This document shows positions 1-64,000 of a DNA stretch of 64,000 nt, in pieces. This stretch comes from Salminus brasiliensis. Taxonomy: Eukaryota; Chordata; Actinopteri; Characiformes; Bryconidae. The notes below the pieces were generated by a model. It made no database searches. It was not told the DNA's origin and worked only from the letters and a program-made list of their open reading frames with translations. Made by a program: the position numbers and the translations under genes. Numbering within the stretch: position 1 is the stretch's first letter; every line of letters starts with the position of its first letter. The stretch is from assembly GCF_030463535.1 (NCBI RefSeq), contig NC_132900.1, positions 28,531,956 to 28,595,955 of the forward strand, written 5' to 3'.

Positions 1-254
1 TTGGGGAGAGTTGGGGATGATGGGGTGAGGTGGTGATCATCATCAAACATTACCAACCTTACTAACATTTTTGTTGCTGAATGCAATCAAATCCTCACAG
101 CAATGCTCCTTCAGAATCGAGAAGAAAGCTTCTTCTCTGGAGAGTAGAGACAGTTACTCCAAAAGAAGCAGGTTCAACTCTTTTTTACAACCATTGATTT
201 GTGAAGAGACAATAAATGAGCAGGTGTCCCAATACTTTTGTCCCGATAGTGTCA
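1..254 (+). repeat. Short inverted-repeat element, 3' part (Tc1-like MITE family A)
   Basis: The left edge of the window cuts into a dispersed non-autonomous element that recurs at least ten times here (for example 13110-13545, 40935-41387, 45154-45655, 55665-56180). Shared landmarks are a GGGGATGATGGGGTGAGGTGGTGATCAT-like block, the phrase GCTGAATGCAATCAAATCCT, and the end CCAATACTTTTGTCC.ATAGTGT. The terminal motif resembles the inverted repeat ends of fish Tc1-like transposons. Assignment to Tc1/mariner is inferred from those ends; the element encodes no protein. Confidence 0.8.
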
Positions 255-735
255 CAGCAACCTAGCAGCCATCTAGCAATGCCACAGCTTCCACTTCGCA
301 CCAACTGCCTAAAATGCCATTGCAACCTTTTAGCAACATCATAGCAACCACATATCAACCACCTAACAACACCACAGCATACACTTAGCAACTACCTAGA
401 ACCCTATTGCAACCTCAATGCAACACCATAACAACCACAAAGCAACTACCTAGAAATACCATAGCAACTACCTAGAACCCTATTGCAACCTCAATGCAAC
501 ACCATAACAACCACAAAGCAACTACCTAGAAATACCATAGCAACTACCTAGAACCCTATAGCAATGTCCTAGCAACACTATAGCAACCACAAAGCAACTA
601 CCTAGAAACACCATAGCAACTACCTAGAACCCTATAGCAACGTCCTAGCAACACTATAGCAACCACAAAGCAACTACCTAGAAACACCATAGCAGCCACC
701 TAGCAAAAACATAGTAACTGCTTAGCAATACCACA
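255..735. repeat. 76-bp tandem repeat (AGCAAC-rich)
   Basis: From about 395 to 705 a 76-bp unit is repeated roughly four times; its anchor ACCCTAT falls at 401, 477, 553 and 629. The unit is itself built of shorter AGCAACTACCTAG and CATAGCAAC modules, and degenerate modules continue on both sides to 255 and 735. Short reading frames across it read through the repeat and are not genes. Confidence 0.85.
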
Positions 736-912
736 GCAACAGCCTAGCAAGGCCCTTTACCCTCTCTGCTCCCCGGGCGCTGGAGTTGGCTGCCCACCGC
801 TCTGGGTGTGTGTGTGTGTACTCACTGCCCCTAACACGTGTGTGTGTGAGTGTGTGTTCACTACCAGATGGGTTAAATGCGGAGGACACATTTCGCTGTG
901 CAGTGACAAATA
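736..912 (+). repeat. tRNA-derived SINE, 3' body fragment
   Basis: Matches the 3' two-thirds of the SINE at 63745-64000: GGCCCTTTACCCTCTCTGCT, a TG microsatellite stretch, and the tail GGGTTAAATGCGGAGGACAC. The tRNA-like head with its A and B boxes is missing, so this copy is 5' truncated, as is usual after target-primed reverse transcription. Confidence 0.8.
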
Positions 913-1534
913 CGTGCACCTTTACCTCTAGTAACCATCTGGCAACACCATAGCAACCACATAGCAAAAGTAGCTCTATGCAGTGACTGCGTAGCAAAAG
1001 CCTGGCAATTACCTGCAAGTAAAAACCACTTAAGTTGCACAACCATTCTGCATTTCTTCATATTCACAAGTCACAAGTTTGGCAACTTTACACATTTCAC
1101 ATTGCACCATGAGGATCTGTAAGATGTGACTAATGCTTAGAGATGTGGCATTCTGCAGTAAAGATCTGCATTGGTGAAATATGCTAAGGTTTGCAGAAGC
1201 GGTCAACACAGACCTTCAGTGGCTACATGAAAGGGGAAGGCTATTTCAGGCCTGAGACAAAAAACAAAGTTCAAGCAGCCGCTGCTTTCTTTCAAAGCCA
1301 CCTCCTTTACATTTACTGTTTCAGGGGAACAAATTGCAGAGATGCAGACGTGCACAAACATATCTACTGACCTTCAGCTTCTGCTGTGCTGAAGAAAACT
1401 GTAAGTACAAAAAATGCTCTACAAACGTTTGTTATGTAGCTGTATTACACATCAGTCATTTTAAGGATCAGTTAAAATAATATTTAGTTTATTACAAAAT
1501 GAATAATTGCTTTTGGTTTCTGATTTTGGTTTAG

Positions 1535-2743
1535 GGACACATGAATGAGTATACTGGTAAGTTAAACCGCATGATGTCATATAATAACAGAGGTGGATAA
1601 AAGCTGAACCTCACTTCTATGATAAAATACTGGAACATTTGAGCAGATGGAATGATGCTGGTAAAACTTGCTATCAATAGTGGGCTACTGATGATGGGGG
1701 GAAAAAGAAAGTACAAGGGCAAAACCTCTTAAAGGACAAATGAAGTTTTTAATCCAGTATGAATCTACAGTATATAAAGTTATTACTTTCTGATAGTATT
1801 ATTTATTTGAGTTATTTTACGTTAATTCGAAGAGTTTTTTTTTTTATCCAGCATGAATCTACAATGCTTTCACAGTCTGGGAGTATTAATTATGGAGAGA
1901 CTTTAATCTTTAGAGTTTTTAGATTAAGATTTAAAGATTTTAAGATTAAGAATATTCAGTATGAATCTGAAATGTTGCAGTCTTACAGTGATAAATGTGA
2001 AGTGACATTAATCCAGTATGAATTTGCAGTATGTAAAGTTGTTACAGTCTTACGGTAATAACTGTGAAGTGACTAATCCAGTATGAATTTGCAGTATGTG
2101 AAGTTATACTTCTCTGATAGTATTATTTATGTTATTTATTTTATGTCAATTTAAAGAGTTATTTTAATCCAGCATGAATCTACAACGCTTTCACAGTCTG
2201 AGAGTATTAATTATGGACTTTAATCCAGTATGAATCTTCAGTATATAAAGTTGCTACAGTCTGACAGTAATAACTGTGAAGTGACTAATCCAGTGTGAAT
2301 CTGCAGTATGTAAAGTTATTACTCTCTGATAGTATTCATTATGTTATTAATTTTAAGTTAATTTGAAGAGTTTTTTAATCCAGCATGAATCTACAACGCT
2401 TTCACAGTCTGAGAGTATTAATTATGGAGAGACTTTATTCCAGTATGAATCTGCAGTATGTAAAGTTGTTACAGTCTGGCAGTAATAACTGTAAAGTGAC
2501 TTTAATCCAGTATGAATTTGCAGTGTGTTGTTTAACTCTGGAGTGTTTTCTGTAGGATACATTCGTTACTTCTTGTTCTCAGTCTGGCTGTTCGATATTG
2601 TGATGATCTTCCTGGTGACGCACATCCACATTGATGTAATACGGATTCAGAAGAGGTGTGAGAGAGCAGACAGAGAATGCAGAGCTCGCACAGAAACCAC
2701 CAGCATCGGACACGAAGACAACGTGGAATATGAAAACACCTGA
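1535..2743 (+). CDS. Unrecognised small single-pass membrane protein, tandem copy 1
   Basis: First of three tandem paralogues. Visible pieces are an exon-1 remnant ending at 1400 before GTAAGT, mini-exon 2 at 1535-1556 (acceptor TTTAG, donor GTAAGT), and terminal exon 2556-2743 (acceptor TTCTGTAG, stop TGA 2741-2743). Phases match the other copies (0 into exon 2, 1 into exon 3). At the position of the sister copies' start codon this copy has CTG, so initiation probably moves to ATG 1541 in exon 2, giving 67 aa, or the copy is dying. The terminal exon is intact: a membrane span rich in F, W, V and I with a central Asp (VWLFDIVMIF), a basic stretch (RIQKRC), and the end EYENT. The Tyr-Glu-Asn motif fits the pYxN consensus bound by Grb2-type SH2 domains. 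AATAAA lies at 2777-2782. I do not recognise the family; function unknown. Confidence 0.55.
1750..2545 (+). repeat. Minisatellite in intron 2 of copy 1
   Basis: Diverged tandem copies of a unit with core AATCCAGTATGAATCTGCAG, TTACAGTCTGACAGTAATAA and TGTGAAGTGAC fill most of intron 2. They alternate with a longer module (TCTGATAGTATTATTTATG..., CAGCATGAATCTACAACGCT) seen about three times near 1790-1910, 2110-2215 and 2325-2430. The array runs almost to the splice acceptor of the last exon. It is clearly homologous to the array in copy 2 but older and less regular. Confidence 0.85.
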
Positions 2744-4140
2744 GAAAATGAACGACTGTTAACCCATTCATGACCAAATAAATACACTTAGCATTATATA
2801 GAAAATACAACAGAACCTGTTCTGATTGGCTGAAAGTGAGAAAATTCTGCACAGTCGCTTCAGATAAAAAGAAATCTGTACACCTCTTAATTTTTTTATT
2901 ATTTGTTTTTTTTTCAATGTGTAATTTTTATATTTCCATTTTTCAGAACTTAGATTTCTTTTCTCTTGGGTTCAAGAATGATTTTGTTTTATAATAAATG
3001 ATCAGTGGAAATGTTGGACATGCATGTTATACGCAAAATAGTTTTGTTTAATGTTAAATTGCTCAAAATTATGGATTTATCTGAAGCAAAAGAAAAATTC
3101 TTCATTATAAGAAAATGTGCTTCTGACATCGGTAGAATGACCAGAGTACTGCACAAGGTTTCTCACAGGGTTTAGAAGTCTCACTCTTTTTCTTAGGGTG
3201 TATTCACAAGTATTAAGTAAGTGTGAAAGCTGTTTCCTGTTCATTCAAAAGGGTGGTCCGGAGCAGCGAAACCCAGCCCTGTTGACCTCAACTCAGGAAG
3301 GGCTTGCTAATTAGCTGATTATCTGGATCCTCCAGGACTACTGGCACCTGGTCCTCCTGTGAACAAGTGGGATGGAGTGGGTGTTAAGGAAGCCCTGGTG
3401 TGGTCCAATCCCAATGTGCCCTGTAGACTACTTTAACTGTCGCAAAATACAACAGCCTCACGCTGTCATAGGTGGACAAAAAGTAAGGGGCAACTTGCGG
3501 GGCCCAAGCACTGACCACAATCAAATGACCACAGTTAGGTGACATCATCTTTGCAGTTCACATAATATAAATATCTTGCGATGTATTTTGATTGTTCAGA
3601 CTACTTCTAGCTAGTGTTTTTTAATTAAATTTAAATAAATATAAAATAACAATTTTATCAAATATATTTTTTTACTGAAACCCTGTTGGTGACCAACTAT
3701 GCTGGTGCTGTGAGCTTTTTTTTTTTTTGAGAAAAAACAAGCTGTTTTTTTTTTCAGCAGGGAACTAAGCATCAATCTGTAAGTATCAGGCATGTAGTTA
3801 TGTGCTGAAACCTGATATTTTACAAATAACAAAGCTGTAAAGGTGTCAGAATCAGAGGAAAGATCTTCAAGCGGTCCATGACTTCAACTTGAAAACCTGG
3901 AATAATGACAATGATTTTCTTCCCATGGCCAGCAGATGGCGTAGTGTGCAAACACTACTGAATGACCAGGTTTCCAGGACAGCTCTACTATCAGATCCTA
4001 TTGGAAGTCTTTTGAAATGTCAGGTTTGTCAGGTTTCATTCAACAGTCTGCAAAATCAAATGTCACATGGAGCTGAGGAGCTGCTCTGATTGACAAGCTG
4101 AGCTAAGTGCCAATATGGAAAAAATATTTATGTATGTCAT
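2744..4140 (+). other. 3' flank of copy 1, shared with copy 2
   Basis: No gene is seen here. The stretch holds the copy 1 3' UTR (AATAAA 2777-2782 and a further AATAAA near 2992) and blocks that reappear in order after copy 2: GATCCTCCAGGA.TACTGG near 3325 and 7648, CAATCTGTAAG/CAATCTGTAGG near 3773 and 8368, and GGAGCTGCTcTGATTGA near 4078 and 8616. These matched blocks show that the duplicated unit extends about 1.3 kb beyond the stop codon. Confidence 0.7.
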
Positions 4141-4159
4141 TAGACAAGACAACCATCTT

Positions 4160-4412
4160 CACCATTTGTGACATTTTGTGGATGGAATTTGGCTTCCGCC
4201 CTTTATCCCATTCGTGCAGTGAACACACACACACACACACACCAGTGAAACACACTCAGTGAGCACACATGCCTGGAGCAGTGGGCAGCCATTCCTGCGG
4301 CGGCCGGGGAACAGAGAGGGTGAAGAGCCTTGCTCAAGGGCCCAACAGTGGCAGCTTGCCGAGCCCCGGTATTGAACCCACAACCCTGTCATCAATAGCC
4401 CAGTGCTCTAAT
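4160..4412 (-). repeat. tRNA-derived SINE, reverse orientation
   Basis: This is the reverse complement of the SINE family at 63745-64000. On the minus strand it shows the tRNA-like B box region, the phrase TTGGGCCCTTGAGCAAGGC, a TG-repeat centre (plus-strand AC run at 4223-4242), and a degraded tail. An A-rich/T-run tract (4457-4483) follows on the plus side. Confidence 0.75.
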
Positions 4413-4453
4413 ATAATATATAAATGCAACAAATAAAACATGTAAATGTTTTG

Positions 4454-4488
<35 letters not shown>

Positions 4489-4754
4489 ATATACAACTTC
4501 TGAAGAACTGCATTACAATTGTGCAGAACTAGAAGCCTTAAGTAAGGAAAAATGGGCAAAATGCCCAAACAAGATCTGAAAGACTCCGAAAGACTGAAAG
4601 AAAAAGCTTTTATCCTCATTTGCAATAAAAAGATGGAAATAAAGAAGTAAACAAATAATCTTTAACTTTGAGACCTTTTGGAGATCAGATATTTTTACAG
4701 TAACAGATATTTCGACCAGGGGTGTCCAATCTTTAGCTTGCCAGTGGAGTCATA

Positions 4755-5046
4755 ATGTCAAGTCAAGTCAAGTCAAGTCGAGTCAAGTGGGTTTTATTGT
4801 CATTTCAACTACATACAGAGTACACAGTGAAACGAAACAACGTTCCTCCAGGACCATGGTGCAACATAGACAGTGCATACAAAAACACAAGTGCAACACA
4901 ACACAGTACAGACAGAGAATAATAAATAATGGCCGGTAGTGTGCAAATTCTGCAGTGTGTATAAATATTGAGTCCAGTGAGGTAGTAAGGTTATTAGTGC
5001 AAATGCTTTGTGCAAAAAAATGCTTCCCATTTTATCTGGGGTAAAT

Positions 5047-5106
<60 letters not shown>

Positions 5107-5220
5107 CATGTAGCAGAAAAGACATCAGTTCAGAAGTTGAGTTGAGAAGTCTGATGGCTTGGGGGAAGAAGCTATTGCAGAGTTGCAAAGGTTTCCAAAA
5201 GTGGCCCTTGTAGGGAAGAG
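4755..5220 (-). repeat. Dispersed repeat with AGTCA and GA simple-sequence tracts
   Basis: Begins with AAGTC pentamers (4756-4790), continues through GGGTTTTATTGTCATTTCAA and ACGTTCCTCCAGGACCATGG, and includes a pure GA dinucleotide run at 5052-5104. It ends around GGGGGAAGAAGCTATTGCAG. The text is of the high-copy type found across catfish and characin genomes (recalled, not searched). It separates copy 1 of the small membrane gene from copy 2 and sits just upstream of the copy 2 promoter. Confidence 0.6.
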
Positions 5221-5272
5221 ATGAGCCCCAGGCCCCCAAAACCGCACACATGCTTTCAGAGAAAAAAGTGTA

Positions 5273-5285
5273 ACAGGGGAAGTGG
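5273..5285 (+). promoter_or_regulatory. ETS-like site upstream of copy 2
   Basis: CAGGGGAAGTGG lies about 115 bp before the copy 2 start codon, at the position equivalent to the stronger AAAGAGGAAGTGG of copy 3. Flanking text also matches between the two copies (GAGCCCCAGGCCCCC.AAAACCGC against GAGCTTCAGTCCCTCAAAACTGC), so this is a duplicated promoter. The core GGAA is kept but the A-rich 5' half of a PU.1 consensus is weakened. Confidence 0.4.
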
Positions 5286-5398
5286 TCAGGCCTTCTCACT
5301 GCGTCACTCATCAGTACCTCCACCGCATCTATTCTGCTGCTTTGTTGGTATAGAAAGCGGAACACACCGGACATTCATGACTGAACTGAACAGCTGTA

Positions 5399-7348
5399 AT
5401 GGATTCAACTGTAAGTTCCTCTAAAAGAATTTAATATACTCTAATAAACTTATTACTGAGTGTTATGCAGATCAGTAGTGACAGTACTCATAACCAAGAA
5501 GTGTCAATTTCTGATTGGCTTAGGTGCTGGATGAATATTTTGGTAAGTTAAGCCACATCTCTTTCTATTATAAAGGACGATCTTTATAATAACATAAATA
5601 ATAAAATTTCAGCAGAAGGAAGTATACTGTATTTTGTTCTCTGATAATCACTCATTTTTTATTGCATGGTATTAATAATAATGTTATGAATATTACAACA
5701 TGGTTGTAATAGACTTTCAGATGGAGTCGGTTTTAGGTATGAGTTAGAAGTCAGATCAGTAGAATTCTCTTTAGAATCAATAAAAACAAGGATCCAAAAT
5801 TTGCAAAAGTAAAAAGAGAACATTCTTAATCTTTACTGCAATTTTATCTAGACTCTAAAGCTCCTATAGTATGAAAAAAAAACTTAAAATGAGCTTTTAA
5901 GGTTTAAAATGTTGTCTTTGTTCACCTCTACTGGTTTTATAGTGTTATTCCTCTAATCCAGTATGAATCTATCTGACAGTAAAAACTGTGAGGTAATTTT
6001 AATCCAGCATGAATCTGCAGAGTGAGTAGTTTTTACAGTCTGACAGTAGTGATCATAGAGTAACTTTAATCCAGTATGAATCTGCAGAGTTTTTACAGTT
6101 TTGACAGTAATAATTATAGAGTACCTTTAATCCAGTATAAATCCAGTATTAATCTAGTATAATAATGGAGAGCTTAATCCAGTATGAATCTGTAGTGCTT
6201 TTAACAGTTTTGACAGTAATAATCATGGAGAGTTTAATCCAGTATGAATCTGCAGAGCTTTTACAGTTTTGATAGTAATAATTATAGAGTAAATTTAATC
6301 CAGTGTGAATCTGCAGAGATTTTATAGTTTTGATAGTAATAATTATGGAGTAAATTTAATCCAGTGTGAATCTGCAGAGATTTTATAGTTTTGACAGTAA
6401 TAATCATGGAGAGTTTAATCCAGTATGAATCTGCAGAGCTTTTACAGTTTTGACAGTAATAATTATAGAGTTTAATTCAGTATGAATCTGCAGAGCTTTT
6501 ACAGTTTTGATAGTAATAATTATAGAGTAACTTTAATCCAGTATGAATCTGCAGAGCTTTTACAGTTTTAACAGTAATAATCATAGAGTAACTTTAATCC
6601 AGTATGAATCTGCAGAGCTTTTACAGTTTTGACAGTAATAATCATAGAGTAACTTTAATCCAGTATGAATCTGCAGAGCTTTTACAGTTTTGACAGTAAT
6701 AATCATAGAGTAACTTTAATCCAGTATGAATCTGCAGAGGTTTTACAGTTTTGACAGTAATAATCATGTGAGTGACTTTAATCCAGTATGAATCTGCAGA
6801 GCTTTTACAGTTTTAACAGTAATAATCATAGAGTAACTTTAATCCAGTATGAATCTGCAGAGCTTTTACAGTTTTGACAGTAATAATCATAGAGTAACTT
6901 TAATCCAGTATGAATCTGCAGAGGTTTTACAGTTTTGACAGTAATAATCATGTGAGTGACTTTAATCCAGTATGAATCCGCAGAGCTTTTACAGTTTTGA
7001 CAGTAATAATCATGTGAGTGACTTTAATCCAGTATGAATCTGCAGAGGTTTTACAGTTTTGACAGTAATAATCACGTGAGTGACTTTATTCCACTGTGAA
7101 TCTGCTGTGTGTGTATTTTAAAAATGGTTTTAGTGTTTTTTTGTTTGTTTGTTTTTGGAGGATACCATCGATATATCTTGTTCTCAGTCTGGCTGTTTGA
7201 TATTGTGATGATCTTCCTGTTGACGCACATCCACATAAAGAATAGACGGCTCAAGCTGAAGTGTGAGAGAATAGGAAGAGAATGCAGAGCACGCAGAGCA
7301 GCCACCAGCACCGGACAAGAAGACGAAGCAGATTATGAAAACATATAA
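5399..7348 (+). CDS. Unrecognised small single-pass membrane protein, tandem copy 2
   Basis: Three exons rebuild an uninterrupted 72-aa protein: 5399-5410 (ATGGATTCAACT then GTAAGT), mini-exon 5524-5542 (acceptor GGCTTAG, donor GTAAGT), and 7161-7348 (acceptor TTTTGGAG, stop TAA 7346-7348). The N-terminus MDSTVLDEYFG is acidic and has no signal peptide. One hydrophobic span covers about residues 14-36 with a buried Asp (WLFDIVMIF). A basic segment (RRLKLKCERI, RRECRARRA type) follows, marking the C-terminal side as cytoplasmic under the positive-inside rule. The protein ends in ADYENI, a pYxN-type motif. An out-of-frame ATG at 5377 precedes the chosen start. The start is chosen because it aligns with copy 3 and keeps frame through both junctions. 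Intron 2 is filled by a 61-bp minisatellite. Family not recognised; a signalling-adaptor role is only a hypothesis. Confidence 0.65.
5945..7110 (+). repeat. 61-bp minisatellite in intron 2 of copy 2
   Basis: About 19-20 head-to-tail units with core TTTAATCCAGTATGAATCTG, CAGAGCTTTTACAGTTTTGA and CAGTAATAATCATAGAGTAA. Consecutive anchors at 6541, 6602, 6663, 6724, 6786, 6847 and 6908 give a 61-62 bp period; units before 6480 vary from 57 to 64 bp. Units with AGAGG and a CATGTGAGTGAC end recur every third to fourth unit in the distal half, showing multi-unit expansion. The array stops about 50 bp before the terminal-exon acceptor. Confidence 0.95.
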
Positions 7349-8695
7349 GTCATTTATGCCCAAGCCCTACAATTGGCGTGATTGTTATTACACATTAGCA
7401 TAACTTAGCATGATTTGTCAGTACACATTTCAATTGTACTGCTATATCTTTAAAATTTTCATTAAATCAGATTTAACATATGAAATGGATCATTGGAAAG
7501 TTTGAACATACATATTAATGGTTGTTTAATGTTTTATATCTTATAATGACGGATCTATATGGAGCAAAAGTAAAGTACTCAAAAATAATATCTTTTAATC
7601 ATCAATTCTATGTGAAATGTCACATTTGCTAATTAGCTGATTAGCTGGATCCTCCAGGAGTACTGGTCCCTGGTCCTCCTGTGAACAGCAGAATTTGGAG
7701 TTGGTGTGGTCCAGTCCCGATGTGCCCAGTAGACTAATATAACTGTTTACATTTGGTCTCATTATTTACTATTTTTTGATGGTCATGGGAACCAAAAGTG
7801 GTACAAGGTTTACAATAAAAATACAATGCCTTGGACACAAAGTGAGAACCAAAAATATGAGTATTAAATTCCAAGCAGTCATTTGTGGCGGCCCATCCCT
7901 ACTTCAAGATTAAAGTAGACTTAAAATGCTACAGTCTAATTACATCACTTTTGCAATTTGCATAGCATGGTAGACTTTAAACTGATATCTTGTGGTTTTC
8001 ATAAAATTCAGACACTTTTTTTGAATGCATGTTTAAGTTGAACTTGTTTAAGTTGTGAGCACAGGCATTGAAATCACATGCTGGTTTTTAATGGTGAGTT
8101 TTTTTAAAAAGGGAATTCATGCTGTTTATTTCAACAGCATGAATTGGTGTGTTGCAACAGATAACACCACTACCTTCCAGTGAGCTACCACACCACGTCG
8201 GAGACTGGGGTTCAATTCCCGGTGTGGGTGACTGTGCTGCGCTACACCAATAAGAGTCCTTGGGCAAGACTCCTAACACTACATTGGCCCTCCTCTGTAA
8301 TATAAGTAACCTTGTAAGTCGCTCTGGATAAGAGTATCAGCTAAATGCCATAAATGTAAATGTAAACATCAATCTGTAGGCGGCGATTCTCTTTAATTTT
8401 AGAATGGGTTATAATACTATCAGTAATGCATGTGATCAAATGGTGAAACTTGAGATTTTACAATTAATTGAGCTGTAAATGTATCCAAGTCATATCAATC
8501 GTATCTGAAGTATATCAGGTGGCCCACAACACGACATTCTATTTGTAGCCTTATTAGATTAGTTAGATTTCATTAAACTATCAAAATTGTCCTTATCAAA
8601 TGATAAAAGAGGTAAGGAGCTGCTTTAATTGAAAAGCTGAGCTAATTTTATATGTAAAAAAAAAAAAAAAGGCAGCAAGTAAACTGTCAGTTTTT
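7349..8695 (+). other. 3' flank of copy 2, duplicated block without genes
   Basis: Noncoding. Carries the same ordered landmarks as 2744-4140, interrupted by the SINE at 8150-8372. The ordered matches continue to AAGCTGAGCTAA (8633 here, 4097 in the first block), after which similarity stops. This gives a duplication unit of roughly 3-3.5 kb. Confidence 0.65.
8150..8372 (+). repeat. tRNA-derived SINE with V-SINE-type tail
   Basis: The head holds a B-box-like GGGGTTCAATTCCCGG (8209-8224). The tail reads GTAAGTCGCTCTGGATAAGA and CTAAATGCCATAAATG, the highly conserved core found in many teleost SINEs and LINE partners. The same tail appears at 16945-17015 and, reversed, at 9408-9600. It was inserted into the copy 2 3' flank after duplication, because copy 1 lacks it. 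Confidence 0.85.
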
Positions 8696-8699
8696 GAAG

Positions 8700-8985
8700 G
8701 TAATGTGTTAAAAGCAGGACAAAATGGTCTGAGCCAATTTGACTAGAACCAAACTGATGGCCAGACGACTGGGTCTGAACATCTCCAAAACATCGCCCGC
8801 TGATGCGATCCATTGTGGCCCAACTTCACAATTAGCAAGACTTTAGCAGGAGAATTTGCTTGGTGTCTTGGTGCCAGATATCACGGGACACCTTCAGTGG
8901 TCTTGTGAAGTCCATGCCTCGAATGTTCAGATCTGTTGTGGCGGCACATAGGAGACCTCCTCAATATTAGTGTGATTTTTTTTCA
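8700..8985 (+). repeat. MITE family B fragment (GATCAGCC-type)
   Basis: Contains GGTGCCAGATATCACGGGAC, a block also present in the more complete copy at 43070-43575 (GGTGCCAGATATCACAGGAC). The terminal repeats are missing, so this is an internal, right-end fragment. Confidence 0.65.
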
Positions 8986-9118
8986 TATCATTTAAACAGC
9001 CTATGTAATAGCAAGAAAAAAATGATGCTAGTAGAAAAGCCATAAGCCATAAAGTTAAATATTACTGTATTACACATGATACAATGCATGGTACTTCTGA
9101 AAAATAGAAAGAATTCTT

Positions 9119-10015
9119 ATGCAAAAGTTTTGGGCACCCCAAGACATTTGATCCCTCATAATACCCTTAGGGCTATGGTTTGTTAACAACTATTGTTAGA
9201 AATGGTTAGAAAAGATCAAACCTTACTCCAACAATCGGCAGCCATGGGATCCTCTCAGCAGATCCTCTATTGCACAAATAAAATAGGTAGTTTTCCTATA
9301 TTTTTTTAAAGAAATGGCAGATAGGAGGAATGGTGGAGGTCAATATGAGAAAACGTTCAGAGGCAAATTAAAATCCCTGTTTGTAATTGAAGAATTTCAG
9401 GACATTTACATTTAAGGCATTTAGCAGACGCTCTTATCCAGAGCGACTTACAAAAGTGCTTTGCTATTTACCCAAGAAGAACCTCAGCTAGTTAGAATAG
9501 ACTAATAATTCACTCTGCTATTCGCCCAAGTACTCTCAGAAGAGGAGGGTCTTCAGTCTGGATTTGAAGACAGCAGGGTTTCTACTGTGCAGCGACGCCT
9601 GTTTATAGGAAAACATTTCATACATTTTCAAAGGAACATCTAAACCACCCAGTCCCACCCACTCTCTACCTCAAAATCCACAATGGACCACCTCAGAAGG
9701 CACAACCTAAAGATACTGCCATGGCCCTTAGTTCCCCGATTGAAACACTATTGAAAATCTGTGGATCAACCTCAAAAAAGCAGTGAAGCAAGACGTCCGA
9801 AGCATCTCACAGACGCCTTTTACAAGAAACAGTAGTTAAAAAAAATCCCCCAAACAAGAAGTGAAAAACTAAGCTGCTACAAAAAGTGTTTTTACAAGCT
9901 GGGATCCTCGCCAAAGGCCTTGCTAAGTACTGATCATGCAGGGTGACCAAATGTTTGCTTCTAAGTCTCTTTATTTAGTTTTTTTTTTTTTGCTTAGTTA
10001 TTTATATGATCTTTT
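9119..10015 (+). mobile_element. Decayed Tc1-like transposon
   Basis: Starts with AAAAGTTTTGGGCACCCCAA and ends with a GGTGACCAAATGTTTGCTTC-type terminus. Between them, stretches such as AAAATCTGTGGATCAACCTC and AATCCCCCAAACAAGAAGTG correspond to the 3' half of a fish Tc1-like transposase gene (IENLWINLK-type and NPPNKK-type residues), recalled from the family and not searched. No long frame survives and the centre is split by the SINE at 9408-9600, so the copy is dead. Confidence 0.7.
9408..9600 (-). repeat. SINE nested inside the Tc1-like remnant
   Basis: On the minus strand it gives the TTGTAAGTCGCTCTGGATAA core and ATGCC.TAAATGTAAATGTC tail of the V-type SINE, plus body text with TTCTTGGGTAAATAGCAAAG, which also precedes the tail at 16945-17015. 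It interrupts the Tc1-like element between its left part (to about 9405) and right part (from about 9605), so it is younger. Confidence 0.75.
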
Positions 10016-10147
10016 ACCTACTTAAATATTCACAGTGAAGCATATTGCAGTTTGCGAAAGTAGGCTTCAGTAAATACAAATGAGCTTCAGTCCCTCAAAA
10101 CTGCGCATGTGCTATTTAGAAAAAGGGTGTTAGGCTGTTTAAACATT

Positions 10148-10160
10148 AAAGAGGAAGTGG
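10148..10160 (+). promoter_or_regulatory. PU.1-like ETS site upstream of copy 3
   Basis: AAAGAGGAAGTGG is a near-perfect match to the PU.1 (SPI1) consensus AAAGAGGAAGTG. It lies about 80 bp before the ATG of copy 3, with no evident TATA box, matching the known layout of TATA-less myeloid promoters where PU.1 binds close to the start site. The match is seen in the sequence; use by PU.1 is inferred. Confidence 0.5.
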
Positions 10161-10235
10161 CATTAGACCTCCTCGCTATTTAGAACACAGAGACACAGAC
10201 TGCACTGGACACGCTCAAACTGCTAAAGTACTGTA

Positions 10236-11236
10236 ATGGATGTAAGTATCTCTAAAAGAAGATTATATAGTATATAGAGTATATAGAGTTACTCAACATA
10301 GAGATACTCTACAAATAAAGCCTATAACTGAGCTTTACTCAAAAAGAAAAACTGTTACTTTGTTATTAATTGGTTTTCTTTTTTGATTTGCTCAGGACAT
10401 GACTGTGTATTTTGGTAAGTTAAGCCACCCTTCTATTATTTATCTTTGTATTGGTAAGGTAAATTTGTAAAACCGTAATCTAGCAGAACGGAATTAACCT
10501 TTTGAACCCTACTTTTATGATTCTGGTATTAATCGTAATGCAGTGGAGTACCACAGGGTTCTATTTTAGGGTCTATGAACTTTATGTTTATTCTTAGAGA
10601 GTACTGAAGTGTGGGCAGTGAAGTGTACAGGGTTAAAGGAAGAGAAATCGCACAGTATTTCTAAAGGACTCACTTTGTTCTCTGAGGATTATTTATGACC
10701 TTTTATTTTTATTGTGTGGTTTTTAATAATTATGTAGTCAATTTCTCAACACTGACTTTCAGACGCAGTCCAGTTTCAACAACATGTTTGATCTTACCCA
10801 GTGCAAAAAAGCAGAACAAGGCTTATGTCCATTTTAAGTGTTAATTTGTGGTTTGAACTGTTATTTATAGTGAAATAGCACTTTTTTAGCACTAAACTGG
10901 ATCTAATGCTTCCGCATTCATCTTGTTTTTTTTTTGTTTGTTTTTTAACTTGCACTATTTTTTATAGTGTAATCTTTTTGTGATAATCTCCTATTTATTT
11001 ATTATTATTGTTTTTTTTCTGGAGGATGTATTCGATACTTCATATTCTCTTTCTGGGTGTTGAACATTGCAATGATCTTCATCCTGACGCACTTGGAGAA
11101 GCAGTTAATTCGGATCAAGCAGAGGTGTGTGACAGCAGAAAGGAAATATAGAGCTTTTATGGCAGCCACCAGCACCAGAAAAGAAGACAACGATATTGAA
11201 TATGAAAATATATATGAAGAAAATAACTTTTTGTAA
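10236..11236 (+). CDS. Unrecognised small single-pass membrane protein, tandem copy 3
   Basis: Spliced from 10236-10241 (ATGGAT then GTAAGT), 10396-10414 (acceptor TTGCTCAG, donor GTAAGT) and 11025-11236 (acceptor TTTCTGGAG, stop TAA 11234-11236), giving 78 aa. The N-terminus is MDDMTVYFG; the span (about residues 12-32) is similar to the other copies, but the buried acidic residue is Asn (FWVLNIAMIF). The juxtamembrane part is basic (LIRIKQRC), with a Lys/Arg cluster and then EYENIYEENNFL. Where copies 1 and 2 stop after YENT or YENI, this copy has Tyr and eight extra-tail residues, so it carries two C-terminal tyrosines. Intron 2 is only 610 bp and lacks the minisatellite. A dispersed repeat begins right after the stop codon. 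Function unknown. Confidence 0.65.
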
Positions 11237-11412
11237 GCCAGTGTTTCTCAACTCTGGACCTGGAGGCACATGAGGTGAACTCCCTGCAGCTCTGGAAGGG
11301 CTTGTTAATGAGTCCATCAGTGGAATCAGGTGTGTCGGGAGCAGGGAAAGCACTAAAACATGCAGAGCAGGGTGCCTCTGGGACCTGGGTTGAGGAACAC
11401 TGTTTTAAGCTA
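11237..11412 (+). repeat. Dispersed repeat in the 3' flank of copy 3
   Basis: TTTCTCAACTCTGGACCTGG to TTGAGGAACACTGTTTT is the text of a common teleost interspersed repeat (recalled). It begins essentially at the stop codon of copy 3, so the native 3' UTR and polyadenylation signal of that copy may have been displaced. An ATTAAA-like signal lies near 11529. Confidence 0.5.
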
Positions 11413-11694
11413 CATGCAGGTTTGGAGCATCTGTACATTTTACATCTTACATATCTCACATATAAACATGTATGTTTTCTAACCATAACTAATTTTTACA
11501 TTACAACCACAATGCTTTATCCTGTACCATTAAACAAGCTGTTTTTGTTACTGCACCTTTAAGTCATATGTAAACAAGTTGTGCTCTGATTGGTTGCATA
11601 GTATTATGCTTCTCTCAGAAAGTAGTACAGGGTAAACGGGAGGAGCTAAACTGAAGTAGGCCGAAAAGCTGTGTATATGCAAGTACACTGACTC

Positions 11695-12057
11695 CAGATC
11701 AGCCATAACATTACAACCACCCGCCTAATATTGAGTAGGACTTTTTGATGGATCACGTCACTGACCCTTGGATGCCCATAACCCTGTTGCTGGTTCACTG
11801 ATTGTCCTTCCTTGGAGCACTTTTGGTCGGTACGGACCACTGCATACCAGGACCACCACACAAGACCTGCCTGATGTATTGGAGATGTTCTGACTCTGAG
11901 TCATTCGTCTTGCCGTCACCTTCAAGAACTGACTGTTCACTTGCTGACTGCCTAACATGTAGATCCCACCTCTTCTCGGATTCCACTGGAAGCAGATAAG
12001 CAGTGTTACTCACGTCACCAATCAGTGGTGATTTTAATGTTACGGCTGATCTGTGTA
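11695..12057 (-). repeat. MITE family B, complete copy
   Basis: Bounded by inverted ends: AGATCAGCCATAACATTACA on the left and ATGTTACGGCTGATCTGTGT on the right. The interior includes ATTGAGTAGGACTTTTTGAT and AGGACCACCACACAAGACCT, which match on the opposite strand to the element at 43070-43575. No coding capacity; superfamily not determined. Confidence 0.75.
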
Positions 12058-13109
12058 TATCAAACTCATTTTATTTTTAATAATGGTGCTTTTTTATGTT
12101 ATGTTTATGAACGTTTTCCCATGATATGGTATCTTTAATAAATGTGTTCATTTAATGAATGTGTTTAACCAGTTTAATGCAAAAAGGCCCTCTGAACGTA
12201 ATATAGTCTAAATCATAGCTACAGAATTCATAAGCTGTTCTTATTTGTGAAGTGTTGCACTTTATAACAGAGGACTGTGAGCAGTGGGTTTCACAGGATG
12301 TGGTGTGGAAGACCACTGCAAATTCAGAAATATCTTTTCAGCATCTAGAACTGTATTCATTAAAAGCAGAATGGCTCTGTGGTCTAAAGAACCAGCAGAG
12401 CTGAAGCAGTAGCGACTGGTGGTCAGGTTTGGGCATTAAGCACTATGACAGAGACAAAATATGCAAAGCGGATAGAAGAGCATGAATTCACTCGGTCACA
12501 TCCGTACCAGCTGTGAGAACAGTCTAAAACATGTTTAAAAAGACAGAATTTACCTGAATCTACCTACAATTGACCTACACTTCCAGGACGAAATACATTC
12601 CTTCTTTTAGGAACTGGGCTGCTCCTTCAGGTGAGTTATTGGCTTGATTTTATAGGATGATGAGGATTCGTTGTCCTGTCCGCTGTGCCATTTATTAAAC
12701 CCTAAAATTATGTATATCTGCTAACTGGTAGAAAATAGTACTGCCATTGGCAGTCTGTCTTGGTCAACTCTATTCTCTTCACGAGTTGGTTTAACAAAAA
12801 ATGTTTTGTTGTGGTTAATTTAAGGCACTGCACTCACAGAATACTGCATGCGGTACAAAAGTGAAAGACCACCATAGGGCTCTAATGATAAGCTGTAAAT
12901 AAGCTTCTGTAAATATCACTAGTCAAAAGGGCGAGAACAGCTTGGATCAATTCAATCAACATGTCCATGTTGTACTATCAATATTTAAAATTTTATATCT
13001 ATATATAAAAATGTCAATGTAGCAGGCGTGTCATTTGGTGGTTATTTTGAGACACAACTGCTGAGTTGGCATTTTTAACACTTCTGATTGCATGAACTCA
13101 TCTCCGCCA
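12058..13109. other. Intergenic stretch, nothing recognised
   Basis: AT-rich DNA between the small membrane gene array and the 3' end of dnajc1. I see no exon with conserved coding sense, no tandem array and no clear transposon end. Confidence 0.5.
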
Positions 13110-13545
13110 CGCAAATATTTGTGGACTAATGAACGCATTCAGCTATTTTGTGTTGCTTTCATTGCTGATACAGCTTGCACACCATTCCCTGTAGATTAGT
13201 ATTGCCAATAGAATAGGACTCTCTGGAGCAGATAAACATGTACCAATTGGATCCATGCTACCTAATGCCAGGCATGGGATAGTGGGATATAAAGCCCCCC
13301 AGCATTGAGCTGTGGAACAGTGGAAGAACTGTGTTCTCTGGAATGACTTTTGGGATGAGTTGGGGAGTTAGGGATGATGAGGTGTAGTAGTGATCATCTA
13401 ACATTCTGACCTCACTAATGCTCTTGTTCCTGAATGCATCAATCAAACCCTCGCAGCAATTCTCCTCCAAACTCCAGAAAAAAAATCTTCTGCCCTGCAC
13501 AGCAGAAACAGTTACTCCAACAAAAGCAGGATAAACTTGTGTGTG
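13110..13545 (-). repeat. MITE family A
   Basis: Contains CCAATAGAATAGGACTCTCT, GGAGCAGATAAACATG, GCCAGGCATGGGATAG, TGGAATGACTTTTGGGATGA and ACAGTTACTCCAACAAAAGC in the order seen in all family A copies. Terminal ends are eroded. Confidence 0.8.
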
Positions 13546-13990
13546 TGTGCGCATGTTGTGAATTGATGCAAAGGACAAAAGACCCAGTATGAATGAGTTG
13601 TATATAATGCTTTATGTTTCATTACAGTGTGACTGAAAACGATAAACGAACGACATACTTTACCTCTGAAAAACAGAGAGGTTGTAAGATGTTCCAGAAA
13701 GAGAGAAGGACCATCCTAAAAAGTTGAGACGTTCTGTTCCTCATGCTTTAAACTGCACAGAGAAACGGCATGGATGGAGACCGCAGCATAGAACAATTTA
13801 AAATAAATAATGAAACTGATTTTTCAGCACATCTGCAGTTGTGTAACACAGGTCAGAGATGGGTTTCTCCAATACTGAAGTGTCCAGATACTGCAGAACA
13901 TGTAGATGTTCAGATGCACAGTATGGTTTTGGCAAAGCTAAGGCACATGACAGAGAGATGAAGGAACAGAGGGCTCGGAGGACCGGAGCG

Positions 13991-16900
13991 TCAGCTCTTG
14001 GCTTGTTTCCGTCTCTGCACCAACTCTGCGAGCAGCTTGTAACGGATCATGCACTCCTCCTGAGAAGAAAGCAGATGAGGATTAGCAGTATAGTGACAAA
14101 AATGACCTTGCATCTTCAGGTTTGTCATTTCTCATAATTTTGTGATGGCAGTTCCATTACACGTTGTCAGACGGTGCATTACATGACGCATGGACCAATA
14201 GAAATGCTCCAAAATGACTTAGAATTAAATCTTTTTATAGAATATAGTACAGAAATATAGTTCAAACATTTCCTGGATCTGTAGAGCCCGACCTTTTCAT
14301 TGCAGATCATTGCCAGATTGTACATGACTCATACCAGAAATTACGAGGCTAAGAACACAAGTGGACAAAATTGTCTGCCTCTCGCCATGTCTAACTGGTG
14401 GATTTGTGTGTGTCTGTCATCGGACACTCATCTGTAATTAGGTGAATTTGTGCATCCATCTATGGGTTTGTGTGAAACTGACCTGTGGACACTTAGAAAC
14501 TGATGGTAAGCGGGGTAAGCAGATATTTGAACCAGAGATCCTCAGAATTTCATAAATTCTTCATAGAAAAAGGTCAAAAATGAGATAAAACTTTGCAAGA
14601 CAAGCTTTGGTACCATATTCTCAGAGGTCAATCTCCTCTTAAGACCTGTTTTTTGGAGGTGGTAGAACTGCCCAATGGAGCCCTCAAGGGTTCTAATAAT
14701 GTACAATAATGTAGTTTGAAGAACTGAATTTTGGTCTTAATCACAGGGTTAAAGGGGTTAAGACAACCAGTTTTACAAACTCCTTTTCTATTTCCAAGTT
14801 TAAGAAAATGTGTCACCAGTAGTTTCCAATGGCTTGAAATTGAGTATTGCTCCAACACTGAATCATTTATGGCTACTCCACAAACTAGCCTGCTAACTAA
14901 AGGCTTTGACTAACCTTGCTTTTCCCTGGTACCACTTTAGCGATCTTGTCCCAGCGTTCAGCAGTGCCACGTGGGTACTGCTGCAGGGCGAGCTCCAGGA
15001 GCTTCTGTTGGTTCTGAGTCCAAACATCATCAGCAGTGTTGGGCTTCTCCTTGGGTGGTGCAGCAGGTGACAGCTTTTTCTCATCCTCGCTGTCCTCGTC
15101 CACTGCTGTGGGGTCAAAGTCTCTCTGCCTTCGCCCCTTCATCTTTTCCTCTCCTGTTCCCGCCCCAGCAGCAGACTTTCTGGCTCTCCTCCTCACGGTC
15201 TTGCTCTCCGGGTCTCCAGCTGCGTCGGGATCCGAGGGCCCCTGCAGCCCGACCTCCTCACGCTGGGTCATGAGGCTGTCAGGAACAGAGCTTTTTCCAA
15301 CCATTGCAGAACCCTTAAGTTCTGAAAGCTTCACCAGTCCTAGAAGAGAGAGAGAACAAGAGTTCCTCAGTTCCTCACTCCCCCAAATTTCTGTATTGCT
15401 GTAGGGATTTAATTGCACTCAAGTGACAAGAGCGTCAGTGAGGTCAGAATGTTGGATGATCATCACCCCAACTGATCCCAAAAGTGTTGGATGGAGCACC
15501 ATCAATCCAAAAACAACAACAACAACACCGTTTCACTGCTCGACAGCTTAATGCTGGGGTCTTCATAACCCTCTAGCCCATGCCTGGCATTAGGCATAGT
15601 GCCACCAGGTTCCTGTTAACATGTTTTAGAAAGTCCTATTGGAAGTACTTGTGTACAGGGACAAGCTGTGTGTGCGGGCATTTGCACGCCTGTGTCAGCA
15701 ATGGGAGCAACTTAAAGTAGCTGAATGCATTCATTAGAAGGCGTGCCTACAAACATTTGGACATACATACTTCAACATAGCACTTCAAACAGGACTCACC
15801 CGATGTGCTGGTGACTCCGTCTTTGATCTGTTTCACTTTTGCTGTGACCTACGAATGATCAGCGTTTCAGTGGGAAGTCAATCACTCAAAGGTTTAGATA
15901 AAACATATTAAACATAATGAAAAGTAATGAGCTTAGTATCGCTGTAATGCTCGAATGCCCTGAATGCACTACTCAAACACTCACATCAGCAACAGATCTG
16001 CCCAATTCATGAGCGATCTTCTCCCACCGGCCTGGTGTCCCTCCTGGAAACTTGGCCATGCCACGGGTCAGCAGGCTGACATCCTCATCGGTCCACTCTG
16101 GTGTCTAAAAAGATTGGGGGAAAAAAAATGCATTAACAATATACATATCACATAAATCAAATAACAAACCAACCGTAACCAAATATAAATAAAGCATGAA
16201 AATGATCTATGAACTAACCTTATTCTTCTGTTTCTTGTCCTCTAGCCAGTCGTCCATTTGATCCTCAATATCCTCAATGGATGCTCCCTGATCATACGCA
16301 GGTATGCCAGCTGCCTCACTGGGCTCATAAACTGGAAACTCCACTTTGGGTTTCTTCACCTTGGGGCGTTTCTCTCCTGCACAGGTCAACAAACATTCAA
16401 CTTTCTCCCGAAGAGCCAAAGAAAAAATCCTTTCTGTATAAACTTAAAAGCTATTGTAAGGACCACACCTCCAGTTAATGGAGTGTGGTTTGCAAAATGA
16501 ATGGAACGAATTTGGACTAAATTACAGGGCAGGCTTCTGGGTTACACTGGAAGACTAGATGCCCATTGCTAAACAGCCAAGAATGGAGTACAGGTGGGAG
16601 CTGGGATGGTAGGGAATGCAAAAAACACAGATGATTGGGTAATATATTACCTAGGAGGAAAGTGTACTTTTGGCTTGGGATTGGAACTCAGGACTCCTGA
16701 GCCATAGTGGTAACACATTAAACAGCTGAGCCTGTCAGAGCCCCTTAGATTGGGTTTTATGACACCACAAAAACAATTAACACAAAACACAGACTGTTTT
16801 GCGGCTTGGTTTCCATATACACCTGGGTCTTTGGAGTAAACAGCACATTTTGAAACATGCATACATACACATCACATTCTAATATACAAGTACTACTTAG

Positions 16901-19900
16901 AGGTATCTTTGAATTATTAGTATATTCTAACTAGCTAAGGTTTCTTTCTTGCGTAAATAGCAAAGCACTTTGTAAGTCGCTCTGGATAAGAGCGTCTGCT
17001 AAATGCCATAAACGCGACATACTACTTCAAACTAATAAAAACATCATGGTATAATCCCTGTAAGAATGGGCATTTGAAAAAAAGACATAACAGGGGGTGA
17101 TTAATGACAGTGGAAATCACCTTCTGAACCAGTTCTGACCATCCACACATTTTTGGATTAAACATTCCCATCATGTCATGTCAAATTGATTTAGGAGGGC
17201 CTTACTTGGTTGATTTTCTTGCTCTGCTAGCGCTTCTGCTTCCTCTTTCTCCCTCACTTTCAACTCTTTGTAATCTTTGTAGTATTGCTTCACATCCTGA
17301 AATCCAAATGTATAAATATTTGACAACATTTCATTTTTTACCAGACAAAAGTTAACAGTAGGGGAATAACCATGACAGCAGATTCATGGTGGTGAAGAAA
17401 TACCTGTATGACGTGAGGGAGAGACTTCAAAGAGTAGTATAGCCAGATGCTCAGTTTGAGTGGTAAGATATCATGCCAGTGTGGTTTATCTGATCTACAA
17501 AAAAAAAAAAAAAAAAAAAAAAGTTATGCAAGCACATACCACCTTTCGTCATAAAGGTCAGATAAGAAGTGCTTGTTACAGTCAATCAGTTACATTACTG
17601 ACTTACTTGTTGTTACGGTAAGTCAGTTACATTATGAGTGTGGAAACAATCAATCATGCTTGCTGTTTATCATTTTACATTATAACATAACAACTAAAAT
17701 ATTATTTAGCAGCTAGTTTCTCCTCATCACAGACTCATCCATGCACAGCTTACCTCTCGTTTTTTTCCTGTCCATTGTTCTTCAATTCCTCAACTATCTT
17801 GCTGCTTTGTTTTTTCTTCTTCTCTTTCTTCTTCTTGCTAAGAAGTTCATCCTAAAAAAAGATGAGAAGCACATCGTGACTTGCTATAAAGTCTAAGATA
17901 TGTGGTGATGATGGTAAGGTGTTTCAGTCATGTCCATCAATAGCAGGTGTAGAACATCAAGCACACAGCCATGCAATCTCCATACTAAAACACTGGCAGC
18001 AGAATAGGTTGTATGAAAAAGCTCAGCGACTCAGTGTGGCACTGTCTCAGAATGACACTTTTACCACGAGTTGTGAAAGTTCAATTCTGCTAGAGTCTGC
18101 CTGATCAGCTGTTGGTATTATTATTGTGACATGGAGATTCAACCATGAATCAGTAGACCACGCTAACTCACAGAATGGGGCCACGACTGCCAAAGCGCAT
18201 ATCCGTTGTTGCTTCACTCACAGCAGTGTGTCAAACTGCCTCTTCAGAAAGCAGCAGTATTAGAACTGTACATTAGGAGCTTTGTGAAATGGGTTTCCAG
18301 CATGTGTGATTCTCAATATCGGCTGGAGTGGCGTAAAGCACTAGAACAACTATGAAGTTTGGTGGAGGTGGGATAATGGGCTGTTTTGCAGGAATTGGCT
18401 TGACTTCTTAGTTCCAGTTATAATGTTAACACTACTGCACTCAAAATTGTATTGTAAGCTTTGTGGTAATAGTTTGGAGTAGACTGTGAACATCCATGTC
18501 CATAAAATGTCCATAAGAATGATCATGGCTTGGTGAGTTTGGCGAATGCGAAGAGGCCTACACAAAGCCGTAACCTCAACCTCACTGAACACCTTTGGCA
18601 TGAATTGAAATGTCCAATTGCCAGCCTAGCCTTTTTATCCAACACTGGTGCGTAACCTCACAAATGCTTTTTTGATGGGCACAAACTCCCACTGACTCCA
18701 AAATATCAGGTGAAACGACTTCCCAAAAGAGTGGAGCCTATTACAGCTGCAAAATTGGTTCCAAATCCAGATCAATGCCCATGGTTTCTGGAATTGGATA
18801 CCCAACAAGCTCATACAGATGTGATATCAGTTGTTAACATGGTTTTGGCCATACAGTGTATTTTCTTTCACACAATGCATCCATCTATCCTAATGACACT
18901 CCCAATGTCAGATTACAGTGGCACATGACGACACTCACCAGCTGTTTCTCCAGATAGATGGACCAGATCACAGCATAGTGGCCCACTGTGAGGATGAGGA
19001 AGAGGAGGAAACCCAGCTCTCCGTTGCTCATCTTCCTCACGCGCCGGTAGTAGAACACAGGCTGCCTCCAGTCAGGCAGGCCGTTAACCAGGATGTCATC
19101 GTATCTGTAAGGAAAGTGTGGTTAGACTTACAGCGTATTGTTATTATTATTACTACACCATAACAGCATCCCTACATATACACTATGCTACTATCCCCTT
19201 ACCGTTGTCTCCTTTCTTCATCCTTAAGAACCTCATAAATGGCAACCAACTGGAATTGAAAAAGCAGAAGAGAAAAAGACTTAAGTTTAAACATGGTCAT
19301 TTGCTTGTGATCTTTCTGGTGAAATGCAGTCTCCTGTAAGATCTGAAGCTTTAGTGTACTGCTCATCGCATGCAAAATCCGTTTACCTGTCTGAACTGGG
19401 TTTCTGCATTTTCATCTTTGTTTTTATCTGGGTGTAGGACAAGAGACAGTCTTCTGTAGGCCTTTTTGATCTCAGATGATGATGCATCCTATGGAAGACA
19501 ATGCTTTACTGGATCACAGGAGTATAAGAAACAGTGATAAATTAAGAATAGATGAGAATAGATGAGAGGAGCACCTAATATAATGTAATAATAATAATAA
19601 TAATGTGCAAAACAGCACAGCTGGTTTTTACCATAGTAAGCTACACCCATGCCATCTGGTAGGTTAGCATATTTAATAACACTTATATTTCTGTGTGTTT
19701 GTGTTATTTCTCTATGACTTCCACTACATTTATTCGCCCTCACACCGGCAAAATATGGTAAAAGAACCTGGAGACATTTTTGTTGTGTGTTTTCAGAAAA
19801 TCAACAGAATGAAACTCAAATGACTGCAAACCTGCAGTGAATTGAAGCTAAACAATATGAGCGTAATAATAACAACGTTTTAAAACGCTGTGCAGGTTCA

Positions 19901-20441
19901 CACTGACTTCAACATTTAAGCCTTGTTTTATGCGCTATACCGCCGAAACAGGAACAGGCCTCTGAAGCCTCGACCTTTCCTGGAGCGGCTAGCGGCAGTC
20001 CGGCTGCGTTGCAGGCGGGGGCGGTTAACAAAGCCTGCCGCTGACGAAAGACACGTTGCACATTAGCTACACATTTCGACAAACGGGGACAGGGCTATGG
20101 TTTGGGGTTAACCTGCAGGTTTAGAAAGCATCCAAGTAGCTTAAAAGCTTAACTTTAGCTAGCTATATTCAGCACGGTTTAAACTTGGCGGATGTGATTG
20201 GGAGCATGTAGGAGAGGGTAGCTAACAGTTAGTAGAAGAAATAATAATAATAATAATAATAATAAAACAACAACATAACAACACTTACTTGACCAACAGA
20301 CATGAATTCATAAAACGACTGTGGAATTTCCTCCACCAGGTCGAAGAGCTCCAGGTCTGTGTCCCACGCCGCTGTCGGTACAGGCTGGGGGAGAAGCAGG
20401 CTGGCAGCCCACAGCAGGGTGATCACCTCCGCTGGAGGCAT
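13991..20441 (-). CDS. dnajc1: DnaJ homolog subfamily C member 1 (ER J-protein)
   Basis: Twelve coding exons on the minus strand rebuild 522 aa: 20289-20441, 19387-19488, 19203-19249, 18939-19104, 17754-17851, 17404-17494, 17206-17296, 16219-16376, 15985-16104, 15800-15848, 14915-15339, 13991-14059; all phases agree. A signal peptide (about 1-25) precedes [14 protein letters not shown]. The J domain (about 40-105) holds HPD at 70-72, the motif that stimulates Hsp70 ATPase, here lumenal BiP. One membrane span lies at about 132-152, then the Lys-rich [14 protein letters not shown]. Two SANT domains follow on the cytosolic side, starting at W306 and at about W465, and the protein ends RRKQAKS. 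In mammals DNAJC1 recruits BiP to the translocon and its SANT2 binds serpins. Slightly shorter than human (554 aa). Transcribed away from bmi1. Confidence 0.96.
15421..15780 (+). repeat. MITE family A in a dnajc1 intron
   Basis: Carries the family A landmarks (GTCAGAATGTTGGATGATCA, GGATGGAGCACCATCA, GCCTGGCATTAGGC, CAACTTAAAGTAGCTGAATG) and ends CAAACATTTGGACATACATA. Lies between coding exons 14915-15339 and 15800-15848, only 20 bp from the donor of the latter. Confidence 0.85.
16945..17015 (+). repeat. V-type SINE tail fragment
   Basis: AAATAGCAAAGCACTTTGTAAG followed by the TCGCTCTGGATAAGAGCGTC core and CTAAATGCCATAAACG. Only the conserved 3' tail remains. It sits in the dnajc1 intron between exons 16219-16376 and 17206-17296. 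Confidence 0.75.
17895..18863 (+). mobile_element. Decayed Tc1-like transposon in a dnajc1 intron
   Basis: Lies between dnajc1 exons 17754-17851 and 18939-19104, in the opposite orientation to the gene. Conserved pieces of a Tc1-like transposase gene are recognisable: AAGTTTGGTGGAGGTGGGAT (KFGGGGI), TCATGGCTTGGTGAGTTTGG, CACTGAACACCTTTGGCATG (IEHLWH), CCAAAAGAGTGGAGCC (PKRVE). The right end is TTTTGGCCATACAGTGTA, a typical Tc1 inverted-repeat end. Frames are broken by many indels. The shared end motif with family A supports a Tc1/mariner origin for those MITEs. Confidence 0.8.
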
Positions 20442-20720
20442 TTTTTTGAAGGCTTTCTTTAAAAGCTTGGAGAAGTGCTAACAACAACCGTCCATTCCTG
20501 TGTTGTAGGTGGATATGTAGCTATACTTTAAGGTAGTCTAACATGCCCTCTCTCCTCCCCCCTCTCTCCTCTCTCGCTGCTCCTACGTGGCCGCTCTGCC
20601 GTGCGGAGGAGCTGCAGCTGCAGCCGCGAAACCCGCGTTCACAGCAGCCGCCACACGAGCGACCAATCAGGGCGGAGCGGCGCCGGCACAAGCCGGGCAC
20701 AAAGAGCCGGGGGATGCTTC
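20442..20720 (-). promoter_or_regulatory. dnajc1 CpG promoter with CCAAT box
   Basis: A GC- and CpG-rich block directly upstream of the dnajc1 ATG. At 20662-20680 CGACCAATCAGGGCGGAGCG combines a reverse CCAAT box (NF-Y type, ATTGG on the minus strand) with a GC box (GGGCGG), the usual arrangement of a TATA-less housekeeping promoter. GCGGCAGCGGCAGCAGCAGC lies at 20730-20750. Confidence 0.6.
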
Positions 20721-20849
20721 ACAGGAGAGCGGCAGCGGCAGCAGCAGCAGCCATAGCCATTCATCTCCATTCATCTCCGGGTTAAACTAGAACGAAGCAT
20801 CGTCTTGAGGAGAGAACCAGACCTGATAGAGAAGAGCTCAAACGTGTTG

Positions 20850-23490
20850 GTTCAGTCATGCGCAGTTCAAGGGAAGTCCAGAGGAACCGGCTGGGTGCCC
20901 CTCCAACCCAAACCCAAAATAGATAAACAACAATAAACACTAATAAATAAATAACCACCCATCTATCATGTTTATTTTAATAATAATTGTAATAATAATC
21001 ATTATTATTCTGAATTAGGTGTTCATGCCTAAATAAAGTGAGGGAGGAGGGGTGGGTGGGTGTGGGGGTGGGCTATCGGCCTCTCTGACTGACCCCCGGG
21101 GAAAACCAAAGACCAAGCCAAATTTAATTGAAGCTCTGGGGGCCTAGAAGTACCCCTGCTGTCCCGCTGGAGATTTAATTTGTGATAATGTATTTATAGT
21201 CCACATTATAAGTAGCTTTTAGAGAAAAGGGTGTCTTACAAACCTCAAAGCTGGGTCGAGGAGTATTTATTATTAAAGTATTTACTGGTTTTCTTTCCCA
21301 CAGGAGACTGGGGCATCCTCCGCAACCAGGGGGTCGAGCTACAGGAAGGGGGCACGGGCCTGTGTGGTGGAGTCGTGTAACAGAGTTAAGGATGGACGTG
21401 CGGTGATGCTCGGTGCTCTCCTCTTTATCGTGCTGATTGGGGGGGTTAAATGGTTGTAGTGGCCACGACTTGCCTCCGGCACTGGCTACTAACATGAGCT
21501 AGAGGGCAAATCCAGCCGCACGAGTCTGTGTGTTCAGTATCAGCCGAGCTGCAGCAGAACTAGCGCTGTTTACAGTCCCACAGTGAATGAATGAATGAAT
21601 GAATGAATCAGTGAATCAGTGAGTCAGTGAATCAGTGAATGAATGAATTGGATGTGGTCTTGGGTTTACAGGCCTGATCTAACAGAAACAGAAACTCGAA
21701 TCTGAAAGCTCTGGGGTCACACTGACCAAACCTCTCAGATGAGTTAAACTGAGCTGAGCTTAGGGTCAATTCCTGATTTTTATTAAAGATTAAAGGTCTG
21801 ATTGTAGATCAGACTGCTTTCTCGTTAAAGACAATCATCTGTTTATCTGGTAAACGATCCTCATAACGCTGTGAAAATTCCTGGGTTTCTAATGGAGTAA
21901 GCTAGTCAGGGTTTCCACACGTTTTTTTTATGGACATGAACGTATAATATAATATTAGTATATATTAAAATATTATTAGGTCTGATCGCTGATGAGCCTC
22001 TGGTGAGGGTCTTTATGAAAGCATACGGTCTTTAGGAGAGTCATGCAGTAATAGTGACACTACAACTTTAATGTATAATAATAATAAATAATAATAATAA
22101 ATAATAATAATAATAATAATTGAGCCAGTGCTGGTATTGGTTCTAAATTACCTTATTAAGGCATACCTAAAAATGTATCGATTTAATTTAGTTAATTAAA
22201 TTACATTTTAATTAATTCATGAATTACTGAATTAAACCTTACACACACAAATTTATACTTATATATTTATATTTAGACTACTTATTATAGACTGTTAAAT
22301 ACTGTAGCCTATGTTGAACTCAATAATTATAATAAAATAGTAATAACCAGCTAATAATGAGTTTTATTATCAATACTAACACTAATCAATATAATACTAA
22401 TAAAAATAATAATCAAATTCAGAATCATTTAAAAAGTAATAATAATCACTAATTGTTTATCTTAAATGTTCTAATTACATCATTACCTCTTTGTAATTAC
22501 AGGTAGTGCTGAAAGAATGTATATTAATAAATAACAAAAAATATAAGAAATATAAAAAATCCCGTGTGAAAAGAGTCTGATGACGAAAGATAAAATCAAA
22601 CAATACTCGAGATAATAAATAAATAATGATCAATAATTATATAAGGATCATTATCAGGCGCTGGTGTAGAAGGAGAGGGACTCAAAGAGCCTGGGATGAT
22701 TTCCTACTGTAGGACCCAGTCCGATTCAGATCCAGTCAGACTCGAATCCCCGCAGATCGGACTGAGTTTTGAGAGAAGTTCACAGCAGAGCAGCTTCGCG
22801 CTTCAGGGCCAGAGGAGATGTTGCTCACTGGGGTTCAGAGCAGAAGAAAGGTCGGTTGTAAAGAGAGTGAGAAGAGTCAGGCATTCAGATCAGAAAACAA
22901 CCTGTCGTCTGAATACAGTGATCCTCAGGAATTCGCCATCTGGCGGGACTCTGAGTTCTGCTGGAATTACAAAGCAGCAATCCTGACCTCTATCTGTCAT
23001 TCATACCACCGATCAATCAATCAATGGATCGACAGATCGATCGGTCGCTAGAAATCACTGGTGGCTAAAGAATGTAACGTAAACATGCAGCGCGACACAG
23101 GAGCAGTCCCACAGTACTGCAGTTCACTGAGCACTGATGTCTTACACTGATACACGTGGTGCTTTTTATTTTTAATATTCTTAAATATTCAGTATTTTAG
23201 AACTCCTGTCTACGTCATTATCTGAACCTCTTTAAAAGAAAAATCATCAAATAAAAATCATCAAAGCTCTCGGTTTGTTTTTGGTGGTGATGTAAAGTTG
23301 TTTGATGATTTAGAAAAGCATTTTATAAAAAGTGCATTTTCTAATTAAATTAAATCCAGACGCGGAATGAATAGATTTCTATACCAAACATATATCTAAA
23401 GGTGGTTATAATGTATCATTAGCTCTTCCTAATAGCGCTTATTTAGCCAATCAGGTGAAGCAGATGTTGCATGATGACGTGGATAATATT
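20850..23490. other. Intergenic DNA between dnajc1 and bmi1
   Basis: AT-rich DNA without recognisable exons. Simple repeats are AATG/GAATCAGT runs (21585-21650) and AAT/ATA runs (22075-22125). COMMD3, which sits directly upstream of BMI1 in other vertebrates, was looked for here and not found. Confidence 0.5.
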
Positions 23491-23499
23491 TCATATCCG

Positions 23500-24030
23500 T
23501 CGTGTTTTGCCATTCGAGGCGATGACGTCAGGAAAATCACGTAAAACCATAAGTCAGCTTTAGGCCAGTTGGCCCCGGTCCAACTGCGTACTTGCGCTGT
23601 AACTCGCGCAGAGAATTCAGGCTGCGCACCGCTGGCGCGAGCCGCTTTACGACGCGAGCGAACGTTCAGATTCGAGCACGAGCGTGACGACTTGTCCTCG
23701 TGCGCGGGCTATAACGTAGTCCCAACGCTCGGGAGTGATGCCTCGTGGAGCGCTCACAACTGTTCTTAGAACTTCGTCGGAGCGCTAACGCGACGCGCAT
23801 TTTTACGTAACGCGCGTGCACCGCAGGAGCGCGGCCCTTTTGTTTTTTCGCTGCGCGGAGCGGAGCGCGGCTGACGTCACGTCACGGCACGGCACGGCAC
23901 GGCAAGCAAGCGAGCACTCCAGTGTTCAAGATGCGGGACCACCGTTTGTCTGAACGGGCTAACGGAAAAGCACGGACTGGGGCTCATATGAGCGAATGTA
24001 TTGGTAGGCCCGCGACCAATAAGCACAGCC
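23500..24030. promoter_or_regulatory. CpG-dense block with two CRE palindromes
   Basis: CpG density rises sharply against AT-rich flanks (for example GCGCGAGCCGCTTTACGACG, TAACGCGACGCGCATTTTTA). TGACGTCA, the perfect CREB/ATF palindrome, occurs at 23523-23530 and 23872-23879; the second runs into CGTCACGGCACGGCACGGCA. No coding exon with conserved sense starts here. It lies 1.3-1.8 kb upstream of the bmi1 first exon and 3 kb from dnajc1, so it is a candidate distal promoter, enhancer or noncoding-transcript start. Confidence 0.5.
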
Positions 24031-24759
24031 ATAGACCTCGAGGTTAAATGAAAAGCCTTATTATTGTGTGCATTAGTTTATTATTATTTACAGCTTCTTT
24101 CTACTCTCAGTAAACAGAATTCCCAATTCTTTAAATACATTCTCGTTATTTTAGCTGCTAAGAGACGTGTGTTATTTATTTTTCCTCTCAAGAAAGCCCA
24201 TTTTTGGGGACACTCACGTGCGACCAGTCCTGACAATAAAGCGTGTCCACACGGTTACAAACGAATAAAAACACCACTGACAAATATCGATAAACTAATC
24301 TACAAGACCTGTGGAGTGAGCTGAGTTCCACTACTGGGTTTACGTTATTTATCAGTCTCCTGACCAAAGTCGTCCTGGTCAATAACCTTACAAAACATCT
24401 CAGGATGCCCTGTGTGATCTTCAGAGCTGCCTGAGCTGCACTGGGCTAATCCAGAGGGAGGTTCTAAGAGCCTGGGAGCCTTTGATTCTATTTTGCTGGT
24501 TAGTTTGATTGTTTATCTGAAAACGTTGCGTTCCTAGTCTTTAAGCTCTGGTGGCTTTGGTTCTCCAAACTCTGCAGCTCTCTGAACTCTGAGACTGGGC
24601 TGGTGATTAAGTTGTGATGCTTTATGTTATGTTATTTATTTATTTATTTGTACAGTACTCTTATTTTATAATGTACAGCCTGATACAGCAATGCACCAGT
24701 AAATAAAGTCAAAATAAACCGGCTTAAAAACATGGCCGCATTCTTCCCATGCTCCTTAT

Positions 24760-25015
24760 TGCGTCTATATTATTAAAAATAAATAAATAAATAAATAAAC
24801 GAGCTTCAAAGGCTTCTTTGAGCGATAACATAGAAGAACTACACGTTTGTGAACGACATGTTTGAAATAGTGTGAAGAATCTCTTAACTTCTTTATGGAA
24901 CCAAAGGAGGTTCTTCTATGGCGTCGCTCAATGAATCCATTCGCTTCTTCATTTTTAAGTCATTGGTTTAATGCTTTACAGCCTCCCTGTACACAATATA
25001 GATATACATTGTATT

Positions 25016-25058
<43 letters not shown>

Positions 25059-25060
25059 CG
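24760..25060 (+). repeat. Dispersed repeat plus AT microsatellite
   Basis: 24765-24970 carries a repeat with TTCTATGGCGTCGCTCAATG and a TTTTTAAGTC end, related to 32130-32335 (TTTATGGCATCCCTCAAAGA, TTTTTAAGAGTG). A pure AT run follows at 25022-25056. Confidence 0.6.
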
Positions 25061-25199
25061 TGTTGTTGTTGTTTATTATGACTATAAAGCTGCTGATTAT
25101 CCAATAATCAAGAGAGAAATAACCTCGTTATCTAAAACTTCCCAGCATCGTGTGCGAGCTGTAGACCACAGTGTCCATCCATCTGCTGCGTAGTCAGTC

Positions 25200-25433
25200 C
25201 TGGGGGCTTTCCCTTCTTCTCCGAGGCTATGTTGGGGACCCTTGCTGCCCCCCTTCAGCGCCCATTCCCAGACTCCCTGTGAGGAGCAAAGGCACCACGT
25301 GACAGATCAGGGCGGGCGGACTAAAGCCATTTTGGGGACGGTGTCAGTTTCCAGAGCTCCAGCAAGCAGAGCAGAGCAGAGCCGAGCCGAGCCACGCACA
25401 TTCGCGTTTACACACACACACACACACACACGC

Positions 25434-25475
<42 letters not shown>

Positions 25476-25798
25476 GCACGCACGCACGCACGGCGTCTTT
25501 CAAACCGCCCAACGGAGAGAGCTGCGTCAGGCAGAGCCTGTTCACCACCGCGGCATCGACATCGAGAGGAGCTTTGGTTGGTTGGTTGCCTGGTCGGGTT
25601 GGTTGGTTGGTTGGTGCGAAGAGAGGCTACAATGGAGCTGCTGCGGTGGAGCCACTGCAACTGACAGCGTCTGCACTTCATTCCAAGATGGCCGCTTGGG
25701 TAGCATTCATTTTCTGCTGATCGACTCTCAACTTTCATTGTCTGCCACCAAACAAGAACTGGAAATAAACCATCGCGGTCTACAGCAGGTAGGTCGCT
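25200..25798 (+). promoter_or_regulatory. bmi1: bmi1 promoter and noncoding exon 1
   Basis: GC-rich leader ending at donor CAG|GTAGGT (exon end 25798), which can splice to the acceptor before the bmi1 start (CTCTCTCAG, exon start 28904). Human BMI1 has the same arrangement of an untranslated first exon. Within it lie GAGCC pentamers (25373-25395), a CA/TA microsatellite (25410-25490), GTTG repeats, and the YY1-type motif AAGATGGCCGC at 25685-25695, typical of start-site-proximal positions. The exact transcription start cannot be read from sequence. Confidence 0.6.
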
Positions 25799-25908
25799 GC
25801 GGCAGCTCCAGCCTACACAATTGAGCTCCTCGGAAGAGCCTTTACACGTAGCCTATGGTTAATGCTGCCGGAGGGAGGCTACGATACACACCGTAACAAT
25901 GTTGCCCT

Positions 25909-25912
25909 CCTC

Positions 25913-25945
<33 letters not shown>
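25909..25945 (+). repeat. CTG trinucleotide repeat in bmi1 intron 1
   Basis: CCTCCTCCTG followed by about nine uninterrupted CTG units, 110 bp downstream of the bmi1 exon 1 donor. Noncoding if exon 1 ends at 25798. Confidence 0.85.
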
Positions 25946-25946
<1 letters not shown>

Positions 25947-27599
25947 TTGTGTGGTTCCGTGTCGCTTAAACGCCAATTTATTTCAGTTCAAAACCAAAAA
26001 CGCGACTCCGAAGCCCTCCTTCGAAGACTTTGCGGTGTAACCCGCTCTAATAAGCCCGTCCCCGGCTCCTCGGGTCGGTCGGTTTGGCGTGTTTTGGTGT
26101 AAAAGTCCGAAAACGGCGAGAGGAGCCGCGGAGGGTCGAGTGCTCAGCCTGTTCTCTCACTTTCATACGTTTGTTGTGGGTTAATCGTCCACGGGTTGTC
26201 GGCTCGTTTAGACACGGCCGTGTTGTTTAGACGATGCAGGTTTGGACGAACTTGACGTGGCCGTGTTCACCGACCCGAGCTTCATTTTACGAACTTAACT
26301 TCAGAAGGTCTCCTGGCTTCGTCCAGCAGCTAACCGGAGCGAACACACCGGCTGATATGAGGTGTGTATGGCCCTGAGGAAAACGTCGGATCAGTATTGA
26401 CCAACTGCTGAATTATTTGCCTTACTTCTGCTGTCAGATTTTAAGCCCGTACTGAACCGGAATTCTGAACCGAATTAAGGATTTGCTTAAATTCGCTTAA
26501 AATTGATTAGCCTGAGCAGCATTGTCAGTCAGAAAATTGGTAAAAATGGCAAGCAGTGGTTCAGAACAAGCTAAGCAATATGCTGGCCTAACCCGATATG
26601 TCTATTATTATATTGCAGAGAATTAATAATAATCAGCTGGTAAAACGTTTCAATCGTTTACTTCGCCGAAAAGCTGATACAGGCCGAGAACTGGCAGAAA
26701 AGAGAAGTTCCAACGTTGAGCTAACGTTGTGTTTCTGTATAAATATACATACATTAAATATAAATAATATATGTATATTTACTATGTGTATATAGCTACA
26801 TATATAGCTAGGCTACTAGGCTACAGCTGCATCCCTCACCTATTGGCTGTGACTTCAGAAGTGAGTTCAGAAGGATTGATATGGCGAATACTTACACACT
26901 CTTACACTCACACACCAATGTAATATCAGTATACTCTTCAAACCTACAGTACTTTATACATCTACTATTGTGTTTTACAGCTAATCTGTGAGGTATGTAT
27001 CTCTCACCTGCCCCGTTCACAGTTAGCTTTATGCTAAGTGACAGATCTGACAGGATCCTGACAGAGAAAGACACCTGTTCTGCCTCAGCCGATTCTCAGC
27101 AGGACCATGGCAGCTTCAGCACCGCATACACTTCATAAGATTGTGAAATTGATATGGAAAAGAAATGGATATGAAGAACCCGCCCAAGACATGAAGAACT
27201 TATCGGGCAGGTGGACCGGTCAAAACGTCGGATAGCCAGAAAGTCAGAAAGCGGCTGTTGAGAAAGAGAGGGTGAGACTAGTGGAAGTGTGAACACAAAA
27301 ACTCGCTTAAAAATAAAACAGGCTTTAAGATAATTCAGATTTGACTAAAAACACACTGTCCTGGTCTTAAACGTGAAGCTGGTTATTTAAACCGGTGAAT
27401 TGTATCAAATACTAGAAGAATAGTTGATAAAACGGTGCTGTCACCGTGTCCAGCGCGTTGTTTTTATAAGGCTATAATCATGCCACACCGACATGCCTTT
27501 CAGTTCGGTTTATTATTCCAGGTCTAAACCTGGATCAGCTCCGCTTTACTAAAATGGTTTAGTACGGGTTTCGTGTTCACACTCTTTATAGAAGCTCTA

Positions 27600-28150
27600 A
27601 TCCGTGCCTAAACCGTCACCGCCGGGCTTTCGTGGCGTTTACATGCCGATATTAAGCGGCGGCGGGACCACCGGCTCGACCCTGCGGGCTCCCGCTGCCT
27701 CAGTCGGCACTTCAGGAGTGAAACAGGCAGGACAAGCAGCCCCACCGACTCCAAAACAATCATATTCTGGGGTTCGTTATGGGCAGAGGCCGCTCCGTTA
27801 CCGTAGCCTACCACACCAAAACACAAGCTCAACAATGGCGCGCCGTTTCTTGCCACAAACTCGCCCGTGAGAGGAGACGGTGTGGCAAAATGGCAGCCGC
27901 GTTTAGCGCCCGCACGACTCACAGAAACAACGGAGCCAGCGGGCTCGTGCTGTTCTGAGGATGCCGTGTTCTCCGAAAACGGCCGTAAAAGTATTAGGAT
28001 AACGGGACGAGTGAATCGGAGGAGAGGCTCCGGTCCGCTCCGCTCCGCTACCGACTGGCGAATCTACGCCGTCGCCATAGCAACAGAGAGAGCTGGCGTT
28101 TCAGCGCGAGCCACCTCACCTACGAATGGCGCGAAATCGTGCTGTAGTTT
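27600..28150. promoter_or_regulatory. Second CpG-rich block in bmi1 intron 1, with X-box and YY1 motifs
   Basis: CpG-rich island about 0.8 kb before the bmi1 coding start. It contains AAAATGGCAGCC (27887-27898, YY1 type), CCGCTCCGCTCCGCTACCG, and GTCGCCATAGCAAC at 28071-28084. The last fits the RFX X-box consensus GTNRCC-N(0-3)-RGYAAC exactly. Candidate alternative bmi1 promoter or start of an antisense transcript; frames across it show no recognisable protein. Confidence 0.45.
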
Positions 28151-28817
28151 TGACTGTTAGCATCTGCTAGCTTCAAATAATTCACCTGATAGATTTTTAT
28201 TATTTAGAAAATTAAGACCAAACTGCAGATCTGTGTCAGAAGAATATTTAAATCAGTCAGTTCTGTGGTGAAATTATTCAAGGAAAGGCATTTATGTGGG
28301 ACGTTGGTTCTTTTAAAGCTGAATAGGGTCTGAGGGGAACTGTGTGGCCCTTATTTAAAAACCCGAGGCTGGGGGTTGACTGTATCGACTGAGAGAAAGG
28401 ACAGTAAATATTTGTTTTTCTTTCTTTTTTTTTTTTTTTTAAAGATTTTTTACACATTTACAGCTCATATTGTCTAAAGACGCCAAGTTACACATTTTTG
28501 TACGTTGTTTTTATATATAAAAAATGCAATGTAATGTAAAAATATAAAATATATCATAAGGTTTTAGGAAACGTTGTCCTTTGCTAACTAGGCTAGCTAA
28601 ATAACTGCCTGCTAAAAAAAAGGACCGCATTAAAATGTGCTAGTTTTGCTCCCGACAGAAATTTAGGCTCAGAGGTTACCATTAGAGAGCCAATACAAAC
28701 CCATCAGTCATCTCTTAAACCATTAAGATCGTTTATATTGTGTTATTATCAACCCATCAAATATTTTAGGTAGCCATTAGACATCGTGGTGAAAACCACC
28801 AGGTTAAATAAATGTAA

Positions 28818-31213
<2,396 letters not shown>

Positions 31214-31994
31214 TCTAAGGACTCAAGGACACCAAAATCGCCGAGAGCCGTTCTGTAGATGCTTTCTTTTTTGAACCACCCTCATTTTTTTTGTATTATA
31301 TATGTTTAAATATATATACTTGTTTTGTCACGACGTGTGGGACGACGTTTAAAACATGGCATTGATTTGTTATGTTTGTGTTGATTACTAAGCTTTGATT
31401 GGCTGAAGGAGAATTGTGAAGTATATTTTGTGGATGGATGAAGGAGAACTCCCATTGTGTCATTTTGTATGAACGCCAAACCATTCATTTAGCTTAGAAC
31501 ATAAATGTGTAAAAATCATGATTTTTTTTTTTCCCGTTCTTGTCTTTGATCAGAAGTGCAACGTTTGGCTTACACACATTCAGGATTTGCAGGCTTTCGT
31601 AAAAAGGCAATTGGTTCAATCGAATTCAATTGAAAAGTTAAGGGCTATTAAGTTCTTGTCAGCTGTGACATCCTTTCAGTTCAAGCTACGTTTTGCATCA
31701 AGCAGTTTAGTGTTTAGGCCTGAATTATGACCTTCCGTTTTTTCCCCCCACATTAGTGGATATTGTCACCAAACCAACTGAGAACTGAACATTTTTGCTT
31801 GGATATGTTCCTCATGGATCAGGACTTTTTGTCTTTTTGAAAGTTGGGTTTTTTTTTTTGTGTGTGTGTAAAGGGATACTTCAGTTGTAGTATTTAATGT
31901 TCTCTGCGCTCCACATCTCTCTGTAATATTCATCACAACTGTTTGTTCAAGCCAGTGTATCATTTCTTGTTGCACAATATGAAACCTTTATCTG

Positions 31995-32000
31995 AATAAA
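31995..32000 (+). terminator. bmi1 polyadenylation signal
   Basis: AATAAA about 780 bp after the bmi1 stop codon, followed by T-rich sequence. The 3' UTR is therefore about 0.8 kb; 31214-31994 shows no other gene. Confidence 0.65.
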
Positions 32001-32019
32001 CGTTTTACATTTTTATTAC

Positions 32020-32897
32020 TAAATGCAGAAATTTCATGTGATGGATTAAGTTAATTGCTGGTCCTGTTTCTTGGCAGGGTATTAGGTTGCATTTTGCACT
32101 TACTGCACAGAGATGAAGGTGTTAACATGCTTGCTACCACGGGTTCTTTGAGTAGAGCCATGGAATAACCATTTATGTCACATGAGATGTGAGCGTGAGG
32201 AACCTTTACATCAAGTACATCAAAGCACCAGCATGGTTCTTCCTATAACCAAAAATGAGAAGTGCTTCTTTTATGGCATCCCTCAAAGAACCCTTTGTAG
32301 CATCTTTATTTTTAAGAGTGAGGGGAGGAGCCTCTAATGAGGCCTTCAGGGGCGGAAGATCCCTGGAAATCCACCCAGAAATAGACTCGACTGCATGTGG
32401 TGGATTTGCATGGTTCCCCCTCAGACTGCTGGACACAGCGACCCAAAAAAAATCACCGCCATCATTTCAGACGTTTTGAGGAATTACGCACCAAAGCGAA
32501 ACCAAAACGTCACTTTTTAACGTCTAGACGTTTTTATTTCGTTTCAGCAGCCGAGTTTTATTTAGAGCTTAGCTCGGGTTGCTGAACTCTGCTCTGAAAT
32601 CTGGAGCAGATTTCGTTCAGTGCCTCTAACAGCCTTGTTTCCAGCTCCGTTTTCACCGCAGCATCTCTGAACCACCGGCTCGTTGCTTATTGGTTGAATA
32701 AGCGGTCGTGCTGAAGGTCAATTGAGCTCGGGTTTGAGGGGGGTTTCCTTCAGCTCGCCACAGACCTGCTAAAACTGCAGTGACATGATTTAGCAGCTCA
32801 TGAAGAGTCTCACTGAGCTCGAATTCGTGGTCGGATGAAAACACCAGAACTCATCTGAAGGTTCCGGTCCGCTGATGAGATTTCAAATAATTCATAA

Positions 32898-32936
<39 letters not shown>

Positions 32937-33515
32937 TATAGATAGATAGATAGATAAATAATTGCACTGAAACTAGAGGTAATATTTGATGTGGAGAAAC
33001 CAAACCACTGGTTATAATTAATACAGACGCTTTTTAAATAATGAACAGCCCAATTATCAGAAGCGTGAATCCAGCAAGTCCTAAATATCATTCAACTCAA
33101 TGATAACTGAATAAGTCTCTGCGATTCCCACGATTTCACTGATCTACGTGTAAATGTGCTTGATTAAACACAGCAAAGCTAAACTGGCTCTTGGCTAGAT
33201 TGTAAATATATAAAGAAAAAAATATATATAAAATAAATAAATAACTGTAAAATATCGCGAATAACTTCTTGTATGATTTTACGAGCAATTATAAATAAAA
33301 ATGGAAAGAGTATCTGTATACAGTTTTTCTATAGAAATCTATGGAAATATGTGTGAAGTACAACACGACGATACACGCGGGTTACAGATTACTACACTCG
33401 TTGCACTGAAGGCTGTTACTCAAGTCTTATAGATGACGATAAGACAAACTGCAGAAATATTATAGGTCGCTACAGTCGTATTATACAGTCGTATTTCTTT
33501 CTAGACATTATATAC

Positions 33516-33558
<43 letters not shown>

Positions 33559-35265
33559 CCAAGACAGTGCCGTTTCTGATATAAGCTACAAACACTGGAA
33601 AATACCGTACTTGCGTTAATGAATTTTATTACATCACATTTTTATTCAAACGTTCTATTAAATGTTTTATACAGAAAACGCACAGATACAAAACGAATGT
33701 ATAATTCTGTAATTTTAGAAACTACCACAGATTAAATAAACTCCAGGCTGATGTCTGACAGCTCAGACAAAACTGAGATAAAGTTTAACAGAAGGGCCAA
33801 AAAGACAGAAAAGCAGATTATTAGACAACAAGATAAGACCGTTGAGTTTCTATTTGAGTTATGAGAGCACTGGATTTTTTATGTTTTAGTCCTTAGGACT
33901 ATTTTATTTATTTATTATATATATATAAACATGTATATATGATATATTTTAATATATATTTATATATATATCATTTTATAATAAAAGTTTATAATATTTC
34001 TTAACCACAGACTTTAACTTTGAGATTCAAACTTTAAAAAAAAAGAGTTTTAAACGTTTATAAAAATAAGAACTAATAAACTAAACGTTCTTGCCGGCCA
34101 ATTCTGGGCATTTTGGCCATCTTAGACCTAAAGTTAAAAAGCTAGAAACGCTGCGAACCTGCAAACGGCTAAAAACTGACCACTGAGCCGAAAACGAACA
34201 GCGCGGATCAATACCTGAGTTATCCGCCCTGCGGAGTCACACAGCGGTTTACAACCCTGCAACTCCTCCAGCGACTTCGCCATTTAGTCACACAAAGTCC
34301 TGAAAGACCACCAAAGAACCTGTAGAAAATTAAAATGAATCATTTAACAATCAGTTCATCTTGAGAGCTTTAGAGCTTTGTTTAAAATGGGCCTTTTTTC
34401 TCCTTTTTTAATTTGTAGATTTCTACACCTAGGTCTATGTTCGTAGCCTATCCCATATTTGCAGCCGAATTTAATCGATTTTACCTCAGATTTAAAAAAC
34501 GCAATTACTATAAAATACTACAATACCAAATAATTGCCTACAAAAATAAGCCGGTAATAACGCGAGACCACTGGCGGACCTGGCCTGACCGAGCGCTGCG
34601 TCCTCTACTGGCTATACAAAGCACTGCAGGGCAGGACCTTTTCAGAGTGTAGTTGTAAATACTTATCCCTTATCTCTAAATTATTTTAACATATTACCCT
34701 TTTAACCTTTCATAAAATGTGTTCATAAAACCCGTCCGTGTAACTATGTCTAATTTTACATGGTTTCTTTGGTTGTCTTAAATAAGTAGCAAAGGCTAAT
34801 GTAAAAGGGTTAAGATATTAAGATATTAGCAAACAGTCAACATAAGAGAAGGTTAACTATCATTCATGCTGATGGACTTTGAGGATGTATTAAAGGTTTT
34901 CATAACATGCACTTCTCTACTGATTTGCTTGTCAGCCTGTGGTTTGGGTAGCAGTATTTTAAACTGAAAATAAAGAAAATATAACTTCTATTGTCTCAGA
35001 TTTTCAGGATCTTTAGCTTAGATGACTTTGTCAAGATTTGTGGGATATTCTATATATTTTCTATGGGTTTAGATGAAAGGATTGAGTGAATGTTGAGGGA
35101 CATAACTATAATATACATTTATGTTTATGTTAAATAGATTCACACATTTTTAAAAAGTATTCTAATGAAGATATAGTGTAGTCAGAATGGTTGGGACAGA
35201 CAAAACTATTTTCTGTTTCAAATGTCTTTCGTATTCACCTTATACATGAGTATAATATATTTTAC

Positions 35266-35313
<48 letters not shown>

Positions 35314-35800
35314 AACCTATCAAAATCGACAAAAAAAAAAATCTCAACTTTCTAAAAACTATGATGTTGAGAAACATAATGAACCTGTAGCCTTCCTGGA
35401 ATTCTGTAATAAAGGTTCCTTAAGGGTTCTCTTCAGCAAACAGCAACACAGTTAAAAATACATTTGCTTAAATGGTTCTTTACCTGGAGGAAGAGGTCTT
35501 TACAATTGTGGAAAAGAAAAACCTTTGGAGGAGGTTCTGTGCACAAACCAAAAAGTGCAATACACAGCAATATCCAGAACCTCTTTTGTTGAGAATCTAG
35601 TACATATTTGTAGATGTAATGTCAGGGGGACACAAACTGTACCTCAATCAAGGAGTTATTTATATTATTCAATAAATTACTTCATAACTAATCTACCTTC
35701 ACGTGTGAATGAGGTTCCATGTGGAGAACATTAAAAGTATGTTGTATTTATATATCATCATATACAAATACAACGTTGCTTGTTGAAGTAGAAAGACAGA
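32020..35800. other. Intergenic DNA between bmi1 and pip4k2a
   Basis: AT-rich, with no coding exons found; SPAG6, which lies here in mammals, is absent. Contents: a dispersed repeat at 32130-32335 (also at 24765-24970), GATA tetramers at 32899-32956, AT runs at 33519-33554 and 35268-35310, and a related repeat fragment near 35395-35545. The two genes converge on this interval. Confidence 0.6.
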
Positions 35801-35804
35801 GTCA

Positions 35805-38177
35805 GGGTGAGCAAAGCATCATTTTATTCAGCGATGCTGATGAAGGAATAGTGCCTCAAAAAAAGAAATACCGCACATACACATGAGAAAACCGTACGCA
35901 TTCATGACGTGACCAACAACAACAATGACGAGAAGACCAACAGCTGTTCAGATCTTATTATGCGTCTTTGACAGGATTCTCTGGTAGGGTTTCCGCCTTT
36001 TCCCTCTCTATAAAACGTTTCCCAGTAGCAGATTCAAGCAACACACAACCTGGACGTCTTCCCTTGTTATGTGGAATCAAACAGGTTGAGACAAAGTAGA
36101 ACCGACTGAGAAGGTTTTGTTGTTTTACTATCGGAAAACTCGTGGAAGAAAATGTCTTTGCCTCAAACGTAATGGACAAATATCAAATTCTTCACAAACC
36201 ATGAGGCGATGGTACAGGAGGAAAAGTCCACAAGGTCTTCTGTAACTTTCAGGCTTAAAAAGAGGCGCCTTTAAAGTTTCCCTTTTCAAAAAGCGGTTAA
36301 GCATGGCTTGTAGTTGGAGTTGATAAAGCAGACTCTGAGACCGTAATACAGAATAAACATCTCGGTCGTTTTCAAAAGAGGGTCTGACGCAGCAGCACTG
36401 CACGGTGACACACCTGTGGTGCATCTGGAGTTCTGGTTTCGAAAGCAGAGAAAAGGAACGGTGCACTTCAACGCCACTCAAACATTGGGACAGATCTGCC
36501 GGATTAGCTCTGAAGTTGGCAAAACGCTTGGTACCTTTAGGAATGCAACATTCAGTCATAAGATCACAGATTATACAGGTTATACATGAAGATATTTACA
36601 CATCACAGGAACAGCAAAAACCACCGCAGGGTTCGTCCCAGTCACCTCTCCCTTTTAGAAAATAACATTTGCAAACTTTTATTTAAAAAAAAAATTCAAA
36701 TACAAAATTAAATAGTTCCGAGTAAAAAAGGCACACCCTCGCACAGTGTAGATATTAATGATGATGTCAAAACACGTAAAGTTCAACGGTTCAGGTTACT
36801 GTCCCAACAATTTTCTTCAAGAAACGATAAAAAAAAAAAACAGTGTAAATATTTCTGATTATTATATAATACTGGAGGTCACGGAGACCACACACCAAGT
36901 TTGAGAAACATTGAGTGAGCAAGACCAAGATAAAGGCTTCGTTCTCAGTTCTTCTAGCGCTGTTTTAAACGCTCTGCACAAAAAAAAGCCCAACCGCAAA
37001 AAAGCAGAAAATTCCAAAACACCATTCCAACTGGAAGCACTGTCCCGTTTAAACTTGCCAATGCACTGTTTCAAAGAAAGGGATGTAAAAATATATGCAT
37101 ACACTTTCCGTAGATCGCTCTCTAATCATTAAACCTAAATCTGAACGCTCTACTCGCTCTCCGAGAATAAAACAAAGTGACGATGCTTGTAATATCTCCG
37201 ATCCTCCCGTTGTCTAATACACTCTACGCGTGTCGCTTCACTCGTAACACGCTTTAACACACAAGCTCACTACTATTGCATGACTCCCCGCGAGTCAGTG
37301 GTAAAATTGGTAGAATTTGCATAAATATTTTGGTGCATTAGATCATGTGCAAACAACTTTCGTAGATTTTCTACTTCGTCGGAGTTAGTGGGACGCACTC
37401 GACTCCTCTATGAACTGTGCACTTGGCACTAAATCTAAATTCAAATAGGAAATTGAAATCACTACGTGGAGCACAACCGTCCAGTCGATCCGCAGTCCAG
37501 ACAGACTGGAAAACTATCAGCTCTCTAGTTCCGGCTCTGTTCAGAAAGGTACAAGTGCTTAGTAAAACATTTAAACCTGATATGTGGTCTTAAAGTTATC
37601 GTTTGAAATGTATATACTATATATTTAAATATAGACAGACTAGATTTCAAGACAGATTACGTCTAGCCTTGGGTTTAGTTTATACTGTTAGTGGAAATTC
37701 CACGATAAAAATAAATAAATAATAATAACAATAAAAAAAAGCCAAGGTTAACTAAGGTTAACCCGAGCCCCGAAATTCGGCCACTTAGGATGACGTTTCT
37801 TGCAGTAAACAAATATAGAGTAAGAGTAAAAAGCAGCTCTGAGGATTCCAGATAATAATGCACGATAACGTCACTCAACATCCCACTCAACAATATCGAA
37901 CACAGAGGTACAGCACAGAATAACGCACGAGTACATGATAATTTGTCCATCCACCGCTTGGTACCATAAACTTATTTGCTTATTTAATATTTTTGGAAAA
38001 ACCCAAACAAACACATGGGGACAAAATAAGGAGTAAATAAATGTAAACAAACAGATCCCAGTAAATATCCCAGGATCTCAGCTTAGAAGCCTCTCTGTAG
38101 GTGTGGAGGCTTCCGTGTTTTGCCTTCACCTCAAAATCCCTCCTATACCTGATCCTGAGACAGACGTCAGGCAGCAG
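35805..38177 (-). other. pip4k2a: pip4k2a 3' UTR
   Basis: Extends about 2.35 kb beyond the stop codon to a minus-strand AATAAA (plus-strand TTTATT at 35823-35828). No repeats interrupt it, unlike the surrounding DNA, which supports it being a constrained transcribed region. The end is inferred from that signal. Confidence 0.55.
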
Positions 38178-41100
38178 TTAGGACAGAATGGTGGTGATGA
38201 AGTCGTAAAATCTCTTGGAATATTGCTCTGGGTTAACAGTTGAAATCTCCGCTCCGGCCTAAGACGCACAGAAAGACAGGGAAAACATGAGGGATAGAAA
38301 TGTTTTGTGTCAGTTTCACATTCCAGTTAACATAAATTCAGTTTACAGGTTCAAAGTGTTTCCAGTAGATGGCACTGTGGCTCTGAGCTGAATGCATGCA
38401 GTACAGCGTCAGAGCAGGGATTTGATCAGATGTCATTTCTTACCCCATGCTTTACTGTCTTAGCTGCATGAGCTGCTTTCTTCTTAGCATCATAAGGGGT
38501 GAGGATGTCGATGATTGCCATGAAGTAGACCTCCTTTTTGGGCGCATCTGGAAAAAAGAGTATGTTTATTTATCTCGCTGTGGACTGAAGCATGCTGCCC
38601 ATGTGCTGGTCCTGGGCAGAGTCCAAAACGGCACATTACCATATTAACGTTCTGGAGTCTATGTGATAGTCTATTAATGTCTATGATTTGATGTGTTTAT
38701 GCAGTGCAGGAATACGGTTCAAACGCTTCCTGAATCTGTAGAGTCTGCCCTTTCCATTGCATCTCATTGCCAGATCATACATAATAATTCACATCCCGAG
38801 TTACGAGGCTGTGAAGACGGGTCCTGATACTCATCTCTGTCTCTAGCCTGTTCTAACTTGTATAGTTGTGTGTTCATCATCTGCCTCTCCCACTACTTAA
38901 CCCAAATCTCAAGCACCAAAACAATTCATCCACATGAGAGGTATGAGCTACATAGAATTTCTAATATCTGACAGATTATTCTGAACATTTTGCTATAAAA
39001 CATGAGTATTATCTTATATTCAAGTGCCTTTTAAAGGAAAATCGAGACTCCAGAGGGTTGCACAGCACATCAAAATAGTACACCACCACTGGTGATATAC
39101 TGGAGAATTTAGTTGCTACATTTAATATTCAGATTCAGATCCTGAAGGCCTTTAGTAGCTGGATCAGGTGCGTTAGACTAGGGCTGGATCAAAACAGAAG
39201 ATTGGCAAGATCATTTTTGGTTTGATTTTTGCAACGTCACTCACTGTCGTGGCTCCGGGTGGCGTAGACGTCAATGTTCGGGTCGAACTCTCCAGGGCCC
39301 AGCGGCTTGTTGCTGTCAAGTGTGTTGCTGGGACTATCAGGTGGGGTTCCTGTCACCCCTCCGTCACTCTCCGTCCCCTCCTCCTCTCCCGCATCATTAT
39401 CCTCGCTCTCCTCCTCCGGCTGCTCTTGCTCGCCCCGCTCCACGTCATGGAGCCCCACCAGAAGGCTGTAGTCCATCAGCTTCAGCTGAGCCAGGAACTG
39501 CCCAAAGAGTCCACATGTCAGGCATGATTTCAGATTATTTTTAATGAAATAAACAACAACAAAAAAAAGAACGGGAGGAGATGGTGAGATGATTTGTGAC
39601 AAGAAGTATTGTATAGAGCACAGTCCATCAATCCAGGGAACACAGTTCTTTCACTGCTCCACAGCTCAATGCTGCTGGGGGGCTTTATACTCCTCTAGCC
39701 TATGCCTGGCATTAGAGGCCAATGCCAATAGGTTCATGTTAATCTGCTCCAGAGTCCTTATCTACTAGCAGTACTTTTCTTCAGAGACTAGACTAGCTGT
39801 GTGTGTGTATGTGTGTCAGCAATGGGTGCAACTTAAAGTAGCTGAATGCATTCACTAGAAGGGGTGTCCACAAACATTTGGACATAGTGTATGTGTGAAA
39901 AAATGGAAAATGTGTGATAAGAGATGATGAAGCCTGTTAGTGTCAGTCATAAAGGGTTCAATATGCTGACGGCTAGTTTCAGTTAATCTGTGCTATCAGT
40001 CATTGGTTTCCATTGTTAATACACTGTTGCCTCCTACTGGACATGTTTTGAATTGCAGTAATGAACAAAAGTATTGACAAACTACAAAGTCTGGTCAATT
40101 ATTGTACACACTGTTGTTTTTAGGTTTGGTTTTAAACACTAGATCATAGTGTTAAGACTGAACATTGATTAAAAACACCAAGGAACATATGAAATGTGAA
40201 ATGCTGCTTGGGCCAGCTCCTATAAAATAGACTATTACAGTAGTAATTTAAAATTCAATAACTTTTTGCTACCCCTTTAATTTTAAAACTACCGGCGTTG
40301 CCTAGTTTGTCATATTTCATATTTTTTATCTACAAGTGATTCTGAACCAGTATTTCACGAGTATTGTCCAGAAAATTATACTGTTGACCTGGATCATGAT
40401 GCACCAAATATAGACATTTCTTGTAGGAAAGCGTATTATTACCTACACTAATAAGCTTCGAGACCACAGGAAATTGTCAGACACTCATGTTCTAATGTTT
40501 TTGACAAACTGAGCACAAACCTCCACATCATTCTTCAGCTTCTCCAGGAACATCTTCTTGTTCTCCTCGTCTATGTAGATCTTCTGGCCGTCGTTGATGA
40601 AGTCATTATCTTTGTAAGTTGGGAGCTCCTTGGTCTGATGTTCAGATTGTGTAGAAAGACAGAGAGATAACATGTTACAACCTCTGTGAACACCTGTAAA
40701 GAATTTTACTGCTGTTAGGGGTAAGCGATAAGCAAGGTAACTGATTGACTGATCTTTGAGATTAGGGCTGCACTATATGGACACTAGCTGAAACACCCCT
40801 GAGAACTGCTGCATGAATGGGCGGAGCTAAACTGTGGTAAGCAGAATAGGCAGAGACCAGTGTAAATGAGTAAAATCTTGTCACATCAGAGTGAATCCAA
40901 ATGTGCTGTTTTATAAAAGGGGTCTTTAATGCACATTAAATGAGCAAAAGTATTGGGACACCTGGTCACTCATTGTTTCTTCCGAAATCAAGGGTATTAA
41001 TAAAGAGTTGCTGCTGGAGCTGAAGTAACTCCTTCTACTGTTTAGAGAAGAAGGCTTTCTACTAGATTTGGAAGGAGCACTGCTGTGAGGATTTGATTGT

Positions 41101-44100
41101 ATTCAGCGACAAGAGCATTACTGAGGTCAGGACGTCCCAAAACTACTGGATGGAGCACCACCATCATTCCAGAGGACACAGTTACACTGCTCTACAGCTC
41201 AATGCTGAGGGCTTTATACCCCTCTAACTCATGCCTGGTAAATAGGTTCATGTTTGTCTGCTCCAGAGAGTCTCATTCTAATGGCGGTAGTTCTCTACAG
41301 GGACTGTGTCAGCAATAGGTGCAACTTAAAGTAGCTGAATGCATTCATTAGAAGGGATGTCCACAAACATTTGGACATATAGTGTAAGTGTAATCTTAGC
41401 CTCTTGAACTCAACACAAACGCCAGCAGTTGCAGACTTTCTGGCTTCTTGCTTCTACAACTCAAGGATAACTCAGTCAGTCTGCATCGTTTTCCATGTTT
41501 TGGGAATTTGATATGACTTAATAATAATCCATAAACTTTAATAAAGGTCACAAGGTTAACTAATTGTATATTGTGCAGCCCTAATGCAGTCAGTACACAT
41601 CTGCATTGCCAATTAACACCAATAAAAAAGCTTCAGCTTTGAAAGCCAAAGCTTAAACAGAGCAGAAGCAGCAGGCACGCTCCGAGTTCAGCCAGGGCAG
41701 GGTGTGAGTCAAGGGCTGAAGCAGTGTCACTGCCTATTTGCTCTGGGTGCTTCTTCTGCTCTGCCTTTTCTTGGGGTGTGTTTTTAGAGATTGCCCTGAC
41801 ACTGTCCGAGACTGTCTACTACGTACTGACGGAATCAATTATTCCATGACATGCCGAGGACAGCGTCATTTGGGCTATCTCTTTTGTTTTATCCCAGCTC
41901 TCAGCATTAGGACTCTCACTGTAATACTGTATTATGCTATACATCACACATACGGAGTTTGAGCTACTGTAAAACAGACATTAACCATAAATCTTAATAA
42001 AATAATACTTATCTGTAATGTGAACTGTTTAAAATATATGTTATTACACCCCAATTCATTTTCATTAGGCAAGCCTGCTAATAATTCAGCCTACTATAAG
42101 CCATAAATAGGATTATGGACGCAGGATCTTTCAATTAGGTCAAACATTGTTCTCAGATCAAACAACATCCAGCTTTCCTGTTCTCACAATCCACACATCC
42201 CCACCTCTTCCTAGCCAAACTGAAAAGATATGGCCTTTTCACGGGAGTAGGGAAGGTTTCTAAAGGTGGCATACAAGTCCTTTCCTGGGTGCATATCCCA
42301 GGAGCTGTACAATAGCTGATCCCAGAGCATACACATGAATGTTTATGTCCTGACACACCAATCACTCCACAAAATCACCATCTAGCGAACATCCTCAGCT
42401 CTAGGGCTCAACAACAGAACCCCACAGATTGATTTCCGTTTGTGTACGTGATTGAATTTGGTAACTGTTTAAACAGATTGCACACTAAAGGGATTACGGG
42501 GTCATTTGTTAGCATTCTGGATTCTGATCAGTCATGGACTCTACCCGTTTGTGGAATCCCTGCGGATACAGTCGCTATGGAAGAACACATCGCATTATTT
42601 CTGGACGAGGGCAGCTCAAAGCAGACACGCTTTTGAGTGTGCTCCTTCGTGGGATCCAGAGAGAACGGTGCTTTTTCCTGAGGCCGGACGCAGGGGGTCG
42701 GCACATGCTGAGGGAGGAGCAAGTGTGTGACAGCTCTTTGCTGGTGTGTCCTTACGTGTCTGATGGCGCAGTAAAAACGCGTGGCGATCCGGATGGTTTG
42801 TAGCTTTTGGCTCATGCGAGATTTGGGTGGAGCCCCATCGTCAGGTGGGCGTGGCTGCTAGAAAGAGGGTGAGAGGCTTGCTGAAAGATCTCACTGTAGA
42901 AACCCTATCAGCTGCCTTAGTATTAAGGGTGTACCTTTTCAACACTGGACTGAAAAAAAAAACATCAACAAAAAACAAACATGCATCGAAATGTGATGAT
43001 ACTGCCTCATCCAGACGGCCAAGACTGAAGAATCTATAGTCAAAGTTAACCATCTGACTGCATCTTATACACCGATCAGCCGCAACATTAGCACCACTGA
43101 CTGTCTTAACACACTGATTATCTTCATCTGTCAAGGGGTGGGATCTACATTTTAGGCAGGAGATTTTTTAGCTTAAGAATCTGAGGCACTTTGAAAAGAG
43201 GCACACTGTGATGGCTAGTTGACTGACTGTGTCAGAAAATCTCCACAACATCAGGCAGGTCTTGTGTTTTTTTTCTGGTATGCAAGTGGTTGACCTACCA
43301 AAAGTGCTCCAATAAAGGATAGCTGGTGAACCGGCAACATGGTCATGGGCAGCTAATGTTCACTGATGCAATCCTTGGAGGCCCCACCTCACAACTGACA
43401 GGACTGGAACTGAATCTGCTGCTGACAATAGTCTTGGTGCCAGATATCACAGGACACCATCAGATGTCTGGTGGAGTCCATGGCTTGAATGGTCAGATCT
43501 GCTTTGGCAGCACAAGTGGGACCCACTCAATATTAGTAATATAAGTACTAATGTTAAGGCTGATCGGTGTGTACTTCTGTATTCTGTATTTCATAAGTTG
43601 CTATATCTCTATTGTAGACAAGCTACTTAGACATCTTTGGACTTCAGATAAAATGCATTTTTTGAGCCAGGTAAATTTGTTTTGCTATTTTTAAAAGCTC
43701 TGTGGGAATATTATCATAAACAATATTTAAAAATGTTCACCTTAGAAAATATGCATATCATTACACCTCCCGTGCTTCTTCAGAATCAGAAATACTGACA
43801 GTACATAGTTGTCTTGGTTGACCGTTAACCATGTTATTTAAAAAAAAAAACAACAGAAAACTATGTGACCCATATTTAGAAAAATATATGATCTCCATTA
43901 TTTTGCATATGGGCATCATAGATAGCCAGAAGAAAAAGTTGAAACTAAATCTGCATAACGAGGGCGCTTCACCATGCCAACAGGGTGTACATGCACACTG
44001 AGAACAGAGACCAGAGAAACGCATGCACATTATTCACATGCCCCCATGTATGCATTATGCATGAGACATCATGAAGCAGACGGATTCCGATGCACTAAAA

Positions 44101-47100
44101 ATAACCTGTTCACTGTTTTTGCAAAAGAATAAACGGTTATCAAAGTCAGTGAATTTGTTCTGAAGCAAAAGTGCTATGGAAACCCAGGCCTGTCCAAACA
44201 GCAGTATTCACTGTATTATTTTATTAATACCTATCATTTTAAAATACTAGGGACAACAAGATGAGTGGTAGGAACATAACACAAACAGCCTCAAGAAGTA
44301 TGTGTGGAGCTGGCTTTAACTATAGTCCTTCCTATTGTTTATGATGCTACCCCGTGATCAAGTATTTTTTAGTACTTTGTGGTGTAATTATTGTTTTCAA
44401 TGATTGTAATTAGAAAAAAAATTATTGTAATTAAGTAATCATGACTAATTTTTGGCAAAACAGGTCAGTTATACTATAATTATTGATCATAATAATAGTG
44501 TCAATATTTTTATACTTTGTGTAAGTGATTGATTCCTTAGTTAGTCCCATTCAGTACTATCTTCAGTCATAAAATACCACTGCACTACAACATACAATTT
44601 ATCGGTCATGCAAGAGGAGGGATAAAACAAAGGAAATCATTAAGACATTCAACTAAAAAGGAGCTCAAATGGAGTGATTTGGAAAACAAATGGAGAGAGA
44701 GAATCAAATAAGGTCTTTCCTTCAAGCATTTATTTATTTGGGGAGTTTATTTATAGAGGATCAACACATAAATGGGAAGCCAATCTAACACGCTCTGAAA
44801 CCAAACGTTCCAGGATTTTTGACAGCAGCATCCAACTCACACATGCAATGTACTGAACGTGCAAGTGCATGCTTGTCTGCAACATAAACTCACAAATCAC
44901 ACAGGCAACTGGCCCTATAAATTATCTCACGTTTGATACCTAATGTATCACATTTATCTCACCATGTAAGACTTTATATGAAGTGTATGCACAAAAACAA
45001 TGACTTTACCTTTTCTTTGTCACTCGCCTCTCTGGCCACTGTGGATCCCTGAAAGAGTAAAAAAAACAAACAAATACCCTTTCAATTATTAAATGATAAA
45101 TATCCTTTCTGATTATCATTGAAACTTGTATTGGTATATACTATTCTGCATATACACTATATGCCCAAATGTTTGTGGACACCTCGTCTAATGAATGTTA
45201 GAGGCACCCATTGCTCGTACGGATGTGCAAATGAAACATACGTGTAGTCCCTGTAGAGAAGTACTGTCAACAGAATAAGACTCTCTAAAGCAGATAAAGA
45301 TGAACCTATTGGCACCATGTTGCCTAATGCCAGGCGTGGGTTAGAGGGGAATAAAGCTCCCCAGCATTCAGCTAAGCAGCAGAGGAACTGTGTTCTCTGG
45401 AATGATGATGGTGCTCCAGTCAATACTTTTGGGAGTTGTGGTGGTGATCATCCAGCATGACCTCACTAACGCTCTTGAATCTCTCTGAATTTTGGAGGCA
45501 CCTCCTACATCTAGTAGGAAGCCCACCCTTGACAGTAGAGAGATACTCCAACAAAAGCCTGCTTTTAATAAATCCATTTTTAATAGCTTTGATTTCGGAA
45601 GAAACAATTCATGGGCAGATGTACCAAAACTTTTGTCCATACAGTGCACGTAACAGACAGTAAGTTAAAACAGTCTTTTGTCACTCACCTTCAGATCATA
45701 TTTCTTGTGGACAGGCAGGCGGTGGCTGAAGACGTTGCGCGTGACGATCATGTAAGTCTCGTCTCCGTCCACGGTGAGGCGGTACATGCCCAGGAACTGA
45801 GGAAGCAGCGTGTTGCCATGGCACTCCACTATATACTGGAAATAGAAGACGCACAGACAAATGAGACTCCACTTCACCAGGGTTCATCATAAGGGTGACT
45901 CAGCTACTTCACAGGGACAGCCATCTTCCACCGCCTACACACTTCTCCTAGTCACTTCCACTTGGGAAAGTCCGTGTTTCAGGGCTGACCAGATGTCTAC
46001 ATGACTATATGTCATTTTTGCTAAACTAAAGGTCCTCAAACTGTCTTTAATAAGGTGTCACTGCTTGCCAAGATCAACACACGTGCATTACAGTGTGGTT
46101 AACAGCTCTGTAAAGGCTGGACCTGACTTTACCTGGTGATACTTCTTCAGGATGTTGTGCATCTCAGCCACATCTTCGCTGGTGATGATCTTGATGACGT
46201 ATTTTTTGTTGTAGGAGGTGTGAAAGCGAGCTCCGCTGCGTCCTTGGGCGTCGCTGGGAATCGGCGCACTCCGCGTCAGGGAGTTCTGCCAGAAGACAAG
46301 CAGTTTCACATAAACAGCCTCACATTGTAGAAGATATGACACAAAATCCATCAAACATATATGTCCAAATGTTTGTGGACAGCCTTTTTAATGAATGCAT
46401 TCAGCTATCCATTGCTGACACAGATGTGCAAATGCACATACACACCCACACACAGCTTGTCTAGTCTCTATAGAGGAGTATTTCAAATAGAATAGGACTC
46501 TCTGGAGCAGATCAACATGAACGTTTTGGCATCATTGTAATAATGGTGGTGCTCCTTTCAATATTTTGGGGATGAGTTAGGTAATTGGGGATAAGTTGGG
46601 GTAATGATCATCCAACATCCTGACCTCACTAACATGTCTGTTGCTGAATGCAATCAAATCCTCAAAGCAATGCTCCAGAATCTAGTAGAAAGCCTTCCTA
46701 CCCTGGACTGTTACTGTTACTCCAGCAAAAGCGGGATAAACACTTTTTTGTATTACCTTTGATTTCAGAAGAAACGAATGAATGAGCAGGTGTTCACATA
46801 CTTTTGTCAATTTGCAGACATTAGAACAAAATCTTCAACATCCAGTCTACTGTGAAGCGTGTTTTGTAAAAGTGTTTACCTTGACTTGTGAGCTGCATCT
46901 GGGGCCAGTGGCCTTTACTGAACAGCCTGTATTAACAAGCCTAGTTTAATTCCTATTAATCCCTTACAGTAAACATAACTACAGCTCAGTGTTGAATATG
47001 ATTTTGTTCATATTCACAGAGGAACAGAAAAGGCTGATTTCCACAACGACAGCAGCTTGGTCCGGTCATCAGTGGTGGAGAAGTGTGCTGGAGCATTCTG

Positions 47101-50100
47101 GGAAACAGGCCAAACCTAACCGCATTTGTTCCTCTCTCTGGCATTCACTCAAACACTGAGTACCACCTGCACAGTCTTAAAGATCATACTGCAATCGCAT
47201 CTGACAGTTCTGAGCTTACCGTATGCTGCAAACCAGCTTAATGCCCTTTAGTTCACGATCTACTTTCAGCACAACTTCACTTCATTGTTTCTTCTGAAAT
47301 CAAGGGTATTTGAAAAAAAGAGTTTGTTGAAGTAACTGTTTCTACTGTCCAGGAAAGAAGGCTTCCTAATAGATTTTGGAGGAGCATTGCTGTGAGGATT
47401 TAATTGCATTCAGCAACAAGCGTGTTAGTGTGGTCGCGATGCTGGATGATTACCACCACACCTCAACATTTTTAACTTTTTTAATTCTTCCCAAACGTTC
47501 CGGATGGAGCACCATTCATCATTTCACAGCTCAATGCTCAAGCTTATTTACCTCTCTAGCCCACACCCATTGCATACAGGTTCATGTTTATCTGCTCCAG
47601 TGAGTCCTATTCTCTACAGGGACTAGAAAAGCTGTGTGCGTGTGTGTGTGTACATTTGCACATATGTGTCAGCGATGGGTGCAACTTCAAATGAACCAAT
47701 TACATGGGGGAGTTTTACAAATGTGCCATCTTTTCGGAGTTGGATTTTAAATCTTGGTACCTGATATTCCTGATCATCAATGGCAAACCTCTCCCTAAGA
47801 TTCCGGAAGACAAGAGGACAGTACTCCTTGAACTTGAAATGGCTTGGCATGTTCTCTCTTTAGGGGGTGGAAAAAGAGAGAGAGAGAGAGAGAGAGAGAC
47901 AGAAAGATCAGAACAGAACTGATCAGACCAGGGAAATAAACACCAGATTGTCACAAACTATGACGCGATATGCGACTCTGAGCTAGATTAAAATGACAGT
48001 CGTACTTGTTGAAGAGGTGATTGTCCACTTTGATCTTGGAGTTGGCTTTGAAGTCATCAGGCATCAGCATAACAGGGATCTGAATATGACTGAGTTCATT
48101 TATCTGCAAAAAAGCAAACGAACAAAGAGTCAGGCAGAGTGCTAAATACAGTTATTGAGCCTTTAAGTGTCAGAGTTGAGGAAAATACAGAAGTAGGATT
48201 GGGTACCGATCCCATTTGAACCGATATTGTTACCAGTACAGGTACTTGTTTTGTGGTACTTTACTCTTTATGTAAAAACAAAAATGAAAAAACAAATCAG
48301 ATGCAAATCACATTAGGAGGTGGTCTGAAATCAGATTTCTAAAGGCCAGGCAGTGCCTGGCTTCACAGGTGTTGGTCTTCATCCTCCTAGTGTTGGGGCA
48401 GTTCACATTAGCGGGTCATAGGCAATTGGTATATATTGTCAAATTAGGTCAAATTAGAAATTATTATTATTATTTAAAACAATTTTAAAGAGGTTCCAAG
48501 TTTCTCGACACAATTGCAAGAGGCGATTCTGGTGACATCACCATGCTGCCTTGTTAGACTGGCCAACAGGCTGTTAGGAAGGAGTCTTCATAGGTCAGTC
48601 CAGCCGAGGACCCGCCCTACCTCAGCTGCAGTCTAGGCTTTGGAAAGCAGCTACTGTGTGCCAAAAAAATTGGATTTGTGCCACCTAAGTCTGAACAGGC
48701 CAATTGTAATCGACTTCTGCGTCCGGCAGACTCAATCATCATAACTTTGTATGCGTGGGAACAGACCTCTAACGGCAACATCATCAAAATGCCCATCGCT
48801 ATGGTTACACTTTGCATCTTTCCTTTGGAAGGAAGAGCGAGAGAGCTTGGGCAATGTAAAAACAAGTAAGCACTGGACTCTCTAACAGGAAAAATGAGAG
48901 TTTGTGTGTGTCTTTGCAAGCATTCTTCTCCTCAGCAGGTGCACGGAGGAAATGATGGTTCTGTTCCCTGTCTGACAGTCCTCCACAGCCATGTTTATTC
49001 TCTTCTGTGCGCTGTACTGAGCGTGGTCCAGATTTTGCTGTCAAGAGTCTATTGATCGCAAGGACAGACAGAAGCCAGCTGTGTGTGTTTTGCACATGCA
49101 AGGCAGTTCAGCGGTGTGATCTGTTCAGACTGATGTCAGATAGAGGCCACATTAAGAAGACAATGTAAACGACCAGACAACGCAATTGGATCTGGGCAGT
49201 AAATCAGATCTGGGCCTCTTTTAGCTGCTGTGTGAACCTAGCCTAATAGAGCAAATTCTGTCAACAGTCAGCTTCACATCGGTTGTGAAGAGCTTCCTGG
49301 ATCCGCTCCAGCCGATCAGCTCTGACTGAACTGTCTAGCAGAGAGGAAAGTCACTCAAAATGTGGCGCACTGTTGGCTGCCAGCCAAGCAACACCTTCCA
49401 CCTCCACAGACGGCAGCAGCATACAGACAGCGCAGTCAGCAGCAATGGTTATGCATCCATCCCCATTTTCCCTACAGTGTCTCATAGGGCTGCATGATAT
49501 TGGAAAAAATGACATTACGATATGTTGTTTTGCTGCAATATTAAAAAACACAGGAATTTTCACCAGATTTCTCTAGACGTCACAGGATGTCAGGGATCCA
49601 ACATATAATGATGTAATAATTAAAGTTAATATCATGATTAATAATAAAGATTAGAGTAGAATTAGTGATATTGGGCAGCATTGGGATTTTTCCTTTTGTA
49701 TCAAATAGCCAAAACTGCAGATGTGTTTGATATAATTTGCCTTATGTGACATTGCACATCCTGCTAATGTTGACTATTGCGTATGTGCACATTTCGATGA
49801 CGATGCTAAAACGATATACTGTGCAGCCCTACTGTCTTATAAATGAGCGACCACTCTCTTTGACCACAGATATTAGACATTAGAGGTATAGATTTAGGGA
49901 AGCACTAAATGCATCCAGCATCAAATTTAATTTGTCACCACAACTGTTATTTTTTTTACTTGATTATTTTTAGTAGGATTGTTGTGAATTTTGGTTAATT
50001 TCAGGGCTGCACAATATTGGAAACAAATGACAACAGTTTCATTATATTACAAAATACTTGACTTGTCAGCAGAAGTGAATGATCCAACATAACATGACTT

Positions 50101-53100
50101 TAATAATGCACTCAGTATATCCAAGATTGGAGTAAATTAAATTATATTGGGCAGATATAATCTGACTCTGGTAGATATGTGATGGAAAATAAGAGTAGTG
50201 CTCTTATTTTGCTTTTGTATCGAGCAGGAAAAAAGATTTAACATTTAATTTAATTTGCTTTACATGACATTGCACTTCCTGCGATGTAACTATTGCGAAT
50301 GCCCACATTGCGATGACGATGCTTAAACACTATATTGCCCTGGTACTAGTCAATTTCATTCTAACATTCCAAAATTCTGGAGTTTTACCAGAGACAGGAC
50401 TACTACTACTTTCAGATATCAATATTGAAACTTTAAATATCGACTGATTCTGATACAATATTTTGTCTGTTGGTACCACTACACTTTCAAAAAAGCTATT
50501 GCATCAAAAACTAGGTTATCATGCTGAAACTCAAACACTCCACAATCTTTTAAAAAAGTATGCACTTAGCTCTGCTGCTATTCATGTTGGGACTAATGAA
50601 ATTTATCTCAGACTTTGAAAGGTCTTGTACACTATGTACATTCTCATGGAAAGAGACCTGTGATATCTAGTCCCATACCCCGCCTGAGGAAGAGAACTAA
50701 TTGTTTTCACAGGTTCTATGAGTGGCTTAAACTCAGAACACTTCTACTGGTGTGGCTTTTGTTAATAACTTTGCCTTTTCACTGGCTTTAAATGTTTTTA
50801 TTATTGTCCGATATTAAAATTGCATGGTTGTATTATCACAATCAGAGAAAATTAAAAAGGTTTTATGTCTGACTAGCTTTTAACCATATTTGGCACCCAT
50901 GAACTGGCACCCATGGAGTAATAACAGGCAGGGAGTAAATCTGGCTAATCTTAGACCACACACCAAAGCCAGCCTCAGAAGCCGTGTAGTGAGGTTACAA
51001 AGCCCGCCAGAAAGTTTGCTCTCAATAACACAGCAGTAATGGAGGACATTCATATATACAGTAGTAAGAAAAAGTATATAAACCCTTTTGGAATCTTTAT
51101 TGCATTCATTTGTCATAAAATCTGATCTGATCTGCATCCAAGTCAGCTGACGTATAGACACTGTATAATTTTTTGATACACTTGGGAATTCATCTTCCCC
51201 TTAACGACTGTAAGCTGGTCAAGCCCTGAGGCAGCAAAGCAGGCCCAAATCATGATGTTCCTTTCACCATACTTTACGGTTGGGATCCAGCATTCTCTGG
51301 ATAGTTACTCAAACAAAAGCAGGATTAACTCAGAGAAGCAAATACTCAATAAACAAATAAAGTTTGTTTAGAAAAAGACAAAGAGTTTGTGTCCCAATAC
51401 TTTTGCCCATACAATATATGATACCAATGCTGATTTGCTGTGCCTGACAGAAACTGGGCGAGTGCTAAAACTGGCTTTATCACCCCAGTCCTAAAAACAG
51501 CCAGACTTGATACTAACTTGCTTGCCAGCTACAGGCCTATATCTGATCCTCCTTTCTTGAGCAAAGTATTAGAGCAAGTTTCATTTATTTTTCCATCCAG
51601 CTAAAAGATTATATTACATATTACAAGCTTTCAGACTCATTCCAATCTGACTTCAGGAAGAACAACATCATGGAAACGGCGCATGTCACTAACATCCTTT
51701 TTCTCAGACTCTGGATGTTTAAGCATTTTTATTTTATTCTTATTCATCTTTACTGAATCAGAATCATGCAGAATCTTAAGGGTGTCACTGGCATTTCAGT
51801 GCCTTGGTCACTGTCTTATTTGAAGAATCAACAGCAGTTTATGAGAGTCAATGGGATGCAGTCAGCTGGCACTAGTGTTACCTATGGTGTTCTGCAGGGT
51901 TCAGTACTTGGGCCACTCTTATTTTCCATTACATTATTCATCATAAGCCAAGCATGAGCTCCCATTTGTATTCAGACGATACTAAAATTTACATCTGCAC
52001 AAAGCCTGACAGCCCATCCACTTCTAACAAATGTCTGCAAGACTTCAAACCCTGGAGTAGCAGCTTCCTTAAGCTTAATCCTGATAGAACTTGTGCATTG
52101 TTGAATATGATAATACTGGCGTTACTCTATCTGAACATTAAAAAACTGTTCGCATTCTTTCACATTAGGAATACAACCCATATTTGGCCATGGTTATAAT
52201 TTGCAGAAGCCAAGTGCTTCATAACATGCATTCATATCCTCACACCTCGATTACTGTACTGCTCTCTTTATTCTCACACTATAAATAGAATGCTACTTAC
52301 ATCCACCCAGCGCATCACCATATTACACCCACACTTAAAGATCTGCACTTCTTACCCATGACCCACCAAACCACTTATAAGGTGTTAATGCTCACATTTA
52401 AAGCCCTACATGACAAACTGTCTCCATACTGTCCACCTCAATCCTTAGCTGTGGTCTACTTTTAGTAAAGACTAAGCTTTGCGCTGTAAATAATAGAGCA
52501 TTCTTTCTGCTGCTTCATGTCTGTGGCATCAACTCCCACAATCCTAGCTGTGAATCATGTTGATGCTCCTCTGGCTGAAATAGGAGGAAAAGCGTCTCTA
52601 TCATTCCCACTCTGTGCTTGGAACGCCGGATACTCACTATGTTAGTCTGGAGAAGTGGGCAGGAAAACACTGGCGAGAATTGCGCAACACTGCATAACTC
52701 AAGTCATAATAGTGTAAAATCCTGCAATAGTCCTTTACCGCCTCAGCCCACATGCTTCTTTCACTTTCAGTGATGCCTCCGTATCTCTCAGCTTGTCCAG
52801 AAATGCGTGTCCTTTAGTGGTGGCTTGAAGCGTGAATAACACTTCCTAACTGCAGGGGGAGCCCAGAAGCAAGAAATACCAATTCTTTGTACAGTGCTGC
52901 TTCAAATGTTATGCTTTTGTCGTTGAGTGTTGCTTGGAGAAGGTGCTATTTATAAGTAAAAAATATTATTTGTTACTATAGTGTGCCATCTATATTTTTT
53001 ACAATAATCAGGTGTATTTAGGAGTGCTGAGCGAAGTGACCTCAAATCAGTATCACAAATAAAACCGATATGATTAACAAACTTGCTAGTTAATCAGATG

Positions 53101-56100
53101 GGTCGGTGTTTTGAGTTTTTCCCCATGTTGCTTCCATACTGCAGACTGGACAGGACAGGCGGAGCCACGTGACTACATACGGGTTAATAAATGAGAAAAG
53201 TACTAACAGAATAAAAAAATAAAAAAATTAGACAGCTATATTTAGCCAGATTACAGGAGATTTTGAATGCCAGTTTGATTAATTACCCAGCCTTAGTATT
53301 TAGTATTTAGGTGTACATAAGGTTATTTTGCCTCAACCCAATCCAAGTCTCTTAACGCTGAGTATCAGACGATCGCGATCTGTTCTTTGTGTTTGTTTAA
53401 ATAATAATACAGCTGTTTAGATCAGATGAGCTTTTTAATAGCACTACAGACACACTTAGACGTACTAGTAGCACAGTTCTTGTGCATGGCTGTGATATAT
53501 AAACCTCCTCAGAGAAGAACGCTTTATGCAGCGCTTTTGCCCAGGATGTGCCCAGACAGGTGGGCATATTTCCTCTGCCTTTCACTCTGGAGTCCAACCT
53601 GCTTTTATGACACTCCCTCTGTCAAGCCAGCACACACATACTCGCTCTCTCTGACGCAGAGGGCTATTTCTGTGTACTTTCCTCTGTGTCTCCATCTGTC
53701 CTTACTGCATCAGGGGTTTTTGCCCTGCATCCGTCAGCAAACGCCACAGTCAGTTCATATAGCCGGCGGTTCAAGCTGTTGATACTAAAAATGTACTTTA
53801 AGAGAATTTAGAAAGCCAGATGGTGAAGGACTGGTTCCCCGCCCTGTACCATTTCATTCTTCAGTTCAACTTGATAATTTTGTGTTTAGAATTTCCCACT
53901 GGAACGAGAAAGGTAGTGATCCGTAAACTAGCTTACACCACTCCACCTCTTTCATAGACAGTAAATATTAAATACGTCTTATTGACAAGGCTGAACAGTC
54001 TGGAGCGAGAGAGAGGGAGGCACACAGGAGCACACAGGAGTCTCTACCAGACGCTAAAGGGTTAACTCATATTCATCTTAGGGGAAGGACATACTGTAAC
54101 ACTTTTTTCCACAAAATATATGCCAGTGTGTCATAGCTCAAGGGACAGTCGGTAAAGCTAACGTAGTTCCCAACTTTCCCCAGCTAAACGCACCACACAA
54201 TCGTCCTAAAAATATCTGCCCCAGTTTCCTAGAAACATCCAGTCTTCCACCACAGTGAGCTTAGGCTATGATCATAGTGCAACATGAAGCCGAATGACCA
54301 TTGAGCACCTCAGTGATCTCACCATGTCCTTTGACATGTCCTTGGCATTATTATCTTCCTATGTACTTACATAAAGAGTATTTTACCATATACGGAAGCT
54401 TCCTATTTTATGGGTATTGAAATTTTATTATATAATAAAAGGCACAAAATGTTTGTGGACCCCCCTTCTAATAAATGCATTTAGCTGATTTAAGCTGCAC
54501 CTGTTACCAACACAGATGTGCAAATGCACACACACTCACAGCTTGTCTAGTCCCTGCAGAGAAGCACTGCCGATAGACTAGAACTCTCTGGAGCAGATAA
54601 ACATGAACCGATTTGCACCATGTCTAATATCAGGCGTGGCCAAAAATGCTATAAAGAGGAACTACTGTGTTCTTTGGAATGATGGTTGGTGCTCCATCCA
54701 ATACATTTAGGATGAATTGGGGAGTTGTGCATGACATCTTGACCTCACTGATGCTCTTGTCACTGTGTTCTCTGGAATGATATGATTAAAGTGATTGAAA
54801 ACGATGGTTGATTTGAGTTGCTGTCTGATTATATCAGTGATTTAAACCTACCATTTTTCCACAGTTCCCCACAGTTACACCACACCATATATACACATAT
54901 ACATACATACACACACTGTTAACTGTATTGTTCCCTGCAATTAATTATTCGTTTTTGTCATAACCTTAATCACATACACATCATCACCACCACAAGACTA
55001 GCACACAAAGAACAACCTGCCTGCAAAGGCAGAATGCCCTACAGCTCAGTGACTTCACGATGGCAGACCTCACACGCCTTAAAGGAAGCAGCCCCTGGTC
55101 CCCTAGGTACTGTGGCAATGCAGAAAGAGACTATGTGTGAGACATGTGTGTGTGTGTGAGCCTAAACCTATGTGATAAGTGCGCTAGGAGGAAAGCATGA
55201 TGCACTGCATCTGCGCTTTTAGTAATCTCCATGGACCATCTATCCAAGCCATCCTGTGAAAACAAACATAATAGCCAATCTGTGAGTAATGTGTATATGG
55301 AATTATCTCAGAGGGTGGTAAGCTGCTTACAATCAAACACCACTTCATGAAATGTGTTAATAATGTGGCCGCTGCATTGCTATGAGTAGCGCGCAGGGAG
55401 GTAACCTATTTGCCGTGTAATGGAAAGGGCTCAGTGTAATTACAATCAGAGATGATCTGCCCTGCTGGATACGCATATAATCAACGGAATTTCATTTGAT
55501 ATGGAAACTCGGGTTTAATCCAGACCAAGACTTCTGCTCCTGGACTACAGATTTGTCCATTAATACAACGAAGGCACCCTGAAATTAGCCATTTGGTCCA
55601 CTCTCATATCTGGATATCACTGGATAGAAGGAAACATGCTCCTTGCTGTGCTTCTTATGATCTACACTATATAGAAAAAAACTTTTGGGACACCTCCATT
55701 CACCACCACCACCACCATTCATTGTTTCTTCCTGCTTTTGTTGGAGTAACTGTCTCTATTGTCCAGGTAGATAGGCTTTCTGCTAGATTTTGGAGGAGCA
55801 TTGCTGTGATGATTTGATTGCATTTAGCGACAAGAGCTTTTAGTGAGGTCATCCCCAACTCTCAGAAGTATTGAAGGAGGCACCACCATCATTCCGGAGA
55901 ACACAGTTCTTTCACTGCGCCACCGCTCAATGTTGGGGGGCTTTATATCCCTCTAGCCCACGTCTGGCATTAGGCAGCATGGTGCCAATAGGTTCATGTC
56001 AAATTGCTCTGAAGAGTCCTATTCTATTGGCAATACTTCTCTACTAGGACTAGACAAGCATACAAGCTGTGTGCTGTGAGCATTTGCACATCTGAGTCAG

Positions 56101-59100
56101 CAATGAGTGCAGCTTAGTAAAGCAGCTGAAGGCATTAATTAGAAGGGGTGTTCACAAATTGTTGTTCATACACTGTATTATTAAAATTGGGACACATTTA
56201 ATTTAATGGACGGACTATGATCTGACAGAGGAGGCAAAAGATAAAAGTGCATACTAGCCCTAGGGATGTGATTTACTCTCTTGCCTTTGGATTAAGCATT
56301 TCTCAATCCTGCCAGGAGGAAAGTCCTGCCACGTGAGGACCAGGCCTTCTTCATCCGTTTCCATTTGCGTTACACTTCAGACACCCTTATGCAACCACGG
56401 CGCTGAAAAGGCTCCTCTGCGTCACACTAAAAATGTGGACAGGAGAGGGGAGGATGGGCCAAGAGGAAAGACTGTCAAAGAGACAGAAAAGCTGCACAAC
56501 TTAGCTGGAGGACAAGCGCAAAATAAGGCAGAGGAACAAAAGGGATACAGGGAGCAGCTTAGGAGAAAAAATAACTGGGTGCAGATCAAGGAGGAGGGGA
56601 ATCTAATGGCCTAATTAATACCCGCACCAGCAGCAAGCGGCAAAGCATTAATCAGGTCAAAACATAGCCCTGATCAAGCTGTGCGAGATAAGAGTGCCGC
56701 CACAACAAAAGCACAGCAAGTAAAGGTTACACAACCCTCGCTTCTTACAGGGAGAAATGAACAATCTCACCCATCTTCTCCCGGCAAGACGAGAGAAACC
56801 ACAACGTTTGTGAATTTTAATCAGCAGGCTTGATTAGAAATTCAACAAAACCTGACGGCCTGGCATGGAAGAGTAAGGGAGGTAGCTGTGTGGAGTGTTA
56901 GCGGTAGCTACAGTTTCCAGTCTCCAGGGCTGAGGAGAGGATGAGTCAGTCAGTTCTCCTGGTTAGCACTCCACTTCTGCAGAGATCTGGCTGTGAAAGG
57001 GGCTCAAAGCCCACTCAAGAGAGCAGCTCTAGGAGACGAGAGCTGGCACTCCGAACAAGAAACCGAGTCTGCTTTTCAAAAACAGTAATTTCCAACAGAC
57101 AAGGACGTCAGCTAAAAGGGAATGTTTCTGAAGTGGTGCTCAGCAGTGGATGCGGTAGAGCCTCTTCATGTTGGTAAACAAATAAAGCGCCTGCATACGC
57201 CCACTTGTGTCATCCCCACCGACCTTCAGTTCAGAGACTCAGATAGACAGAAAATACCCAGCAGCCATTAACATTACTTAGACTGCGCAGCAGATAAACT
57301 CGGAGTGCTCAGAGCATCACACTTTGACAGTTTCTTACACAGAAGAACAAGGAAGAATTGCCAGCTGAACACTGGCTAGAAACCTGCAGCGAAACTGATG
57401 CTGCTGTTGTTATGGATACTAAAAATGAGGATAACTCCAGAGAAAGTCTGGAGGAAAGTCCTTAAAAGGTCTTTTCGGCTCACCCTTTAAAAGCGGCGGA
57501 GTGGCAGGTCATAGGTTAAGCTGGGTTCAAGGTTCGTCTTTCCCCATGTGCTGCTTACGGCCAAAGGTAGTGTTGAACAAGTAAGAGTCTGCATATTTAC
57601 ATCGGCATCTGTGCCGCCCTTCGATTTTCCAGTCATAAAAGCAGTTCTGTGGTCAGTGGGGTTTATAATACAAAGAAAAAGAGTCCACTGGAAAGCAGAT
57701 TGAAAAAGAATTTCTTCAAAAACTGACCAGGCCTCTCTGTAGATGTGTTACACACAGCCTTACAAACCCAGTCCAGCCTTGATACAGCTGTAAAGATTCA
57801 CAGCAGTGTGACAGCTTGAGAAATCTTCTCATCTCAGTTCCACTTGGAAATGCAACGCTACGCTCACAAGTAGTCTAATCTGCTATTTTTATCCTTTATT
57901 GTTCTGCAGCAGGATTTTTTTTTGTAACAGGTTTTGTACGCTACGCTAAAATTAGATGAAACGTCCTGAAACTGTACTGTAATTAGAATATCATCACTGT
58001 CTCAATAAAAGCCTTCCATCTCCAAAAATACTGTAGAAGCACAAATCATTCTGAACTTTCAGTGTAAGACAATATTTTTCTTAATCAATTTCATGCTTAT
58101 TCATCATGAAATTATGATATACGAGGAGTGCTGGCATTTCGAATGTATGTAAAAAATGAGACTTTGTTCCAACATAAACAATCTTAATAATAATTATGAA
58201 ATTGACTTATCATACAATATACAGACATGCCTTCAGTCATTTTTGGTGGCGGCAGTATTGCTTTTTGTCTTCAGATAAAAATCAACGTCACCAATATTTT
58301 AGACAGTCGTGCTATTCTATTTTCCTATCTGCTGTCTGTCTGAGGCTGGGGTCGAGTCGGGAGCAGCCAGCAACAGCTATCGTGTAGAAAAAGTGATCAA
58401 GCTTTTACTGAGTTTTAGAGTGCTCAAAATATAATTAATTTTAGAATTAAATTATAGTTCTAAATTAGGAATTATAATAATTCAAAGATAAGTGCTGTTG
58501 AAAAGAGTGTAACTGTTTCATTATGTTTTATTATCATATTTTTATTATTATTGTATCAGCAGCATAAAATGGTCTTGAACTGGCATTTATTTCTGGGAAA
58601 GCATATCGTCCATTATTGTGATGAATAAACTTGCTTTTTTATTATATTAACTAGTGTTGGACAAATTAAGTTGACAAATTAACATTATAACATACATATA
58701 TAATACATCATTATGACATGACAATGTAAAGAATATAAAACTGCCAAGGACAGAAAAAAATCATCTGTATCCATTGTGGCAGTCAAGCAAATAGTTATAA
58801 ACATGAACATTGGCTGCAGCACAGATACACTACTAACAGGTATTTAATTGGTGAATATGTGAGGACTTCATCATAAGCCCTCCATAAATTAACACTATCA
58901 ATTTAATGTATTTGTATTGTTGGGTTGCATCATGTCTAAGATCTCAATAACACAGACTAAAACACCATAATTTGCTATAAATGTTCCCAGTGGTGTCCTT
59001 TATCCTATTAGTATAATATGTTACTGCTATTATTTCACAATATTTAAAATCAGATCAGGTTAACACTGCCTAGACCTCACCAAGCCATTAACAAACCATC

Positions 59101-61434
59101 AATGCTGTCAGATTTCTAACTCTTTATTTTTAATATCAAATATCAAAGTGTGCTGAATAATGTTCAAGAACCCTCATATTAAAGTACATAGAAATTATAA
59201 AGATTCATCAGTGGTTCCTTAGCCATTAATATGGACCTGGTCCCCCTTTGCAGCTCTAACAGCAGCAGGTCTGGAGCTCTGCAGTTATTGAGTCAGCAGA
59301 GCATTGGAGACTTTCCTGCACTCTGCACTGCTCTGAGCTCAGCACTTGGTCCCGACCCCGCTCTGTAACTTTATGTGGTCCGGCACTTGGTGGCTGAGTC
59401 GCTCTCTCTGGTTCCTAAATGATCCCACTGTTCAGTAATACCACTCACAGTACAGAAGATCTAGGAGGGAAGAAATTTCACCAGCTGATTTGCTGTTGCA
59501 GCGGTGGCTGCACTGGAATTCAGTGTAAGATCTTTAGAACCTCCTATTCTTTCAATAATGTGTGGAAAGACAGTGCTTGATAGACCTGGGCAATGGTACA
59601 GAATGAAACAATGACTGAAGTAATGATTAATGATTTGTCCCAATACTTTTGTCCATACAGTGTACTTGCCACAATTTGAGCAAAGCCCTCAACCTCTCTG
59701 TTCCAGGGATGCCACATCTACTGAGAGTGCTTTTGGGCCATTGAGGTCAGTGCTGCTTCAAGGTGAATGCGTGAAGCTGAAGCAGGGCTGGGCGATATGG
59801 TAAAAATACCATATCACAATATTTAAGCATTACATTTTCATGATACACAATATTTATCACAAAACATGTCATTACAGACTAATTACATCATTAGGGTCAG
59901 ACTCTTAAAAAATACCATTTAGATACTGAGTACAGTGATTCTTACTCAACATCTGCTGCTCTTCATCCAATTAAACCAATCACTGTTTGTAAAGAAGGTG
60001 CAGTTGATCAGTGTTTTTTAAGCACTAACAGTATCCTCGATTTTCTTAGAAAAGACTATTGTGCGTCACGATACGATAAAATATCGTCATATTGCCCAGC
60101 CCTAAGCTGAAGCCCCCCCCCCCACACACACACTCACACACACAAAAAGAGGATGCAAAGACGTGGTGATGAAGTGAGACAATAGCACTAACAGATGTTA
60201 CTATGCAGGGTTCATCTGAAGACCCCCTGAAACTATATGACATAGGCCTCTATTGCTCTCAGGGCCTTAACCGAGTAAAGTGCATAAAACAGAAAGCTAA
60301 GACTAACCTGCTCGGCTGCAAAGACGTTGCGATTTTATGAGCACTGTATTACAGATGTAATACTCCATATGTATCAAACGAATCGCTAAATAAAAGCTCC
60401 AAATATCAAAAGCATGATCAGTGTACTTACGGCTAAAAAGCTCACTGTTTGCATCTGCGTAAACCGCAGGCTTAATCGAACCATCATAACCTTGAAAAGC
60501 TTTTCATCTGGGGATCAGCACCAAGGCCCCCCCAGACACCAGTTACCAGAGTCCCAGGAGTCCAATTAGAGAATGTCCATCTCCTACAAAAAAGCATTCT
60601 GCCACTGTATTAAGAGCAATATCATCGCATTCCCGTATAAGGGGCATGGTAAACTGCATGTTAGGACAGGTCTGGATGGCTTACAGCAGCACTTAAAGGC
60701 GTGTCTATGTCAGCATATCAATCATGCAAGACAGCAAGGCTTCCAAAACCCACCAGCATCTGGACCCCAGCAGATCTGACCAAATGATTTTGGTTAATTA
60801 AGCATAACTTCTAAAACGGGCTTCATTTGTTGTTGTTTTTTAATAAACAGCTTTCAGATATGGAGACTACGTCCAATAAAGGTAGCTAGCAGGTCCATCA
60901 GGATCAGAATCAGAATATTTCCAGGACATTTTTAGGACTTCTACACACAACAACATTGCATTCATTCAATCAATCAGTGTATTAAAAAAAGCCCCTCAGT
61001 ACAACCTGGTCTACTGGATGCAGTGTCCAACACCTGGTACCAGCTACATCCAAATCCCTGTAAATCCTTCGCTGTTTAATTAAAGGGGGATCAGTGGCTC
61101 ATTATTTCCAGGATCTTACTAATATATATATTATTAGGTATTATCATTATTAGGATTGTCCATGACTAGAAATAGTCTCCAGGTTAGATTTCCTGTTCAC
61201 ACTGGATAGCTATCTAGCTAAATCACTGCTACCCATTCATTATACCAGGCATGCCATATTGCAGCCACAGGCTCCAAATGCCGGACTCACCGAGTGATTC
61301 ACTCCCCACATTAACACGCTGAGCAGAGGGTCGCTGGCTCGGAACAGCTTCACCTTCTGCGACACGAAATGCTTCTTCTTGGTTTTCGTCTTGCTGGCGA
61401 TGGAGGCGGCGAGGCTGCTGGCCGCAGAAGCCAT
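38178..61434 (-). CDS. pip4k2a: Phosphatidylinositol-5-phosphate 4-kinase type-2 alpha
   Basis: Ten minus-strand exons rebuild 409 aa (human 406): 61291-61434, 48006-48103, 47761-47857, 46133-46285, 45689-45835, 45010-45048, 40521-40634, 39245-39497, 38444-38547, 38178-38258. It phosphorylates PI(5)P at the 4-position to make PI(4,5)P2 in cytosol, nucleus and on internal membranes. Family landmarks: [20 protein letters not shown] near the start; [16 protein letters not shown] with ATP-site Lys at residue 145, the human position; MDYSLLVG (272-279); AIIDIL with Asp 362; and [15 protein letters not shown], the activation loop with the Ala that marks type II enzymes. The acidic insert [14 protein letters not shown] is a variable loop. 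The first residues ([11 protein letters not shown]) differ from human. Intron 1 is 13.2 kb; exon 6 is only 39 bp. Confidence 0.97.
38548..39244. other. pip4k2a intron 8-9 gap
   Basis: Intronic, nothing recognised apart from a block near 38700-38830 (AACGCTTCCTGAATCTGTAG, CATTGCCAGATCATACATAA) similar to 14255-14345, so another dispersed repeat lies in both places. Confidence 0.45.
39600..39893 (+). repeat. MITE family A fragment
   Basis: Internal and right-end part of family A: CACTGCTCCACAGCTCAATG, GCCTGGCATTAGAGGCCAAT, CAACTTAAAGTAGCTGAATG, CAAACATTTGGACATAGTGT. Confidence 0.85.
40935..41387 (+). repeat. MITE family A, near-complete copy
   Basis: Starts AAAAGTATTGGGACACCTGG and ends ACATTTGGACATATAGTGT, with all internal landmarks between. 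The ends are imperfect inverted repeats of each other. Confidence 0.85.
41390..43065. other. pip4k2a intron sequence, nothing recognised
   Basis: Intron between exons 40521-40634 and 45010-45048. Short frames here lack conserved coding sense or splice context. No tandem repeat or transposon end was identified. Confidence 0.4.
43070..43575 (+). repeat. MITE family B, near-complete copy
   Basis: Left end ACACCGATCAGCCGCAACAT and right end AATGTTAAGGCTGATCGGTG are inverted repeats. The interior matches the elements at 11695-12057 (opposite strand) and 8700-8985. No coding capacity. Confidence 0.85.
43580..45005. other. pip4k2a intron sequence, nothing recognised
   Basis: AT-rich intronic DNA with no recognisable exon, tandem array or transposon terminus. 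Confidence 0.4.
45154..45655 (-). repeat. MITE family A, complete copy with both ends
   Basis: ACACTATATGCCCAAATGTT at the left and AAACTTTTGTCCATACAGTG at the right form the inverted ends. Inserted between pip4k2a exons 45010-45048 and 45689-45835; the right end is 33 bp from the latter. Confidence 0.9.
46358..46803 (-). repeat. MITE family A
   Basis: TATGTCCAAATGTTTGTGGA at left to TGTTCACATACTTTTGTCAA at right, with internal landmarks including GGACTCTCTGGAGCAGATCA. Lies 72 bp upstream (in gene sense) of exon 46133-46285. Confidence 0.85.
47281..47698 (+). repeat. MITE family A
   Basis: CATTGTTTCTTCTGAAATCA to GGGTGCAACTTCAAATGAAC with the usual internal blocks; right terminus lost. Ends about 60 bp from the donor of exon 47761-47857. 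Confidence 0.8.
48104..49480. other. pip4k2a intron 1, proximal part
   Basis: No exon found. 48480-49235 contains text such as GATCTGGGCCTCTTTTAGCT and GTGTGAACCTAGCC that resembles a teleost interspersed repeat, but I could not define its ends. Confidence 0.35.
49485..49832. repeat. MITE family C (GGGCTGCA ends), copy 1
   Basis: Left AGGGCTGCATGATATTGG and right ACTGTGCAGCCCTAC are inverted; the interior includes TGCACATCCTGCTAATG and CGATGACGATGCTAAAACGA. A second copy follows 170 bp later. Confidence 0.75.
50003..50342. repeat. MITE family C, copy 2
   Basis: Left CAGGGCTGCACAATATTGGA and right ACACTATATTGCCCTGGT, with interior TGCACTTCCTGCGATGTAAC and CGATGACGATGCTTAAACAC. Same orientation as copy 1. 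Confidence 0.75.
51285..51421 (+). repeat. MITE family A, end fragment
   Basis: TAGTTACTCAAACAAAAGCA to CCAATACTTTTGCCCATACA, the right third of the family A element. Confidence 0.7.
51440..52600 (+). mobile_element. Decayed non-LTR retrotransposon (LINE) fragment
   Basis: Broken frames keep reverse-transcriptase landmarks in order: a YRPIS-type motif with SKVLE near 51530-51575, [13 protein letters not shown] at about 51886-51924 (RT domain motif B), and [10 protein letters not shown] at about 51962-51990, corresponding to the catalytic YxDD box. Downstream LNPDRT and then a stretch similar to the C-terminal end follow. Frames shift between these blocks and no endonuclease domain is visible, so this is an inactive 5'-truncated copy. 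The clade looks L2/CR1/Rex-like but is not settled. Confidence 0.75.
52605..54430. other. pip4k2a intron 1 sequence, nothing recognised
   Basis: No repeat ends or exons identified. A 118-codon frame at 53426-53782 has no hallmark of a real gene (no splice context, no recognisable domain). Confidence 0.4.
54435..54785 (-). repeat. MITE family A
   Basis: AAAATGTTTGTGGACCCCCC through AGACTAGAACTCTCTGGAGC and TGGAATGATGGTTGGTGCTC to TGCTCTTGTCACTGTG; the right end is lost. Confidence 0.8.
55290..55570. other. Possible conserved noncoding block in intron 1
   Basis: Non-repetitive, mixed-composition DNA containing several homeodomain/POU-like words (TAATAATG, GTGTAATTACAATC, GCATATAATCAACG) between repeat-rich flanks. 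No coding sense. Only the composition and absence of repeats suggest constraint; no comparison was possible. Confidence 0.2.
55665..56182 (+). repeat. MITE family A, near-complete copy
   Basis: ACACTATATAGAAAAAAACT at left and GTTGTTCATACACTGTATT at right, with a CAC triplet run (55699-55718) near the left end and all internal landmarks. Confidence 0.85.
56185..59215. other. pip4k2a intron 1 sequence, nothing recognised
   Basis: About 3 kb of unique-looking DNA. Frames at 56333-56614 and 56941-57177 are low-complexity, lack splice context and are not supported as genes. Confidence 0.4.
59221..59666 (+). repeat. Short element with Tc1-like end (family D)
   Basis: ATTAATATGGACCTGGTCCC, GCTCTAACAGCAGCAGGTCT and AGCACTTGGTCCCGACCCCG lead to CCCAATACTTTTGTCCATAC at the right end. 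The terminus is shared with family A but the interior differs, so this is a separate non-autonomous family mobilised by the same transposase type. Confidence 0.6.
59786..60104. repeat. MITE family E (GGGCTGGGCGATAT ends)
   Basis: CAGGGCTGGGCGATATGG at left and CATATTGCCCAGCCCTAA at right are near-perfect inverted repeats about 320 bp apart. The interior is AT-rich with no frame. Confidence 0.85.
60110..61285. other. pip4k2a intron 1, distal part
   Basis: No exon found. Holds a C run and CA microsatellite at 60113-60146. Otherwise nothing recognised. Confidence 0.4.
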
Positions 61435-62290
61435 GTTCAGAAGCGGGGCTGGCGGAGGAAACGGGCGAGAGCTGAGGGAAGAGCCCCTGATCGCTAACTA
61501 GCTAGCTAACTAACTAACCGCTTACTAGCTGGCAGCGGCTCCTCACCTGAAGCTGCCCCGAATCACACGCGTCCGACGGGAGGTCAACGAGTCGTTCGTC
61601 CCCTTATTTCGTATTCCTTCGTTCATCCCTCTAAAAATGGTAAAAGGTGATAATTATCGACGCGGTTTGACACCGAATAATCTGGAGTCGTGAGACGGCG
61701 CGAATAAAGACTAGCTAGCGGTCATTGACGTTAGCTTGAAGGTTAAGCGGTATCAGCAGCCCGGCTGCGGCCAGCTTTACCGTGGAGCTAGATAGCTAAC
61801 GGCGGCTACGTTCACCACCCTCGCTAACCCAGAAGAGAGTCTTCATGTCGGGAATGTGTGGAAATGTCTCAAATTAGCTGACTTTTGCTCATTTTTCAGA
61901 GGGAAATCCGCACATCGCCCGCTGCCCGCCGCTCGCTGCCCGCTGCCCGCCGCCCGCCGCCCGCTGCAGAGGCTGAGGTAAAACCGTTAGGGCGCCTGTC
62001 GTTGGCCAACGGCAGTTGCTGGGAGACGCGATTTGAATGTCTTAACGGTCCGTCTCGCGCTCGGTTAGGAGAGGCGCTGGGGCTCCGGCGGTCTGTCCGT
62101 CAACACCGAAAGCTGGAGAACGGGTATCGTGAAGGGAAGAGCTGGCATCTCCGCCATCCCCCCCTGCGCTCGGGATGCAGCAGCTGGATGGAGGCGCAGT
62201 GCATCAGTCCCCCTTAACCCCACCGCAGCCTGCTCCGGCTTCGGATACAGTGGCTGCTGGAGGGAGGCGCAGTGCATCACGGTGGTGGTC
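61435..62290 (-). promoter_or_regulatory. pip4k2a CpG promoter region
   Basis: GC-rich DNA upstream of the pip4k2a ATG with dense CpG (GAATCACACGCGTCCGACGG, GACGCGGTTTGACACCG). It contains a CCCGCCGC/CCCGCTGC repeat at 61918-61966 and a partly duplicated 73-bp segment, with GAGGCGCAGTGCATCA at 62191-62206 and again at 62264-62279. No TATA box stands out. The 5' UTR boundary is unknown. Confidence 0.5.
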
Positions 62291-62299
62291 GATTCGATT

Positions 62300-63740
62300 C
62301 GCCAACGAATCGTTTCTGACCGAACTGCTCATTTAAGTGAGTCGAGGGAGTCGAACAGGGGTTTGCTTTATTCTTGATTGTTTATTTATACTTTATCTAT
62401 CATTTATTTTTACTTTATTTATACTTTATTCTCCAACACGTCAATTCTCGTCTCCTGCTGTACATAAGTACAATTAAATAATTTGATTGTATACTTATAC
62501 ACAATAACAAGCATACTAATAATAATAACTACTACTACTATTATTATTAATAATAATAATAAAATTAAAATAAATAATTAAAACTATTTAGCCTATTATT
62601 TAGCAATTGACTTATGCTATGTCACTAAGCACTAGCAGGCGGGGCCAAATCATCTCAGCCAATAATATCACGTTTCACCTTCCCCACCCACCACTTATAA
62701 CTGAGCAACAATGCTTAGCTAGCTCAGTGATGCACCCTAATACAGTGTTTTTAAAATTGGCACAAATAAATATGACTGATACACTTTTTTATTTAATCAA
62801 CTCACTCTGCAAAGCTGCAAGGCAATGCCCCATAATCCTTGTTGCGTCACACTGCAGCATTCAAACTTTGTATTCTTATACTTTGCCTAAATTGTGCAAA
62901 TGATTCATTCATGCTTTTAATGAACAGCTTTCAGTGGACTGAATAAACGATGGATAGGTTAATTGATATGAAGCGAAACTAAAGCCTGTGAACTGCTGTG
63001 AATCGGACGTTAGATTCCTAAGCGCGCTCTGGCCAAAGGAATCGGTTCGTTGAATTGACTCGAGCGTTCCATCACAAATGCATCAGGCAGTTGGGTGCGC
63101 GCAGCGCGTTCACAGGTGAAATCGCGTGTTTCACGTTAACGCTATTAGCTCGTTACCCGCACGGTAGGTCAGAAAACCGGTTTCTGAAGCGGTGGGGCTT
63201 TAATACGTTTTAAAACGACTGTATTAAACAAAAACTCAAGTAAAACTCGTGTTTTGGGGTTCAGCTCGACAATTTGTCGAGTGAGGGCGTACAGAAAGCG
63301 AGCTCCAGAGGAAGAGGACGTAAAGCGATTAGCCGGTGACAGAAAACAAAGACTTTTAGGTCGCCAGCAGCTTTATTACCATGAGGCTGGAGGACGTGGG
63401 CGGCAGCCTGAAGCTTATGGTTTAAACTCCTTCACCACTTCAGTATCAGTATCTATCTATAGGAAGCTAAAGCTGCGTTCACAAGTACCTTTAGTCTTAT
63501 AATGTAATGAAAGTTTAATTAAAAATATATTTAATTGGAGTCATACTAAAAAACTGACTATTTTAATGAATCTATTCTAATGGAGGTGGACTATTTCTGA
63601 TATAATATGGCAGTATGTGGCTCTAAATGCAGCCCCAGTGTCTCACCTAAAATTGACCTGACCTGACCTCTACTAGAGATTTGGGCCTAGGCCTCCATTG
63701 TCACACTGTTAAAATGTCATATAGTGGCTCTGGACTCTGG
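62300..63740. other. Flank beyond pip4k2a, nothing recognised
   Basis: AT-rich with AAT/ACT triplet runs (62517-62570). A second CpG-rich spot lies at 63060-63180. No exon of the neighbouring gene expected from mammalian order (ARMC3) was recognised. Confidence 0.4.
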
Positions 63741-63744
63741 TCCT

Positions 63745-64000
63745 ATAGTGGGGCAGTATTGGCTCAGCGGTTAGAGCTCCGGGCTGTCGATAACAGGGTT
63801 GTGGGTTCGATTCCCGGGCTCGGCAAGCTGCCACTGTTGGGCCCTTGAGCAAGGCCCTTTACCCTCTCTGCTCCCCGGGCGCTGGAGTTAGCTGCCCACC
63901 GCTCTGTGTGTGTGTGTACTCACTGCCCCTAACACATGTGTGTGTGTGAGTGTGTTCACTACCAGATGGGTTAAATGCGGAGGACACATTTCGCTGTACA
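63745..64000 (+). repeat. tRNA-derived SINE, cut by the window end
   Basis: The most complete copy of this SINE family here. Head: TGGCTCAGCGGTTAGAGC (A box) and GGGTTCGATTCCCGG (B box), an RNA polymerase III promoter pair of tRNA origin. Body: GGGCCCTTGAGCAAGGCCCT, a TG microsatellite, and GGTTAAATGCGGAGGACACA. It lacks a cloverleaf, so it is not a functional tRNA gene. Confidence 0.9.

Follow-up and report, generated by a model that had tools for sequence, protein, structure and literature searches.

A 64,000-nucleotide stretch of the Salminus brasiliensis genome (the window) carries three paralogous copies of a small gene, lying in tandem on the plus strand with a common exon order, common intron phases and alignable protein sequence (Table 1). 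Analysis of the spliced sequences of copies 2 and 3 revealed GT-AG introns and open frames of 72 aa and 78 aa, respectively, confirming for these two copies the same-strand layout, phases and aligned proteins of the preliminary description and bearing out the lengths given there. Its account of a tandem microprotein trio with a tiny second exon (22 bp in copy 1, 19 bp in copies 2 and 3) stands for copies 2 and 3 and needs revision for copy 1, which lacks an exon-1 ATG and has a shorter frame. The donor site is GTAAGT in all six introns and the acceptors end in AG (6/6). GTAAGT occurs 18 times on the plus strand of the window; AG-N19-GTAAGT occurs twice on the plus strand, both times within the trio, and never on the minus strand. 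An Rfam search of window positions 1-15000 returned a single LINE 3' element. The trio has a DNAJC1-type neighbour.

Table 1. Positions of the features of the three gene copies within the window.
Feature	Position	Strand	Remarks
Copy 1 exon 1, end	1389..1400	+	Alignment and frame check; probably non-coding (5' UTR)
Copy 1 exon 2, 22 bp	1535..1556	+	Likely start ATG at 1541; donor CTG/GTAAGT
Copy 1 terminal exon, TGA stop	2556..2743	+	Putative membrane helix and tail ending VEYENT; AATAAA at 2777
Copy 2 ETS/PU.1-like site GGGGAAGTG	5276..5284	+	123 bp upstream of ATG
Copy 2 exon 1, coding part (MDST)	5399..5410	+	
Copy 2 exon 2, 19 bp	5524..5542	+	blastn block, splice signals
Copy 2 intron-2 minisatellite, 61-bp unit, 18 copies	6028..7105	+	Dispersed genomic repeat
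Copy 2 terminal exon, 188 bp, TAA stop	7161..7348	+	Putative membrane helix and tail ending ADYENI
Copy 3 ETS/PU.1-like site GAGGAAGTG	10151..10159	+	85 bp upstream of ATG
Copy 3 exon 1, coding part (MD)	10236..10241	+	
Copy 3 exon 2, 19 bp	10396..10414	+	blastn block, splice signals
Copy 3 terminal exon, 212 bp, TAA stop	11025..11236	+	Tail ends IEYENIYEENNFL

The start was placed at the exon-1 ATG in copies 2 and 3 because an in-frame stop lies four codons before it; in both copies the ATG is flanked by G at positions -3 and +4. These features, and the possession of an ATG of their own by copies 2 and 3, argue against a larger gene of which the three exons form the 3' end, with further exons missed upstream. 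The coding part of the first exon, only 6-12 bp long, would suit such a gene, and coverage of the 40 kb upstream of the window, by frame lists (frames of at least 55 or 60 aa) and by family searches on two pieces, leaves some room for it; we consider it improbable. Copy 1 has a CTG (at 1389) aligned with the ATG position of copies 2 and 3, and its exon 1 is therefore probably non-coding. The ATG at 1342, taken earlier as the start of copy 1, is 59 nt from the donor, which is the wrong phase, and its frame runs into a TGA. An open frame of 67 aa begins at the ATG inside exon 2 (coding 1541-1556 and 2556-2743), which, judged from the sequence, is the likely start.

The paralogy of the trio was evident at the protein level: in a search of the 1.07-Gb genome, the copy 2 protein matched copy 1 at E 3.9e-21 and copy 3, the most diverged of the trio, at E 1.2e-9. 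Comparison of chosen stretches around the copies by blastn revealed common blocks at exon 1, exon 2 and the terminal exon for copies 2 and 3, and at exon 2 and the terminal exon for copies 1 and 3; exon 1 of copy 1 gave no block with copy 2 or copy 3 (E 0.01). The larger alignable blocks against copy 3 are the exons. Short exons and frames are easily found by eye, and the terminal exons contain stop-free frames on the minus strand too (one of three in copy 1, one of three in copy 3, none of three in copy 2); openness over such a length is therefore weak evidence by itself. A chance pattern in non-coding DNA is nonetheless barely credible, having already been largely refuted by the protein-level paralogy, the six GTAAGT donors and the exon-shaped conservation.

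Whole-genome searches detected at least three copies. Weaker genomic matches (L011, L012, L013, L021, L022, L026 and L027; E 0.0245 to 5.3) were examined in translation and rejected: L012, L022 and L026 consist of low-complexity sequence, L027 and L022 have a stop within, and the match of L013 spans 21 residues. For the least clear of them, L021, likeness to copy 3 (28%) begins at residue 19; it has no Tyr-Glu-Asn and a weak membrane half, and was taken as chance, as was the one stretch confirmed, over 13 residues (L031), among 40 pattern-matching stretches in viral contigs. The family can be called unrecognised, as it was at the outset, as far as two databases reach: no Pfam-A family scored above its cut-off with any of the three proteins (matches reported to E 10, with HMMER filters dropping most above about 0.1), and copy 2 matched nothing when searched against PDB sequences. 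No paper title found in a literature search named the family.

Comparison of the three copies gave a dN/dS of 0.78-0.92, which does not reject 1; the share of bootstraps with pN/pS of at least 1 was 0.21-0.43, and neutrality is thus not rejected on dN/dS. The lowest pN/pS was found in the membrane half of the proteins (0.41-0.58, from small counts), with 0.84-1.36 in the cytoplasmic parts. No stop or frameshift was present in the terminal exon of any copy. When about 92 substitutions were simulated on the three-copy tree, the probability that all three copies stayed free of stops was 0.02-0.05, and that of no frame-breaking indel was about 0.001, at an indel rate from an alignment that includes the copy 2 minisatellite and is a poor neutral standard because this repeat is dispersed in the genome (239 matches). 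A milder rate of about 0.07 per substitution, worked by hand from three flanking alignments (297 columns, 5 gap openings, 75 non-identical), raised the latter probability to 0.006-0.01. One inserted codon of copy 3 was left out of the frame simulation and of the regional pN/pS. The rough joint estimate of 1e-5 to 5e-4 makes retention of the frames under neutrality unlikely.

The preliminary description had counted a lack of spliced reads in immune tissue and a dN/dS near 1 with broken frames in sister species against the trio being genes; the ratio does speak against them, and the frames, intact in the S. brasiliensis genome, speak for them. The same data bear on whether the copies are decaying duplicates of a once-functional gene, of which one may still work while the others drift. 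Decay would agree with the dN/dS near 1, with the CTG for ATG in copy 1 and with copy 3 reading through the common stop position, but it is at odds with three unbroken terminal exons, with six of six GTAAGT donors and with the low simulated probability of escaping stops, even before indels are considered. We regard decay as unlikely, and consider it highly probable that the copies are real coding genes, each encoding 67-78 aa.

Hydropathy analysis revealed one 19-residue hydrophobic segment in each of the three proteins (mean 2.07-2.25), preceded by 10-15 residues; net charge was 0 to -2 ahead of the segment and +1 to +5 across the next 15 residues (3/3). Hydropathy and charge point to a short acidic or neutral N-terminus outside the cell and a single membrane helix that continues as a basic cytoplasmic helix, and no signal peptide was evident from hydropathy. 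AlphaFold2 modelled the copy 2 terminal exon as one continuous helix over residues 2-55 of 61, with pLDDT below 50 at residues 58-61, the YEN end (mean pLDDT 73.7, pTM 0.40, 3 sequences); the tail after the helix should be disordered in each protein. Tyr-Glu-Asn is invariant in all three, at or near the end of a tail that otherwise varies (YENT, YENI and YENI in copies 1, 2 and 3). Tail length is 38 residues in copies 1 and 2, with one tyrosine apiece, and 46 residues in copy 3, with three; each tail has one YxN. Copy 3 reads through the stop position of copies 1 and 2, and its tail therefore ends IEYENIYEENNFL. The predicted membrane helix has a polar residue, Asp in copies 1 and 2 and Asn in copy 3. 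The first cytoplasmic Cys lies 11 residues past the hydrophobic segment in each protein, and the predicted outside part has one cysteine in copy 3 and none in copies 1 and 2.

We tentatively interpret the trio as tandem paralogous genes for single-pass minimal signalling adaptors with a pYxN tail, a reading that as a whole falls somewhat short of an even chance; the adaptor mechanism is put forward with a shade more caution. If expressed, the proteins would sit in the plasma membrane, as predicted, where the polar residue of the membrane helix might pair them with a receptor. The Tyr of YEN would be phosphorylated, and the resulting pYxN could then recruit a Grb2-family SH2 protein, YxN being a Grb2 site in passages of three reports (PMC4263166, PMC4810170, PMC7226588). 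Also to be counted against this reading are the missing membrane Asp of copy 3, the missing exon-1 ATG of copy 1 and the failure of any known adaptor family to score above its cut-off.

Alternatively, the copies could be real microproteins with a job unrelated to SH2 domains, the membrane segment and basic helix binding and regulating another membrane protein (a channel, transporter or receptor), in the manner of other single-pass micropeptides, and YEN being incidental or a trafficking signal. This would agree with the low pN/pS of the membrane half and the one continuous predicted helix, and also with the tails of copies 1 and 2, each of which has a single tyrosine motif, unlike the several tyrosines of transmembrane adaptors (TRAPs) in the relevant part of PMC4861716. 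Against it stand the Tyr-Glu-Asn, invariant in 3/3 proteins despite a variable tail, and the three tyrosines in the copy 3 tail, and we judge it rather doubtful.

By analogy, the trio is best read as having a mode of action somewhat akin to that of DAP10 or the leukocyte transmembrane adaptors, while by test it is a member of neither. The trio resembles DAP10 in its tiny size and in a tyrosine with N at +2; the acidic residue of the DAP10 membrane helix has a parallel in two of the three copies (Asp, with Asn in copy 3). Where the DAP10 motif is YINM, with N at +2, in a section of PMC7226588, the trio keeps the YxN of YxNM, lacks the M and has no YxxM; it further differs in having no evident signal peptide and, in copies 1 and 2, no outside cysteine. 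The Pfam DAP10 profile (PF07213) matched none of the three proteins at E up to 10. In the fish's own genome, this profile barely reached its cut-off in one place, a 370-aa frame of a different contig (22.9 bits, E 0.075), and two further matches fell short of it.

The TRAPs (LAT, NTAL, LAX, GAPT and SCIMP) are built from a short outer end, a single membrane helix and a cytoplasmic part with YxN, as is predicted for the trio. As outlined in PMC4861716, TRAPs combine the short outside end and single helix with a long cytoplasmic tail bearing several tyrosines, GAPT has multiple Grb2-binding motifs, and a juxtamembrane palmitoylation motif is found in most TRAPs and absent in LAX. In contrast, the trio has a tail of only 38-46 residues with one YxN, no Cys within ten residues past the hydrophobic segment, and no profile match above cut-off. 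Like FcR-gamma and CD3-zeta, the trio is predicted to have one membrane helix and very little protein outside the cell; the TCR_zetazeta profile matched none of the three proteins, whereas the family exceeded its cut-off at four places elsewhere in the genome. These four zeta/FcR-gamma-type exons carry a CYILD/CYFLD motif that the trio lacks. No ITAM was seen by eye in the trio: copies 2 and 3 each contain a single YxxI (YENI), with no second YxxL/I at the required spacing. The trio also has its helix and whole tail on one exon, whereas the zeta-type tails must sit on other exons, because the four frames show no ITAM after the helix (by eye).

SCIMP, which has the motif YENV, resembles the trio in a tyrosine motif after one membrane helix. 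Copy 3 matched the Pfam SCIMP profile (PF15050) at E 0.073 over positions 1-64 of the 132 in the profile, with 13.9 bits against a cut-off of 27; the other two copies and the trio consensus gave no match to it, and neither the consensus nor its form with the copy 3 tail matched any Pfam family. In the fish's own genome the SCIMP profile gave no match, and the control likewise matched nowhere. When the first two thirds of copy 3 were scrambled locally with the tail intact, the SCIMP E value was 0.0061; a second scramble matched DUF6526 (E 0.028) and not SCIMP. Among eight full shuffles of copy 3 within segments, five gave a Pfam match of some kind at E 10 or below, two of them more strongly than the SCIMP match (E 0.0079 and 0.03) and none of them SCIMP. 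Since full shuffles score as strongly against Pfam, the copy 3 match has only chance strength, and SCIMP homology of copy 3 was rejected; a short YEN-type tail common to SCIMP and the trio is possible. That the trio are divergent members of the FcR-gamma/CD3-zeta, DAP10 or SCIMP families is very improbable: to set against the copy 3 match and the YxN tyrosine that DAP10 also has (PMC7226588, in part), there are the shuffled controls, the failure of the DAP10 and TCR_zetazeta profiles and the distinct zeta-type exons elsewhere.

Returning to the adaptor reading, a broader and distinctly more speculative proposal is that the trio exemplifies a new lineage-restricted class of minimal transmembrane adaptors in fish, each below 80 aa with one pYxN and one polar membrane residue. 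This doubtful joint reading would have coding exons of 6-22 bp hide the class from annotation, and tandem duplication under relaxed or shifting selection alter the start, the polar residue or the tyrosine tail copy by copy. If expressed, the trio would be a gene family easily missed by automatic annotation, because its coding first exons are 6-12 bp and its second exons 19-22 bp long, and possibly a minimal receptor adaptor in fish; if the reading is true, one helix and one YxN may suffice for an adaptor. It predicts spliced junctions, surface expression and binding of Grb2-family proteins. Upstream of copies 2 and 3 lie sites that we take to be ETS/PU.1-like; alignment does not set the one opposite the other. 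These putative sites are the sole pointer to immune expression of the trio, at which they hint.

Analysis of the window revealed one small gene present three times on the + strand (1389-11236), and the copies probably represent a real, coding tandem family of three membrane microprotein genes. The three-exon layout attributed to all three in the preliminary description was retained for copies 2 and 3, which have identical exon joining phases, and for exon 2 and the terminal exon of copy 1; it failed at the start of copy 1. All six introns carried the donor GTAAGT and ended in AG, and the pattern AG-N19-GTAAGT occurred twice on the + strand of the window, each time corresponding to the second exon of copy 2 or copy 3, and nowhere on its - strand. 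An in-frame stop was found four codons 5' of the ATG in both copies 2 and 3, which fixes their start provided that no further intron intervenes. Copies 1 and 2 stopped at a common position (TGA and TAA, respectively), which copy 3 read through, adding YEENNFL. The ATG at 1342, previously proposed as the start of copy 1, was discarded because the 59 nt to the donor are in the wrong phase and the frame meets a TGA. When the three upstream regions were aligned, the start context GTAATGGA of copies 2 and 3 lay opposite GTGCTGAA in copy 1. The copy 1 frame was open from CTG 1389, use of which would require a near-cognate start, and also from ATG 1541 within exon 2, giving 67 aa. One copy of the trio is altered at its start, and this start is more simply placed at ATG 1541.

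Features of the trio and its surroundings (window positions, except those in L014, the stretch upstream of the window)
Feature	Position	Strand	Description
Copy 1		+	matching exon 2, 22 bp; matching terminal exon, 188 bp
Copy 2		+	coding exon 1, 12 bp; exon 2, 19 bp; terminal exon, 188 bp
Copy 3		+	coding exon 1, 6 bp; exon 2, 19 bp; terminal exon, 212 bp
61-bp minisatellite	6028-7105		18 units; copy 2 intron 2
Minisatellite-related units	~1740-2530		copy 1 intron 2
UnaL2 LINE 3' element	9411-9464	-	between copies 2 and 3; E 1.2e-12
Tandem array	324-750		22- and 76-bp periods, AGCAAC-type units; left end of window
Multi-helix membrane protein	L014 6082-9157	-	several exons (ITPAGWAFSIWGFLYTWLL); upstream of trio; TspO-like by eye
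Open frame	L014 348-920	+	190 aa; about 9 kb upstream of window

The copies were compared by plus-strand blastn using the stretches 1000-3900, 5150-8800 and 9900-12000 at an E threshold of 0.01. Of the five blocks shared by copies 2 and 3, three corresponded to exons (exon 1 and the adjoining donor, exon 2 plus flanking sequence, and the terminal exon) and the other two were short intron blocks of 38 and 23 bp. Copies 1 and 3 had the terminal exon and exon 2 in common, along with three blocks each 21-26 bp long. The alignment of copies 1 and 2 extended through intron 2, largely the 61-bp minisatellite, a dispersed repeat with 239 genome matches, often in arrays; these copies also aligned at three stretches of 58-137 bp outside the genes, and no block was obtained between copy 1 exon 1 and copy 2 in these stretches at this threshold. 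Protein searches of the whole 1.07-Gb genome with each copy recovered the three trio places (E 1.2e-9 or better) and no other match under E 0.0245 among the best-scored candidates; since only these are scored, three is the number of family copies detected. The seven next-best matches were rejected as paralogues because their translations look low-complexity or chance, including L021, a weak match to copy 3 taken among the chance matches yet the least clear of the seven.

Evidence on coding constraint was mixed. The dN/dS comparison proposed in the preliminary description gave pairwise Nei-Gojobori values of 0.92, 0.78 and 0.78, with pN/pS of at least 1 in 43%, 25% and 21% of the respective bootstraps; thus, synonymous counts do not reveal purifying selection. 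Regional pN/pS, calculated on small counts after excluding one inserted codon of copy 3, was 0.41-0.58 in the membrane half, 0.89-1.15 in the basic helix and 0.84-1.36 in the tail. Stops were absent from all three 61-codon terminal frames (simulated drift probability 0.02-0.05, varying with the starting sequence), and the sole length change in the shared terminal-exon frame was one codon. Neutral expectation was ~9 indels from a repeat-rich alignment or ~6 from a hand estimate on three flanks of the blastn comparison, and under either the probability of no frame break was ~0.001 to 0.01. Drift would leave neither stop nor frame break with a rough joint probability of 1e-5 to 5e-4, and these frame-retention numbers carry a selection bias, open frames being what was originally picked. 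The two wrong + frames of the terminal exons held 3-6 stops each; the minus-strand frames held 0-4 and were open in two of nine, so frame length alone is unconvincing. Taken together, frame retention, the six donors and paralogy make it very likely that the trio are real coding genes.

All three predicted proteins displayed an N-terminus of 10-15 residues (net charge 0 to -2), a single hydrophobic segment (mean hydropathy of 2.07-2.25 for the best 19-mer) and a charge of +1 to +5 over the following 15 residues; on hydropathy and charge, the simplest reading is a single-pass protein with its N-terminus outside and C-terminus inside. Twenty-five alignment columns were invariant, including Tyr-Glu-Asn (YEN). 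The mid-membrane residue was Asp in copies 1 and 2 and Asn in copy 3, the first cysteine lay 11 residues beyond the helix window in all three, and the tails of copies 1 and 2 each measured 38 residues and held a single tyrosine, against 46 residues and three tyrosines in copy 3. AlphaFold2 modelled the terminal exons as one helix (residues 2-55) and a low-confidence end containing YEN (pLDDT 73.7, pTM 0.40); built from three sequences only, the model supports little beyond a long helix.

The trio is matched by no family in the libraries searched, and none of the three proteins scored above the cut-off of any Pfam-A family. The sole suggestive match, SCIMP with copy 3 (E 0.073), was rejected as evidence of kinship because controls reached like strength: a partial scramble of copy 3 with the tail kept matched SCIMP at E 0.0061, and some family was matched by five of eight full shuffles, more strongly than E 0.073 by two and SCIMP by none. 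A second copy 3 scramble gave no SCIMP match and the trio consensus no Pfam match. The profile search can detect zeta-type exons, since elsewhere in the genome four membrane exons of FcR-gamma/CD3-zeta type (L032, L033, L034 and L035) scored above the Pfam cut-off. By eye, these showed CYILD/CYFLD motifs and lacked an in-frame ITAM, in contrast to the trio, in which a single exon encodes both helix and tail. TRAPs are described in PMC4861716 as having a long tail bearing several tyrosines, whereas the trio tails are short and hold one to three.

A putative function is plausible. On paper, the trio protein, which has very little sequence outside the membrane, a polar helix residue and one YxN, would most likely work like a minimal adaptor. 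YxN serves as an SH2 site for the Grb2 family: a conserved YXN core is described for immunoglobulin tail tyrosines (PMC4263166), DAP10 is described as binding Grb2 via pYxN (PMC7226588), and a catfish leukocyte receptor YxN is said to fit the Grb2 motif (PMC4810170). The membrane helix would pair with a receptor, a kinase would phosphorylate the YxN tyrosine, and the phosphotyrosine would recruit a Grb2-type protein. The trio may thus work like DAP10 or a TRAP, and we assign it to neither. Candidate ETS/PU.1-like sites were located 123 bp 5' of the copy 2 ATG and 85 bp 5' of the copy 3 ATG, and may hint at leukocyte expression; the 8-mer GAGGAAGT had a single occurrence across both strands of the 64-kb window, and the two sites did not lie opposite each other in the upstream-region alignment.

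Downstream of the trio, the - strand contained a Myb-domain match just below its cut-off (E 6.9e-5; 23.3 against 24.4 bits), in a frame we take to be DNAJC1, and two PIP5K matches above theirs, presumably PIP4K2A. A + strand downstream frame seems to us to resemble BMI1; the window's own piece of it had no Pfam match. Taken so, these neighbours place the genome among vertebrates, and the preliminary description treats it as that of a fish. Upstream, those portions of the multi-helix membrane protein that were searched matched no Pfam family, and the 190-aa open frame resembles, in our judgement, the N-terminal portion of a Tc1/mariner transposase.
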